NCBI GenBank assembly: GCA_902590655.1 | Contig: CACIXQ010000004.1 | Location: forward strand, 1-53,875 | Direction: 5' to 3' | DNA length: 53,875 bases | DNA from: an uncultured marine group I thaumarchaeote | GTDB lineage: Archaea; Thermoproteota; Nitrososphaeria; Nitrososphaerales; Nitrosopumilaceae | Shown: in pieces, positions 1 to 53,875 of the stretch | Layout of the letters: every line of letters starts with the position of its first letter | How positions within the stretch are numbered: position 1 is the first letter of the stretch | The notes under the pieces: generated by a model | What the model was told of the DNA's origin: nothing | Databases searched by the model: none | Seen by the model: only the letters and a program-made list of their open reading frames with translations | Made by a program: the position numbers and the translations under genes

Positions 1-1215
<1,215 letters not shown>

Positions 1216-1359
1216 CAGCATATACGGCCACATAATACACGACTATACATGACGATCATTGTAAGCCCCCGGTGGAGACCTACTACATCCTTCATACGAC
1301 ATTTTCATGGCGTATTGCATCGATGATGCAAAGATTAAGTGCTTTCCGTAATTCTTTCT
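1216..1359 (-). other. 16S-23S internal transcribed spacer without tRNA
   Basis: This spacer of about 145 nt separates 16S from 23S and contains no tRNA gene, as in marine Thaumarchaeota and unlike many Euryarchaeota, which carry tRNA-Ala here. Two structures are visible. Positions 1331-1355 are nearly complementary (on the transcript) to the 16S leader at 2867-2891, forming the stem that encloses pre-16S. Positions 1316-1332 hold a hairpin with 7-bp arms (TTGCATC and GATGCAA around GAT). Confidence 0.8.
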
Positions 1360-2832
<1,473 letters not shown>

Positions 2833-3014
2833 CTGAATCTTAGAAGTATCTACATGATAATTATTGGAATTAACGGAATGCACTTAATCTTCACATTTCA
2901 GATTTGATCATTTGGTCAAATCCACATTTTGTATGCGTAACTGGAGGCCTGTAAATCATAAAATGGTCCACTACCATACTTCATCACAAGCGCCGCTCTT
3001 GCGTTACGTATGCA
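2833..3014 (-). other. 16S rRNA leader with processing-stem arm
   Basis: Transcribed leader of the rRNA operon, about 180 nt, with no gene. Positions 2867-2891 pair with the spacer at 1331-1355: a 12-bp block (AAGATTAAGTGC on the transcript), an A/A mismatch, six further pairs, a bulged U and five more pairs. Such a helix looping out pre-16S is the usual substrate for archaeal rRNA processing, often by the tRNA-splicing endonuclease. I could not place canonical 3-nt bulges in it. Another hairpin is centred near 2906-2923 (GATTTGA and TCAAATC arms). Confidence 0.6.
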
Positions 3015-3035
3015 AAAGTTCAGATTCATCAAATA

Positions 3036-3043
3036 CATATAAA
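3036..3043 (-). promoter_or_regulatory. probable TATA box of the rRNA operon
   Basis: On the minus strand this reads TTTATATG, a good archaeal box A, within an A/T-rich stretch. A start point about 26 nt downstream, near 3014, would give a 16S leader of about 180 nt containing the processing-stem arm. It lies between the divergent rRNA operon and the HemL-like gene. Placement is by sequence only. Confidence 0.55.
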
Positions 3044-3113
3044 CTATTCAGAAAAATTTCGAAAAAATGGGATTTTAGCGATCAGTAATATATTACAGAA
3101 TATAGTGATTAGA

Positions 3114-4430
3114 ATGCTAAAAAATAGCATAAAATTATACAAGAAAAAGACAAGAAAGTCTTCAGAACTTTTTAAAAAATCAAAAAAACTGCATGTTAAC
3201 GGCGTTCATCATAACATAAGATTCTTTGAGCCATATCCATTTATTGTAAAATCATCAAAAGGTAAGTTTCTGGTTGATGTAGATTCTAACAAATATGTTG
3301 ATTATTGGATGGGTCACTGGAGTCTAATTTTAGGTCATTCACCAAAAAGTGTTAAAGTAAATGCACGAAAACAACTTGAAAATGGATGGATGCATGGAAC
3401 TGTAAGTAAAAACTCGATCGAACTGTCTGAAAAAATTTCGAAAGCAATACCAGTGGCTGAAAAAATTCGCTATGCATCAACTGGTACAGAGGCTACAATG
3501 TATGCAGTTAGGCTTGCCAGAACAATCACTAAAAGAAATACCATAGCGAAAGTTGATGGTGGATGGCATGGATATACCACAGACCTGCTCAAAACGGTAA
3601 ATTGGCCATTCAATAAATCTGAAAGTAATGGATTGACTGATGAAAAACACATAAAATCACTTCCATTCAATGACTTGGAAAATTCACTCAAAATTTTAAA
3701 ATCAATAAAAAATGATCTAGCGGCAGTTATTATTGAACCAGTTCTTGGTGGTGGTGGATGCATACCAGCAACAAACGATTACCTATTGGGAATAGAGGAA
3801 TTTTGCCACAAAAATAATTCATTATTCATTCTAGATGAAATTGTGACTGGATTTAGATTCAGATATGGCTGTATGTATAGCACTATGGGACTTGATCCTG
3901 ATATAGTAACACTAGGAAAAATAGTTGGAGGGGGATTTCCAATAGGCGTAATTTCTGGTAAAAGTGAACTTATGAACTTTGCAAATACATCAAAATTCTC
4001 AAAGTCAAATCGTGCATATATTGGCGGTGGGACATTCTCAGCAAATCCACTTTCAATGATGGCAGGAAATTCAACACTAAGTATGATAAAAAAGAAAGGT
4101 AACAAACTTTATCAAAAATTAAATGATTTAGGGAGAGAAACCAGAAAAATTCTTGATAAAAAATTTGATGGCTCTGTGATTACAACTGGTACTGGTTCTT
4201 TGTTCCTAACACATTTTTTGGATAATCAAATATATGAAATTAATAATGCATCTGATGCTGCAAAATGTAACATAAAAAAATTACATGATTATCATTTTCA
4301 CATGATTGCTAATGATGAAATTTTCTTTTTACCTGGAAAGCTTGGTGCGTATTCAGATGAACATACAAAATATGATATGAATGAAATGCTAAAAGCTACT
4401 GATCAATATCTTACAACATTTAAAAAATAA
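3114..4430 (+). CDS. hemL: glutamate-1-semialdehyde aminomutase-like class III aminotransferase
   Basis: PLP-dependent class III aminotransferase of the HemL group. The family enzyme converts glutamate-1-semialdehyde to 5-aminolevulinate at the start of tetrapyrrole synthesis, via the GluTR/GSAM route. Visible family features: the STGTEATMYAVRLAR segment that contacts the cofactor phosphate, ILDEIVTGFR with the PLP-binding Asp, and TLGKIVGGGFPIG with the Schiff-base lysine. Length (about 438 residues) fits the family. A GTG at 3105 is possible, but the ATG at 3114 is preferred because a TAATATA element lies about 25-28 nt upstream, as expected for a leaderless transcript. A GSAT gene beside the rRNA operon is a synteny remembered from marine group I fragments. 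Some active-site surroundings differ from textbook HemL, so a related paralogue cannot be excluded. Confidence 0.8.
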   Translation: MLKNSIKLYKKKTRKSSELFKKSKKLHVNGVHHNIRFFEPYPFIVKSSKGKFLVDVDSNKYVDYWMGHWSLILGHSPKSVKVNARKQLENGWMHGTVSKNSIELSEKISKAIPVAEKIRYASTGTEATMYAVRLARTITKRNTIAKVDGGWHGYTTDLLKTVNWPFNKSESNGLTDEKHIKSLPFNDLENSLKILKSIKNDLAAVIIEPVLGGGGCIPATNDYLLGIEEFCHKNNSLFILDEIVTGFRFRYGCMYSTMGLDPDIVTLGKIVGGGFPIGVISGKSELMNFANTSKFSKSNRAYIGGGTFSANPLSMMAGNSTLSMIKKKGNKLYQKLNDLGRETRKILDKKFDGSVITTGTGSLFLTHFLDNQIYEINNASDAAKCNIKKLHDYHFHMIANDEIFFLPGKLGAYSDEHTKYDMNEMLKATDQYLTTFKK

Positions 4431-4454
4431 AACAACATAATAAAACTGATTATT

Positions 4455-5273
4455 ATGATATTTTTTGCTGCCAAAGAAAAAACTGAAGATTTGCTTTATC
4501 AGGCAATGTCATTTATGGAGAAAAAACAGCCAAAAAACGCTATCCCATTTTTCAAAAAAGTCACAAAACAAGAGCCAAAAAATATTGATGCATTATATAA
4601 TCAAGGTCTTGCATTAAACCAACTAAAAAAATATCAGGATGCAATTACATGCTTTGATAAGGTACTTGAGATTGACCCAAAATACATTGCAGCTATCAAT
4701 AATCGTGGCATCTCATTGGCAGAGTTGGGTAATACTGATGATGCATTAGAATACTACAATAAAGCAATAGAGATTGACCCAAAATATGCTGCTGCATATT
4801 ACAATAGGGGGGTACTTTATGATAAATTATTGAAACATGAAGAAGCAATACAAAGTTTGGATGAAGCGATAAAATGCGATTCTGGGAATGTAAATACAGC
4901 ATTTTATCGTGGAATAGTGCTTGGTAAAATGAAAAAACATGAGGAATCTTTAAACTGCTTTGAGAATATTTGCCGAAAACATCCAAAACACATGGATGCA
5001 TATTTTCATAAAGGAATGGAATTAGCTGAGTTAGGTAAGCATGATAAGGCCTTAGCAATTTTTGATAAATTATTGCAGATACACGAAGGGAACGTCAATG
5101 TTATCTATGCAATGGCACGTAGTAACGCAGCTATTGCAAATATTGGTAGAGCATTATATCTATTAGAATTGGCAGTGAAAAAGGATCGAAAAACAATCAA
5201 AAAATGGGCATTAGAAGATGAGTTTTTTGATTCTTTACAGGATGAACCAAAATTCAGAAAACTAATCCGATAA
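4455..5273 (+). CDS. tetratricopeptide repeat protein
   Basis: A 272-residue protein built almost entirely of TPR units of 34 residues, about six to seven copies from residue 12 to 240. The consensus positions are clear (ALYNQGLAL, AINNRGISL, AAYYNRGVL, each followed by AI..FD and a turn of the IDPK type). No signal peptide is evident; the short hydrophobic start (MIFFAA) is too short to be a membrane segment. TPR solenoids bind peptides or partner proteins, so a scaffold role is likely, but the partner is unknown. It follows the HemL-like gene by 24 bp on the same strand and converges on the next gene with 2 bp between stops. Confidence 0.9.
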   Translation: MIFFAAKEKTEDLLYQAMSFMEKKQPKNAIPFFKKVTKQEPKNIDALYNQGLALNQLKKYQDAITCFDKVLEIDPKYIAAINNRGISLAELGNTDDALEYYNKAIEIDPKYAAAYYNRGVLYDKLLKHEEAIQSLDEAIKCDSGNVNTAFYRGIVLGKMKKHEESLNCFENICRKHPKHMDAYFHKGMELAELGKHDKALAIFDKLLQIHEGNVNVIYAMARSNAAIANIGRALYLLELAVKKDRKTIKKWALEDEFFDSLQDEPKFRKLIR

Positions 5274-5275
5274 TA

Positions 5276-5998
5276 TTACAAAACTTTCTTCCTAATCGCA
5301 TCTATCCTCATCAAACGTATGCTTTTTTTTGGACCGATTAATCTAGCCTCATAAATTGGTACATACAATTCAATTATTTCGTCAATGATAATTTTCTCCT
5401 CAAGATTACGTTTTCCAATTGAAACTGATTTTTTTAATTTTGAAGTTAGTTTTGCAATTGCTGCATCATAAGTAATTTCCGGTTTTTTTACATTGTTTTT
5501 GGTTTTTTCTAAGGTACGCCTTGGATAGCTTTCAATCAATTTTGAACTCATTTTGTATGGCATTTTGATTTCTTTTCCATGATGATCAAATGCTATTTCT
5601 TCCTCATTATCCAAGTAGACATGTTCCTCTAATTCCAAATCAATTTGATTTTTTCTTCTTGTACTTTTTTTTATTTTAGCATTGAATTTACCTAAAACGC
5701 CCTTACCTGACTCCACTGGAAATACATCATCTCCAATAATTATTTCCTTAACTGTTGGATCAACATGAATTTGATGAACAGTTTTACGATAGAAATTTGC
5801 ATTATAGCTTCCAGATAAAATTAAAAACGCTTCATATGAGAGATTTATTGAATGTACGTGAACTTCTGATTTTTTGGGTTTTTGCAACATGCTTCTAAAT
5901 AATGATGTTTTCCCATTCTCAACAATTTGGTCTGCCCCATCATCATCTAAAATGGGGCGTAAAACCACTGTCTTAATTTTATGTTCAGAATCAGCCAA
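5276..5998 (-). CDS. conserved-looking hypothetical protein, basic C-terminus
   Basis: I do not recognise this 240-residue protein. It starts with TTG at 5998 and has no signal peptide or membrane helix. The first 120 residues are mixed alpha/beta with short hydrophobic strands (VKEIIIGDDVFPV). The rest is rich in Lys, Arg and Glu, ending in a basic segment (KKSIRLMRIDAIRKK) that could touch nucleic acid. No cysteine or histidine cluster suggests metal binding. It is transcribed away from the cupin gene at 6059 and converges on the TPR gene. Codon use looks like its neighbours. Function unknown; likely lineage-specific. Confidence 0.75.
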   Translation of the reverse strand: MADSEHKIKTVVLRPILDDDGADQIVENGKTSLFRSMLQKPKKSEVHVHSINLSYEAFLILSGSYNANFYRKTVHQIHVDPTVKEIIIGDDVFPVESGKGVLGKFNAKIKKSTRRKNQIDLELEEHVYLDNEEEIAFDHHGKEIKMPYKMSSKLIESYPRRTLEKTKNNVKKPEITYDAAIAKLTSKLKKSVSIGKRNLEEKIIIDEIIELYVPIYEARLIGPKKSIRLMRIDAIRKKVL

Positions 5999-6058
5999 TT
6001 ACTACCACTACTAATATGTCCATAGTTTTTTATGACTATTACCATTTACCATAAATAG

Positions 6059-6514
6059 TTGAAAAAAGGTAACATTTCATCTGCACCAGTTAAAAAAGTC
6101 AAAAAAAACTATTTTACTGGCCCAGTCACGCTTCGTGATGTTTCTAGCATTACAAAGCCAAACGAACATGATCTATATCATGTAACATTCAAAAAATCAG
6201 CCAGAACTAAAATTCATTATCATACTGGCGCCCAAATGCTTATTGTTACAAAAGGTCACGGGAGCCTTGTTTATTATAGAAAAATTGGTAATGGTGTCTC
6301 AAAATTTAAAATTTCAAAGACCAAAACTATTAGTTTGAATTCAGGCGATGTTGTATACATACATCCAAAAATACTTCATACACATGGATCTGTTAGAAAA
6401 GACACAATTTTTTCACATTTAGCGCTTAATTTTCACCAAGGAAAAAATGTTAGTTCAAAGACTGTTTGGTATGAATCAGATCTCAGATCAAATGTGACAT
6501 CTGAAATAACTTGA
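6059..6514 (+). CDS. cupin-domain protein
   Basis: A single-domain cupin of 151 residues. Cupin motif 1 is visible around residues 53-70 (IHYHTGAQMLIVTKGHGS: His, His and Gln ligands, then the glycine turn) and motif 2 around 93-110 (LNSGDVVYIHPKILHTHG). These residues normally hold one divalent metal in a small beta barrel. The substrate is unknown; related proteins are small dioxygenases, isomerases or sensors. The start is TTG at 6059, with no ATG upstream in frame. It lies 47 bp before the DnaJ-ferredoxin gene on the same strand. The N-terminal 20 residues are Lys-rich. Confidence 0.8.
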   Translation: MKKGNISSAPVKKVKKNYFTGPVTLRDVSSITKPNEHDLYHVTFKKSARTKIHYHTGAQMLIVTKGHGSLVYYRKIGNGVSKFKISKTKTISLNSGDVVYIHPKILHTHGSVRKDTIFSHLALNFHQGKNVSSKTVWYESDLRSNVTSEIT

Positions 6515-6560
6515 AATGCTCATCAAATTACTTTTAAGATGTTAATTAAGTAAAAAAGTA

Positions 6561-7268
6561 TTGAACAGAGCACAAGCTATACAGATTTTAATGCTGGATT
6601 CAGATGCTAGTTTTGACGATATTAAATACGCATATAGAAAATTATCATTAGAACTGCATCCAGACAGAAATAAGAATGAGAGTGATGGACGTCAATTCAA
6701 AAATGTATTAGATGCATATCATTTCTTGAAGAGTCAATCGAGACTGGAAAACTCCCATCGTAATGATGATACTGTAAAGAAAGAAACTCGTTCATATCAA
6801 AATACAACCAAACAAAATCCCCCAGAAGAGGATTGGAGTAAATTCACAAAAGACTTTGAGATGGATGAAAACTTTTGGCGGCAATATGAAAAATCATTTT
6901 GGGAAGATTATGAATTTAGAAAGAATGAATCTAAAAAGAATGATTATGGAAAGGCGTTTTGGGATGTAAATGAAGAAGTAACTAGACCAAGACCCAAAAC
7001 AAAAAATCGAAAGAATGAGACAAAAATCTATAAACATGATTTGTCTGTACGTGTGGATAAAAGTCAATGTATTGCATGTTTGAGTTGTGAAACTATAGCC
7101 CCAAATGTTTTTGTTATTGATAAACTTACTATGATTAACCCAAAATCACATGTTCATAATCAATATGGTGCATCTGAAGAAAGAATAATGGATGCAGCTG
7201 AAACATGTCCAACAAAAGCAATTAAAATTAACGAAAGAAAATCTGGACGGAAAGTATATCCTCTGTGA
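6561..7268 (+). CDS. DnaJ-ferredoxin fusion protein
   Basis: A J-domain occupies residues 1-60 with the HPD motif at 33-35, which stimulates DnaK ATPase. Residues 60-155 form a polar linker rich in aromatic and charged residues (FWRQYEKSFWEDYEF). A ferredoxin domain occupies about 156-225 with Cys170, Cys173, Cys176 and Cys216, the last in a CPT context, enough for one 4Fe-4S cluster. This is the DnaJ-Fer architecture of green plants and Thaumarchaeota, for which transfer from a plant-type source has been proposed. A role in redox-linked folding or Fe-S protein maturation is an inference. No Gly/Phe region or DnaJ zinc domain is present, so it is not general DnaJ. TTG start at 6561; it converges on the HIT gene with adjacent stops. 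Confidence 0.92.
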   Translation: MNRAQAIQILMLDSDASFDDIKYAYRKLSLELHPDRNKNESDGRQFKNVLDAYHFLKSQSRLENSHRNDDTVKKETRSYQNTTKQNPPEEDWSKFTKDFEMDENFWRQYEKSFWEDYEFRKNESKKNDYGKAFWDVNEEVTRPRPKTKNRKNETKIYKHDLSVRVDKSQCIACLSCETIAPNVFVIDKLTMINPKSHVHNQYGASEERIMDAAETCPTKAIKINERKSGRKVYPL

Positions 7269-7679
7269 TCACATATTCTTTATTTCAGTGCACAAATCAT
7301 CTAATTCCTGATCAGAAAATTTTGGTCTATCATTAAACATACTATGTACTGGTCCAGCATGATCAGATAATTCTCTTGGTATAAGATGAACATGAACGTG
7401 TGGTATTTCCTGACCACTATCCCTCCCATTATGTATCGCCACTAATGTAGAACCAGTTATCTTATCTATCTTAGTTATTATATTTTGTACCATATTAAAC
7501 AGGTCTACACTATCTTCCTCTCTCATATCCTGAACTTTTTCATAATGATTTTTTGGGATAACTAATGTATGTCCACGTGATACAGGAAATGCATCCAAAA
7601 ATGCCATGGAACTTTTGGATTCCATAATTATCTTTGATGGAATTTCCTTTTTAGCTATTTTACAAAAAATACAGTCCAT
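7269..7679 (-). CDS. HIT family nucleotide-binding hydrolase
   Basis: A 136-residue protein of the histidine-triad family, which hydrolyses phosphoramidates or dinucleoside polyphosphates such as AMP-lysine or Ap4A. It shows the N-terminal CIFCKIAKKEIPS element typical of HIT/HINT proteins and the catalytic triad HVHVHLIPR near residues 95-103. The CxxC at residues 3-6 could bind zinc. Length is typical for the whole family fold. It is probably cytosolic. It is followed on the same strand, upstream in transcription order, by two small unrelated genes. Confidence 0.93.
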   Translation of the reverse strand: MDCIFCKIAKKEIPSKIIMESKSSMAFLDAFPVSRGHTLVIPKNHYEKVQDMREEDSVDLFNMVQNIITKIDKITGSTLVAIHNGRDSGQEIPHVHVHLIPRELSDHAGPVHSMFNDRPKFSDQELDDLCTEIKNM

Positions 7680-7716
7680 GACTCAATTAAGTTGATATTA
7701 ACCATAAAGTAAACTA

Positions 7717-8004
7717 CTAAGGCTCAACAATTTCTGCGTATGCAAGATCCTTACCGTATTTTATTGTGACAATATCGCCAACTTTCTTATCACAATTCCA
7801 AATTGTTTTAGGAACATTATCCACAGTATCAACATAACAGTTACCACGTTCGTTTAACATAATTTCGACTTCTTCATAAACATCTTCCCGAATTAAATTC
7901 CAAAATGGAAAAATCACTGTTGCAATGATTATGAAAGCTGTAATAAATATAAAGAGAAACATTAGTCCATATTTTTTTGAATCTTTCATTCCGTCAATAT
8001 CCAT
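7717..8004 (-). CDS. small single-pass membrane protein
   Basis: A 95-residue protein from the ATG at 8004; a GTG at 8013 would add three residues. One hydrophobic helix spans about residues 13-33 (GLMFLFIFITAFIIIATVIF). About 60 residues follow, with two cysteines (GNCYVDT and WNCDKK) about 18 apart that could form a disulphide, and a small beta-rich end resembling an OB-like or NfeD-like tail. That resemblance is weak. The Cys pair next to a membrane anchor suggests the soluble part faces outward. Function unknown. Confidence 0.7.
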   Translation of the reverse strand: MDIDGMKDSKKYGLMFLFIFITAFIIIATVIFPFWNLIREDVYEEVEIMLNERGNCYVDTVDNVPKTIWNCDKKVGDIVTIKYGKDLAYAEIVEP

Positions 8005-8034
8005 AATTATCACAAATTTTTTACATCAGGTCGA

Positions 8035-8205
8035 CTACCACAAGCCACCTTCGCCTGGTCTTGCGCCAGAATCATCCATTTTTTTCTCTGGTACATTGCC
8101 ATGCGCCTTTTTTTTATGTCGCTCTAGTCGTTCGGGAGTAGGTAGTTCCAAGTCACAAACATCACATTTTGTTTCAGTCTTAGCTTTTTTCCCAAACAAT
8201 CCCAT
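8035..8205 (-). CDS. small C2H2-type zinc-finger protein
   Basis: A 56-residue protein if started at the ATG at 8205; a longer frame to 8244 has an unconvincing hydrophobic start. One C2H2 finger is visible: CDVCDLELPTPERLERHKKKAH, split as Cys-x2-Cys, 12 residues, then His-x5-His. The C-terminal tail (GARPGEGGLW) is flexible. The N-terminal MGLFGKK resembles the start of the zinc-ribbon protein at 10181 (MGLFSRK). Small archaeal C2H2 proteins are generally taken as DNA- or RNA-binding, but no target is known. It diverges from the dehydrogenase gene at 8259. Confidence 0.75.
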   Translation of the reverse strand: MGLFGKKAKTETKCDVCDLELPTPERLERHKKKAHGNVPEKKMDDSGARPGEGGLW

Positions 8206-8228
8206 ATTTTGCGTAATCATGAAACATA

Positions 8229-8236
8229 TTATAAAG
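8229..8236 (+). promoter_or_regulatory. probable TATA box of the hydroxyacyl-CoA dehydrogenase gene
   Basis: TTATAAAG centred about 27 nt before the ATG at 8259. This spacing predicts transcription starting at or next to the start codon (leaderless mRNA). The rest of the spacer has no purine-rich ribosome binding site. Confidence 0.5.
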
Positions 8237-8258
8237 GATATCAATTTTCTTGGACGTT

Positions 8259-9398
8259 ATGGAAATCAAAAACATTACTGTATTAGGTTCAGGAATAATG
8301 GGTCATGGTATAGCTCAAGTCTCTGCAATGGCTGGATATAATGTAGTGCTCAGGGATATTGAACAGAAATTCTTAGACAAAGCAATGGAGAAAATAAAGT
8401 GGAGTTTAGACAAGCTTGTCTCAAAGGAGAAAATTTCTGAAATTGAATGTAATGAAATATTTGGAAGAATAAAACCAATTGTTGACTTGAAAGATGCTGT
8501 GCATAATACTGATCTAGTTATTGAAGCTGTTCCCGAGATAATGGATCTCAAAAAAAAGGTATATGCAGAATTAGATAAAACAGCTGGCGAACAAGTTGTT
8601 TTCGCATCTAATACTAGTACACTACCAATTACTGAAATCGCAAATACAGTATCAAGGCCAACTAAGTTTATCGGAATACACTTTTTCAACCCACCACAAC
8701 TCATGAAACTAGTAGAAGTTATACCTGGTCAGGAAACTTCAGATGATATTACTAACCTAACAATAGATTTTGTAAAATCGGTTAACAAAATACCGGTTAC
8801 CTGTAGAAAAGATGTTCCAGGATTCATTGTGAATAGGCTGTTCATACCGTTAGTTCATGAATCATGTTATGTAATGGAAAGACAAAAAATAGAACAAACT
8901 GAAATTGATTCTGCGGTTAAGTTTAGCCTTGGATTTCCAATGGGAATATTTGAGTTAGCAGATTTTACAGGGTTAGATGTTATTCATAAAGCAACAATGG
9001 AAATGCATGTAAGAGACAAAAAAGTAATTCTCCCTCATCCTACAATTGAAAAACTGTTCAATGAAAAAAATCTTGGCCAAAAAAGTGGTCAGGGATTCTA
9101 CAAGTACTCTGATGATAAGTATGAAAGAATACCACTTTCAGAAGAATTAGCAAAAAAATGTGAACCAACACAGATTATTGCAAACGTACTAAATAATGCT
9201 GCATGGCTTATAACAAATAATGCTAGTGACATTGATGAAATTGAAAAGGCAGCAAAACTTGGACTTGGTTTGAAAAAACCATTATTTGAAACCGCAAATG
9301 AAATAGGTATGAAAAAAATTGTGGAAGAATTAAAAAAACTATCTGATAAACATGGTGAATTTTATGAGCCAGATCCGCTTTTATTATCTATGTGCTAA
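8259..9398 (+). CDS. 3-hydroxyacyl-CoA (3-hydroxybutyryl-CoA) dehydrogenase
   Basis: NAD-dependent oxidation of 3-hydroxyacyl-CoA to 3-oxoacyl-CoA. The Rossmann domain (residues 1-185) has the GSGIMGHG dinucleotide loop at 10-17 and the conserved catalytic His in FIGIHFFNP. The first C-terminal 3HCDH domain (about 187-285) shows PGFIVNRLFIPL and FPMGIFELADFTGLDV. A second, shorter 3HCDH half follows (295-379). In Thaumarchaeota this enzyme type serves the 3-hydroxypropionate/4-hydroxybutyrate cycle by turning 3-hydroxybutyryl-CoA into acetoacetyl-CoA, and I infer that role here. The fused enoyl-CoA hydratase of some homologues is absent. The ATG at 8259 is preferred to the TTG at 8250. Its 3' end overlaps the convergent SLOG gene by 11 bp. 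Confidence 0.88.
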   Translation: MEIKNITVLGSGIMGHGIAQVSAMAGYNVVLRDIEQKFLDKAMEKIKWSLDKLVSKEKISEIECNEIFGRIKPIVDLKDAVHNTDLVIEAVPEIMDLKKKVYAELDKTAGEQVVFASNTSTLPITEIANTVSRPTKFIGIHFFNPPQLMKLVEVIPGQETSDDITNLTIDFVKSVNKIPVTCRKDVPGFIVNRLFIPLVHESCYVMERQKIEQTEIDSAVKFSLGFPMGIFELADFTGLDVIHKATMEMHVRDKKVILPHPTIEKLFNEKNLGQKSGQGFYKYSDDKYERIPLSEELAKKCEPTQIIANVLNNAAWLITNNASDIDEIEKAAKLGLGLKKPLFETANEIGMKKIVEELKKLSDKHGEFYEPDPLLLSMC

Positions 9399-9894
9399 TA
9401 TTTTCTAAAATGTATTTTATTGCATCTTGCGGTGTTTCGACACCAACAATCTTAATGTTTTTTCTATGATCCAAATATGTGTCAGAATATTTAGATGCTG
9501 TTCCGCCAGAGTTTTTTAATGCAACAATAGGCTTCTTGTGCATATATGCTGCACAAATTTCAGATAATGTACCAGAACCTCCTCCAATAACTATAACACC
9601 ATCTGCTGAAAGTGCATTTAAAAAATCACGTGTTAATCCCATACCAGAAGGAATTACTATATCACAGAATTCATTTGCATGTGATGAATCATCCTGAGGG
9701 ATTATTCCAACAGTTATTCCACCAGATTCTTGTGCACCATGACATGAAGCACGCATAACACCACCTAGACCACCAGTTATCAAAACAGAGTCAGATTTTG
9801 CCACTTCTGCACCAGCATCATATGCAATCTTTTCTAATTCTGGTGTACAGCCATTGTCGTTGTTGCCAATGATTAAGATCTGACGTTTTCTCAT
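9388..9894 (-). CDS. SLOG/TIGR00725-type Rossmann protein
   Basis: A 168-residue nucleotide-binding-fold protein related to the LOG/lysine-decarboxylase-like superfamily. Visible motifs are GGLGGVMRAS near residue 42-51, which binds a nucleotide phosphate, and IGGGSGTLSEI near 105-115, the counterpart of PGGxGTxxE. LOG proteins release free bases from nucleoside monophosphates, but TIGR00725 members are uncharacterised and the first Pro-Gly of the motif is altered here, so activity cannot be assumed. The gene is convergent with the dehydrogenase (11-bp overlap). Confidence 0.8.
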   Translation of the reverse strand: MRKRQILIIGNNDNGCTPELEKIAYDAGAEVAKSDSVLITGGLGGVMRASCHGAQESGGITVGIIPQDDSSHANEFCDIVIPSGMGLTRDFLNALSADGVIVIGGGSGTLSEICAAYMHKKPIVALKNSGGTASKYSDTYLDHRKNIKIVGVETPQDAIKYILENIST

Positions 9895-9978
9895 ATTGAA
9901 AATTCTTAGTTGTCAATGAAATACTTTTTGAAATAGTCTGAGAGCAAAGGATATTAATTAAAAAAAATAGGCTACAAT

Positions 9979-10104
9979 ATGACAAAAAGAACTATGCCAG
10001 TTTGTTGTGATTCCGAACAATACAAAATGATCGAAAGATATGCAAAAAAACGTGGCATGATAAACGCTAGCCAGGCAGTAGAAAAAATCCTAGAAGAAAT
10101 CTAA
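9979..10104 (+). CDS. 41-residue ribbon-helix-helix-like small protein
   Basis: A short but convincing gene: ATG at 9979, TAA at 10102-10104. It has a short strand-like start (TMPVCCDSEQYKMIE), then two predicted helices (KMIERYAKKRG and NASQAVEKILEEI) separated by a GMINAS turn. This layout is that of the ribbon-helix-helix (CopG/MetJ) fold, usually a dimeric DNA binder or antitoxin. No toxin-like partner lies beside it. A conserved homologue in Nitrosopumilus is remembered but not checked. The paired cysteines at 9-10 are unusual for RHH proteins. Confidence 0.65.
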   Translation: MTKRTMPVCCDSEQYKMIERYAKKRGMINASQAVEKILEEI

Positions 10105-10180
10105 TCATAATCTCACATAATCAATTCTATGATTAAATTCACTGCAAAGGATATTATATTTTTAAAAAATTATAATCGTA

Positions 10181-10603
10181 ATGGGACTATTTAGTAGAAA
10201 ACCTGCATATTGCACAATCTGCAACAAGCAAATCACTGCTCATAAATATAAAGCAAAAAGAGAGTGGTATGGCGTAAAATCACCACTCTGCAGTGATTGC
10301 CATTTGGATAAAATGCAGGAACACTATGATGCAACGTTAATAAAAAAATGTATGACATGTGGAGTTAAAAGTAAGGTTACCGACTTGTGGGAACCCAGAC
10401 TACAGTGGGATATGGAAGGACTTCTTTGTAAAAAATGCTTTGACGAGAAAGAATTAGAGTTTAACAAAAAGAGGGATTTCTGTGGTATTTGCGGTAACAA
10501 ACTTGGTTTCATTAGGTACAATCCAAAGAATCACTGGAAAATCAAAGGACAATTATGTAAAAATTGTTGGGATGAACAGAAGGCTCAACTGGATAAAAAA
10601 TGA
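10181..10603 (+). CDS. protein with three tandem zinc ribbons
   Basis: A 140-residue protein made of three repeats, each with two CxxC knuckles about 20-30 residues apart: CTIC with CSDC, CMTC with CKKC, and CGIC with CKNC. Each repeat carries an aromatic stretch before the second knuckle (REWYGVKSPLC, LQWDMEGLLC, NHWKIKGQLC), so the unit is internally triplicated. Three structural zinc ions are expected. Role unknown; such ribbons bind nucleic acid or proteins. It overlaps the next gene by 4 bp (ATGA), indicating translational coupling with another zinc-finger protein. A long A/T-rich leader with ATATTTTTA-like elements precedes it. Confidence 0.85.
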   Translation: MGLFSRKPAYCTICNKQITAHKYKAKREWYGVKSPLCSDCHLDKMQEHYDATLIKKCMTCGVKSKVTDLWEPRLQWDMEGLLCKKCFDEKELEFNKKRDFCGICGNKLGFIRYNPKNHWKIKGQLCKNCWDEQKAQLDKK

Positions 10604-10797
10604 TATTCTTCAAAAAATTTCAATGTGAGTTATGTAAAAAAAAATTTGCACATCATGAGGATCTCATGAATCACCAGGAGTTAGAGCATTTCAAAGATTC
10701 ACCATATGATTGTAAGGAATGTAATGAGAATTTCAATAGTATGTCAGAAATGCGTGACCATCTAAAGAGAAAACACTCATACAAAATTGATAGATAA
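10600..10797 (+). CDS. two-finger C2H2 zinc-finger protein
   Basis: A 65-residue protein with two C2H2 fingers: Cys9-x2-Cys12 with a HQELEH pair, and Cys38-x2-Cys41 with HLKRKH. Finger linkers and the Phe/Leu core positions follow the classic C2H2 pattern, seldom found in prokaryotes but known in Archaea. Its ATG overlaps the stop of the zinc-ribbon gene, so the two products are probably made together and may act in one complex. Nucleic-acid binding is an inference. Its stop directly abuts the convergent Rpo12 gene. Confidence 0.82.
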   Translation: MIFFKKFQCELCKKKFAHHEDLMNHQELEHFKDSPYDCKECNENFNSMSEMRDHLKRKHSYKIDR

Positions 10798-11010
10798 TCA
10801 GATTGATTTTACAGTTTTAGCAATTGGTGGTCTTACCTTGGTGAAGACCCTGAATCCGCAAATACATTTTATTTCAGGAAGTCTATTTAATTCAGAATTA
10901 CTAACTTTTGTGTTACAACGCAAGCATGAGTAAATAACATCGAATTCTGGTTTTGCAGTATCATCTGTAAATTCAGCATCATTCATCTCACTATTAGATT
11001 CGTCAACCAT
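10798..11010 (-). CDS. rpoP: DNA-directed RNA polymerase subunit P (Rpo12)
   Basis: Rpo12 is the archaeal counterpart of eukaryotic RPB12/RPC10, a small zinc-binding subunit at the back of RNA polymerase. The conserved core is at residues 27-70: YSCLRCNTKV, then IKCICGFRVFTKVRPP, giving the CxxC and CxCG knuckle and the RP motif. A 25-residue acidic N-terminal extension precedes it (rich in Glu, Asp, Ser), not part of the core fold. It is the last gene of an EF-1alpha / S10 / Rpo12 operon, starting 4 bp after the S10 stop. Confidence 0.9.
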   Translation of the reverse strand: MVDESNSEMNDAEFTDDTAKPEFDVIYSCLRCNTKVSNSELNRLPEIKCICGFRVFTKVRPPIAKTVKSI

Positions 11011-11014
11011 AATA

Positions 11015-11323
11015 TCACGTAAGAGATAATTCTATGTATACGTTATCAGGAATCTTCAATCGCATAAGTTGTCTTATCGCTTTATCATCTGCGTTTATGT
11101 CAATAATTCTTCTATGCATTTTCATTTCCCATTTTTCATAAGTTTCAGTACCACTGCCACATGGTGATTTTCTAGTTACAACATTTAATCGCTTTACAGG
11201 AAGTGGAATTGGACCCTTTACCTTAACACCAGTTTTTTCCCCTATTCCCATAATCTCATCACATACCTGACCTAATTTTGGTAAGCTAATACTGGTAAGT
11301 TTAACACGGGCTGGTTGAGTCAT
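11015..11323 (-). CDS. rps10: 30S ribosomal protein uS10
   Basis: A 102-residue ribosomal protein of the 30S head. Family marks are IPLPVKRLNVVTRKSPCGSGTETYEKWEM, here split as IPLP, the TRKSP loop and the YEKWEM segment, followed by HRRIIDI and the C-terminal LMRLKIPDNVYIEL. The TRKSPCG(S)G loop contacts 16S rRNA. It lies 9 bp after the EF-1alpha stop, a pairing conserved in many Archaea. Length and ends are typical. Confidence 0.97.
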   Translation of the reverse strand: MTQPARVKLTSISLPKLGQVCDEIMGIGEKTGVKVKGPIPLPVKRLNVVTRKSPCGSGTETYEKWEMKMHRRIIDINADDKAIRQLMRLKIPDNVYIELSLT

Positions 11324-11332
11324 ATCACAGAC

Positions 11333-12631
11333 TCATGCGGTGTGCTTTTGAGTAATTTCTTTAACAACACCGGCAGCTATTGTTGCACCCATATCTCGTA
11401 ATGCGAATCGTCCCATTTCTGGGAACTCTTGGAATGTTTCGATGCATGTTGGTCTAACTGGTGTAATTTTAACAATTGCAGAATCGCCAACCTTAAGGAA
11501 TTTTGGATTTTCCTCTTCGGTTGCACCTGTTGCAGGATTAATTTTAGCTTCAAATGCTGTAATTGTTGCTGCAACTTGTGCAGTATGACAGTGCATAACT
11601 GGTGTGTAACCAGGAGCAAGTGCTGTTGGATGATGAATCACAATTATCTGTGCTCTAAATTCTTTAGCAACATTAGGTGGACTGTCAGGTGTACCAAGTA
11701 CATCACCACGTTTGATATCTTTTTTCTCGATTCCCCTTAAGTTGAAACCAATATTATCACCAGCTGATGCTGATGGCATTTCTGTGTGGTGTGTTTCAAT
11801 TGACTTTATTTCTCCAGTAGCGCCAGATGGCATAACAATAATTTTATCATTTGGTTTCATTATTCCTGTTTCAACACGTCCAACCGGAACAGTACCAACA
11901 CCAGTAATAGAATAAACATCCTGAATTGGTAAACGTAGTGGTTTACCTGTTGGTTTCTCAGGTACCTTAAGTTCATCAAATGTTTCCAAAAGAGTTTTGC
12001 CCTTATACCATGGCATGTTTTCAGATTTTTTAACAAGATTATCACCAGTCCAACCAGATACTGGAACGAATGGTACGTCTTCAATTTTGTAACCGACTGA
12101 TTTGACAAGCTGTTCACCCTTTCCTTTTGCAGTGTTAAAAGCATCCTCAGAAAATTTACTGTCATCCATTTTGTTGATGGCCACAATAAGTTGTTTTACT
12201 CCTAATGTTTTTAGCAAGAATGCGTGTTCTCTAGCTTGACCTCCAGGTGCAATTGCAGTATCTGTTTCTCCTTCTTTAGCAGAAAGTACTAAAACTGCTG
12301 CGTCAGCCTCAGATGCACCAGTAATCATATTTTTAATAAAGTCTCTATGACCAGGAGCATCAATTAATGTAAAGAAAAATTTTGGAGTTTCAAATTTTTG
12401 AAAAGCTAAGTCGATTGTAATTCCTCTGGCTCTTTCATCTTTAATGTTATCCATAACCCAGGCATATTTGAAAGAATCACCCTTTCCTGTTTCTTCTGAT
12501 TCTTTAGCATGTGCAGCAATTGTTCTTTCATCAACCACACCTAGATCCAATAAAAAGTGGCCCATAGTGGTTGATTTACCATTATCAATATGACCAGTGA
12601 TGATCATGTTCATGTGGTCTTTGTCTGCCAT
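11333..12631 (-). CDS. tuf: translation elongation factor 1-alpha (EF-Tu)
   Basis: The GTPase that delivers aminoacyl-tRNA to the ribosome. Domain 1 shows the P-loop GHIDNGKST (residues 13-21), the switch element RARGITIDLAF, the G3 DAPGHRDFIKNM with the catalytic His, and the G4 NKMD. Domains 2 and 3 follow with the usual PIQDVYSITGVGTVPVGRVE-type segment and VRPTCIETF. Length (432) is normal. The P-loop has Asn where many archaeal homologues have His; I recall this from Thaumarchaeota, and eukaryotes also vary here. It is the first gene of the operon with S10 and Rpo12 and is probably highly expressed. Confidence 0.98.
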   Translation of the reverse strand: MADKDHMNMIITGHIDNGKSTTMGHFLLDLGVVDERTIAAHAKESEETGKGDSFKYAWVMDNIKDERARGITIDLAFQKFETPKFFFTLIDAPGHRDFIKNMITGASEADAAVLVLSAKEGETDTAIAPGGQAREHAFLLKTLGVKQLIVAINKMDDSKFSEDAFNTAKGKGEQLVKSVGYKIEDVPFVPVSGWTGDNLVKKSENMPWYKGKTLLETFDELKVPEKPTGKPLRLPIQDVYSITGVGTVPVGRVETGIMKPNDKIIVMPSGATGEIKSIETHHTEMPSASAGDNIGFNLRGIEKKDIKRGDVLGTPDSPPNVAKEFRAQIIVIHHPTALAPGYTPVMHCHTAQVAATITAFEAKINPATGATEEENPKFLKVGDSAIVKITPVRPTCIETFQEFPEMGRFALRDMGATIAAGVVKEITQKHTA

Positions 12632-12732
12632 ATCGAACTCAAAGTGAAATGGGCTTTATTACCATTTCGTTTTTCTACGAACGTTTATCCGATTTTACGT
12701 GTTTTCAGCTTTGAAATGATCAAATTTCATAT

Positions 12733-12740
12733 ACTATAAA
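12733..12740 (+). promoter_or_regulatory. probable TATA box of the FBP aldolase/phosphatase gene
   Basis: ACTATAAA centred about 27 nt before the ATG at 12764, again predicting a leaderless transcript. The 130-bp spacer also has to hold the divergent EF-1alpha promoter; a minus-strand candidate lies near 12680-12690 but is weaker. Confidence 0.5.
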
Positions 12741-12763
12741 TCAAAGTTTCAAATACAAAATTC

Positions 12764-13900
12764 ATGAAAATAACTGTATCAGTGATTAAGGCTGATGTAG
12801 GTGGAATAGGGGGTCATACATTGCCAAGTGATGGACTTCTTAATGCTATAAGAAAGACTGTGAAGGATGCTGGAAATCTGTTGATTGATCATTACATCGG
12901 ATATTGTGGTGATGACTCTCATATTGTTATGACCCATACTAAAGGCACAGACAATAAAGAAATTCATCAACTTGCATGGGACGCATTTATGGCTGGTACA
13001 AAAGTTGCTAAAGAAGAAGGACTATACGGTGCAGGTCAGGACCTGCTGAAGGATTCTTTTTCAGGTAACATAAAGGGAATGGGACCTGGCGTAGCAGAAA
13101 TGGAATTCGATGAACGACCAAACGAAGTGTTTACGGTATTTGCAGCAGATAAAACTGAACCTGGAGCATTCAATTATCCGATCTATAAGCTATTTGTTGA
13201 TGCACTAAGTAACACGGGACTAATAGTTAACAAATCACTTGCTAGGGGTGTCAACATAAACATCATGGACGTAGAGGAAGGTAAGATTGCAAATCTATCA
13301 TTATGGGAAGACAAACCAATAATAGAAGCTGCGTTGATGTATCCGGGTCGTTTTGTCGTTGATTCAGTTTATACAAAAGATGGTGAACCTATACTAGACG
13401 CATCAACTGATAGACTTCATAATATAGCTGGTACATATGTTGGTAAAGATGATCCAATATGCGTTGTTAGAACACAAAAAAACTTTCCAGCTACTGAAGA
13501 AGCAGGTAGTGTATTTAGTAATCCACACTATGTAGCTGGAAATACACGTGGTAGTCACAACATGCCATTAATGCCAGTTAAGATCAACTCAGCTGCATCA
13601 ATCAACTTCTGTATACCTATTGTTGAAGCGTTAGTTTTCAGCATGCATGATGGTAAATTAACAGGTCCATTCGATGGATTTTCAACTCCAGATTGGGATC
13701 ATATACGTGAAATTGCTACAAAGAAAGCATTAGCGATGAGAAGTCAAGGATTTATTCATCCAGCAACACTTGTGCCATCTGAATTAGAATACGCAGAAGG
13801 ATACAAATCTATAATGAGCGTACTACACAATAAAATGAAACCAATGGAAGATCAACCACAGAGTGAACAAAGAAAAGAATCTTACGAAGATCCAGATTAG
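12764..13900 (+). CDS. fbp: fructose-1,6-bisphosphate aldolase/phosphatase
   Basis: Bifunctional gluconeogenic enzyme (type V FBPase): it condenses dihydroxyacetone phosphate with glyceraldehyde 3-phosphate and dephosphorylates the product to fructose 6-phosphate. It is typical of autotrophic Archaea. Recognisable segments: the N-terminal ITVSVIKADVGGIGGH with metal-binding Asp and His, GYCGDDSHIVMTH, the Lys/Tyr-containing middle around YPGRFVVDSVYTKDGEP, and HIREIATKKALAMRSQGF. Length (378) is normal. It acts in the cytosol and draws carbon fixed by the 3HP/4HB cycle into sugars. The last 20 residues are a polar tail. Confidence 0.97.
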   Translation: MKITVSVIKADVGGIGGHTLPSDGLLNAIRKTVKDAGNLLIDHYIGYCGDDSHIVMTHTKGTDNKEIHQLAWDAFMAGTKVAKEEGLYGAGQDLLKDSFSGNIKGMGPGVAEMEFDERPNEVFTVFAADKTEPGAFNYPIYKLFVDALSNTGLIVNKSLARGVNINIMDVEEGKIANLSLWEDKPIIEAALMYPGRFVVDSVYTKDGEPILDASTDRLHNIAGTYVGKDDPICVVRTQKNFPATEEAGSVFSNPHYVAGNTRGSHNMPLMPVKINSAASINFCIPIVEALVFSMHDGKLTGPFDGFSTPDWDHIREIATKKALAMRSQGFIHPATLVPSELEYAEGYKSIMSVLHNKMKPMEDQPQSEQRKESYEDPD

Positions 13901-13943
13901 AAAAATTAAAAAAGTTTTAAACTACCTAAAAAAATAATAACAT

Positions 13944-14354
13944 ATGAAAACATCTAATTTCACTAATAATCTAAAACCATTTGCTATTACGTACATATCA
14001 ATAATTGCTTTCTCAAATTTTGTTTTTGTATTATTTAGCCAAACTGTTCGTGATATAATATGGTCATTTTTTAAAATGACAGGTGAAACATTGGTTCTTG
14101 GAATTGTATTTTTATTTGCATTTGCATGGTTATTGAAAGCAAGGCCACATAAAATACCAAAACAGTATCAGATTATCATTTTTGATATATTTGGGAAAGA
14201 ATCATCAATCGATGGATTAAGGACTGAATTCAAAAATCATGACGTGGCATGGAGTTTCATGAAATTTTATAAAAAATCATATCCACTGAGCAATTTTGCA
14301 ATGGTAACAAAACAAAAAAACTCTCCAAAAAAAATAATTTTCAAATATATCTAA
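13944..14354 (+). CDS. hypothetical membrane protein with two transmembrane helices
   Basis: A 136-residue protein with hydrophobic helices at about 13-35 and 46-65, joined by a short loop, then a soluble tail of about 70 residues rich in Lys, Phe and Tyr (DVAWSFMKFYKKSYPL). A cytoplasmic tail is suggested by the KARPHKIPK stretch straight after helix 2 (positive-inside rule). No known motif. It stands between the FBP enzyme and DNA ligase on the same strand with 43- and 77-bp gaps, so it may be a separate unit. Confidence 0.7.
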   Translation: MKTSNFTNNLKPFAITYISIIAFSNFVFVLFSQTVRDIIWSFFKMTGETLVLGIVFLFAFAWLLKARPHKIPKQYQIIIFDIFGKESSIDGLRTEFKNHDVAWSFMKFYKKSYPLSNFAMVTKQKNSPKKIIFKYI

Positions 14355-14431
14355 TAATCTAATTTACCATACATACGAACTGGTATAAGCTCAGGCTCAA
14401 ATTTATTACTTGAACATGCAAAAAAAACCTG

Positions 14432-16189
14432 ATGGAATTCTCTGTAATATCTGAAATCTTTGAAAAGATGGAAAAGACGACAAAACGAATAGAACTCACA
14501 AATATCCTAGTTGAATTATTAGAAGAAACACCTAAGAAATTAATTCCAAATGTTGTTTATTTAATTCAGGGAATTATTAGACCAAATTTTGAAGGTGTAG
14601 AATTAGGAATTGCTGAAAAGCTTGCAATACGTGCTATTTCAAAATCAGTTGGACTTCCAGTTAAAAAAATTGAGGTTGATTATGAGGAGGGTGGTGATCT
14701 TGGTATAACAGCATCAAACATGATAAAATTAAAAACTCAAACCACATTTACAACAGAAAAAATTACTGTAGAAAGAGTTTATGATACATTATTTAAAATC
14801 TCAAAGTTAGAGGGCAAGGGTTCACAAGATTTGAAAATGAAATATATTTCAAGTTTATTGAATGATGCAACTCCATTAGAGGGAAAATTTGTGTTGAAGA
14901 TTTTACTAGGCACGTTACGTTTGGGAATAGCGGAAAATACAGTGATGGATGCACTGGCTATTGCATTTACTGGAAAAAAAGAAAATAGAGAGCATATTGA
15001 AAATGCATACAACGTTTCAAGTGATTTAGGTAAAGTATCGTTAATAGTTGCAACAGATGGAATCGATGAAATAAAAAAATTTAGAATATCATTATTTAGT
15101 CCAGTAAGGCCAATGTTAGCTGATCGAATTCAAAGTGAAAAGGATGTGATCAAGAAAATGCCTGAACAATTTGCTGCAGAATACAAACTAGATGGAGAAC
15201 GTGTACAAATACACAAGAAAAATGATACAATAATTTTATTTTCACGTAGTCTAGAAAACATTACACAATACTACCCAGACATTGTCGACAATATTGGAAA
15301 ATTGCTTAAAACTGATAATGGTGTATTTGAAGCAGAGATAGTTCCAATCAATGAAAACACAGGGGAATTTTTACCATTTCAGGAGTTAATGCATAGAAGG
15401 CGGAAACATAAGTTGGATGAGGCTGTATCACAATATCCAATTACGGTTAATTTTTTTGATGTCTTATATTATGACAAAAATGATTGTTTGGATTCACCGT
15501 ATTCCGAAAGAAGGAAAATTTTAGAAAGATTAGTTGATGAAAGTAATTTTGCCAAGCTTATACCAATGCTACTTGTTAAAAATGAGAATGAGGTCGAAGA
15601 CTTTCTAGAAAACTCCATTAATGCAGGTTGTGAGGGGCTTATGCTGAAAACTCTGGATTCACCGTACCGCGCTGGTACTCGTGGTAGTAATTGGCTAAAA
15701 CTAAAACGTGAATATAGAAATGAATTAGGAGATAGTCTTGATTTAGTTGTTATAGGTGCATACTTTGGTAAAGGACGAAGAACTGGACTATATGGGACAT
15801 TATTATTGGCGAGTTATAATCCAGAAGAAGATAACTTCCCAAGTATATGTAAAGTTGGTACAGGATTCACTGACGAAAGTTTGGACCAATTATACCAAAT
15901 ACTTTCTAATAAAGTAACAATTAAAAAAAATTCTAGGGTTATGAGTGAAATGGAAGCTGATGTTTGGTTTGAACCTGAATTAGTTTTAGAAATTGTTGCC
16001 TCAGAAATAACACTAAGCCCAATCCATAAAACTGGATTGAATTTAATTAGAAAAGGTAGTGGGTTTGCTTTAAGATTTCCAAAATTTACAGGAAAAATTA
16101 GGTATGAAAAAGCAGTGGAGGATTCTTCTACTGGTGAGGAGGTTTTAACATTGTATAATAGACAAACTAAAATCAATCAAGAAGCATGA
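14432..16189 (+). CDS. lig: ATP-dependent DNA ligase
   Basis: Replicative DNA ligase of archaeal type, 585 residues. It has an N-terminal DNA-binding domain (1-215), then the nucleotidyltransferase core with motif I YKLDGERVQIHK (adenylated Lys252), motif III around VFEAEIVPIN, motif IV GCEGLMLKTLDSPY and motif V NWLKLKREY, followed by an OB-fold to about 560 with motif VI near ALRFPKF. All catalytic residues are present. It seals nicks in Okazaki fragments and repair, probably with PCNA through the C-terminal region. ATG at 14432 is the only fitting start. Confidence 0.96.
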   Translation: MEFSVISEIFEKMEKTTKRIELTNILVELLEETPKKLIPNVVYLIQGIIRPNFEGVELGIAEKLAIRAISKSVGLPVKKIEVDYEEGGDLGITASNMIKLKTQTTFTTEKITVERVYDTLFKISKLEGKGSQDLKMKYISSLLNDATPLEGKFVLKILLGTLRLGIAENTVMDALAIAFTGKKENREHIENAYNVSSDLGKVSLIVATDGIDEIKKFRISLFSPVRPMLADRIQSEKDVIKKMPEQFAAEYKLDGERVQIHKKNDTIILFSRSLENITQYYPDIVDNIGKLLKTDNGVFEAEIVPINENTGEFLPFQELMHRRRKHKLDEAVSQYPITVNFFDVLYYDKNDCLDSPYSERRKILERLVDESNFAKLIPMLLVKNENEVEDFLENSINAGCEGLMLKTLDSPYRAGTRGSNWLKLKREYRNELGDSLDLVVIGAYFGKGRRTGLYGTLLLASYNPEEDNFPSICKVGTGFTDESLDQLYQILSNKVTIKKNSRVMSEMEADVWFEPELVLEIVASEITLSPIHKTGLNLIRKGSGFALRFPKFTGKIRYEKAVEDSSTGEEVLTLYNRQTKINQEA

Positions 16190-16247
16190 GCATGCCTAAT
16201 GAAAGTATGATATAAATTAGAAAAACGATTGTAATTAGTTATCAATT

Positions 16248-16901
16248 ATGTATAGCGGGGAATTAGAAGTTCAAGCAAAAAGAAAGGCATTAGCCGTGTT
16301 ACAGGATGAGATAAACAGAATTCTTAATGCAAGCAGGGTGCTTTCTACTCTACCAAAAATGATGGTAAACAAGGATAAGACTGGAATTAAGTCCGCCCTT
16401 GAACAAATTTCTAGTATAGAAGAAGAAGTAGAAAATCTCAGACGCAAAATAACAAGAGATGTAGCAGATGTCGGTGGTTTAATTTTAAACAGAGATAATA
16501 TTCTTAATACAGCTTACACAATGGATGAAATTGGCGGTTACATAACTGGTATTTCTTTCAAGCTTTCGAATATGAAATCTACAACAATTAAAACTTCACA
16601 ATTGGATAAGGATTTAACAGAATTGATTGAGCTTGTTGTTGACGAAATTTACAAATTAAATGAAATTATTAGAAGCCTAAATGTTGATGCTAGTAAGGCT
16701 ATTGAACTTGCTCAAGAGACACAAAAAATTGAACGTGATATAGATACAAAATATCGTGTGATGTCAATTACTGCACTAAATGAAATTTCTGACACAAAAG
16801 AATTGCTCTTAATGAAAGATGTTATTGAATCGATAGAAGAGATGGCGGACAAATGTCAGGAAGTTTCTGATTCATTCATCTTGTTAGCATTAAGTCTCTG
16901 A
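16248..16901 (+). CDS. PhoU-like protein of the DUF47 family
   Basis: A 217-residue all-alpha protein with the heptad-rich pattern of the PhoU/DUF47 fold: IEEEVENLRRKITRDVADVGG near 70-92 and a second similar bundle ending with VIESIEEMADKCQEVSDSFI near 190-210. The E-x3-D type residues that bind metal clusters in PhoU proteins occur in both halves. DUF47 proteins often regulate low-affinity phosphate transporters (Pit), but no transporter is next to it. A GATATAAATT element lies about 33 nt before the ATG. It may be cotranscribed with endA, which begins 1 bp after its stop. Confidence 0.82.
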   Translation: MYSGELEVQAKRKALAVLQDEINRILNASRVLSTLPKMMVNKDKTGIKSALEQISSIEEEVENLRRKITRDVADVGGLILNRDNILNTAYTMDEIGGYITGISFKLSNMKSTTIKTSQLDKDLTELIELVVDEIYKLNEIIRSLNVDASKAIELAQETQKIERDIDTKYRVMSITALNEISDTKELLLMKDVIESIEEMADKCQEVSDSFILLALSL

Positions 16902-16902
16902 T

Positions 16903-17442
16903 TTGAAAGGCGAATTATTAGACAATAGAATAGTTGTTTGGAATATACAAGAATCTAGAAATCTTTTTGCTAGTGGTTATTTTGGTAAACCAATCGGTAT
17001 TCCAAAACCAAATGTAGATGAGATCAACGTTCCATTAATCTTAGATCTCATTGAAGGGTGTTATCTACAAGAAGTTTCAAAAATTAGGATCACTAAGGAT
17101 GGAAAAAATGTTTCATTAAATGCGTTGATTAGGATTTGTAGAAAAGAATATCATAATTTTGATAAGAAATACCAAGTCTACAAAGATTTTAGAGAAAAAG
17201 GTTATGTCATTAATCCAGGAATAAAATTTGGTTGTGACTTTGCTGTATATGAAAGAGGCCCAGGAATTGATCATGCGCCATTTTTAGTACAGGTTTACAA
17301 CAAAAGTGATGATATTTCTTCTACTGCAGTAGTATTGGCTGGTAGATTGGCTAGTAGTGTCAAGAAACAATTTATTTTGGCTATACCACGTAGTAAATCT
17401 AAAATTGATTATTTATCGCTAGATTGGTGGAGAGCTAATTAA
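16903..17442 (+). CDS. endA: tRNA-splicing endonuclease subunit EndA
   Basis: Cuts both strands of bulge-helix-bulge RNA motifs, releasing introns from pre-tRNA and processing pre-rRNA. The C-terminal catalytic domain shows the full triad: Tyr116 in FAVYERGPG, His124 in IDHAPFLV and Lys154 or Lys155 in SSVKKQFILAI. It also has the NPGIKFGCDF strand. At 179 residues it is the single-unit alpha type, which works as a homotetramer or with a beta subunit; which applies cannot be told from this window. TTG start 1 bp after the DUF47 stop. It matters here because a probable spliced intron interrupts carB at 39.8 kb. Its end overlaps the convergent gene by 8 bp. Confidence 0.94.
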   Translation: MKGELLDNRIVVWNIQESRNLFASGYFGKPIGIPKPNVDEINVPLILDLIEGCYLQEVSKIRITKDGKNVSLNALIRICRKEYHNFDKKYQVYKDFREKGYVINPGIKFGCDFAVYERGPGIDHAPFLVQVYNKSDDISSTAVVLAGRLASSVKKQFILAIPRSKSKIDYLSLDWWRAN

Positions 17443-17845
17443 TTTTCTTTATGTGGCCCGCAATATTGTTGTAAATATCAAACAATTCTTTTGTAATACC
17501 AAAATCATGGCTGTTTTTCCATTTTCCGTAAATACGTATTCCATTATTCGAAGGATCAACAAAAATTGTTGCGTCATTAACTGATTGGTTAGCAATCATT
17601 TCGTTTAATGATGAATCAGAATTTAGATCTTCTGCAAGTTTTCCCCCTTCCCATGTAACATCAACTACTTTTTTTGAACCGAAGTGACCAGTTGTTTTTA
17701 ATTTTGTTCTTGCAACACGACGTAGACGCCATGATTCTGATTCTTTACCTGATGATAATTCCTTATCAGGAAATTGTTGCACAATAAAATGTGCTTGAAA
17801 CCTATCCTGAGCGCCCCATGGAAGTGGATTTGGATCTTGCATCAT
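17435..17845 (-). CDS. hypothetical protein paired with the preceding small gene
   Basis: A 136-residue soluble protein I do not recognise. It starts with two Met codons (MMQDP), is Trp-rich (PWGAQDRF, ESWRLRRVAR, VTWEGGKL, YGKWKNSH) and shows strand-rich alternation compatible with a small beta barrel or beta sandwich. Its ATG overlaps the last base of the upstream stop (TAATG), so it is translationally coupled to the 111-residue protein encoded at 17845-18180. Neither has a signal peptide. The stop lies inside the end of endA. Confidence 0.75.
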   Translation of the reverse strand: MMQDPNPLPWGAQDRFQAHFIVQQFPDKELSSGKESESWRLRRVARTKLKTTGHFGSKKVVDVTWEGGKLAEDLNSDSSLNEMIANQSVNDATIFVDPSNNGIRIYGKWKNSHDFGITKELFDIYNNIAGHIKKIN

Positions 17846-18180
17846 TATCCCTTTTGTATTATCTGCACTGAATCTATGTTTGTGCCAGAAATTTTCAATG
17901 ACCCCTTATTGGTAATCATTCTTGTAGTCTGCGAGAAACATCTGCTATAGTAATCTCCCTTCTCAACATCACCTTCTCCTATTTTGTTAGGAGTTGAATT
18001 AACGCCAATCATGCTTAACATATCAGAAAATTTTTCAGGCCAATTTTTTAATACAATAGTTTCAGGTTCAGAATCTTCCATGGCGTATGTGATTTTGGCA
18101 CATAATTTAACATTTCTTGTTGTTCTGGATTGGTGATTAGCAACAAAATAAATAGATGAGGAACTAATTTTTGATCTCAT
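17845..18180 (-). CDS. hypothetical protein, first gene of a two-gene unit
   Basis: A protein of 111 residues from the ATG at 18180, or 78 residues from an internal ATG at 18081. The long form starts with a Ser-rich stretch and continues smoothly through VKLCAKITYAMEDSEPETIV, which favours the upstream start. Its start codon overlaps that of the divergent SDR gene by 2 bp (the sequence CATG at 18178-18181), leaving no intergenic promoter space. Downstream it couples to the Trp-rich protein. No domain recognised. Confidence 0.65.
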   Translation of the reverse strand: MRSKISSSSIYFVANHQSRTTRNVKLCAKITYAMEDSEPETIVLKNWPEKFSDMLSMIGVNSTPNKIGEGDVEKGDYYSRCFSQTTRMITNKGSLKISGTNIDSVQIIQKG

Positions 18181-19798
18181 GCTAAAGTTTCAAAATAAAA
18201 CTGTGCTAGTTACCGGGAGTGGTACAGGAATTGGGCAGGCAATTACGAAGAAATTTGTGGAAAATGGTGCAAGTGCCATAGTTCTAGGAAGAAGGAAAGA
18301 ACCATTGGAAGAAACTGCAAAAATGCTAGAAGATATTATCAAAGAAAAGCAAAGCCATGCCACCATCAAAATTTTTGATGGTGTAGATGTTAGTGATGAA
18401 AAAGCTGTCACTGGGATGTTTGATGCATTAAAAAATGAAAATGTCAACCTGGATGTTGTTGTAAATAATGCTGGGGTCTCGGGTCCTGTAACATGTTTTG
18501 CACATGCACCACTTGACCAATTTAGAAGTACTGTAGACATTCATCTAACTGGAACTTTTTGGACTTCAGTTCAAGCACTCAAAGTTATGAAAGAGGGAGC
18601 AAAAATTATTACAATTTCAACATTTTTTGCAGAAGAAAGACCACTGGAACAAAGACCATACAGATTCAGAGATCCATATACAGCATCACAGGGAGCAAAA
18701 AACAGGCTTGTGGAGGCAATGTCATGGGAACTAACAGAAAAGGGAATCATTTCAATCGGAACTAATCCTGGCCCAGTTCATTCAGACAGAATTTACAAGA
18801 CAGTTTACCCAAAGGCTGCATCAGAATTTCTACGTGTAAGCGGATTTGAAGACCTATCACCAAGTGAAGTTGAGGCTGCAAACAATGAGATTGTAGGATT
18901 GTTAGGGGAAGATGATGAAACCATAAAGTCTGGAATAAAAACAGCTGCAGAAAAGTTAGGCAAACCAGAAACTACACTTGCGAATTTACTGGATAAAGTC
19001 AAAAGCATTGCAGAAAAAATCCAAAAGAATACATCTACAATGATTCCCGATCAACAATTTTTATCACAGGAGCAGGTTGCTAGAACTGTTTTAACACTTG
19101 CGGACGATGACCAAGCAAAAATTCTCAACGGAAAAATAATTCCTGGTGACAGAGTTTTCTATCCTGTCAAATCACACATTAGAGCATCCGTTCCTAAATC
19201 TGAGAAAAATAACTTGGATGGAAAATCTGTTTACATTAGTGGTGATGAACAAAAAGTAAGTAATATTACCTCAATGATAGAAAAGAAAGGGGGACAAGTT
19301 ACATCATCGCAAGAATCAAAAAATGATTTATTCATTCATTTAACTGGTAATGTTCCTAACTTTTCTAAATTAACCGAACTGTCAAGAAATGAATGGGACA
19401 AATTAGTTGATAAGTTCGTCAATACACCAGCTGCATTCATTCAAAATTCTGTTAATAAATTCGTCCCTGGTGGTTCTGATGATCCAAGATTGTTCAAAGA
19501 TGCAAAGGGAAGAATTGTTATAATTGGTCCTGACCTTCCAGCTGGTAAAAAAATTAGTGGGCATGAAAGAGCAAAAGTTGAAGTTTTCAGAGGTGCACTC
19601 AGACCATTTGCTACCACTGTCAATCAAGAATTCAGTGATGTATTGAAATCGGACGTTAGATCATTCTTAATTTTGCCTGGAACTGTTGATGGAAAAGAAC
19701 CTAGTGATGAAAATATTGTAAATACAATTAACTACTTGGTGTCTGAAGAATCACAGTCAAGTTCTGAAGTAATTTTCTGTCCAGATGAAACAAGATAA
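18179..19798 (+). CDS. two-domain short-chain dehydrogenase/reductase, malonyl-CoA reductase-like layout
   Basis: A 539-residue protein of two SDR (Rossmann) units. Unit 1 (about 5-320) has TGSGTGIG at 12-19, NNAG at 96-99, Ser147 and Tyr167, and a long helical insert (about 205-300) after NPGPVHSDR. The usual catalytic lysine four residues after Tyr is Gln171 (codon CAG at 18689). Unit 2 (about 343-530) is degenerate: a GDEQ stretch replaces the glycine loop and no Tyr-x3-Lys is seen. From memory, this order, the PGP-x2-SDR segment and the degenerate second unit match one half of the Chloroflexus bifunctional malonyl-CoA reductase. That step of the thaumarchaeal carbon cycle has had no agreed enzyme, so the match is worth testing. 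An inactive or binding role is also possible. Confidence 0.75.
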   Translation: MLKFQNKTVLVTGSGTGIGQAITKKFVENGASAIVLGRRKEPLEETAKMLEDIIKEKQSHATIKIFDGVDVSDEKAVTGMFDALKNENVNLDVVVNNAGVSGPVTCFAHAPLDQFRSTVDIHLTGTFWTSVQALKVMKEGAKIITISTFFAEERPLEQRPYRFRDPYTASQGAKNRLVEAMSWELTEKGIISIGTNPGPVHSDRIYKTVYPKAASEFLRVSGFEDLSPSEVEAANNEIVGLLGEDDETIKSGIKTAAEKLGKPETTLANLLDKVKSIAEKIQKNTSTMIPDQQFLSQEQVARTVLTLADDDQAKILNGKIIPGDRVFYPVKSHIRASVPKSEKNNLDGKSVYISGDEQKVSNITSMIEKKGGQVTSSQESKNDLFIHLTGNVPNFSKLTELSRNEWDKLVDKFVNTPAAFIQNSVNKFVPGGSDDPRLFKDAKGRIVIIGPDLPAGKKISGHERAKVEVFRGALRPFATTVNQEFSDVLKSDVRSFLILPGTVDGKEPSDENIVNTINYLVSEESQSSSEVIFCPDETR

Positions 19799-20554
19799 TT
19801 AAAAAATACCTGTAGAATCTATAATCAGCTTAATTGCTGCTGCGACTAGCACAATTATTACTATAATCTTCAATTTGTTTTCCTTTATCTCAAGTGACAA
19901 TCGAGCACCTAAAATTCCTCCAGCAAATGCCCCAATCGATAACAACAATGCCTGATAGTAGTCAGGATGTCCTAGCATGGAATGCATAATCAACCCAGAG
20001 AAAGATGCAAACATCAAGATGAACTGTGAAGTTGGTGCAGCACGCTTCATTGAAATTCCAAGTGCAACTACCATCAATGGTACGAAGATTAAACCACCTC
20101 CAATACCAAATAAACTCGATATTATTCCTGCAAAGAAACTTGCGCCTGCTGAGAAAACAAGCAAGACAGTAGATACATCTACAGGTTTTTCCTCAATTTT
20201 CCTTTTAAGAAATATGTATGATGCTGAAGAAATGAGAACTAGTGCAAACAGAATTTTGAAAATATCTGGAGATATATCAGAAGATATGAATGCACCAAGT
20301 ATGGTACCAGGAACTGCCATTAATCCAAGTTTCCAACCAAGTGAAAGTTCTATGCGTTTTTGTCTAGCATACATGGTTGTTGACGCGACAGAATTACTAA
20401 ACACCGCAAATAGACTGTTACTTACAGCTAGTGTGGGAGAAAATCCCATGAATGTTAATACTGGGACGATGATTATGCCACCACCTAAACCAATTATTGA
20501 TCCTAACACTCCCGCAACAAATCCAAGCGGAATTAACCAAAGCTCTTCAATCAT
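19799..20554 (-). CDS. TauE/SafE family membrane transporter
   Basis: A 251-residue integral membrane protein with about eight hydrophobic helices arranged as an inverted duplication. The family signature occurs twice: GVLGSIIGLGGGIIIVPVL near residues 15-34 and SLFGIGGGLIFVPLMV near 145-160. Family members export sulphite, sulphoacetate or related organic acids; the substrate here is unknown. It is encoded 1 bp after the DUF192 protein and probably cotranscribed with it. Its stop abuts the end of the convergent SDR gene. Confidence 0.9.
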   Translation of the reverse strand: MIEELWLIPLGFVAGVLGSIIGLGGGIIIVPVLTFMGFSPTLAVSNSLFAVFSNSVASTTMYARQKRIELSLGWKLGLMAVPGTILGAFISSDISPDIFKILFALVLISSASYIFLKRKIEEKPVDVSTVLLVFSAGASFFAGIISSLFGIGGGLIFVPLMVVALGISMKRAAPTSQFILMFASFSGLIMHSMLGHPDYYQALLLSIGAFAGGILGARLSLEIKENKLKIIVIIVLVAAAIKLIIDSTGIF

Positions 20555-20555
20555 A

Positions 20556-21050
20556 TTATATCGATATTATTTCCATTTTGGAGTTTTCTGTTATATTGAA
20601 TTTATCAACAAAGCCAGAAGTAACTTCCAGTACATACTTAGCATTATCACCTGATACACCATTTTCCCTGCATGCAACAACTTCAATAGTTGTCCTACAT
20701 GGTGGAACGTCTTTCTCAATTGCTACAACATTAGAATTTTCATCAAACCAAATTATATCCAAATTAAATTGCATATTTAACATCCACATTGGGCGTGTAT
20801 TAGATTCGTCAAAAACAAACAGCATTCCTTCATTATATGGAAGCTCATTTTGAAACATTAAACCTCTAGCTCTCAATGAATCAGTATCTGCAATTTGTAC
20901 CTCCAATGTTTTATCATCAAGCTTAATTGTACCACGAGGAAATTCAACAGATTCTAACTTAACATCACTTGGGAGTGTGAGTATACCTACTGCTCCTATA
21001 ATTATCGCAGCAATTGCGATAGGAATCAAAACCTGTGTTCTTGTTGGCAT
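20556..21050 (-). CDS. membrane-anchored DUF192 protein
   Basis: A 164-residue protein with an N-terminal hydrophobic helix (residues 8-24, LIPIAIAAIIIGAVGIL) acting as anchor or signal, followed by a DUF192 domain (about 40-160). The typical segments are visible: ARGLMFQNELPYNEGMLFVF, split by the LMF and GMLFVF motifs, then MWMLNM, and the C-terminal YVLEVTSGF. Function of DUF192 is not established. The domain should lie outside the membrane. It is upstream of and coupled to the TauE-like transporter. Confidence 0.88.
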   Translation of the reverse strand: MPTRTQVLIPIAIAAIIIGAVGILTLPSDVKLESVEFPRGTIKLDDKTLEVQIADTDSLRARGLMFQNELPYNEGMLFVFDESNTRPMWMLNMQFNLDIIWFDENSNVVAIEKDVPPCRTTIEVVACRENGVSGDNAKYVLEVTSGFVDKFNITENSKMEIISI

Positions 21051-21089
21051 GAATTAGAATGATACAATCCGCTTAAAAACTAAAAGATG

Positions 21090-21440
21090 TCACATTACAG
21101 AATTTTTAAAGTCATGAATGGTAGAAAATGAATCTTTTGTGTGGCTATGAACATCCGATATCTTTGCTCCATTGTAAACTTTGTCAAGATATCTACCAGC
21201 TAATATCATTGGACCGCCAACTGCACACGTAATACCGGTTGGTTCTGGAATCCATAGCATAATAAAACCAATTTTTGAAATTTTTTTACCTGGTGCTGGT
21301 GCTTGAGTTAATGCACTCAATGATCGTCTAGTATTCTTATCATCAAATTTCAAAAGATCTGAATACATTTCATTACGTCGCTTGGCTGACTCACGCATGA
21401 TTTTCAATTTTTCAATACGCTTCTGGAATGAATCCTTCAT
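21090..21440 (-). CDS. hypothetical protein with a coiled N-terminus and hydrophobic hairpin
   Basis: A 116-residue protein from the ATG at 21440; a longer frame to 21494 starts with a poor Cys/His-rich segment. Residues 1-35 are a charged helix (FQKRIEKLKIMRESAKRR). A hydrophobic stretch of about 30 residues around 57-85 contains IGFIMLWIPEPTGITCAVGG, short for two membrane passes but possible for one. The end is polar. No family recognised. The gene stands alone between a DUF192 unit and a divergent MntR-like regulator. Confidence 0.6.
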   Translation of the reverse strand: MKDSFQKRIEKLKIMRESAKRRNEMYSDLLKFDDKNTRRSLSALTQAPAPGKKISKIGFIMLWIPEPTGITCAVGGPMILAGRYLDKVYNGAKISDVHSHTKDSFSTIHDFKNSVM

Positions 21441-21584
21441 ATTTGATAATGGAAGAAAATTACATAAATGCCGATGTAAAGTTCTGTCAATCATAAGTCA
21501 AAAACTATTACATGCATGAATAATGATCAATATTAGTAATTAAGCAAAGACACTAAATTATACTAGAATATTTAGTAATCTATA

Positions 21585-22052
21585 TTGCAAAAAAATAGCA
21601 AGAGACTAGAATCAATCAAGGCTGCACATAAAACCAGAAAAGTATCAAGTACAACAAGAGAAGAAGACTATCTGGAAGTAATTGCGGAATTAGTAGAACT
21701 AAAAGGATATGCAACTACATTAGATATTTCTAGATATATGAATGTCAGTCCGCCAAGTGTTACCAAGATGCTTCAAAAATTGGATGAAAAAAAATACATT
21801 GAATATGAAAAATATCATGGAATTAATTTGACCAACAATGGAAGACAAGTTGCTGATTCAATTAGAAGAAAGCATAGTATACTTTTAGAATTTTTTGAAA
21901 TTCTAAATATTGGACAAGAAATTGCAAATCAAGATACTGAAGGGCTAGAACATCACTTAAACCCAAAAACAATTAGGCAGTTAAGAAAATACATCACATT
22001 TCTAAAATCAAATCCAAAAATTATCAGGCAATTTCGTGAATTCAAAGGGTAA
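21585..22052 (+). CDS. MntR/DtxR-family metal-dependent transcription regulator
   Basis: A 155-residue regulator. The N-terminal winged helix (about 25-85) contains REEDYLEVIAELVE and the recognition helix region MNVSPPSVTKMLQKLDEKKYI. The dimerisation and metal-binding part follows (RRKHSILLEFFEILNIG, and EGLEHHLNP with the typical Glu and His ligands). There is no SH3-like third domain, so it resembles MntR more than DtxR. Such proteins repress metal uptake genes when Mn(II) or Fe(II) is bound. TTG start at 21585. No transporter gene flanks it directly. Confidence 0.9.
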   Translation: MQKNSKRLESIKAAHKTRKVSSTTREEDYLEVIAELVELKGYATTLDISRYMNVSPPSVTKMLQKLDEKKYIEYEKYHGINLTNNGRQVADSIRRKHSILLEFFEILNIGQEIANQDTEGLEHHLNPKTIRQLRKYITFLKSNPKIIRQFREFKG

Positions 22053-22123
22053 ATAGTTTTGCGTTACAATGGACGAAAAATCAATAGCGAATTTTAATTA
22101 GATGGAGAAAATATGGTGATTTA

Positions 22124-22783
22124 TTGACATTCTTAACAGACCTTGATGATTTAATAAGATATCACCATGGTGACGTAAAAAAACTTAGGGAGATTAGAAA
22201 TACAATTAGACATGATAATTTCATAACTACTGAAGACAAAGAATATGTTCAATCACTAATTGATACACATCTAACTAACAAATCGTTGGATAGTTCATCT
22301 ACTGGAAAATCTGGTACTAGGATTAAATTAGAAACAAAACCAAAAAAGAAAGATTCAGATTCACAAACCAACTTTTCATTTGATTTTTCATCTAATAAAA
22401 AAATGGGAATTCTTGGAGGTGCGGCTGCTGCAATCGCTATAATAGTTATTGTAGGATTTACAGCAGGTACCCAAAGTGATTCTTCTATCAGCTCAACTAC
22501 TAACAATCCACTATTACTCACGCTTGACCAAAAACAGTATCAAATTGCTGATATAATCTCAATCTCAGGTGATGCAATATCAGATCGTCAAGCAATCACA
22601 TTAACAATAGAAAACAATGACGGCGTAAAAATATGGAAAGAGAAAATCGAACCAAAAGCAGGAGGTAATTTCTCAACTTTGCTTATAGCTGGTGGTGGTG
22701 GATGGGAAGATAGTGGTTCATACACAATAACTGCTGTTCAAAATGACTTGATAGAAAAAATCAAGTTCAAGTTTATAGGATGA
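22124..22783 (+). CDS. single-pass membrane protein with extracellular Ig-like domain
   Basis: A 219-residue protein. Residues 1-60 form a polar, helical cytoplasmic part (DDLIRYHHGDVKKLREIR), 60-90 a Lys/Ser-rich linker, 94-112 a membrane helix (GILGGAAAAIAIIVIVGFTAG), and 125-219 a beta-sandwich-like domain (ADIISISGDAIS, SGSYTITAVQND). The outer domain resembles repeats in archaeal surface proteins. TTG start; an ATG just before it is closed by a stop. The N-terminal part looks like a short protein-binding module, so it may link the envelope to a cytoplasmic partner. Function unknown. Confidence 0.75.
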   Translation: MTFLTDLDDLIRYHHGDVKKLREIRNTIRHDNFITTEDKEYVQSLIDTHLTNKSLDSSSTGKSGTRIKLETKPKKKDSDSQTNFSFDFSSNKKMGILGGAAAAIAIIVIVGFTAGTQSDSSISSTTNNPLLLTLDQKQYQIADIISISGDAISDRQAITLTIENNDGVKIWKEKIEPKAGGNFSTLLIAGGGGWEDSGSYTITAVQNDLIEKIKFKFIG

Positions 22784-22786
22784 AAA

Positions 22787-23017
22787 TTAGTTAATTAGAT
22801 CCTTATCATCCCATCTTAATCTATATTTTCCCACAGAACGTATGTATTCAACCCTACCGCCTTTTTTGAATACTAATCTGTGTTCCTTGTGTGATATATC
22901 ACGTATATTCAGAACTACATTATCATCCATAGACTCAAAAATAGCAGGGCTATTGGATATGATTTTCCAAGAATCCTCAGAAAAATCAAGGTAATGTAAC
23001 GTATGAAGTAATCCCAT
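22787..23017 (-). CDS. small hypothetical protein
   Basis: A 76-residue soluble protein with alternating strands (VVLNIRDISHK, RLVFKKGGRVEYI, KYRLRWDD) suggesting a compact beta fold. It has no cysteine, signal or membrane helix. It converges on the Ig-like membrane protein (3-bp gap) and diverges from the uracil-DNA glycosylase gene. No family recognised. Confidence 0.6.
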   Translation of the reverse strand: MGLLHTLHYLDFSEDSWKIISNSPAIFESMDDNVVLNIRDISHKEHRLVFKKGGRVEYIRSVGKYRLRWDDKDLIN

Positions 23018-23101
23018 AATTTATGCATAATAGTAGATATCTAAATGGTTTTGTTTAATCAATTTTGTAAAATTAATCAAGAAGGGTTAGAGACTATAGT
23101 T

Positions 23102-23671
23102 ATGAAGAAACCATCATCACTGGAAATGATTCAGCAGAGTGTTAAAACGTGCAAAAAATGTGACTTGTGTAATACTAGAAACAATGCAGTTCCTGGAATT
23201 GGTGATGAAAATGCTGATGTTGTCTTTATTGGTGAGGCTCCAGGGAAGAATGAAGACATACATGGCGAGCCATTTATTGGAACAGCAGGAAAAAGACTTG
23301 ACGATGCATTAGAAAATGCTGGATTAACAAGAAGCAGTGTGTATATTACAAATATCGTAAAATGTAGACCTCCTAATAATAGAGTCCCAAATGATACTGA
23401 AAAATTAATGTGTAGTAATTATCTAGAGGAAGAACTTCAAATAATTAATCCAAAAATAATCTGCCTTCTTGGGAACACATCTTTTTATTCAATTTTGGGC
23501 GGAAAAGAAATTTCAAAAAATCATGGGCAAATCGTATACAAGAATAATCGTGTATACTTTATTTCATTCCACCCCGCAGCAACGATTTATAATCAAAAGC
23601 TTCTGGATGTTTTCAAAAATGATATCAAAAAACTAGTTAATGAATTACAAAAAATCAAGAATAAGAATTAG
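23102..23671 (+). CDS. family 4 uracil-DNA glycosylase (Fe-S type)
   Basis: Removes uracil from DNA as the first step of base-excision repair. Numbered from an alternative ATG at 23045, the protein has Cys36-x2-Cys39 and Cys107-x15-Cys123, the four ligands of the 4Fe-4S cluster. It also has the active-site motif GEAPGKNEDIHG (63-74) and FHPAA in the C-terminal third. The start at 23102 (MKKPSS) is preferred because it places the first cysteine near residue 17, as in characterised enzymes; the upstream start adds 19 poorly conserved-looking residues. It is followed 1 bp after its stop by an alkyladenine glycosylase, forming a repair operon. Confidence 0.93.
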   Translation: MKKPSSLEMIQQSVKTCKKCDLCNTRNNAVPGIGDENADVVFIGEAPGKNEDIHGEPFIGTAGKRLDDALENAGLTRSSVYITNIVKCRPPNNRVPNDTEKLMCSNYLEEELQIINPKIICLLGNTSFYSILGGKEISKNHGQIVYKNNRVYFISFHPAATIYNQKLLDVFKNDIKKLVNELQKIKNKN

Positions 23672-23672
23672 G

Positions 23673-24236
23673 ATGAATGCTTTACCAAGAAAATTCTATG
23701 TAAATGATACTAAACAGGTTGCAAAAGACCTACTCGGAAAGAAATTAGTAAGAAAAATTGGAAGTAGTATATTATCTGGTATCATAGTAGAAACTGAAGC
23801 ATACAAAGGTAGAAATGATCCGGCTAGTCATGCGGCAAGAAAAAAAACGGAACGAAATAAAATAATGTTTGGTGAAGCAGGACATGCATATGTTTACTTC
23901 ACATATGGTATGCACTATTGTTTCAATGTTGTTGCAAAAAAAGAGAGTGATAAATCTGGGGCTGTTCTAATACGTGCTATTCAACCACAGCAGGGAATTC
24001 AACTAATGATAAAAAATCGAAAAACTGATGTTATAGCAAATTTAACAAATGGTCCTGCAAAACTGGCTCAAGCAATGCAAATTACATTAAAACAATATAA
24101 TTTGGATTTAACAAATAGTAAATCACTGTTTATTCTTGATGGGAAAAAACCAACAAAAATTATTGCAAAACCTAGAGTAGGAATAAAGGTTGGTACTGAT
24201 AAACTTTGGAATTTTAGTATTAACAATCATTTATGA
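23673..24236 (+). CDS. 3-methyladenine DNA glycosylase (AAG/MPG type)
   Basis: Excises alkylated and deaminated purines. Visible: the N-terminal ARDLLGKKLV-like segment (VAKDLLGKKLVR), ETEAYKGRNDPASHA with the catalytic Glu, RNKIMFGEAGHAYVYFTYGMHYCFNVV, written here as its parts GEAGHAYVY and YGMHYCFNVV, and NGPAKLAQAM. Length (187 residues) fits. The ATG at 23673 follows the uracil glycosylase stop by 1 bp; an in-frame start at 23640 would overlap it and adds basic residues only. This mammalian-type family is scattered in Archaea and Bacteria, so transfer is possible. It overlaps the convergent DedA-like gene by 10 bp. Confidence 0.94.
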   Translation: MNALPRKFYVNDTKQVAKDLLGKKLVRKIGSSILSGIIVETEAYKGRNDPASHAARKKTERNKIMFGEAGHAYVYFTYGMHYCFNVVAKKESDKSGAVLIRAIQPQQGIQLMIKNRKTDVIANLTNGPAKLAQAMQITLKQYNLDLTNSKSLFILDGKKPTKIIAKPRVGIKVGTDKLWNFSINNHL

Positions 24237-24868
24237 TTTTCATCGTTGTCATCATCTAATGTCCATGGCGCAACTCTACCAAGTATTTTTTCCCAGTTCA
24301 ATCTAAGTAAAAGAATTACAATGATTGACATTGCTATAGCCAAAGCAACTATACCAACATAAACTGGCATTGGGTCATCAATATCTTGTAATATAGGTTC
24401 TAAAAGTGATAGCCCCATATAATGTGAAATTAATACGATTACATAAAACAAAACAAGTTTTCCTAAGAGTGTTGCAATAAAAAATCTTTTTGGATTGTAT
24501 TTTGCTAATCCCAATGGAATGTAAACCAAGTCATCAGGAATGGGAGTTGCAGCAGCAACAAATGCAGCTGAACCACCGTATCGTTTAACTAATTTCTGAA
24601 ATGGCTTCATTCGTTTTTTAGTTTTTTCAGAAATTATTTTACGTCCTCCATAACTGACGTAAAATATTATTTGTTTAGCTACTGTTGAAGTAATTGCTGC
24701 AATCAACGCTAATACATGAATGTCAAACTGATCACCTGCTGCCATTGTAGCAACCAAAATGAATGATGGTATTGGAACAAATGGTACAAGTGAACCAAGG
24801 AAGCTGACAATGGTTAAACCAAGATAACCAACTTCGGGAGTAAAAGGAAACAATTCCCAAAGGTCCAC
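24227..24868 (-). CDS. DedA/VTT-domain membrane protein
   Basis: A 213-residue protein of the SNARE-associated/DedA (VTT) superfamily. Hydrophobic segments lie at about 15-45, 50-72, 105-120, 130-155 and 165-190. The family core is seen in IPSFILVATMAAG, the GGR-x-ISEK segment, YGGSAAFVAAATPIPDDLVYIPLGLA (in parts: FVAAATPIP and PLGLA) and the FIATLLGK motif with its Lys. Some DedA proteins flip lipids or protect against charge stress; no specific role can be given here. C-terminal tail acidic. Confidence 0.85.
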   Translation of the reverse strand: MDLWELFPFTPEVGYLGLTIVSFLGSLVPFVPIPSFILVATMAAGDQFDIHVLALIAAITSTVAKQIIFYVSYGGRKIISEKTKKRMKPFQKLVKRYGGSAAFVAAATPIPDDLVYIPLGLAKYNPKRFFIATLLGKLVLFYVIVLISHYMGLSLLEPILQDIDDPMPVYVGIVALAIAMSIIVILLLRLNWEKILGRVAPWTLDDDNDENHK

Positions 24869-24969
24869 ATCTCGATCAATATTTCGTTTTATTTAACTCT
24901 AAAAAAATAATTAGTAGTCATTAGATGCGATCAGAATACACTTTTCAATGATCGTACTGTATTGTAACC

Positions 24970-25059
24970 ATGTATTCTACATGCACCCAATGTGGCAGAT
25001 TGGTAACAAGACCAGAATCTAAGTATTGTTCTGATGACTGTGAAGAAAAATCAAAGTGA
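24970..25059 (+). CDS. 29-residue zinc-knuckle micropeptide
   Basis: A tiny reading frame with ATG at 24970 and TGA at 25057-25059. It encodes two cysteine pairs: Cys5-x2-Cys8 and Cys20-x3-Cys24, with SKYCSDDCEEK as second knuckle, like the C-terminal half of many small zinc-binding proteins. Four well-spaced cysteines in 29 residues are unlikely by chance in this A/T-rich DNA. It lies alone in a spacer between two minus-strand genes. No function known; a real product is likely but unproven. Confidence 0.5.
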   Translation: MYSTCTQCGRLVTRPESKYCSDDCEEKSK

Positions 25060-25081
25060 CAAAATTAATAATTTTATATCA

Positions 25082-26017
25082 TTATTCATAAAGCCAACAT
25101 AAAACATAACCAGATTTTGTTTTTATTTTTGGTGGAATCATTTTACATTTGTCCATTGCTTCAGGACATCTATTAAAAAATCTACATCCAATCTGTGGTA
25201 TAGATAAATCAGGCGTACTACCAGGTATGAATTCTATTTTTTTTTCTTGATGCAAAGTTGGAATTGAATCCAGTAAACCCTTAGTGTATGGATGTTTAGG
25301 GTTACTGTAGATTTCTGAAGATGAACCAAACTCAACCATCTTTCCGCCATACATAATACCTATCTTCTCTGCAACTTCTGATAATATTGCAAGATCATGT
25401 GAAATTAACATGAGTGACATACCATTTTTTTTTAAACTTTTTAACAGATTAATAATCTGTGCTTGAATCAGAACGTCTAGCGCTGTTGTCGGTTCATCTG
25501 CTATAACAAATTTTGGTTTTAGTAGCAATGCCATTGCAATAACAATTCTTTGTTTCATTCCACCACTAAGTTCATGTGGATATTTATCCAGAATAGAATG
25601 ATCTAAATTTACAGCATGTATAGCATCATCAATGATTTGTTCCATGTTATCGTCAAAACCATGTTGTTTGAGTAATTCATCAAATTGTTGCCTGATCGTA
25701 AAAACGGGATCTAATGAATTCATAGCTCCTTGAAATACCATGGAAATTTCTTTCCAACGTATTTTTCCATCAAATTTAGATTTGGGCATGTCCAGTATCG
25801 AGTCGTTATTGAACAAAATCTTACCTGAACTAATTTTCCCACCCTGTAGCATTCTTATGATCGTTAGACCCAATGTACTCTTTCCACATCCACTTTCACC
25901 AGCGATGCCAATTGATTCACCGTCTTCCAATTCAAATTCAACGTTTTCTAACGCATGAATCGTCTTATCAGAGGTTTTGTAATTGACGGAAAGATCTGAT
26001 ATCTCAATATCTGGCAT
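25082..26017 (-). CDS. oligopeptide/nickel-type ABC transporter ATPase
   Basis: A 311-residue ABC ATPase of the DppD/OppD class. Walker A GESGCGKST (39-47), Q-loop VFQGAMNSLDP, signature LSGGMKQR, Walker B FVIADEPTTALD and the switch His in LISHD are all intact. The C-terminal oligopeptide-transport extension (about 230-305) contains HPYTKGLL and the CRFFNRCPEAMDKCK cysteine cluster that may carry Fe-S or zinc. No permease or binding protein is adjacent in the window, so partners must be elsewhere. Substrate could be peptides or a metal. Confidence 0.92.
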   Translation of the reverse strand: MPDIEISDLSVNYKTSDKTIHALENVEFELEDGESIGIAGESGCGKSTLGLTIIRMLQGGKISSGKILFNNDSILDMPKSKFDGKIRWKEISMVFQGAMNSLDPVFTIRQQFDELLKQHGFDDNMEQIIDDAIHAVNLDHSILDKYPHELSGGMKQRIVIAMALLLKPKFVIADEPTTALDVLIQAQIINLLKSLKKNGMSLMLISHDLAILSEVAEKIGIMYGGKMVEFGSSSEIYSNPKHPYTKGLLDSIPTLHQEKKIEFIPGSTPDLSIPQIGCRFFNRCPEAMDKCKMIPPKIKTKSGYVLCWLYE

Positions 26018-26085
26018 GATGATAATATTCTATACTACATTTTATTTTTTCAAGAAAGGATATATTCAATGGATCATCATTCAAG

Positions 26086-27381
26086 ATGATTTCGATGAAG
26101 TTTAACCGATCACACTATATTGAAAATATCAACAAGGGTATGATAGGCCAAGAAGTAATTCTAGGTGGTTGGGTAGAAGATTTAAGAAAAATGGGTAAAA
26201 TGACATTCATTACCTTACGTGATGCCACTGGTATTACTCAAATTATCCTTACTGACGATGTGATGAAGTCAATTGATGATATTACAAGGCAAAGTGTTGT
26301 TAGAGTTACTGGTAAAATACAGGATACAAAAGCTAGAGATTTTGAGTGTGAAATTAAGGCTAGTGAGATTAATGTGTTAGCCAGGGCTGTTCATCCTCTA
26401 CCTATTGATCCTATTGGTAGGCTTGAGAGTCATATTGACAATAGATTAAACTCTAGGGCGCTGGATATGCGAAATCAAAAAACAGCCTCGATCTTTAAAA
26501 TCAGACACCATGTATTGGCATCATTACGGCAAACATTCTTAGAAAAAAAATTCATTGAAATTACTACACCAAAAATTATTGGCAGTGCAAGTGAGGGGGG
26601 AGCGAATTTGTTCGCCTTGGACTATTTTGGAAAACAGGCTTACTTGGCACAAAGCCCACAGCTCTATAAGGAACAAATGACAATCGGCTTAGAACGTGTA
26701 TTTGAGATAGCATCGTTTTACAGGGCAGAAAAATCACATACTGGTAGACATCTAAGTGAATTCACTAGCGTTGATATGGAGGCTGCATTCATGGACTATT
26801 CTGATGTTATGGATGTTTTAGAAGATTTAGTTCTTAACACATTCAAACACGTGTCTGAAAATTGTAAAGATGAACAAGAAATTATAGGAAATCAAATTAC
26901 AATTCCTGATAGACCGTTTGAAAAAATTACATATTCTGATGCACTAGATGAGCTTAACAAAAAAGATGTCAAACTAGAATTTGGTGACGACCTTTTAGAT
27001 TCTCACTTGAGAATAATAGGCGAAAATCATACTGGATTTTATTTCCTTACAGATTGGCCAATCAAACTCAAACCATTTTATATCATGGAAAATCAAGACA
27101 AACCAGAAATTTCTGAGTCATTTGATTTACAATTTGGCTATCTTGAATTGTCGTCAGGTGGAACTAGACTGCATAACCCAGAAAAGATCAAAAATAGATT
27201 AGCTGAACAAGGTCTTGATCCTGCAAAATTTTCCGAGCATCTACAAGCATTTGATTGGGGTATGCCACCACATGCAGGTTGGGGATTAGGTTTGGAGAGA
27301 TTGTTAACAATAATTATAGGAATTGATAATGTAAGAGAAGTTATTTTGTATCCAAGAGACCCAGAAAGACTAAAGCCTTGA
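26086..27381 (+). CDS. aspS: aspartyl-tRNA synthetase, archaeal type
   Basis: Class II synthetase charging tRNA-Asp (and possibly tRNA-Asn, if non-discriminating). It has an N-terminal OB-fold anticodon-binding domain (1-105, GWVEDLRKMGKMTFITLRD as GWV-x3-RK and FITLRD), then the catalytic core with motif 2 FRAEKSHTGRHLSEFTSVDME (fRaE and H-x-E parts visible) and motif 3 GWGLGLERLL. Length (about 430) fits the short archaeal form, without the bacterial GAD insertion. Start at 26086 or at the ATG 9 nt later; the latter gives MKFNRSHY. Whether it also makes Asp-tRNA-Asn depends on GatCAB, which is not in the window. It ends 12 bp inside the convergent leuB. Confidence 0.96.
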   Translation: MISMKFNRSHYIENINKGMIGQEVILGGWVEDLRKMGKMTFITLRDATGITQIILTDDVMKSIDDITRQSVVRVTGKIQDTKARDFECEIKASEINVLARAVHPLPIDPIGRLESHIDNRLNSRALDMRNQKTASIFKIRHHVLASLRQTFLEKKFIEITTPKIIGSASEGGANLFALDYFGKQAYLAQSPQLYKEQMTIGLERVFEIASFYRAEKSHTGRHLSEFTSVDMEAAFMDYSDVMDVLEDLVLNTFKHVSENCKDEQEIIGNQITIPDRPFEKITYSDALDELNKKDVKLEFGDDLLDSHLRIIGENHTGFYFLTDWPIKLKPFYIMENQDKPEISESFDLQFGYLELSSGGTRLHNPEKIKNRLAEQGLDPAKFSEHLQAFDWGMPPHAGWGLGLERLLTIIIGIDNVREVILYPRDPERLKP

Positions 27382-28389
27382 AATAATTTCTTTAGTGAAC
27401 TCCATGGTGGTTTTATTTCCACCTGTATCTTTTGTTTTGATGTTATTTTTTACAACATCGTAAACAGCAGCCTCTAATTTTTGTCCAACATCAATGCATT
27501 TTTGGTCATTATGCTTATTCCCAATCCATTCCAACATCATTTTGATTGAAAGTATGAATGATGTTGGATTCGCAATTTGCTTCCCTGCGATATCAAATGC
27601 CGCACCATGAACTGGTTCAAATAAACCAAACTTATCTCCAATATTTGCAGCTGGTGCCATGCCTAATCCACCAACAACTTGGGCTGATTCATCAGAAAGG
27701 ATATCACCAAATAAATTAGTTGTAACAATTACATCAAATTCTTGTGGTTGTCGAATTAAATTCATCGAACATGCATCCACATACATCTCTTCAAATTTAA
27801 TATCAGAGAAATTATCAGCAACCTTTGCGCATGTACTAGCAAATAATCCATCAGTTTTTTTCATGACATTAGATTTATGAACGCATGTAACCTTCTTCAT
27901 TTTTCGTTGGCTTGCAATATTAAATGCATAATTTGCAATTCTCTTTGATGCTTTTTCAGAGATGATTCTCATTGCAACTGATGCATTTCCAATATCAAAT
28001 TCTTCTCCAGTATACAAATCCTCTGTATTTTCCCTAACAATTACTAAATCCACATCGTCTCGTAATGATGGCATGTTTGGATATGATTTTGCTGGTCTGA
28101 TATTTGCATAGAGATCCAACATACGTCTTAGATACACGATTACATCTTTTGCACTTTCTCCTACTGGTGCTTTTAAACATGCATCAGAATTTTTTATTAT
28201 ATCAAAAGTTTCATCTGGTAATGCTCGCCCAGTATTTTTTAAAACCGTATCACCAGCTTCAAGTTTCTTTATCATAAAATGAATACTCATGTTATCATGA
28301 ATTGTTTCCAAAATACTAGATGCTGATTCAGATATTTCTGGACCTATTCCATCACCTGTAACTAATGATATGTTATACTTACTGCTCAT
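27370..28389 (-). CDS. leuB: 3-isopropylmalate dehydrogenase (isocitrate dehydrogenase family)
   Basis: NAD(P)-dependent beta-decarboxylating dehydrogenase, 339 residues. Visible: GDGIGPE at 12-18, RRMLDLYANIRP with substrate-binding arginines, VRENTEDLYTGEEF, HKSNVMKKTDG with the catalytic Lys, and the metal site GDILSDESAQVVGGLGMAPAANIG, in parts GDILSDE and GLGMAPA. The family includes isocitrate and homoisocitrate enzymes. Its position 16 bp after leuA in an ilv-leu operon points to leucine synthesis (3-isopropylmalate to 2-oxoisocaproate). An overlap with another beta-decarboxylating role cannot be excluded. Confidence 0.85.
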   Translation of the reverse strand: MSSKYNISLVTGDGIGPEISESASSILETIHDNMSIHFMIKKLEAGDTVLKNTGRALPDETFDIIKNSDACLKAPVGESAKDVIVYLRRMLDLYANIRPAKSYPNMPSLRDDVDLVIVRENTEDLYTGEEFDIGNASVAMRIISEKASKRIANYAFNIASQRKMKKVTCVHKSNVMKKTDGLFASTCAKVADNFSDIKFEEMYVDACSMNLIRQPQEFDVIVTTNLFGDILSDESAQVVGGLGMAPAANIGDKFGLFEPVHGAAFDIAGKQIANPTSFILSIKMMLEWIGNKHNDQKCIDVGQKLEAAVYDVVKNNIKTKDTGGNKTTMEFTKEIISRL

Positions 28390-28405
28390 TTTTCTACACC
28401 AACAA

Positions 28406-29917
28406 TTATGCTTTTTTTTGCTTAAGGATTTTCTTTAACAAAAGTCTATTCATACCATCAATAACAGCTTGAACACTAGTGATAACAATATCCTCCCCGA
28501 CAGATTTTGATGAAACAGAATTTTGCATAGCATCCTCTAACTTAACTGTCACTTCACATAATGCAGTTGAACCACCAGATATTGATGCCAAGTTATAATC
28601 TTTAATTCTGATTTCTGAAATCTTTCCTGTAATCTTCTGAATGGCGTTAAGTGATGCATCGACTGGTCCAACACCATAATCTGTTGCGGTATGTTCATTG
28701 CCATCAATGTTTAATTTTACAAACGCATATGGCATGTTACCCATTCCAGTAGAAACTGAGAAACCAGTTAACTGCACCAAACGCTTTAGTTTAGAATCAC
28801 CCATAACTTCATTGGCCATTGATAATAATTCAACGTCAGTAACATGCTTTCCTTGGTCACCAATTGACTTGACTTTTTCAAGAATTTGTTTTAATTGATC
28901 CTTATCAGGTTCCACACCATACTCCCCAAGCATGGCGCTTATACCATGAGCTCCTGCATGCTTACCTACTTGCAACCATCTATTTCGCCCAACAATTTCA
29001 GGGCTAATTGGTTCGTAGGTAAGTGGATTACTCAAAACACCATGAGTATGTATACCAGATTCATGACCAAATGCATTTTCACCTATAATGGCTTTGTTAG
29101 GTTGAACTGGCATTCCAGCTAACTTTGAAACATATTTTGACGCCTCGTAAAGAAGTTCAGTTTTGATATTAGTCTCCCAGGATTGATCAAATCTTAAACA
29201 TTGCAATGCCATGACAAGTTCTTCGAGAGATGCATTACCTGCACGCTCACCAATACCATTTACTGTTACATGTGCACACTGAGCACCAGCTTGTATGCCA
29301 GATATCGCATTAGCTACTGCAAGTCCAAAATCATTATGGCAATGCATACTAATTGGTAATTTTGTAGCTTCAATTGCATCCTTTGTGATTTCAGCAATAT
29401 ATTGAGGGGTTGAGTATCCAACAGTATCAGGTATGTCGATTCTATCAGCACCAGCCTTTGTAACTGCAGTAAATATCTTTTTTAAGAAATCACGATCAGT
29501 TCGTGTTGCATCCTCAGCTGAAAACTCAACCTGTAAACCTCGTGATTTTGCATATTCAACTGATTCAACAGCTTTCTCAAGAGCTTGATCTTGTGAAAGA
29601 TGTAATTTATGCTCAAGATGAATGTCTGAAGTTGCGATGAATGTATGAACATATTTTAAACCACAGTCAACCACAGCATCAATATCACGTTGATTTGTAC
29701 GAGCAAGACCACATAATTCAGCGGATAGATTTGCCTTTGTAATCATTTTAACAGCATTCTGTTCACCTTCAGAGATAACGGGAAATCCAGTTTCTATTGC
29801 ATCAACACCTAATTCATCTAATTTTTTTGCGATGTTCAACTTATTTTCAGGTGATAAGGCAACGCCAGGTGATTGCTCACCGTCTCTTAATGTAGTATCA
29901 AAAATTCGAACTTTCAT
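28406..29917 (-). CDS. leuA: 2-isopropylmalate synthase
   Basis: Condenses acetyl-CoA with 2-oxoisovalerate, the first committed step of leucine synthesis. The TIM barrel carries TTLRDGEQSPGV at 8-19, the metal-binding HCHNDFGLAVAN and NGIGERAGNASLEE. The C-terminal LeuA dimer domain (about 385-490) is present; it binds leucine in family members, so feedback inhibition is likely. At 503 residues it matches the usual full form, although homologous citramalate and homocitrate synthases share the fold; the operon with leuB, ilvB and ilvH supports the leucine assignment. It follows ilvH by 10 bp. Confidence 0.92.
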   Translation of the reverse strand: MKVRIFDTTLRDGEQSPGVALSPENKLNIAKKLDELGVDAIETGFPVISEGEQNAVKMITKANLSAELCGLARTNQRDIDAVVDCGLKYVHTFIATSDIHLEHKLHLSQDQALEKAVESVEYAKSRGLQVEFSAEDATRTDRDFLKKIFTAVTKAGADRIDIPDTVGYSTPQYIAEITKDAIEATKLPISMHCHNDFGLAVANAISGIQAGAQCAHVTVNGIGERAGNASLEELVMALQCLRFDQSWETNIKTELLYEASKYVSKLAGMPVQPNKAIIGENAFGHESGIHTHGVLSNPLTYEPISPEIVGRNRWLQVGKHAGAHGISAMLGEYGVEPDKDQLKQILEKVKSIGDQGKHVTDVELLSMANEVMGDSKLKRLVQLTGFSVSTGMGNMPYAFVKLNIDGNEHTATDYGVGPVDASLNAIQKITGKISEIRIKDYNLASISGGSTALCEVTVKLEDAMQNSVSSKSVGEDIVITSVQAVIDGMNRLLLKKILKQKKA

Positions 29918-29927
29918 TTTACATCAT

Positions 29928-30404
29928 CTATAATGCAGTTACTCCAGTCCTAGCAGAATCTAAAATACCAAATGGTTTTACTGATTCCTCAAATTCCTTA
30001 ATTTTATCAGGTGTAGATGTTAACTCAGCTATCAATGAACCTTCTTGCCCATTGTGAATTTTTGCCCCATATGTATCCGCTAACTTGTTAATCTCTGCGT
30101 TATCTGATTCACCATTTAATTTGATCTTAAACAATACCAATTCTTTATACACACTCTCTTTGTCATCTAGTCTTTTGACCTCTATTGTATCAATCATTTT
30201 ATCAAGTTGTTTAACAATTTGAGCAATTTGCTTTTCAGTACCAACAGTTGTTATTGTCATCTTGGAAAATTCAGGATTTTCCATTACGCCTACTGATATA
30301 CTATCTATATTGAAATTTCTAGCTCTGAACAAGTGAGTGACTTTGAATAATATTCCTGGTTTGTTTTCAACTCGAATTGATAATATTGCCCACATAACAC
30401 TCAC
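29928..30404 (-). CDS. ilvH: acetolactate synthase regulatory subunit
   Basis: A 158-residue small subunit of acetohydroxyacid synthase. The N-terminal ACT domain (about 5-78) has the typical ILSIRVENKPGILFKVTHLFRARNFNIDSI pattern, seen as NKPGILFKV and RNFNIDSI, where valine binds. The C-terminal half (83-158) is the second ACT-like domain, ending with GILDSARTGVTAL. It confers feedback control by branched-chain amino acids on the large subunit. Its start overlaps the ilvB stop by one base. Confidence 0.95.
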   Translation of the reverse strand: MSVMWAILSIRVENKPGILFKVTHLFRARNFNIDSISVGVMENPEFSKMTITTVGTEKQIAQIVKQLDKMIDTIEVKRLDDKESVYKELVLFKIKLNGESDNAEINKLADTYGAKIHNGQEGSLIAELTSTPDKIKEFEESVKPFGILDSARTGVTAL

Positions 30405-32107
30405 TACGATGGTAAGATCATATCCTTTAATGAAGTTCCAGGTGCAACAAATGGTAAAACATCCTCTTCTGGATCTATTGGTATATCAATTACTGTAGCA
30501 ACATCACTGTTAAGACCAGCTTTAACTGCTTTACCTAACTCATCAAGTGACTGTGCCCTTATACCTTGTGCACCGTATGATTCTGCTAATTTAACATAAT
30601 CTGGGCATTTTTTTAGATCAATTCCAATCATGCGTCTATCATAAAATGTTCTTTGCCATTGTGCAACCATTCCCAATGAAAAATTGTTAATCAAGAATAC
30701 AATAACAGGAATGTCCTCCAATACAGAAGTTGCGAGTGAATTTTCTGTCATGTTGAAACTTCCATCACCAGCAATGTCTACTACTGCTACATCTGGTCGC
30801 GCAACTTTTGCGCCAATTGCCGCAGGAAATCCCCATCCCATTGTTCCAAGACCAGTGGAACTAAAGAATGTACCAGGGTGTATAGCATCAAAGAATAATG
30901 ATGCCCACATTTGGTGCTGACCTACTTCAGTAGTGACAATTGATTCCTTTGGAAGTACTTCCCTCAATTTCCTTAAAATCTTAGCTGCTGACATTTCACC
31001 TGGATGTAATTTTAGATTCTCACGCCAATAATCCTTAACCTCATTAACGTGTTTTAACCAATCATTTCCATCAGATTTTTTTAATGCCTTTTTCGCAAGA
31101 AGTTTAAGCATAACTCTTAATGATGCTCTAACATCACCAACAACTGCAACTTGTGTTGTCTGATTCTTTCCAATTTCTGCAGGATCCACATCCATATGGA
31201 TAATCTTCAAATTTCTTTCGAATTCCTCAAATGTTCCAACAGAACGGTCCGAAAATCTTGTACCAATGGCTAAAACACAATCTACTTCAGTCATAATCTT
31301 ATTAGCTTCAGCATGACCATGCATTCCAATTGGACCTAATGAAAGTGGATGATTCTCTGGGAAAGACCCCTTGCCCTTGAATGTTGTAACAACTGGAATC
31401 ATTAACATTTCAGCTATTGATTGAAGCTCAGCAAATGCAGATGAGATTATCGTTCCACCACCAGCTAAAATTATTGGTTTTTCTGCAGAAAGAAGTAAGT
31501 CTATAGCTCTTTCAATGTTTATCATATCAACATCAGTCCATGGATGATAACCAGGCATTCTCACTTCATCAGGAAAAGTAACTTTCGCTTCATTTTGTTG
31601 AACATCCTTTGGTATGTCAAGCAATACTGGACCAGGTCTACCAGTTTCTGCAACATAAAACCCTTTTTTTACAACTTCAGGAATTTCTTCAACTGTCCTT
31701 GGTTGGAATGCATATTTTACAGATGGATTTGACATTCCAATTATATCACTCTCTTGGAACGCATCACGACCAATCATATTTACTGGTACTTGCCCAGTAA
31801 CAGCTACCATCGGTGCAGAATCCGCTTGCGCTGTTGCAATTCCAGTTAACAAATTTGTTGCACCAGGACCTGATGTGGCAAAGCAAACACCTGGTTTCCT
31901 GCTAACTCTGCCAAAACCATCAGCCATATGCGCAGCTGATTGTTCATGTCTAACTAGTATATGACGTATATCACTTTTGAAAAGCTCATCATACATTGGT
32001 AGGTTCGCACCTCCCGGTAACCCGAAGACTTCCTTAACGCCTTCTCTTTCCAACGCTTTCATTAGCGCCTTTCCACCATTCATAATTTCCATTTTATCGC
32101 TCATCAT
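30404..32107 (-). CDS. ilvB: acetolactate synthase catalytic subunit
   Basis: Thiamine-diphosphate enzyme joining two pyruvates to 2-acetolactate (or pyruvate plus 2-oxobutyrate), first common step for valine, leucine and isoleucine. It shows EVFGLPGGANLPMYD, the catalytic Glu in RHEQSAAHMADG, the FAD-contacting middle domain and the ThDP/Mg motif GDGSFNMTENSLATS. Length (567) normal. Starts exist at 32107 and, more convincingly, at the third Met (MEIMNGG). It is the first gene of ilvB-ilvH-leuA-leuB; ilvC and ilvD are not in the window. Confidence 0.96.
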   Translation of the reverse strand: MMSDKMEIMNGGKALMKALEREGVKEVFGLPGGANLPMYDELFKSDIRHILVRHEQSAAHMADGFGRVSRKPGVCFATSGPGATNLLTGIATAQADSAPMVAVTGQVPVNMIGRDAFQESDIIGMSNPSVKYAFQPRTVEEIPEVVKKGFYVAETGRPGPVLLDIPKDVQQNEAKVTFPDEVRMPGYHPWTDVDMINIERAIDLLLSAEKPIILAGGGTIISSAFAELQSIAEMLMIPVVTTFKGKGSFPENHPLSLGPIGMHGHAEANKIMTEVDCVLAIGTRFSDRSVGTFEEFERNLKIIHMDVDPAEIGKNQTTQVAVVGDVRASLRVMLKLLAKKALKKSDGNDWLKHVNEVKDYWRENLKLHPGEMSAAKILRKLREVLPKESIVTTEVGQHQMWASLFFDAIHPGTFFSSTGLGTMGWGFPAAIGAKVARPDVAVVDIAGDGSFNMTENSLATSVLEDIPVIVFLINNFSLGMVAQWQRTFYDRRMIGIDLKKCPDYVKLAESYGAQGIRAQSLDELGKAVKAGLNSDVATVIDIPIDPEEDVLPFVAPGTSLKDMILPS

Positions 32108-32199
32108 CTACACCATAATTTTAATCGTGTTAAAAACTGGCTGCGTATTTACAGCAGGTCAACTAGCAACACAATACTTACAATGCTAGTTTTACTGAT

Positions 32200-32310
32200 T
32201 TGATTCATACAGCAACGTATGCAACTCATCCTGAATTAATTAATGTTTCTGGTGTAAATACTAGAGAATGTCTGGTCGAATTCCCATTAACACTTAAAGT
32301 GAACAAATAG
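32200..32310 (+). CDS. possible 36-residue protein or gene remnant
   Basis: The 218-bp spacer between ilvB and the NTF2-like gene is mostly open in one plus-strand frame: an open stretch after TAG (around 32164) runs to TAG at 32308-32310. The only plausible start is TTG at 32200. The product has ordinary composition (HPELINVSGV, then ECLVEFPLTLKV) and reads like the C-terminal end of a protein, so a decayed gene is as likely as a real micropeptide. The spacer must also contain the ilvB promoter (minus strand). Confidence 0.25.
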   Translation: MIHTATYATHPELINVSGVNTRECLVEFPLTLKVNK

Positions 32311-32325
32311 AAAGAAAGAGGGATT

Positions 32326-32730
32326 TTGTCGGATAAAAAGGAAATTCTGAAAGTAATCCAAACTTTTTTTGAGGTAGGTAAAACAAAGGATTTCTCAGCG
32401 CTAAGAGATATCCAAATTAATTCAGAAGAATTTTCTAGTTTAAGTGATGTTCCGCCATATAGTTTAAAAAATTACTCTGAATCAATTGCACTTGAAGAAT
32501 TAAGATTCTCAAGTATTTCAGACTATGACTATGAAATAAAAAATGAAAAAACTAGTATTTTCGGAACTACAGGAATTGTCACGTTTGAATTAAATCAAAA
32601 GGGCATGTTAGTAGACAATAAAGCTTACACCGGTCAACATATCACAATTAATGGTAGAGCAACATTTGTTTTAATTAAAGAAGACAAATGGAAAATTGTA
32701 CACTACCATCTGGATAAAATCTCTAATTAA
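32326..32730 (+). CDS. NTF2-like (SnoaL/DUF4440-type) protein
   Basis: A 134-residue protein with the cone-shaped NTF2-like fold pattern. An N-terminal helix pair (ILKVIQTFFEVGKTKDFSAL, in parts) is followed by a curved sheet ending in ATFVLIKEDKWKIVHYHLDKI, typical of SnoaL-like proteins of the nuclear transport factor 2 superfamily. Members are isomerases, dehydratases or ligand binders; no catalytic Asp/His pair can be assigned. TTG start at 32326. It converges on the LsrF-like gene with a 5-bp gap. Confidence 0.78.
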   Translation: MSDKKEILKVIQTFFEVGKTKDFSALRDIQINSEEFSSLSDVPPYSLKNYSESIALEELRFSSISDYDYEIKNEKTSIFGTTGIVTFELNQKGMLVDNKAYTGQHITINGRATFVLIKEDKWKIVHYHLDKISN

Positions 32731-32735
32731 TTATA

Positions 32736-33542
32736 TTATTTTTCTGTTTTTGGTTTAGGCTGACAGAATTTTTTGTACAATTCATAGGCTTCATCAACAT
32801 TTGCATTTCCATGTACTATAGCACGAACTGCACGGATCATAGGAACTGGGTTTTCTGATTGCCAAATATTTCGTCCCATATCAACTCCCACAGCACCACC
32901 CTTAATTGAGTTATACGTCAATTCAAGTGCATCACGTTCTGGTATTTTTTTCCCACCAGCAACAATTATTGGTACAGGGCATGATTCCACAACCCTTTCA
33001 AAATTTTCACAATAGTATGTTTTAACAATATGTGCTCCCTGCTCAGCTGCAATTCTACACGCTAATGATAAATAGCGTGCATCTTTTTGTCCAATTTCTT
33101 TTCCAACAGCAGTAACTGCAAGAACCGGAATGTCATATTCGACCGCCTCATTAACCAATTTTCCAAGATTAACAATTGTTTGTTGTTCATACTTTGAACC
33201 AACAAACACTGACATGGCTAACGCAGAAGCATTCAGTTTAATTGCATCTTTAATACTTACAGTGATCTGCTCGTTTGACAAATCCTCTCCAATGATGCTA
33301 GACCCACCAGACACTCTTAACACAATTGGTACAGGAGATTTTGAATCGATAGATGTTCTTTGTACACCTCTAGTAAGCATTATTGAATCACAATACTTGA
33401 GGATTGGTGTAATTGTTTTTTTAGGAATTTCTAATTTTTCAGTAGGACCAAGGAAATAACCATGGTCAACAGCTAACATTAATGCGCGATTATCATTTGG
33501 CTTAATAATACGTGATATTCGATTTTGTAATCCCCAATCCAT
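32736..33542 (-). CDS. LsrF-like class I aldolase/thiolase of the DeoC/FbaB group
   Basis: A 268-residue TIM-barrel enzyme forming a Schiff base with its substrate. DWGLQNRISRI at the start, AVDHGYFLGP, IVKTYYC with the Schiff-base Lys, PVPIIVAGGKK and GVDMGRNIWQS closely match E. coli LsrF from memory, more than class I FBP aldolase or ADH synthase. LsrF transfers an acetyl group from the phosphorylated AI-2 product to CoA. No other lsr gene is here, so an AI-2 role is doubtful and another sugar-phosphate aldol or thiolysis is more likely. It lies next to and downstream of an alcohol dehydrogenase (45-bp gap), probably one unit. Confidence 0.82.
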   Translation of the reverse strand: MDWGLQNRISRIIKPNDNRALMLAVDHGYFLGPTEKLEIPKKTITPILKYCDSIMLTRGVQRTSIDSKSPVPIVLRVSGGSSIIGEDLSNEQITVSIKDAIKLNASALAMSVFVGSKYEQQTIVNLGKLVNEAVEYDIPVLAVTAVGKEIGQKDARYLSLACRIAAEQGAHIVKTYYCENFERVVESCPVPIIVAGGKKIPERDALELTYNSIKGGAVGVDMGRNIWQSENPVPMIRAVRAIVHGNANVDEAYELYKKFCQPKPKTEK

Positions 33543-33587
33543 TTTACTTCGATTTCACAAAAAACAATTTGCCTTCTTAAGCCTTTC

Positions 33588-34619
33588 TCAATTACTAATG
33601 ATTATTTTCATAGCATTATCACCTGATTTAGCATGCGCAAACGCCTGTTGGCACTCCTCTAAATTGTATTTATGCGTAATTAATTGGGACACGTTAATTT
33701 GTTTATTTGATATCTTATCAACTGCATCCTTAGTGTCTAAATCAGATGCTGCATAAGAATTAATGATGGTAAGGCCCTTTGAGTATACTTCACTCATATC
33801 AAGTTCGATATTTGCACCCTTACTTGGCACACCAAACATAACAATTGTTCCACCTTTTCTAACTAAACTAATTGCATCCTTTAATGCATTCAAGCTACTG
33901 GTGGCTACGATGGCGACATCAACTCCTTGATTTGTAGTTTCAGATTTTATTTGTTCCAATGCATTAGCGTTCCCCGAATTGATTGTTATGACTTCAAATT
34001 TTTTTGCAAAATCTAATCTAAATTCGTTCAAATCTAAACAAAATATCTTACCAAATCCATATAATTTTGCAAGCATTGCATGCATTATTCCAGTTGGTCC
34101 AATACCAAGTATGGCAGCACTATCATTATTTTTGTATGTAACCTTATTCCAGGCTCTAATACAACATGCAAGTGGTTCAATCATTGCAGCCTCTTCGAAT
34201 GACATATCGTCAGGAATTTTTATTACACCACCATGTTTTATGTTCCATTCCGGTACGAGATATTCATCAGCAAGTCCACACGGTTCAAGATTTGATTCAT
34301 AGTATTTTTTACACATTGTTTCATTACCATGACTACATTCATGGCAATCATCCGAATAACATGCAACATGATGGTGTGTAAATACACGATCACCAACATT
34401 AAAGTCTGAAACTTCTATTCCAACTTGTGTTATTAGTCCCGCTGGTTCATGCCCAAGTCTCATTGATGGTTGCCCATATTTTCCAAATACTTTTTCAACG
34501 TCAGACCCACAAATTCCGCAAGCACGCATTTGAACTAGTATATCACCTGAACCAAGTGATTGTTTTTTGATATTTTTAATTTCTATAGTAGAGTTGCCTT
34601 TTACTACTGCAGCCTTCAT
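33588..34619 (-). CDS. zinc-dependent alcohol dehydrogenase (MDR family)
   Basis: A 343-residue medium-chain dehydrogenase. Catalytic zinc ligands are in CGICGSD (residues 34-40) and GHEPAG (His-Glu). The structural-zinc lobe has four Cys in CYSDDCHEC plus a later Cys in NETMCKK, with an x4 spacing in the first pair instead of the usual x2. The Rossmann part has AILGIGPTGIMHAMLAK. Closest in type to sorbitol/threonine dehydrogenases. The partner gene encodes an LsrF-like aldolase, suggesting successive steps on one sugar or polyol phosphate; the substrate is unknown. Confidence 0.87.
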   Translation of the reverse strand: MKAAVVKGNSTIEIKNIKKQSLGSGDILVQMRACGICGSDVEKVFGKYGQPSMRLGHEPAGLITQVGIEVSDFNVGDRVFTHHHVACYSDDCHECSHGNETMCKKYYESNLEPCGLADEYLVPEWNIKHGGVIKIPDDMSFEEAAMIEPLACCIRAWNKVTYKNNDSAAILGIGPTGIMHAMLAKLYGFGKIFCLDLNEFRLDFAKKFEVITINSGNANALEQIKSETTNQGVDVAIVATSSLNALKDAISLVRKGGTIVMFGVPSKGANIELDMSEVYSKGLTIINSYAASDLDTKDAVDKISNKQINVSQLITHKYNLEECQQAFAHAKSGDNAMKIIISN

Positions 34620-34716
34620 TGATGTATTTCGTCTATGTTTCTATGTAAAGTATAGCATTTCTATGCTAGAAAATCTATCTAGTTAGACTCAAAAGATAGT
34701 ATGTTGTAGTATCAAT

Positions 34717-34824
34717 ATGGCAGAACCATCATTCTGGCCTTATGGTCTAGGGATTGCTGCGGTTATCGCATTGGCTGTTATTACTCAACTTCTTCGTAAA
34801 AGGAGAAAAAGTGGATCCAATTAA
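34717..34824 (+). CDS. 35-residue single-pass membrane micropeptide A
   Basis: ATG at 34717, TAA at 34822-34824. One membrane helix (about 8-25, PYGLGIAAVIALAVITQLL) is flanked by a short N-terminus (MAEPSFW) and a strongly basic tail (RKRRKSGS) that should be cytoplasmic. It is followed after only 2 bp by a second micropeptide of the same design, so both are probably translated from one mRNA. Composition is exactly that of small accessory subunits of membrane complexes. Homologues were not checked. Confidence 0.6.
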   Translation: MAEPSFWPYGLGIAAVIALAVITQLLRKRRKSGSN

Positions 34825-34826
34825 CA

Positions 34827-34937
34827 ATGTTTCATACAAGTGGTGACCCTATTGGTATGGTATTACTAGCAGCATGTATGGTTGGTCTAATAGCCTCTGT
34901 TATAGGAGTAAGAATGTACATACTTTTCAAGAAATAA
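34827..34937 (+). CDS. 36-residue single-pass membrane micropeptide B
   Basis: ATG at 34827, TAA at 34935-34937. A hydrophobic helix (about 9-28, IGMVLLAACMVGLIASVIG) precedes a short basic end (RMYILFKK). It begins 2 bp after micropeptide A and lies 34 bp before the membrane-anchored DUF4352 gene on the same strand. The three may form one envelope-associated unit. A possible subunit of a respiratory or oxidase complex is only an inference from size and topology. Confidence 0.58.
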   Translation: MFHTSGDPIGMVLLAACMVGLIASVIGVRMYILFKK

Positions 34938-34971
34938 CTTTAAAGAATCGTAATCAATCAAAATGTAGAAG

Positions 34972-35535
34972 ATGGCAGGTATAGGGACATTCATCATGCT
35001 AGGAATAGTTATTGGTTCCATTTGTGTTTCAATGTATTTATTTTTAGATACTCAAACGGTCACAATAACCGGAGAACCAGGAAATCAAATAACAGTTGGT
35101 AACGTCAAATTCGATATAACCCATGTTGGAAACTATGAAAGTCTAGAAAAAACGGAAGAGTATAAAGAATTTGCAGAAACACAAGCAGTAAAGGGACTGG
35201 CAACGAGTGAAACAGCTGAAGGTGTTTATTTCCAAATTCAAATCACGGCACATAATATCGGCACGGAAACTGTAAGAATTACTGGTGGACAATTTTACCT
35301 GTATGATGTAGATGAGGAAAAATATGATGCAGTGTTTATAGGATATGCTGGATCAGATATAATAGAAGAATTATCAGTAATAGATCTTTTACCAGGAAGT
35401 TCTGCTACCGTTACAACACAATTTGATATTCCATATGATGATGAAATGCAATACAGGGTAGCAATTCTCCCAGATAAATTTGGGCTTCAGGATTCTAAAG
35501 AAAGAGGTTTCATCTGCATAAAAAATTGTTATTAA
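34972..35535 (+). CDS. membrane-anchored DUF4352-type protein
   Basis: A 187-residue protein with an N-terminal helix (residues 4-24, IGTFIMLGIVIGSICVSMYL) as anchor, then an extracellular beta-sandwich domain. The DUF4352 pattern is visible: ITVGNVKFDITHVGNYE near 40-56, EGVYFQIQITAHNIGTETVRI in parts near 83-104, and a C-terminal strand set with two cysteines (GFICIKNC) that may form a disulphide. Such domains are ligand- or protein-binding modules; the partner is unknown. A CTTTAAAG box lies about 30 nt before the ATG. Confidence 0.8.
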   Translation: MAGIGTFIMLGIVIGSICVSMYLFLDTQTVTITGEPGNQITVGNVKFDITHVGNYESLEKTEEYKEFAETQAVKGLATSETAEGVYFQIQITAHNIGTETVRITGGQFYLYDVDEEKYDAVFIGYAGSDIIEELSVIDLLPGSSATVTTQFDIPYDDEMQYRVAILPDKFGLQDSKERGFICIKNCY

Positions 35536-35552
35536 AATAATTCGTCTATGAA

Positions 35553-35840
35553 TTATAATTCAGAAATCAAACTGTTGATAAAAGACTCGTATTCGTCATC
35601 TGAAAATGTGATTAATTCTATCTGATTCTTAGTTTTAGCAAGTGTAAAAAATTCTAAATGATAACATTTGTTATTGAAATAATAACCAGGACAAGAACAG
35701 AAACCTAAATCTGGATTAAACCAATATTCTCTATCTGTTCCCACAACCGTCCAAATCTTCCTATTACTTGGCTCAAAAGTATGTAATTTAATACGCTTTT
35801 CAGATAACAATGAATCTATTTTCTTAAATTGTGAATCCAC
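35553..35840 (-). CDS. SWIM zinc-finger protein
   Basis: A 95-residue protein whose core is a SWIM finger: CSCPGYYFNNKCYHLEF at about residues 48-64, giving the Cys-x-Cys ... Cys-x-His ligands. An aromatic stretch (REYWFNPDLGF) precedes it. SWIM domains bind DNA or proteins, as in helicases and MULE transposases; in Archaea they also occur as small stand-alone proteins. No transposase part is present. It diverges from the phosphoesterase gene. Confidence 0.85.
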   Translation of the reverse strand: MDSQFKKIDSLLSEKRIKLHTFEPSNRKIWTVVGTDREYWFNPDLGFCSCPGYYFNNKCYHLEFFTLAKTKNQIELITFSDDEYESFINSLISEL

Positions 35841-35874
35841 AAGAATTTAATTAAATTGGATAATTATATTGTTA

Positions 35875-36621
35875 ATGGCTCAGACTAAAATCGTCTCTGG
35901 ATATCCAGCACTAATAATTGATAGTGATGAAAAAAGCTTAGTGATCACAGATTTACATTTAGGTTTTGAAAGTAAACTGGCATTAAACAACGTATTCTTA
36001 GGAAAAAACAAGCCCGTGAATGAAATTATGAATGATGTTGAACATCTAATAACCAAAACTAAACCTGACTCACTAATTCTACTTGGTGATGTAAAATCTG
36101 GAATTAAATCCATAACAAAAGCAGAGTGGGATACAGTACCAGTTTTTTTTGAAAATATGAATAAGCTAATTGATACTACTCTAGTTCCAGGAAATCATGA
36201 TGCAAATATAGAAAAACTAATACCAAATGGAATAACAGTTGCTGGTTCAAAGGGAATTATTATTGATGATATACTTTTAACGCACGGACATACGATGCCG
36301 ACAGAAAATTTTTCACAGGTTAATACAATTGTCATGGGTCATGTTCATCCAGTTTTCTTTCAAGAAGAATCACTCATTAATGGTGAACGAGTGTGGGCAT
36401 CAATCAAATGTGAAAAACAGAAAATATTTGTTTCTAAATCAGGAGAATTAGAATTGATCATACTACCATCATTTAACAAGTATCTCTACACAACACAAAA
36501 AAAATTCTATAAAAAATCAATTTCACCCATAATTGAAAAAATGGATGTAATAAAGGCAAAAATTGTGACACTTGATGGAATGATAATAGGTGATGAACAG
36601 TTACTATCTTCTGTGATTTAA
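35875..36621 (+). CDS. calcineurin-like metallophosphoesterase (Lhr-associated/TIGR00024 type)
   Basis: A phosphoesterase of 248 residues with all metal motifs in order: DLHLG (residues 25-29), GDVK, GNHDAN, LLTHGH and MGHVHP, binding two divalent ions. Proteins of this group are often encoded beside Lhr helicases and are presumed nucleases or nucleotidases; no helicase is adjacent here. The ATG at 35875 is preferred to a TTG at 35869. The last 4 bp overlap the end of carB. Confidence 0.9.
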   Translation: MAQTKIVSGYPALIIDSDEKSLVITDLHLGFESKLALNNVFLGKNKPVNEIMNDVEHLITKTKPDSLILLGDVKSGIKSITKAEWDTVPVFFENMNKLIDTTLVPGNHDANIEKLIPNGITVAGSKGIIIDDILLTHGHTMPTENFSQVNTIVMGHVHPVFFQEESLINGERVWASIKCEKQKIFVSKSGELELIILPSFNKYLYTTQKKFYKKSISPIIEKMDVIKAKIVTLDGMIIGDEQLLSSVI

Positions 36622-39600
36622 CTATCTCTATATGGTTGCAAAGAATTTTTTGATGTTTCATTTTTTTGTAACCATTCTAATGTTTTAACAAATGATTCAG
36701 CTAATTCAATTGTTGAAAGAACTGGAATTCCTAATTCTAATGACTTTCTTCGTATTTGGTATTCATCATAAAGCATTCCAACATATTTTTCTAGGGTTGA
36801 TGTGCTAGGAATATTTATAATAAAATCAATTTTTTTCTCATGAAGTAAATCAGAAATATTTGGTTTCCTTTCTGGCTCACTTATTTTATGAACCACTGTG
36901 ACATCACCAAGTTTCTCTGATAGAAATTCTGCTGTTGTTTCTGTTGCAAGAATTTTGAACCCCAAATTTTTTAATAAAGCAGATGTATGAAGAAGTTTCT
37001 CTCTATTTTCTACACCACCTATTGTGACTAATGCTGAACCAGTTTTTGGTAGATTATATCCAACTGATGTTAGTCCCTTTGACAATGCATCATAGAAACT
37101 ATTTCCGAAGCATGCTGCTTCCCCAGTTGATTGCATTTCAACTCCTAATACAATATCCGCTCCTTCAAGCTGCATGAAAGAAAACTGCGGAACTTTGATT
37201 CCATGCATGCCAGTGTTGGCCCATATCTCCTGAGGTATGCTGGAAATTTTCTTACCAAGTATAGCTTGTGCTGCCAGACCAATTATATTCATTTTAGTAA
37301 ACTTAGAAACAAATGGCATAGAACGGGATGCACGTATATTTAGCTCTATAACATAGGCCTGTTCGTCTTTAACTAAAAATTGTAAATTAAATGGTCCTTT
37401 GATATTGAATTCTTTAGCAATTCTGTTTGTAGAATCAGTAATATTTTCAATGATTTTGTTGCTCAATCTCCAAGGTGGTATACACATCATTGCGTCACCA
37501 GAATGAACGCCAGCACTATCGATATGTTCGACTATTGCTCCAATTGCCACATTTTCTCCATCACAGACACCATCCACGTCAACTTCTAATGCGTCAAGCA
37601 TGAATTTTGTAATTACAATTGGGTGATCAGGTGAAACCACTGCTGCTTCATTAACAAATTTTTTTAGTTCGGTCTGTGACCAGACTACCTTCATTGCTGC
37701 ACCGCTAAGCACATATGATGGTCTTACCAATACTGGATAACCAACTTCTAATGCAAAGTTTTTAGCATCTGTGATATTCGTAAATGCCTGCCAAGATGGT
37801 TGAGATATGTGTAAACTATCCAAAATTTGGCTAAACTTTGAACGATTTTCGGCTCTATCCACATCGTCAGCACTTGTTCCAACAAGTGTAATCCCATTAT
37901 TAGATAATTTTGGTGTAAGATTATTTGCTGTTTGACCTCCAACAGATGTAACAATTCCAGACGGTTGCTCAAATTCTGATATGTCTAAAATTCGTTCAAG
38001 TGTAAGTTCCTCAAAGTAAAGCCTACTACATATATCATAATCAGTTGATACAGTTTCAGGATTACAATTTACCACTGATACATTTTTTTGACCACCATCC
38101 TGAAGTCCCCAAACCATATTCACAGTTCCCCAATCAAATTCTACACTGCTACCTATGCGGTAAGGACCAGCACCAAGAACAATAACACCATTATCTTTCT
38201 TCGTAACTGAAATATCATTTTCTGTGCCACCATACGTAAGATAGAGATAGTTGGTTTGAGCTGGCCATTCCGCCGCTAATGTGTCAATCTGTTTTACTAC
38301 AGGTACAATATTAAGATCTTTTCGAATTTTTCTTATTTCCAATTCCTCCTTCTTAGTGGCTCTGCCAATCTGCTTATCAGAAAATCCAAATTTTTTTGCA
38401 TCTGACAAAAGTTTGTGATCAAGTGTTGATGCTTTAAGTTTCCTTTCTATCTCAACAATATTATTAATTTTCTTTAAGAACCATGGATCAATTGCTGATA
38501 ATTGGTAAATTTTATCAATTGATATTCCCTTATGAAGTGCGGCTACAACATAATACAAAATATTATCATCAGGTGTTTGTAGATGCTCCTCAATCTGTTC
38601 ATTATCAAATGATTTGCCATTTTGACGATTCAAGACAAGACCATCCCTTCCTATATCAAGCATCCTGATTGATTTTTGTAACACTTCCTCAAAGTTTCTT
38701 CCAATTGCCATTACTTCTCCAACGGATTTCATAGTAGGGCCTAGGTTCCTGTTGGCAAGTTCAAATTTTGTAAAATCCCATCTTGGGTGTTTACATACTA
38801 TGTAATCCAGGGCTGGTTCAAAACATGCAGTGGTCTTTTTTGTGATAGTGTTAACTAATTCTGGCAATGAATAACCAAGTCCTATCTTTGCAGACATGTA
38901 TGCCAGTGGATATCCAGTAGCCTTACTTGCCAGCGCAGAAGAACGTGAAAGTCTGGGATTAATCTCAATTGCAGCATATTTATCGGAAGCTTGGTCTAAT
39001 GCAAACTGAATATTACATTCTCCAACGATTCCAACATGTTTTGTTGCTCGTAATGCTGCAGATCTTAACATATGATATTCGTGATTATCTATTGTCTGAG
39101 ATGGTGCAACAACTATGTTATCACCAGTATGAACCCTCATTGAAAGTACATTTTCCATATTACATACTATCACATTATTTTTTGAATAGTCCTGCATAAC
39201 CTCATACTCGATTTGCTTCCAATCACCAACATATTCCTCAATCAGTATTTGACCAACAAGGCTTGCTGCTAGTCCACGACCAGCAATTTCATGTAATTCT
39301 ATCTCATTAAATGCAACTCCTCCACCCTTTCCACCAAGTGTGTATGCAACTCTGACAATGACAGGGTAGCCTAAATCTTCTGCCACTTTTTTTGCGTCAT
39401 CAAATGTGTGTACTGTTTTACTTTTTAAAACTGGGACATTACAATCAACCATCGAATCCTTGAACTTCTGCCTATCTTCCGTTGCCATGATTCCTGGAAC
39501 CTGTGTTCCCAAAACTGATATGCCATATTTTTTCAATATTCCAGCCTCATCGACTTTTACACCACAGTTTAGTGCAGTCTGACCACCATAGCTTAACATG

Positions 39601-39878
39601 ATGCCATCAGGTCTTTCCTTTTCAATTATTGACTCAACATATTGTGGAGTAACTGGCAAAAGGTAAACTTGATCAGCAAACCTAGTATCAGTTTGAATTG
39701 TTGCAATGTTTGGGTTGATTAGCACACTCTTTAGTCCATCTTCGTGGATTGCTTTGAGGCATTGGCTTCCGGAGTAGTCGAATTGACGGTCGATTTATCG
39801 ACTTTCGCCTGCTTCTCCGATTTTAATAGCCCCACTACCAAGGACAAGAATTTTTTCTAACCTCTCATGTTTTGCCAG
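36618..39878 (-). CDS. carB: carbamoyl-phosphate synthase large chain, interrupted by a probable 21-nt intron
   Basis: Makes carbamoyl phosphate for arginine and pyrimidines from ammonia, bicarbonate and two ATP, using ammonia tunnelled from CarA. Two homologous ATP-grasp halves are complete, as is the C-terminal allosteric (MGS-like) domain. The continuous frame begins only at an ATG at 39725, within LINPNIATIQT, too late by about 45 residues. Upstream, the same frame encodes LAKHERLEKI then LVLGSGAIKIGEAGE, followed by 21 extra nt (39783-39803) with an in-frame TAA, and then FDYSGSQCLKAIHEDG. Removing the 21 nt rebuilds the invariant motif and gives about 1,079 residues, normal for CarB. 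The best start is a CTG at 39876-39878 preceded by GGAGGAGGG; no ATG, GTG or TTG fits. It would overlap carA by 14 nt. Confidence 0.9.
39783..39803 (-). other. probable bulge-helix-bulge intron in carB (21 nt)
   Basis: On the transcript the upper stem is GTCGA (39798-39802) paired with TCGAC (39789-39793) around a TAAA loop. Below it lie a 3-nt bulge AAA (39803-39805), a 4-bp helix GGCG (39806-39809) with CGTC (39785-39788, one G-U pair), and a 3-nt bulge AAT (39782-39784). An outer exon stem CGGAG/CTCCG (39815-39819 with 39770-39774) closes it after a looser region. Cutting each bulge after its second nucleotide releases exactly these 21 nt and joins GAA to TTC, restoring the GE-FDYSG motif of CarB. 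The retained form has a TAA at 39795-39797. Structure and outcome agree independently; splicing itself is inferred. Confidence 0.85.
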
Positions 39879-41019
39879 GTTTTCCCTCCTCCATGATACT
39901 TTTCAGCTCATCAAAAACGAATTTACAATCATAAGGTCCTGGTGATGCCTCTGGATGAAATTGAACTGCAATGCATTTTTTATTTTTGTGTTTAATGCCT
40001 TCCACAGTTTTATCATCAACATTTGAAAACCATAAATCAAATTCAGTGCTACCTAATGAATCAGGATTTATACAATATCCATGGTTTTGACTAGTGACAT
40101 AAACTTGATTGTTATCTAGATTTATGCATGGTTTGTTTTGACCCCTATGCCCATACTTTAGTTTGTATGTTTGAGCGCCACCTGCTGCTGCTAAAATTTG
40201 TGCACCAAGACAAATTCCCAATGTTGGAATATTTTTTTGAATTAATGATTTAGCAGTAGAAATAGTCTCTTGGCAATTCTCAGGGTCGCCTGGACCATTA
40301 CTTATTACAACCCCTTTGGGTTTATGTTTTAAAATTTCTTCAATACTTGTATTCCAAGGAACTTTGATAGTATTGTATCCTATGTCATGAATATTTCGAA
40401 TAATTGCATTTTTTGCACCTGTATCAACTAGAATAATATTTTCTGATTCATTACCAAATTTCTCCACCTTTTCAGTGGAAACTGAATTCATGAATTTTTC
40501 GTTATTATAATTTGGGGCAGATTTTAGCTGATTTTTAATATCATTTTCATCAATTTCATTTTCAGAAACAACCAGTGCACTCATCATAACACCTGATTCC
40601 CTTAATTTTTTAGTTAATGCACGTGTATCAACACCCGAAATTCCCTGGATTTTTTCATTATACATCCATTCATCAAGGGTCATAGTGAGATTCCAATGAC
40701 TAGCCATTAGAGATAGTTCATGAACTACTAGTCCTCGGACCTGAATTTTATCTGATTCAAAAAACTTGGGTACTCCATCAGTTTTCAGTGTGGGATCAGG
40801 AACCCCATAATTTCCAACTAATGGGTAAGTTAGGGTAACAATTTGACCAGCATAAGAGGGATCTGTAAGCGTTTCAGTATAGCCAACCATGCCTGTATTA
40901 AATACAATTTCACCAAAAGTAAGCCCAGAATAACCAAATCCCATACCGTCAAAAACAGAGCCATCGCTTAAGATCAGTTTTCCAAACTTGTTTGCGTGTT
41001 TGGATTCTTTTGTAGTTAT
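39865..41019 (-). CDS. carA: carbamoyl-phosphate synthase small chain (glutaminase)
   Basis: Releases ammonia from glutamine for CarB. The N-terminal domain has KFGKLILSDGSVFDG and MVGYTETLTDPSY. The class I amidotransferase domain has the nucleophile Cys in GICLGAQ, YGHRGQNKP and QFHPEASPGP with the catalytic His and Glu. An ATG at 40944 would delete about 25 conserved N-terminal residues. In the correct frame there is no ATG, GTG or TTG back to the upstream stop; the best start is ATA at 41017-41019, giving (M)TTKESKHANKFGKL. A TTAAATT-like box about 30-35 nt upstream supports transcription starting just before it. Length then is 384, normal. It is upstream of and overlaps carB. Confidence 0.88.
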   Translation of the reverse strand: MTTKESKHANKFGKLILSDGSVFDGMGFGYSGLTFGEIVFNTGMVGYTETLTDPSYAGQIVTLTYPLVGNYGVPDPTLKTDGVPKFFESDKIQVRGLVVHELSLMASHWNLTMTLDEWMYNEKIQGISGVDTRALTKKLRESGVMMSALVVSENEIDENDIKNQLKSAPNYNNEKFMNSVSTEKVEKFGNESENIILVDTGAKNAIIRNIHDIGYNTIKVPWNTSIEEILKHKPKGVVISNGPGDPENCQETISTAKSLIQKNIPTLGICLGAQILAAAGGAQTYKLKYGHRGQNKPCINLDNNQVYVTSQNHGYCINPDSLGSTEFDLWFSNVDDKTVEGIKHKNKKCIAVQFHPEASPGPYDCKFVFDELKSIMEEGKPGKT

Positions 41020-41101
41020 TGTGACCCTCGAAAAGTGGTTCAGAAAAGGAATTTAAGTTTTTGTAAAAATGGTTTGGATGTATTTTTGGTGAATTTCAGA
41101 G

Positions 41102-42310
<1,209 letters not shown>

Positions 42311-42463
42311 TATTTGGTTTCAGTTTACTAATGTACTCTCAATTGTAAATATCTGTACGAAATCTAGTGAAATTATTTACACTAGTGTCAATTCATGCCT
42401 AAAACCACCTAGTAATGATATAGGAACAATCTATTTTTGGTGTAGTATGTATGATTTCCTTTA

Positions 42464-43507
42464 CTATTTTTTTCCAAGTTGAGAATTCATTTCACGTAAA
42501 AATTTTTGAATTTTATTCTTTGGGATTACAGCACCACATGCTTTATCATGCCCACCACCAGAACCACCTAACTCAGATGAAACAGAAGATACTAATCGTC
42601 CAAGATGGGTTTTACATGAGGATGAACCCCTTACAGATACTGCAAATATTCCCTTATCAACACGCTCCTTGTATGCAATACCAACATCCTTTCCTGAAAA
42701 CCCAAGTACAAAATTAACAGCACCACTTGCACCAGAATCAAGTACCTCCATGTAAGCAAGGTTTCTTAAAACTTTCATAGATTTTCTTACCTTTGACATT
42801 ATATCAGAAAGTTTTCCTACTTGAATCTGAGCGAATTCAAATGTATTTGGAATTTCATGTGGAAATTTTGACTCTGATAGTTCATCAACTAAATAAAGAA
42901 GATATTCAGAATCTTTCTGATGTCCTACTATGTTATACGTTAAGGCAGTAGCATTGATCAAAGCAAATTGTCTATCATACATCTGTAAAAGTTTTGAAGC
43001 AATTGGTTTATTTTCCATATAGTCAGTTATAGCAGCGCATGCAGCAATAAATGTAGAATTAATTGATAATTTTTTCTTTAACATATCATAAGCAAGTACT
43101 GAAGTACATTCAGACGTATCATGAATTAATTTCACTTTAATTTTTTTAAGTTTTGTAATTACTTTTGAATCTATATCATGATGATCAATATATGTTACTG
43201 AAACTTGTTTTTTTCTTAACGCAGTTAGTAAATCTACAAAATCATCATTAGTTTTTTTATTTAAACCAAGATCACAAATAAATAATCTTTTTAATTTTTC
43301 GTCATTTCGTAACGATTCTAATGCATCCATCATACTGGGATAATCCACAAGTATTGTATCACCTCCAAATACCTGTTTAATCAATGCAGCAGATGAAATT
43401 CCATCAGCATCTTCCTGATGTGAAATGCATAGTGTTTGAGTCCTCTTTTGTTTCATAGTTTTAGATGAAGACTTTACTACCTTTGATTTTTTAGATTTAG
43501 TTGTCAT
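42464..43507 (-). CDS. DHH/DHHA1-family phosphoesterase
   Basis: A 347-residue protein from ATG 43507 (a longer frame to 43531 adds eight residues). A Lys/Ser-rich tail of about 25 residues precedes the DHH domain with SHQEDADGISSAAL, CDLGLN and the DHH signature in YIDHHDID. The C-terminal DHHA1 domain has GGSGGGHDKACGAVIP. Relatives are RecJ-like nucleases, GAN/Cdc45-like replisome proteins and oligonucleotide phosphodiesterases. The first motif has Gln-Glu before DADG instead of the usual hydrophobic residue and His-x-Asp, so activity may differ. Likely role in replication or RNA turnover. Confidence 0.85.
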   Translation of the reverse strand: MTTKSKKSKVVKSSSKTMKQKRTQTLCISHQEDADGISSAALIKQVFGGDTILVDYPSMMDALESLRNDEKLKRLFICDLGLNKKTNDDFVDLLTALRKKQVSVTYIDHHDIDSKVITKLKKIKVKLIHDTSECTSVLAYDMLKKKLSINSTFIAACAAITDYMENKPIASKLLQMYDRQFALINATALTYNIVGHQKDSEYLLYLVDELSESKFPHEIPNTFEFAQIQVGKLSDIMSKVRKSMKVLRNLAYMEVLDSGASGAVNFVLGFSGKDVGIAYKERVDKGIFAVSVRGSSSCKTHLGRLVSSVSSELGGSGGGHDKACGAVIPKNKIQKFLREMNSQLGKK

Positions 43508-43553
43508 ACAGGTAATCACTGAAACCCTCATTTAAATTTAGAATGACAAATGT

Positions 43554-43751
43554 TTACTTTGAAAGAATTTTTTTGGTTGTGATGTTACGTTGTTTCTTTA
43601 TTTGATTTGAATAATTATATGTGTCATAAAACCAATTTCCGTCAAGTTGGGTATCAATATCTACTTTCTGTAATTTTACTAATTCCTCCGCTGTTGCATT
43701 TAGAATATACTCATCCATCAATTTGATCAATTCTCGTTCTTGAAGTGACAT
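43554..43751 (-). CDS. small hypothetical protein
   Basis: A 65-residue soluble protein with two predicted helices (QERELIKLMDEYILNATAEE and a second shorter one), an aromatic middle (GNWFYDTYNYSNQ) and a basic tail (IKKQRNITTKK). No cysteine or membrane helix. It is the first gene before the DHH protein on the minus strand (47-bp gap), with no recognised family. Confidence 0.55.
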   Translation of the reverse strand: MSLQERELIKLMDEYILNATAEELVKLQKVDIDTQLDGNWFYDTYNYSNQIKKQRNITTKKILSK

Positions 43752-43868
43752 GCTACCTAATGAAAAATAATGTTATAATTCAAAGAATTAATGGATTAGA
43801 CAAATTACTAAACTTTCAAAACATAATTACAGTTGAAAATTTAATAGTGCTATTTTTACAAGTGAAAT

Positions 43869-45032
43869 ATGGACACAAAGAACATAGGGTTAAGGAATAT
43901 TGAGGTTGCAGATACAAAAATCTCATATATTGATGGGGAAAAAGGCAAGTTAATTTATCGTGGATTTGACATTTTGGATCTAACAAAGAACTCGAATTTT
44001 GAAGAAACATGTTACCTCTTGTTGCATGATAAATTGCCAACGAAAAATGAGTATGATGATTTTAAAACTGAATTAGTCAATGCGAGAGTTATCCCTAAAC
44101 AAATGCAAACCAATATGGGTAACTGGAGAAAAGATGCTGACCCTATGGATGTGCTGCAGGCATTTATTGCGGCATTTGGTGGTTATTACGATGAGGAATT
44201 TTCAACGAAGGATGCGAGTTATAATAGAGCTATAAACCTCATAGCAAAAGTTCCTACAATTGTATCTAATTGGCAAAGAATTCGTAATGATAAAAAAATT
44301 ATATCGTCAGATCCGGAGTTAAGCCACGCTGCAAATTTCTTATACACAATTAATGATGAAAAGCCTGACCAAGAACTAGAAAAAATATTTGATGTATGTT
44401 TGATTCTGCACGCTGATCATACTTTGAATGCGTCAACATTTGCTGCCAGGGAAGTTGCCTCTACACGTGCACATATGTATTCAGCCGCTAGTGCAGCAGT
44501 TGGTGCATTAAGTGGTGAATTACATGGTGGAGCAAATTATGAAGTGATGAGAATGCTCCTAGATATAAAAACTGTAGACAATGTTGAGACGTATATCAAA
44601 GAAAAATTTGCAAAGAATGAAAGAGTTATGGGAATGGGACATGCAGTTTACAAAACTGTTGACCCAAGATCTCAGGTACTTAAGGAATTATCTAAAAGAC
44701 TTTCAGAAAAAACTGAACAACCGTGGTATGAGATAACAAACAAAGTTGAGAATGTCACTGCTGAGCTAATGAAAAAATCTAAGGGCGTTGAAATTTTTCC
44801 AAATGTTGATCTTTACAGTGCTTCAGTTTACTATATGTTGGGCATTCCTATGGATCTTAACACACCAATATTTGCAATATCAAGAGCCGCTGGTTGGGCT
44901 GCACATATTATTGAAGAAAAATTTGCCGAGGCAGCACCAAAACCTATGCTGTATAGACCAAAGGCTGTTTATGTTGGAAAATATGCTGGACCACAAGGTT
45001 GTAAATACGTTCCAATCGAAAAAAGAAATTAA
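43869..45032 (+). CDS. gltA: citrate synthase
   Basis: Condenses oxaloacetate and acetyl-CoA to citrate; in this autotroph it feeds 2-oxoglutarate synthesis. Conserved parts: YRGFDILDL, HADHTLNASTFAAR, GALSGELHGGAN with a catalytic His, RVMGMGHAVYKTVDPR with the second His and the Arg, and PNVDLYSASVYY with the catalytic Asp. Length (387) is that of the archaeal/Gram-positive type II-like short form; a 2-methylcitrate role is possible in this family but no prp genes are near. Single gene, ATG at 43869, preceded by a run of A/T. Confidence 0.96.
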   Translation: MDTKNIGLRNIEVADTKISYIDGEKGKLIYRGFDILDLTKNSNFEETCYLLLHDKLPTKNEYDDFKTELVNARVIPKQMQTNMGNWRKDADPMDVLQAFIAAFGGYYDEEFSTKDASYNRAINLIAKVPTIVSNWQRIRNDKKIISSDPELSHAANFLYTINDEKPDQELEKIFDVCLILHADHTLNASTFAAREVASTRAHMYSAASAAVGALSGELHGGANYEVMRMLLDIKTVDNVETYIKEKFAKNERVMGMGHAVYKTVDPRSQVLKELSKRLSEKTEQPWYEITNKVENVTAELMKKSKGVEIFPNVDLYSASVYYMLGIPMDLNTPIFAISRAAGWAAHIIEEKFAEAAPKPMLYRPKAVYVGKYAGPQGCKYVPIEKRN

Positions 45033-45034
45033 AA

Positions 45035-45241
45035 TTAATTTCTAGAATTAAGCCATTCTTTTGCTTTAGAATTTACATCATGTTTGTATAACACTTGGTA
45101 AACCATATCGTAAAATGATAGTCCTTTTTTCTGTGCTTCTCCATCAAGCCACTTTAGACCATCAGATAACTCAGGATCATGCTCTGAGAATTCTACTAAT
45201 TCATCTACCATTTTTGTGAAGAAGGTTTGAGACTCTACCAT
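45035..45241 (-). CDS. small acidic hypothetical protein
   Basis: A 68-residue protein from ATG 45241 (the frame stays open to 45259). It is mainly helical and acidic (MVDELVEFSEHDPELSDG), ends KEWLNSRN, and contains GLKWLDGEAQKKGLS. No motif recognised. It converges on citrate synthase with 2 bp between stops and diverges from the gene at 45321. Confidence 0.55.
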   Translation of the reverse strand: MVESQTFFTKMVDELVEFSEHDPELSDGLKWLDGEAQKKGLSFYDMVYQVLYKHDVNSKAKEWLNSRN

Positions 45242-45320
45242 TATACACGCTGATTTCAATGTTGATCATTAAGCGATAAATGCAAAATATATAGACAAAA
45301 AACACCCTTTTGGTTGACAG

Positions 45321-45719
45321 TTGAACCACAAATTGTTCCTAGATGGAACTAAAACTAAATTTTCATGGATACTTCAAACAGGTAATAGTACTAAAAAGGA
45401 ATTCAGGGTTCATCCACCAGCATATTATTCAGGATACAAGCTTGATGTAAAAAATGATGAACATTCAAAATTCATTGCTTTGCATGTTGGACTCTATTGG
45501 GGAATTGGTGTATTCATCATACATGAAGGTGATGTGATAGATGTTATGTGTGATTCCAAAAAGATGTATGATATTATGAATTCAGATAAAGAAACAGCTG
45601 ATCCACTAATCAACGATAAAGTTCATTTCACCAATCTTTTCATTGAACAAAGAAAACTCATTGTAAATTATCATCTAATCGATGAAAAAAATAATCCAGC
45701 TTCAGAACTTATACGATAA
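45321..45719 (+). CDS. hypothetical protein, beta-rich
   Basis: A 132-residue soluble protein with TTG start at 45321. Repeated strands (TKFSWILQTGN, FRVHPPAYYSGYKLDV, KFIALHVGLYWGIGVFIIHEGDVIDVM in parts) suggest a small beta sandwich. A helix and strand end it (LFIEQRKLIVNYHLID). No signal or membrane segment, no family recognised. Confidence 0.65.
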   Translation: MNHKLFLDGTKTKFSWILQTGNSTKKEFRVHPPAYYSGYKLDVKNDEHSKFIALHVGLYWGIGVFIIHEGDVIDVMCDSKKMYDIMNSDKETADPLINDKVHFTNLFIEQRKLIVNYHLIDEKNNPASELIR

Positions 45720-45813
45720 CTAAGCTTTCAATTACTCAAGCTAATCAAAACTAAGATCTAACTTAACATCTAAACAGACAATAGTTTTTAAATAAGAATT
45801 TCAGAATATTGTC

Positions 45814-46020
45814 ATGAAAGACATCAATGAAGTTATGCCAAAGATCCCACAAATGAAATGGGGTGCTTTGATGAATAAGGCACCAACAAACAATAGTGTC
45901 AAGGAATTAGATAAAATTTTTCCACATAATGGAAAATGGCATACTGTCTTTGAAGAAAAAGATCACTCATACATTGATGGAAAAATTGTTTGGAAAAAAG
46001 ATGAAAAATCTTGGACATAA
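45814..46020 (+). CDS. small hypothetical protein with Trp/His-rich end
   Basis: A 68-residue protein. It opens with MKDINEVMPKIPQMKWG and has a compact C-terminal beta-hairpin-like part (KWHTVFEEKD, then DGKIVWKKDEKSW). A TTTTTAAATAAG element about 26-32 nt before the ATG could be a box A. It converges on the glycerate kinase gene with a 2-bp gap. No family recognised. Confidence 0.55.
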   Translation: MKDINEVMPKIPQMKWGALMNKAPTNNSVKELDKIFPHNGKWHTVFEEKDHSYIDGKIVWKKDEKSWT

Positions 46021-46022
46021 AT

Positions 46023-47297
46023 TTAGTATTTTATGATTAGCCCAACGTCAATTAAATTAGTATGAGTTGGACCAGTTTTGATCAAACCACCATACTTTTT
46101 GAAAAATGAATTAGAATCATTATTCTTCAAGTAAGAATTAATATTCTGTATACCAGACATGTGATTTTCAATTAAAACGCCTGAATGTTTTGTATTTCCA
46201 TCAATACCATCTGTTGTAACTGATGAAATCAATAAATTATCACGATAGTTATGAGTTAGTTTTAAAATCTGTAGAACTAATTCCTGATTACGACCACCGT
46301 CACCACTTCCCATCACTTTTACTGTTGGTTCGCCACCAAAAATTAGGCATGAATTTTTGTTTTTTGGTATTCTACTCACAATTTTTTTTGCTGATACACT
46401 AACATCCTCCTTTACTGGTGAATAAATTTTAGTAGAGAAATTAAGCATTTTAGATTTTACTGCCATAATGTTTAGACAATCCTGATTAGTTGCTATTATT
46501 TTATTTCGTATTCGTGATCGTCTCTGTTTCTTTCTTTCTGTGTCATGCCTTAGATGTGTAATTACACTCTTTGATATTTTTGTCTCTAAGGAATATTTTT
46601 TGATTACATTAAGTGCATCAGTAGATGTTGTGTTATCATAATATGTACAACCTGAGGAGATCACAGATAAATCGTTACTGACAACGTCTGACATCACCAG
46701 TGCACAACCATGAGAATTCATGTTTTGTAGAAGTCTACCACCCTTGATCAACGATAAATGCTTTCTAACACAGTTAAATTCATCAATTGTGGCCCCACAT
46801 TCTAACAACAATTTTGTAACTCGTTTTTTTTCATTTAATGTTATTTTATCTGGGAGTGCTAATAGTGAAGAACCACCGCCCGATACCAAAAACAATACAA
46901 AATCATGCTTTGAGCAATTATTGATAAAATCTAACACATATTTTCCTGCCTTTACGCTTTCCCTGTCCGGTAGTGGATGCCCAGAATAAAATATCTTAAA
47001 TTTTTTATCACGAAATAACAATTTTGTGTTTTTTGGAATGACAATAATCCCTTCTGAAACATCAATTCTTTGTGATACATATTTAGCCATAGAATCTCCG
47101 GCCTTCCCATATGCAACCACAAAAATTTTTTTGTAATCAGATAAAACTATCCTATCTCTCCCCAACTGAATTTGATTTTTATTCACAAATTTATTCAAAA
47201 AATTCTTTGGTTGGGCTGCAATTAGCCCAGCATCTAATATTTTTAATGCCTTTTTCTTTGCTACTGTATTTGCTAATGAATTAAAATTATTAATCAT
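46023..47297 (-). CDS. gckA: glycerate 2-kinase of the MOFRL family
   Basis: A 424-residue kinase converting glycerate to 2-phosphoglycerate. N-terminal domain: VVAYGKAGDSMA, SGHPLPDRESVKAG and LFLVSGGGSSLLALP. Middle: VRKHLSLIKGGRL and VMSDVVSNDLSVISSG. C-terminal MOFRL motif: CLIFGGEPTVKV and GDGGRNQELVLQ, then TTDGIDGNTKHSGVL. All hallmark segments are intact. It could channel glycerate into gluconeogenesis or serine metabolism. Stand-alone gene; divergent from the iron-dependent dehydrogenase. Confidence 0.93.
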   Translation of the reverse strand: MINNFNSLANTVAKKKALKILDAGLIAAQPKNFLNKFVNKNQIQLGRDRIVLSDYKKIFVVAYGKAGDSMAKYVSQRIDVSEGIIVIPKNTKLLFRDKKFKIFYSGHPLPDRESVKAGKYVLDFINNCSKHDFVLFLVSGGGSSLLALPDKITLNEKKRVTKLLLECGATIDEFNCVRKHLSLIKGGRLLQNMNSHGCALVMSDVVSNDLSVISSGCTYYDNTTSTDALNVIKKYSLETKISKSVITHLRHDTERKKQRRSRIRNKIIATNQDCLNIMAVKSKMLNFSTKIYSPVKEDVSVSAKKIVSRIPKNKNSCLIFGGEPTVKVMGSGDGGRNQELVLQILKLTHNYRDNLLISSVTTDGIDGNTKHSGVLIENHMSGIQNINSYLKNNDSNSFFKKYGGLIKTGPTHTNLIDVGLIIKY

Positions 47298-47379
47298 AAT
47301 TTTATAACTCTATTCTAAATAAATAAATCAAATCTATAGTAATTGTAAGGTATAATAATAATTAGAAACTCGATAAACT

Positions 47380-48327
47380 ATGTATACAGTAAGAATACCA
47401 AAAATAATTCAATTTGGTGAAAATGCACTTTCTGAAGCAGAATATCCAAAAAATGCACTGGTTGTAACTACTGCACCACCTGCATTATCTGGTAAGTGGT
47501 TAGATAGAATGGGTATACAAGATTACATGTTATATGATAAGGTTAAACCAGAACCATCTATTGATGACGTAAATTCTCTTGTAGCTGAATACAAAGGGAA
47601 AAATCCATCTGCGTTAATTGGTCTTGGCGGTGGAAGTTCCATGGATGTTGTAAAATATGCAACAGCAGAATTTGGCGTAGAGAAAATTTTAATCCCAACG
47701 ACTTTTGGTACTGGAGCTGAGATGACAACTTACTGTGTTCTAAAATTTGATGGTAAGAAAAAACTTCTTGGACCCGAAGAAAGATTTTTAGCTGATCGTG
47801 CTATAGTTGATTCATATTTTATGGATGGTACACCGGAACAAATAATCAAAAATTCTGTTTGTGATGCCTGTGCACAAGCAACAGAGGGTTATGATAGTAA
47901 ATTAGGAAATGATTTGACAAAAACTCTGTGCAAGCAAGCATTTGATGTTTTGTATGATGCAATTATGAATGATAAACCAGAAAACTATCCTTATGGTTCA
48001 ATGCTTTCAGGAATGGGATTTGGTAATTGTTCTACTACATTAGGACATGCATTATCGTATGTATTTTCTAATGAAGGGGTTGCTCATGGGTACTCATTAT
48101 CATCATGTACAACAGTTGCGCATAAGCACAACAATTCAATTTTCTATGAAAAATTCAAGGAAGTTATTGAGAAACTTGGTTTTGATAAAATGCAGTTAAA
48201 GGCTCCTGTTGATGAGGCAGCTGATGTTGTCATGACTGACAAGGGACATCTTGACCCAAATCCAATCCCAATTTCAAAAGATGATGTCATCAAATGTTTG
48301 AATGATATCAACGATGGTAACCTTTGA
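47380..48327 (+). CDS. iron-containing alcohol dehydrogenase, probable malonate-semialdehyde reductase
   Basis: A 315-residue group III dehydrogenase. Nucleotide-binding GLGGGSSMDVVKY at about 81-93, and metal ligands in NSVCDACAQA (Asp), TTLGHALSY (His) and GVAHGYSLS (His). It is shorter than typical Fe-ADHs (about 380). In Nitrosopumilus, an Fe-ADH of this kind has been shown to reduce malonic (and succinic) semialdehyde in the 3HP/4HB cycle; I infer orthology from type and lineage, not alignment. It would make 3-hydroxypropionate with NADPH or NADH. Monocistronic by spacing (97 bp to the next gene). Confidence 0.82.
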   Translation: MYTVRIPKIIQFGENALSEAEYPKNALVVTTAPPALSGKWLDRMGIQDYMLYDKVKPEPSIDDVNSLVAEYKGKNPSALIGLGGGSSMDVVKYATAEFGVEKILIPTTFGTGAEMTTYCVLKFDGKKKLLGPEERFLADRAIVDSYFMDGTPEQIIKNSVCDACAQATEGYDSKLGNDLTKTLCKQAFDVLYDAIMNDKPENYPYGSMLSGMGFGNCSTTLGHALSYVFSNEGVAHGYSLSSCTTVAHKHNNSIFYEKFKEVIEKLGFDKMQLKAPVDEAADVVMTDKGHLDPNPIPISKDDVIKCLNDINDGNL

Positions 48328-48424
48328 ATCTAAAATTTAATTATAAGATATAGTTAGCTATGACTTATCTGTGTGAAACTTATTAAGATTGAAATTCAAG
48401 ACTTTGTACTAGGTGTAATATTAA

Positions 48425-49510
48425 ATGCTAAAATTTGGAATTCAAAATGGATTAAACGTAGCTAGAGCAGGTTATTCTGAGGACCAAATTCTAACTGCAT
48501 GTATGCTAGCTGATAGAACCGGTTATGATTCTATCTTCTATATGGACCACACAAATGTCCCTCAATGGAAAAATGCAATTGTATTAGATCCTTGGGTTAT
48601 GTTATCAGCTATTGCAGCTGTCACAAACCATGTAGAATTAGGAACGTGTGTTACTGATGCAATAAGAAGACATCCATCAAATATTGCATTAGCTGCCATA
48701 ACATTAGACAGAGTTTCAAAGGGACGAGCTATTTTAGGAATTGGTGCTGGTGAAGCTCAAAACCTAAAAGAATTTTGTATACCATTTGAAAAACCAGTTT
48801 CAAAATGGGAAGAACAAATCCAAGTAATCAAAAAACTGTACGGTTCAACACCAGACAACACAGTAGATTATGAGGGTAAATATTACAAATTAGAATCTGC
48901 TTGTCTACAGGCACCTCCTATAAGAAAACCTCATCCACCAACATACATGGCATCAGGTGGAAAAAGAACGTTATCACTTACAGGGAAATATGGAGATGGT
49001 TGGTTACCAATCGGATACACACCAGAACTATTTGAAGACCATAAAAAACAGATAGAAACATCAATGAATGAAAACAATAGAACACAAGAAGAGAAAGATA
49101 ATTTTCAGATGGCATTAGATATCGATGTTTACTTTTCTGATGATGCAGAAGAATCATGGGCTAAAATGAAAGAGGCTGTTAAAGTTAGTTTGTTTAAACC
49201 TGAAATACTTAGAGTGCATCAACTTAAGGATATTGAAGGATTTGACTTTGTCAAATACTTTACAGAATATTCCATGTCTAATCAGGATTGGATTGTAAAA
49301 ATGCGTGAGGCAGCAACAAAAATACCAGATGCTATTGCAAGATCTTCAACAGGTGTTGGTACACCTGATGACATAATTCCTGTATTTGAGAGATTTTTAA
49401 AAGCTGGAGTAAATCATTTCGTGATTAGATTCTGGGGAAAAAATTACTTTGGCTCAATTGATAAATTTGCCAGTCATGTAATTCCATATTTTAAAGAGCA
49501 AGATAAGTAA
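48425..49510 (+). CDS. luciferase-like, probably F420-dependent oxidoreductase
   Basis: A 361-residue TIM-barrel protein of the bacterial luciferase-like superfamily, with the F420-dependent subgroup pattern: GYDSIFYMDH, LGTCVTDAIRRHPSNIALAA and ILGIGAGEAQNLKEF near 108-122, then a late GGKRTLSLTGKYGDGWL. Members use F420H2 (or FMNH2) on varied substrates; Mer and F420-dependent dehydrogenases are relatives. Thaumarchaeota make F420. The substrate is unknown. The next gene, 6 bp later, encodes a split-barrel flavin/F420-binding protein, suggesting a joint redox role. Confidence 0.88.
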   Translation: MLKFGIQNGLNVARAGYSEDQILTACMLADRTGYDSIFYMDHTNVPQWKNAIVLDPWVMLSAIAAVTNHVELGTCVTDAIRRHPSNIALAAITLDRVSKGRAILGIGAGEAQNLKEFCIPFEKPVSKWEEQIQVIKKLYGSTPDNTVDYEGKYYKLESACLQAPPIRKPHPPTYMASGGKRTLSLTGKYGDGWLPIGYTPELFEDHKKQIETSMNENNRTQEEKDNFQMALDIDVYFSDDAEESWAKMKEAVKVSLFKPEILRVHQLKDIEGFDFVKYFTEYSMSNQDWIVKMREAATKIPDAIARSSTGVGTPDDIIPVFERFLKAGVNHFVIRFWGKNYFGSIDKFASHVIPYFKEQDK

Positions 49511-49516
49511 TAGATA

Positions 49517-50149
49517 ATGCAGTTACTTGGAAAATTAGAAATAAAATCAAAAGAAAAAGTTATTGAATTTTTAAGCTCCCAACAAACTGGTAGGATAGCA
49601 AGTATTGATGATAATGGATTTCCCCAAATCATCCCAATGAATTTTGTATTCATCAATGATGCTGTTTACATGCACTCGCACATAAGAGGTGAAAAACTTG
49701 ATAACATTAAACGAAATCAAAAAGTTGGCTTCGAAGTTGATAAAAGTCTAGAGTTTCTACCATCGTATTTCTCAGATCCTACTGATGCATCACTAGCTGA
49801 TACGTTATACATAAGCGTCGTCATAAAAGGAAATGCTAGTATTATTTCAGATAAAGAAGAAAAAACTAATGCACTAAACGGTTTGATGGAAAAATATCAA
49901 CCTGAGGGTGGATACGAGCCAATCAGGTCAGACATGGATGTTCTAAAGGGAGTTGAAGTTATCAAAATTATTCCAGAATCATTAAGAGGGAAATATAAAA
50001 TTGGTCAGAATATGGATATGAAATCGCGTGTTGATCTTGCAAAGCAAATCTTCGAAAGAAATACACCAACTGCAAAAGAAACACTGGATATTATGGGATT
50101 CAAAATAATAGATGATGAACCAAAATTAATAAATGCTGATCCGTGGTAA
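49517..50149 (+). CDS. split-barrel (PNPOx-like) flavin or F420-binding protein
   Basis: A 210-residue protein with the pyridoxamine-phosphate-oxidase-like split barrel (about 10-150): TGRIASIDDNGFPQIIPMNFVF, seen as GRIASIDDNG and PQIIPMNFVF, then MHSHIRGEKLDNIKRNQKV and FEVDKS. The C-terminal 50 residues form a helical extension (RVDLAKQIFERNTPTAKETL). Such proteins bind FMN, F420 or haem. The substrate is unknown. Same strand and 6 bp after the luciferase-like gene; it overlaps the next gene by 7 bp. Confidence 0.82.
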   Translation: MQLLGKLEIKSKEKVIEFLSSQQTGRIASIDDNGFPQIIPMNFVFINDAVYMHSHIRGEKLDNIKRNQKVGFEVDKSLEFLPSYFSDPTDASLADTLYISVVIKGNASIISDKEEKTNALNGLMEKYQPEGGYEPIRSDMDVLKGVEVIKIIPESLRGKYKIGQNMDMKSRVDLAKQIFERNTPTAKETLDIMGFKIIDDEPKLINADPW

Positions 50150-52350
50150 ATGTCGTGGAAAATGTCTTCGATTATAGTAGGATAATCACAAAAAAGATAT
50201 TTCTTGAACACTTATCCGTAGTTTTTATTTTTTCTGTTCTTACTATAATTGTAACATTTCCAGTCATACTTGATTTTGGAACAGAAGCAGTAGGAATAGA
50301 ATGCTGGGATCCATGTCATATGATGTGGAGGTTTTGGTGGACCGATTTTTCTTTTGAAAATGGTCTAGATTTTTACCATTCTAATTACATTTTTTATCCA
50401 GAGGGGGCAGATATAGGTGGAAATCTAGCTTATTTTACTACCTTTATTGGGTTTTTATTAATACAATTTGTAGATTATATTACCGCCTGGAATATTATCT
50501 GGTTTCTAGGTCTTGTCTTTGGAGGTTATGGGTGTTATCTACTTGCAAATAATTTCAATAGAAATTATTTATCATCGATTATCGCTGGCATAGTTTTTAC
50601 ATTCACCACATACCATCTGGCTCACTCAACTACTCATATTGGCTTAACAATGATAGTATGGCTTCCGATATTTGTCCTGTTTCTTTTCAAATTATTGGAA
50701 AAGCAATCCAAATATTATCCAATTGCAGGTGGTATAGTATTTCTCCTAGTTTCATTTACGCATTTGTATTATTCTGTGTTCATTACTATATTTTCAATTA
50801 TATTTTTTGCAATTTATGTTTTTAAACAAAAAAAAGTTTCCAACAAAACTTTCATTACAAATTTTTTAATATTGTTGATAATTGGTTTGGTTAGCACGTC
50901 TGTTTTACTTTCAATAAGTACAACATCTAGTGAGATACAACCTAGACCTTATTTTGAACATGTCATGTTCTCAACTAGTCTAGAAAACTTAATACTTCCT
51001 ACACCCACTCATACAACTCAAATAATTTCAGATAATGGAATGATTAAATCATTTTATTCATTTTTTGGACAGGAGAAGTATACAGTACAAATAGAAAATT
51101 ATATCTTTTTAGGCTATTCTGTTATTTTTCTGTCCGCACTTGCTGTTATTAAATACAGACGAGAACATACATGGTTTTGGTTAGTGATATGTGGAATTTT
51201 TGTTTTAATTAGTCTTGGACCGGAATTAAAAATTTTTGATGACACAACAGGGATTATGATGCCTGACAAACTTATCTACGATACAATACCTGAATGGAAC
51301 GAATTAAGAGCGATGGCACGGTTTGTTGTAATGGCTAATTTAGCGTTAGCTATGCTAGTATCTTATTCTGTATATGGACTAATTAAAAATAAATTCTCTT
51401 CGTTTAAACAACAACTTATTTTAACTGGAATTATAGGGTTTGTTATTCTTTTTGAGTTTTCTATGATTCCATTTCCTACGAACACAGAGCAAATTCCCAG
51501 TGTTTATGAAGAAATCAAAAATGATGAATCTAAGTTTGTTGTGTTGCCCACACCTATGGGTGGAATTGGAGATGGACAATTAATGTCATCTCCTAAAATT
51601 CTATATCATCAGATTTATCATGAAAAACCAATTTACAGCGGTTTTGAATCTAGAGTTCCTCTTGAAACATTGGATAAAACACGAACATATTTTTTCAATA
51701 TGTTCCATAAATATGGCGGTTCTGATGATATTATCAAACAAGATCTAGCAACTCATGGGTTGTCACTTTTTGACTATTTTGATATCAAATATCTGACAGT
51801 ACACAAGGATGTAGGAATGGGAACAAGTAAAACGAAGAATATTCACAAACTCATGTCAGAAATTTTAAATGAAAAAGATCCAATCCATGAAGACGCAAAA
51901 TTGATTGTTTACAAAATCCCGAAACCAGTTTCTTCTGAACCATTTGTATTGTTAGGATCTGGGTGGCACCACTTTAACAACTGTAGAGGTGAAATAGAAA
52001 ATATACCTGATTGTAATACTCGTCCTACACTGAAAAATTCAGAAATATTGATTGTAAATCCAACAAACTCTGACAAAGTGAAGGAGTTGAACCTAGTTTT
52101 GAGTTCAGTGGAAAATGAAAAAATAATGATAGTCTCTATGAATAATGAAAAACTGGATACTTTTGACATTCCCATCACGCCAACAAGAATAGAAATTGAA
52201 AATTTAATTCTTAAACCAGGTGTTAACGTAATTACACTTGATACAAATCAATTTACTACAGTCTACTATGGTTTGACTGGATCAGAGTTTGAGGATAAGA
52301 AAGCATTAGGATTCGGCTTTTACGTTAAATCAATTTCAATTACAAATTAA
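50143..52350 (+). CDS. large polytopic membrane protein, GT-C glycosyltransferase-like
   Basis: A 735-residue protein. A first membrane helix (about 24-47) is followed by a loop with WDPCHMMWRFWWTDF, then roughly nine to ten more helices up to about 445, ending in a soluble extracellular region of about 290 residues (445-735) rich in strands. The acidic/aromatic first loop and helix count resemble GT-C polyprenyl-phosphate-dependent glycosyltransferases or YfhO-like proteins; no DxD can be placed with certainty. It probably modifies surface glycans or S-layer. GTG start at 50143, overlapping the previous gene by 7 bp, or at 50155. Confidence 0.75.
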   Translation: MVNVVENVFDYSRIITKKIFLEHLSVVFIFSVLTIIVTFPVILDFGTEAVGIECWDPCHMMWRFWWTDFSFENGLDFYHSNYIFYPEGADIGGNLAYFTTFIGFLLIQFVDYITAWNIIWFLGLVFGGYGCYLLANNFNRNYLSSIIAGIVFTFTTYHLAHSTTHIGLTMIVWLPIFVLFLFKLLEKQSKYYPIAGGIVFLLVSFTHLYYSVFITIFSIIFFAIYVFKQKKVSNKTFITNFLILLIIGLVSTSVLLSISTTSSEIQPRPYFEHVMFSTSLENLILPTPTHTTQIISDNGMIKSFYSFFGQEKYTVQIENYIFLGYSVIFLSALAVIKYRREHTWFWLVICGIFVLISLGPELKIFDDTTGIMMPDKLIYDTIPEWNELRAMARFVVMANLALAMLVSYSVYGLIKNKFSSFKQQLILTGIIGFVILFEFSMIPFPTNTEQIPSVYEEIKNDESKFVVLPTPMGGIGDGQLMSSPKILYHQIYHEKPIYSGFESRVPLETLDKTRTYFFNMFHKYGGSDDIIKQDLATHGLSLFDYFDIKYLTVHKDVGMGTSKTKNIHKLMSEILNEKDPIHEDAKLIVYKIPKPVSSEPFVLLGSGWHHFNNCRGEIENIPDCNTRPTLKNSEILIVNPTNSDKVKELNLVLSSVENEKIMIVSMNNEKLDTFDIPITPTRIEIENLILKPGVNVITLDTNQFTTVYYGLTGSEFEDKKALGFGFYVKSISITN

Positions 52351-52385
52351 CCATAGCTTTATTTTAACGAATTTAATGAAATGAT

Positions 52386-53009
52386 GTGTTGCTTAAACTC
52401 GCAATCTTAATCTCCGGGAGAGGAAGCAACATGAAATCAATTCTTGAGGAAGTTGAAAAACAAAACATTCCAATTAAGCCTGCGATAGTTATTTCGAATA
52501 AACCATCTGCAAAGGGATTAAAGATTGCGAAGAAACTTGGTGTGGAAACTGAAATTGTAGAAAGTAAGGGATTTCAAGGAACGAGATGGGAATATGACCA
52601 AAAAATAATCCATATACTGGGTAAATATAATATCACACCAAAAAATTCGTTGATTTGCCTTGCAGGATTTATGAGAATATTGAGTCCCGAATTCATTAAA
52701 AAATTTAAAAATCGAATATTAAACATTCATCCCTCTATTTTACCTGCATTCCCAGGGCTAGATGCACAGAGGCAAGCCATTGAAGCTGGTGTAAGTAATT
52801 CAGGCTGTACTGTTCATTTTGTGGATGAAGGTGTGGATACAGGACCAATTATTGTTCAGGAAATAGTAAAAATCAAAGATGACGATACTGAAGAAACATT
52901 ATCAAAAAGAATACTTGTAAAAGAACACAAAGCATACGTTAAAGCTGTAAAACTCATAGCAGAAAAGAAAATCAAGATAAGGGGAAGAAATGTAAAATTC
53001 CTTGACTAA
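52386..53009 (+). CDS. purN: phosphoribosylglycinamide formyltransferase
   Basis: Transfers a formyl group from 10-formyl-tetrahydrofolate to GAR in purine synthesis. The start ILISGRGSNMKSI (phosphate loop), the folate-site motif GFMRILSPEFI, NIHPSILPAFPG with the catalytic Asn and His, and GCTVHFVDEGVDTGPII with the catalytic Asp are all present. Length (207) is normal. Start is GTG at 52386 or TTG 3 nt later. Its stop overlaps the convergent cupin gene by 4 bp. Confidence 0.95.
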   Translation: MLLKLAILISGRGSNMKSILEEVEKQNIPIKPAIVISNKPSAKGLKIAKKLGVETEIVESKGFQGTRWEYDQKIIHILGKYNITPKNSLICLAGFMRILSPEFIKKFKNRILNIHPSILPAFPGLDAQRQAIEAGVSNSGCTVHFVDEGVDTGPIIVQEIVKIKDDDTEETLSKRILVKEHKAYVKAVKLIAEKKIKIRGRNVKFLD

Positions 53010-53326
53010 GAATCAGGACCACCAAAAAAATATAGAACTGAAAGATTTTTTGTATTACCATAAAAGTGATGGGGAATATCTTTTGCGACAAAATAAGCCT
53101 GTCCTTTTTTTAGACGATAAGACTCATCGTTAATCTCTAAAAACCCGTTTCCATCTAGAATATAATAAATTTCGTCAGAATCATGTGGATCCTGTGTATC
53201 ATTCTCACCAGGTTTTAAAAATAGTATACCGGCCGCTAGTGATTCCCTATTGATAAAAGTATGAAAATACGAACTACTTTTTTTTAATTTATTCAAATAC
53301 TCAGTTGTATCAAATTTTATTTTCAA
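53006..53326 (-). CDS. small cupin-domain protein
   Basis: A 106-residue one-domain cupin. Motif 1: PHDSDEIYYILDGNGFLEIN (His, Asp-Glu, Gly pattern, residues about 47-66); motif 2: KKGQAYFVAKDIPHHFYG with a His ligand pair. A divalent metal site is likely, though the first His-x-His is His-x2-Asp here. The substrate is unknown. It is unlike the cupin at 6059 beyond the fold. Confidence 0.78.
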   Translation of the reverse strand: MKIKFDTTEYLNKLKKSSSYFHTFINRESLAAGILFLKPGENDTQDPHDSDEIYYILDGNGFLEINDESYRLKKGQAYFVAKDIPHHFYGNTKNLSVLYFFGGPDS

Positions 53327-53430
53327 TAAAAAAAATAAGCTTTTTGTGCTCTTTAAGGATTAACTTATGATGGTTCTAAATATTTGCAAAACTCATTGCT
53401 TATTTAGGGGTTAATCACAGTATTTTTCAA

Positions 53431-53875
53431 ATGGCAAAGTGGGCCGATTATCTAATTTCACAAGTATCGTATGATCAAAACCATATCATCACTAAAGTAA
53501 TGCAGCATCACGATATTGGAAATAAAATAAGTGGTGGAGAAATTGTAGACCGTGATGTTATTGCAACTAATTTAGGGCATGGATCTAAGTACATGACTGT
53601 ATTTGGTGACCTTGATAAGATTAAGATGGGAAAAAATGTCAGATACTTTAGAGCATATGATGATCATTTTATCAGAATTGATGACAATAAAGTTGAATCT
53701 GATAATTTAGGACATATACCACATGTTGACGAAGTTGATCAAGAAGAAAAACCTGCATTAATAGAAGATAAACCAAAACCAGCTACTGAAACAAAACCAC
53801 TATCTGTATCTAGTTCTGCATTTTTCTCTGAACAAGTTGGGGAGCCAGAACCAGCTAAAGTTGAAGCTGAGGTAG
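53431..53875 (+). CDS. hypothetical protein, 3' end beyond the window
   Basis: An open frame of 148 codons from ATG 53431 that runs off the window end, so the protein is partial. Residues 1-80 are a compact domain (MAKWADYLISQVSYDQ, HIITKVMQHHDIG, RYFRAYDDHFIRID), with a DUF3892-like feel that I cannot confirm. From about 90 on the sequence becomes low-complexity acidic and Pro/Lys-rich (EEKPALIEDKPKPATETKP), a linker likely leading to another region. Function unknown. Confidence 0.6.
   Translation, partial: MAKWADYLISQVSYDQNHIITKVMQHHDIGNKISGGEIVDRDVIATNLGHGSKYMTVFGDLDKIKMGKNVRYFRAYDDHFIRIDDNKVESDNLGHIPHVDEVDQEEKPALIEDKPKPATETKPLSVSSSAFFSEQVGEPEPAKVEAEV

Follow-up and report, generated by a model that had tools for sequence, protein, structure and literature searches.

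Most known enzymes that convert CoA thioesters to aldehydes have ALDH or ASADH folds, the crenarchaeal malonyl/succinyl-CoA reductase belonging to the ASADH group; the C-terminal half of bacterial malonyl-CoA reductase (MCR) provides the SDR precedent. In the Roseiflexus enzyme, R616 and D651 of this half (MCR-C) bind NADP, S731, Y749 and K753 are catalytic, and Y743, R746, R785 and R799 serve the substrate and CoA, as does R1164 in the SDR4 domain (PMC10470521). A larger helical module suits the C-terminal half to malonyl-CoA and not to the semialdehyde (PMC10470521).

Ammonia-oxidising archaea (AOA) are among the most abundant autotrophs, and the gene for the first reduction of their CO2-fixation cycle is not agreed. 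The cycle is notably energy-efficient (PMC8287830). A passage in PMC6038301, citing Konneke 2014, gives the malonyl-CoA reductase gene of N. maritimus as not identified, though the activity is present in extracts; the succinic semialdehyde reductase and the acryloyl-CoA reductase are also without an assigned gene (PMC6038301). The thaumarchaeal malonyl-CoA reductase has been described as not findable by homology (PMC6964070), and in 2026 the thaumarchaeal variant of the cycle was defined without a marker for this enzyme (PMC12894919). These three papers concur with the initial annotation of the DNA analysed here, which held that the step lacks an agreed gene; they represent the openly accessible literature, and an earlier assignment is possible. 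Part of the idea of an MCR-like SDR has been voiced before, for the semialdehyde step: SDRs about 30% identical to Caur_2614, the Chloroflexus enzyme, were put forward as candidate malonic semialdehyde reductases in Nitrosocaldus (PMC5797428).

The window, by which we mean the whole 53,875-nt stretch of DNA that was analysed, comes from an ammonia-oxidising archaeon whose genome (0.91 Mb, 74% complete) contains amoA and an HpaB-family protein. An uninterrupted forward-strand frame with an ATG start encodes a tandem SDR protein of 539 residues, which on balance we take to be the malonyl-CoA reductase of the AOA 3-hydroxypropionate/4-hydroxybutyrate cycle, in a stand-alone form of SDR type. Its features, identified from the translation and the orthologues, are as follows.

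18179..19798, + strand: coding sequence of the tandem SDR protein, candidate malonyl-CoA reductase
18212..18235, + strand: NADP-binding glycine motif TGSGTGIG (residues 12-19), TG.GTGIG being invariant in 42 aligned orthologues
18290..18295, + strand: R38-R39 after strand beta-2, R38 aligning with R616 of MCR-C (PMC10470521)
18542..18544, + strand: His122 at the Asn position of the SDR tetrad, invariant in the orthologues
18620..18622, + strand: Thr148 at the catalytic Ser position (Ser731 of MCR-C, Thr165 of MCR-N)
18659..18679, + strand: Y161-x2-R164-x2-Y167, the MCR substrate motif in an extended active-site loop (Y743, R746 and Y749 of Roseiflexus MCR-C; PMC10470521)
18689..18691, + strand: Gln171 (CAG) replacing the SDR catalytic Lys, Gln in 81/81 orthologues
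18698..18700, + strand: Lys174, seven residues past the catalytic Tyr, invariant
18767..18796, + strand: PGPVHSDRIY (residues 197-206), R204 aligning with R785 of MCR-C, which binds CoA, and R215 of MCR-N (PMC10470521)
18785..19048, + strand: helical insert (about residues 203-290), from the secondary structure of the model and length comparison, comparable to the MCR-C extra domain
19211..19795, + strand: degenerate second SDR-like domain (about residues 345-539), shortened in the window lineage

Residues 1 to about 330 form an SDR (Pfam adh_short, E = 2.6e-32), within which the AlphaFold model places four helices between residues 203 and 287 as the insert. The domain that follows (about 345-539) is not recognised as an SDR by Pfam; AlphaFold folds it as a Rossmann-like SDR. 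The order that the initial annotation had described, an active SDR followed by a degenerate one, is therefore found, with the word active qualified because the Lys of YxxxK is Gln171, and the PGP-x2-SDR segment to which it had drawn attention is present as PGPVHSDR (197-204). Its helical insert resembling that of MCR-C is indeed helical and nearer in length to that of MCR-C, but shorter, with a median of about 97 residues in the orthologues against about 151 in MCR-C and about 46 in MCR-N; the insert sequence gave no confident alignment with the MCR extra domain. Matching overall lengths had also been claimed. Orthologues outside the window lineage have about 583-612 residues, close to the N-terminal half of MCR (about 570-580) and shorter than the C-terminal half (about 650), whereas those of the window lineage are trimmed to 536-564. 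The trimming lies in the second domain, which is about 45-50 residues shorter in the window (19211-19795) and at loci L001 and L004-L012 and is kept in orthologues elsewhere; such a loss fits a non-catalytic domain under erosion. HHalign ties this domain weakly to SDRs, at 88% to active SDR domains and at 47% and 40% to SDR4 and SDR2 of MCR, the last two values being too weak for its sequence to be used as evidence of kinship.

AlphaFold2 models were built with 42 orthologues for the window protein (pLDDT 88.4, pTM 0.89) and for the fuller orthologue L020 (pLDDT 90.0, pTM 0.90), whose second domain has a complete strand-helix alternation. The active-site loop (150-163) of the window-protein model has a pLDDT below 50. 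Comparison of predicted structure with the MCR structures, which the initial annotation had proposed as a check, returned MCR chains as all 25 of the top 25 Foldseek matches in the PDB for both models. For the window protein, the best match has an E-value of 2e-23 and TM-scores range from 0.65 to 0.75 by query length with both domains covered, while the next match that is not an MCR is an ordinary SDR covering one domain (E = 1.1e-14, TM 0.39); for L020, the corresponding E-values are 6e-25 and 1.6e-17. The tandem SDR of yeast-type MFE-2 (PDB code 2et6) aligned poorly over its whole length (TM 0.55-0.57, r.m.s.d. 16-18 Å). From the matches to MCR and the poor alignment of 2et6, we conclude that the two-domain arrangement is that of an MCR half.

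Sequence comparisons are less clear-cut. Over the whole chain, phmmer and profile searches of the PDB rank the full-length MCRs 8hi4 and 8hjw first, because both of their halves match; single domains score no better than ordinary SDRs (83.5 bits for MCR-C against 88.8 for 4iuy), and per-domain scores were for this reason rejected as proof of kinship. Best matches to ordinary SDRs outside the MCR family had been named as evidence against the annotation, and this is not what we find: whole-chain searches, structure and tree favour MCR, although the per-domain scores do not. Identity to MCR is about 16-24%. The trees drew on 80 bacterial MCR loci, from which 32 clean sequences were divided into halves, and on 41 cores of classical SDRs taken from genomes of archaea and bacteria. 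One branch separates the AOA family, MCR-N and MCR-C from the entire classical set (98/89, recovered in 97% of bootstraps), and this grouping is no longer supported once alignment columns in the active-site loop and the PGP segment are removed. Much of the signal therefore lies in the active site, where convergence is possible. Common descent with the MCR halves, apart from ordinary SDRs, is likely, though the sequences fall short of proof.

In the window protein, R38, D70, T148 (for Ser731), Y161, R164, Y167 and R204 match positions of MCR-C and are invariant in the alignment of 42 orthologues, and mutations of the MCR residues that match Y161, R164, Y167 and R204 reduce or abolish activity (PMC10470521). 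R38-R39 may confer a preference for NADPH. YxxRxxY is present in 81/81 orthologues and, in their own forms, in 31/32 MCR-C and 32/32 MCR-N sequences; at the positions of R164 and R204, each of the 22 MCR halves sampled carries Arg. The 41 classical SDRs include a single Arg at the R204 position, and at that of R164 Arg falls outside their six most frequent residues. HHalign placed no reliable counterparts of R799 and R1164 of MCR-C; R219 and conserved Arg in the second domain may correspond to them. The spacing between the catalytic Ser/Thr and Tyr is 19 in the AOA protein and 18 in MCR-C, whereas MCR-N and the majority of classical SDRs have 13. Loop spacing, insert and substrate residues together speak for the half that reduces acyl-CoA as the model of function.

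These same features bear on whether the protein could instead be a semialdehyde reductase of the alcohol-forming kind, like MCR-N, forming the hydroxy acid from the semialdehyde of malonate or succinate and not acting on acyl-CoA. The AOA clade lies beside MCR-N in the trees, although with weak support (87/59 and 92/41), and an AU test of MCR-N against MCR-C as the nearest partner prefers neither (p = 0.485), so a specific placement with either half was given up. PGPVHSDRI resembles the PGPI[DE]S[DE]RI of MCR-N, the proposal for Nitrosocaldus (PMC5797428) concerned SDRs in the semialdehyde step, and succinic semialdehyde reductase also lacks an assigned gene (PMC6038301). Whether the AOA possess another enzyme for this step varies: AOA families f1 and f8 have an Fe-ADH of the Nmar_1110 type, and no frame of this type (about 320 residues, malonic semialdehyde reductase) was seen in the amoA-positive genomes G037 and G053 (f2) and G038 (f3), a pattern that agrees with PMC5797428 for Nitrosocaldus and leaves f2 and f3 in need of some semialdehyde reductase. 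In N. maritimus, however, malonic semialdehyde reductase is already assigned to Nmar_1110, and both the spacing of the loop and the insert are more like those of MCR-C. We consider an enzyme of the MCR-N kind unlikely.

The main departure from MCR is the lysine of the YxxxK motif, which is replaced by Gln171 in 81/81 orthologues and is Lys in every MCR half and in 41/41 classical SDRs sampled. In Roseiflexus MCR this lysine (K753 / K182) is essential, and changing it to alanine in K753A abolishes activity (PMC10470521); the AOA protein lacks it. Since this lysine is replaced and a single half is present, we do not file the protein as a strict member of the MCR family. The joint loss of Asn and Lys was considered as a signature and lost weight, His being found at the Asn position with the Lys kept in 2/41 classical SDRs and also in 2et6. 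An NADPH-binding SDR that has died catalytically and serves as a sensor or scaffold would account for the lost lysine and the degenerate second domain; nevertheless, all AOA, including those with 0.8-Mb genomes, share an unvarying Tyr and Thr, the same NADPH motifs and a substrate loop conserved throughout, and the strict invariance of Gln171 favours function over decay, which makes such a role improbable. An invariant lysine, Lys174, lies about one helical turn beyond Gln171 and is a possible stand-in for the missing one. The invariant spacing Y167-x6-K174 is also that of FabI, and acryloyl-CoA reductase is likewise without an assigned gene (PMC6038301), but an enoyl reductase of FabI type acting on acryloyl-CoA is very improbable: TGxxxGIG is a glycine motif of the classical type, the helix register places Gln171 and not Lys174 at the Lys position, and the fold matches MCR.

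We searched one set of 300 genomes from the order both for amoA (PF12942) and for the SDR protein. They occur in 190 and 202 genomes, respectively; by hand count, both are found in 183, amoA only in 7, the SDR only in 19 and neither in 91. The 19 genomes with the SDR only are drafts, all within the amoA-bearing families f1 and f8. Absence from most ammonia oxidisers, which had been named as evidence against the annotation, is not what we see, with the gene in 183/190 amoA-positive genomes. Co-occurrence is strong (Fisher p = 1.5e-48, genomes counted as independent despite their shared descent). A family profile run against 300 genomes from the phylum matched 50, all in ammonia-oxidiser families, and none of the sampled genomes outside these families. 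Across the sampled genomes of order and phylum, the gene is present in AOA and absent from relatives that lack amoA, and it is retained in two 0.8-Mb genomes (G034, G284). Because amoA, the cycle and the SDR gene may all mark one clade, the co-occurrence singles out no function. HpaB-family proteins, possibly 4-hydroxybutyryl-CoA dehydratases, are distributed more widely, in families f9, f10 and f12 of the order, where neither amoA nor the SDR gene was found.

Could malonyl-CoA be reduced by another protein, for instance a promiscuous aspartate-semialdehyde dehydrogenase, with the SDR carrying out some other AOA-specific reduction? The crenarchaeal enzyme is ASADH-like, and each of 12 AOA genomes tested encodes exactly two proteins of the ASADH-type family PF02774. 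These two, however, would be taken up by aspartate-semialdehyde dehydrogenase and LysY/ArgC, with none to spare, and the substrate residues of MCR are invariant in the SDR; we likewise think this unlikely. The ALDH superfamily (PF00171) is not represented in four of the 12 genomes (G025, G031, G034, G284). These four are amoA-positive, and two of them are single-contig assemblies of 99% completeness. With no spare enzyme of a usual fold common to all 12, the SDR is the best candidate of a precedented fold.

No recognised gene of the cycle lies beside the SDR gene; its neighbours (a DNA ligase, a PhoU-like protein, a tRNA endonuclease and a TauE permease) are all unrelated to the cycle and were set aside as functional clues. 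Two small genes without Pfam match (17435-17845 and 17845-18180, both - strand) lie between the tRNA endonuclease and the SDR, and frames like that at 17435-17845 (IPWGALPYYQ.HFIV) also adjoin the SDR in L035 and L037. The TauE/SafE permease gene (19799-20554, - strand) adjoins the SDR gene, and so do similar frames in L033, L036 and L038.

The initial reading of the protein as the counterpart of an MCR half is supported in part: it gains from fold, residues, distribution and elimination, and is tempered by the replaced lysine, the dependence of the grouping on the active site and the low identity. The protein probably works like MCR-C, as a NADPH-dependent, single unit resembling an MCR half with a rewired active site. 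NADPH would bind to the first SDR through TGxxxGIG, R38 and D70, and the malonyl carboxylate and thioester would be held by Y161, R164, Y167, R204 and the helical insert. Hydride transfer to the thioester carbon would be followed by departure of CoA and release of malonate semialdehyde, which would pass to a separate reductase, an Fe-ADH of the Nmar_1110 type in those AOA that have one. The invariant H122, Q171 and K174 may replace the usual Lys of the proton relay, and the second domain would be a non-catalytic pseudo-SDR that completes the pocket, like SDR4 in the bacterial C-terminal half. Succinyl-CoA may also be reduced by the same protein. A bolder version, in which one SDR reduces both malonyl-CoA and succinyl-CoA through an H122/Q171/K174 site lacking the SDR Lys and represents a third, single-unit branch of MCR-type tandem SDRs, is possible but doubtful. 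As the candidate is nearly universal and single-copy, the question is open to testing with one purified protein, and the gene might serve as a pathway marker. It also bears on how the cycle came about separately from its crenarchaeal counterpart, and would provide an SDR acyl-CoA reductase that lacks the usual catalytic Lys.

Among known systems, classical SDRs such as FabG and glucose dehydrogenase, and yeast MFE-2, share the Rossmann SDR core, and 2et6 also has tandem domains; they are without the YxxR before the catalytic Tyr, the Arg of PGP..R and the insert of the AOA protein. The crenarchaeal ASADH-like reductase serves, in the crenarchaeal cycle, the reaction proposed for the AOA SDR, with a fold unrelated to it, and the 12 AOA genomes hold no PF02774 protein beyond two each. 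MCR-N (SDR1-SDR2; PDB codes 8aew, 8hi6, 6k8v) resembles the AOA protein as a tandem of SDR and pseudo-SDR with Thr at the Ser position, YxxRxxY, PGPxxSxRI and a similar overall length, and differs in its loop of 13, its insert of about 46 residues, its retained YxxxK and its alcohol-forming activity. MCR-C (SDR3-ED-SDR4; PDB codes 6k8s, 8hi5, 8a30, 8j29), like the AOA protein, combines an SDR, a helical insert and a degenerate SDR; counterparts of R616, D651, Y743, R746, Y749 and R785 are present, its loop spacing is 18 against 19, and it is among the top structural matches. Its Lys753, tetrad Asn and Ser731 are Gln, His and Thr in the AOA protein, its insert is longer (about 151 against about 97 residues), identity is 16-24%, R799 and R1164 have no placed counterparts, and it is fused to its N-terminal half, while the AOA protein is a separate single half of 539-612 residues. 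The bacterial enzyme unites in two fused halves both steps to 3-hydroxypropionate, and the AOA protein corresponds to one of them.
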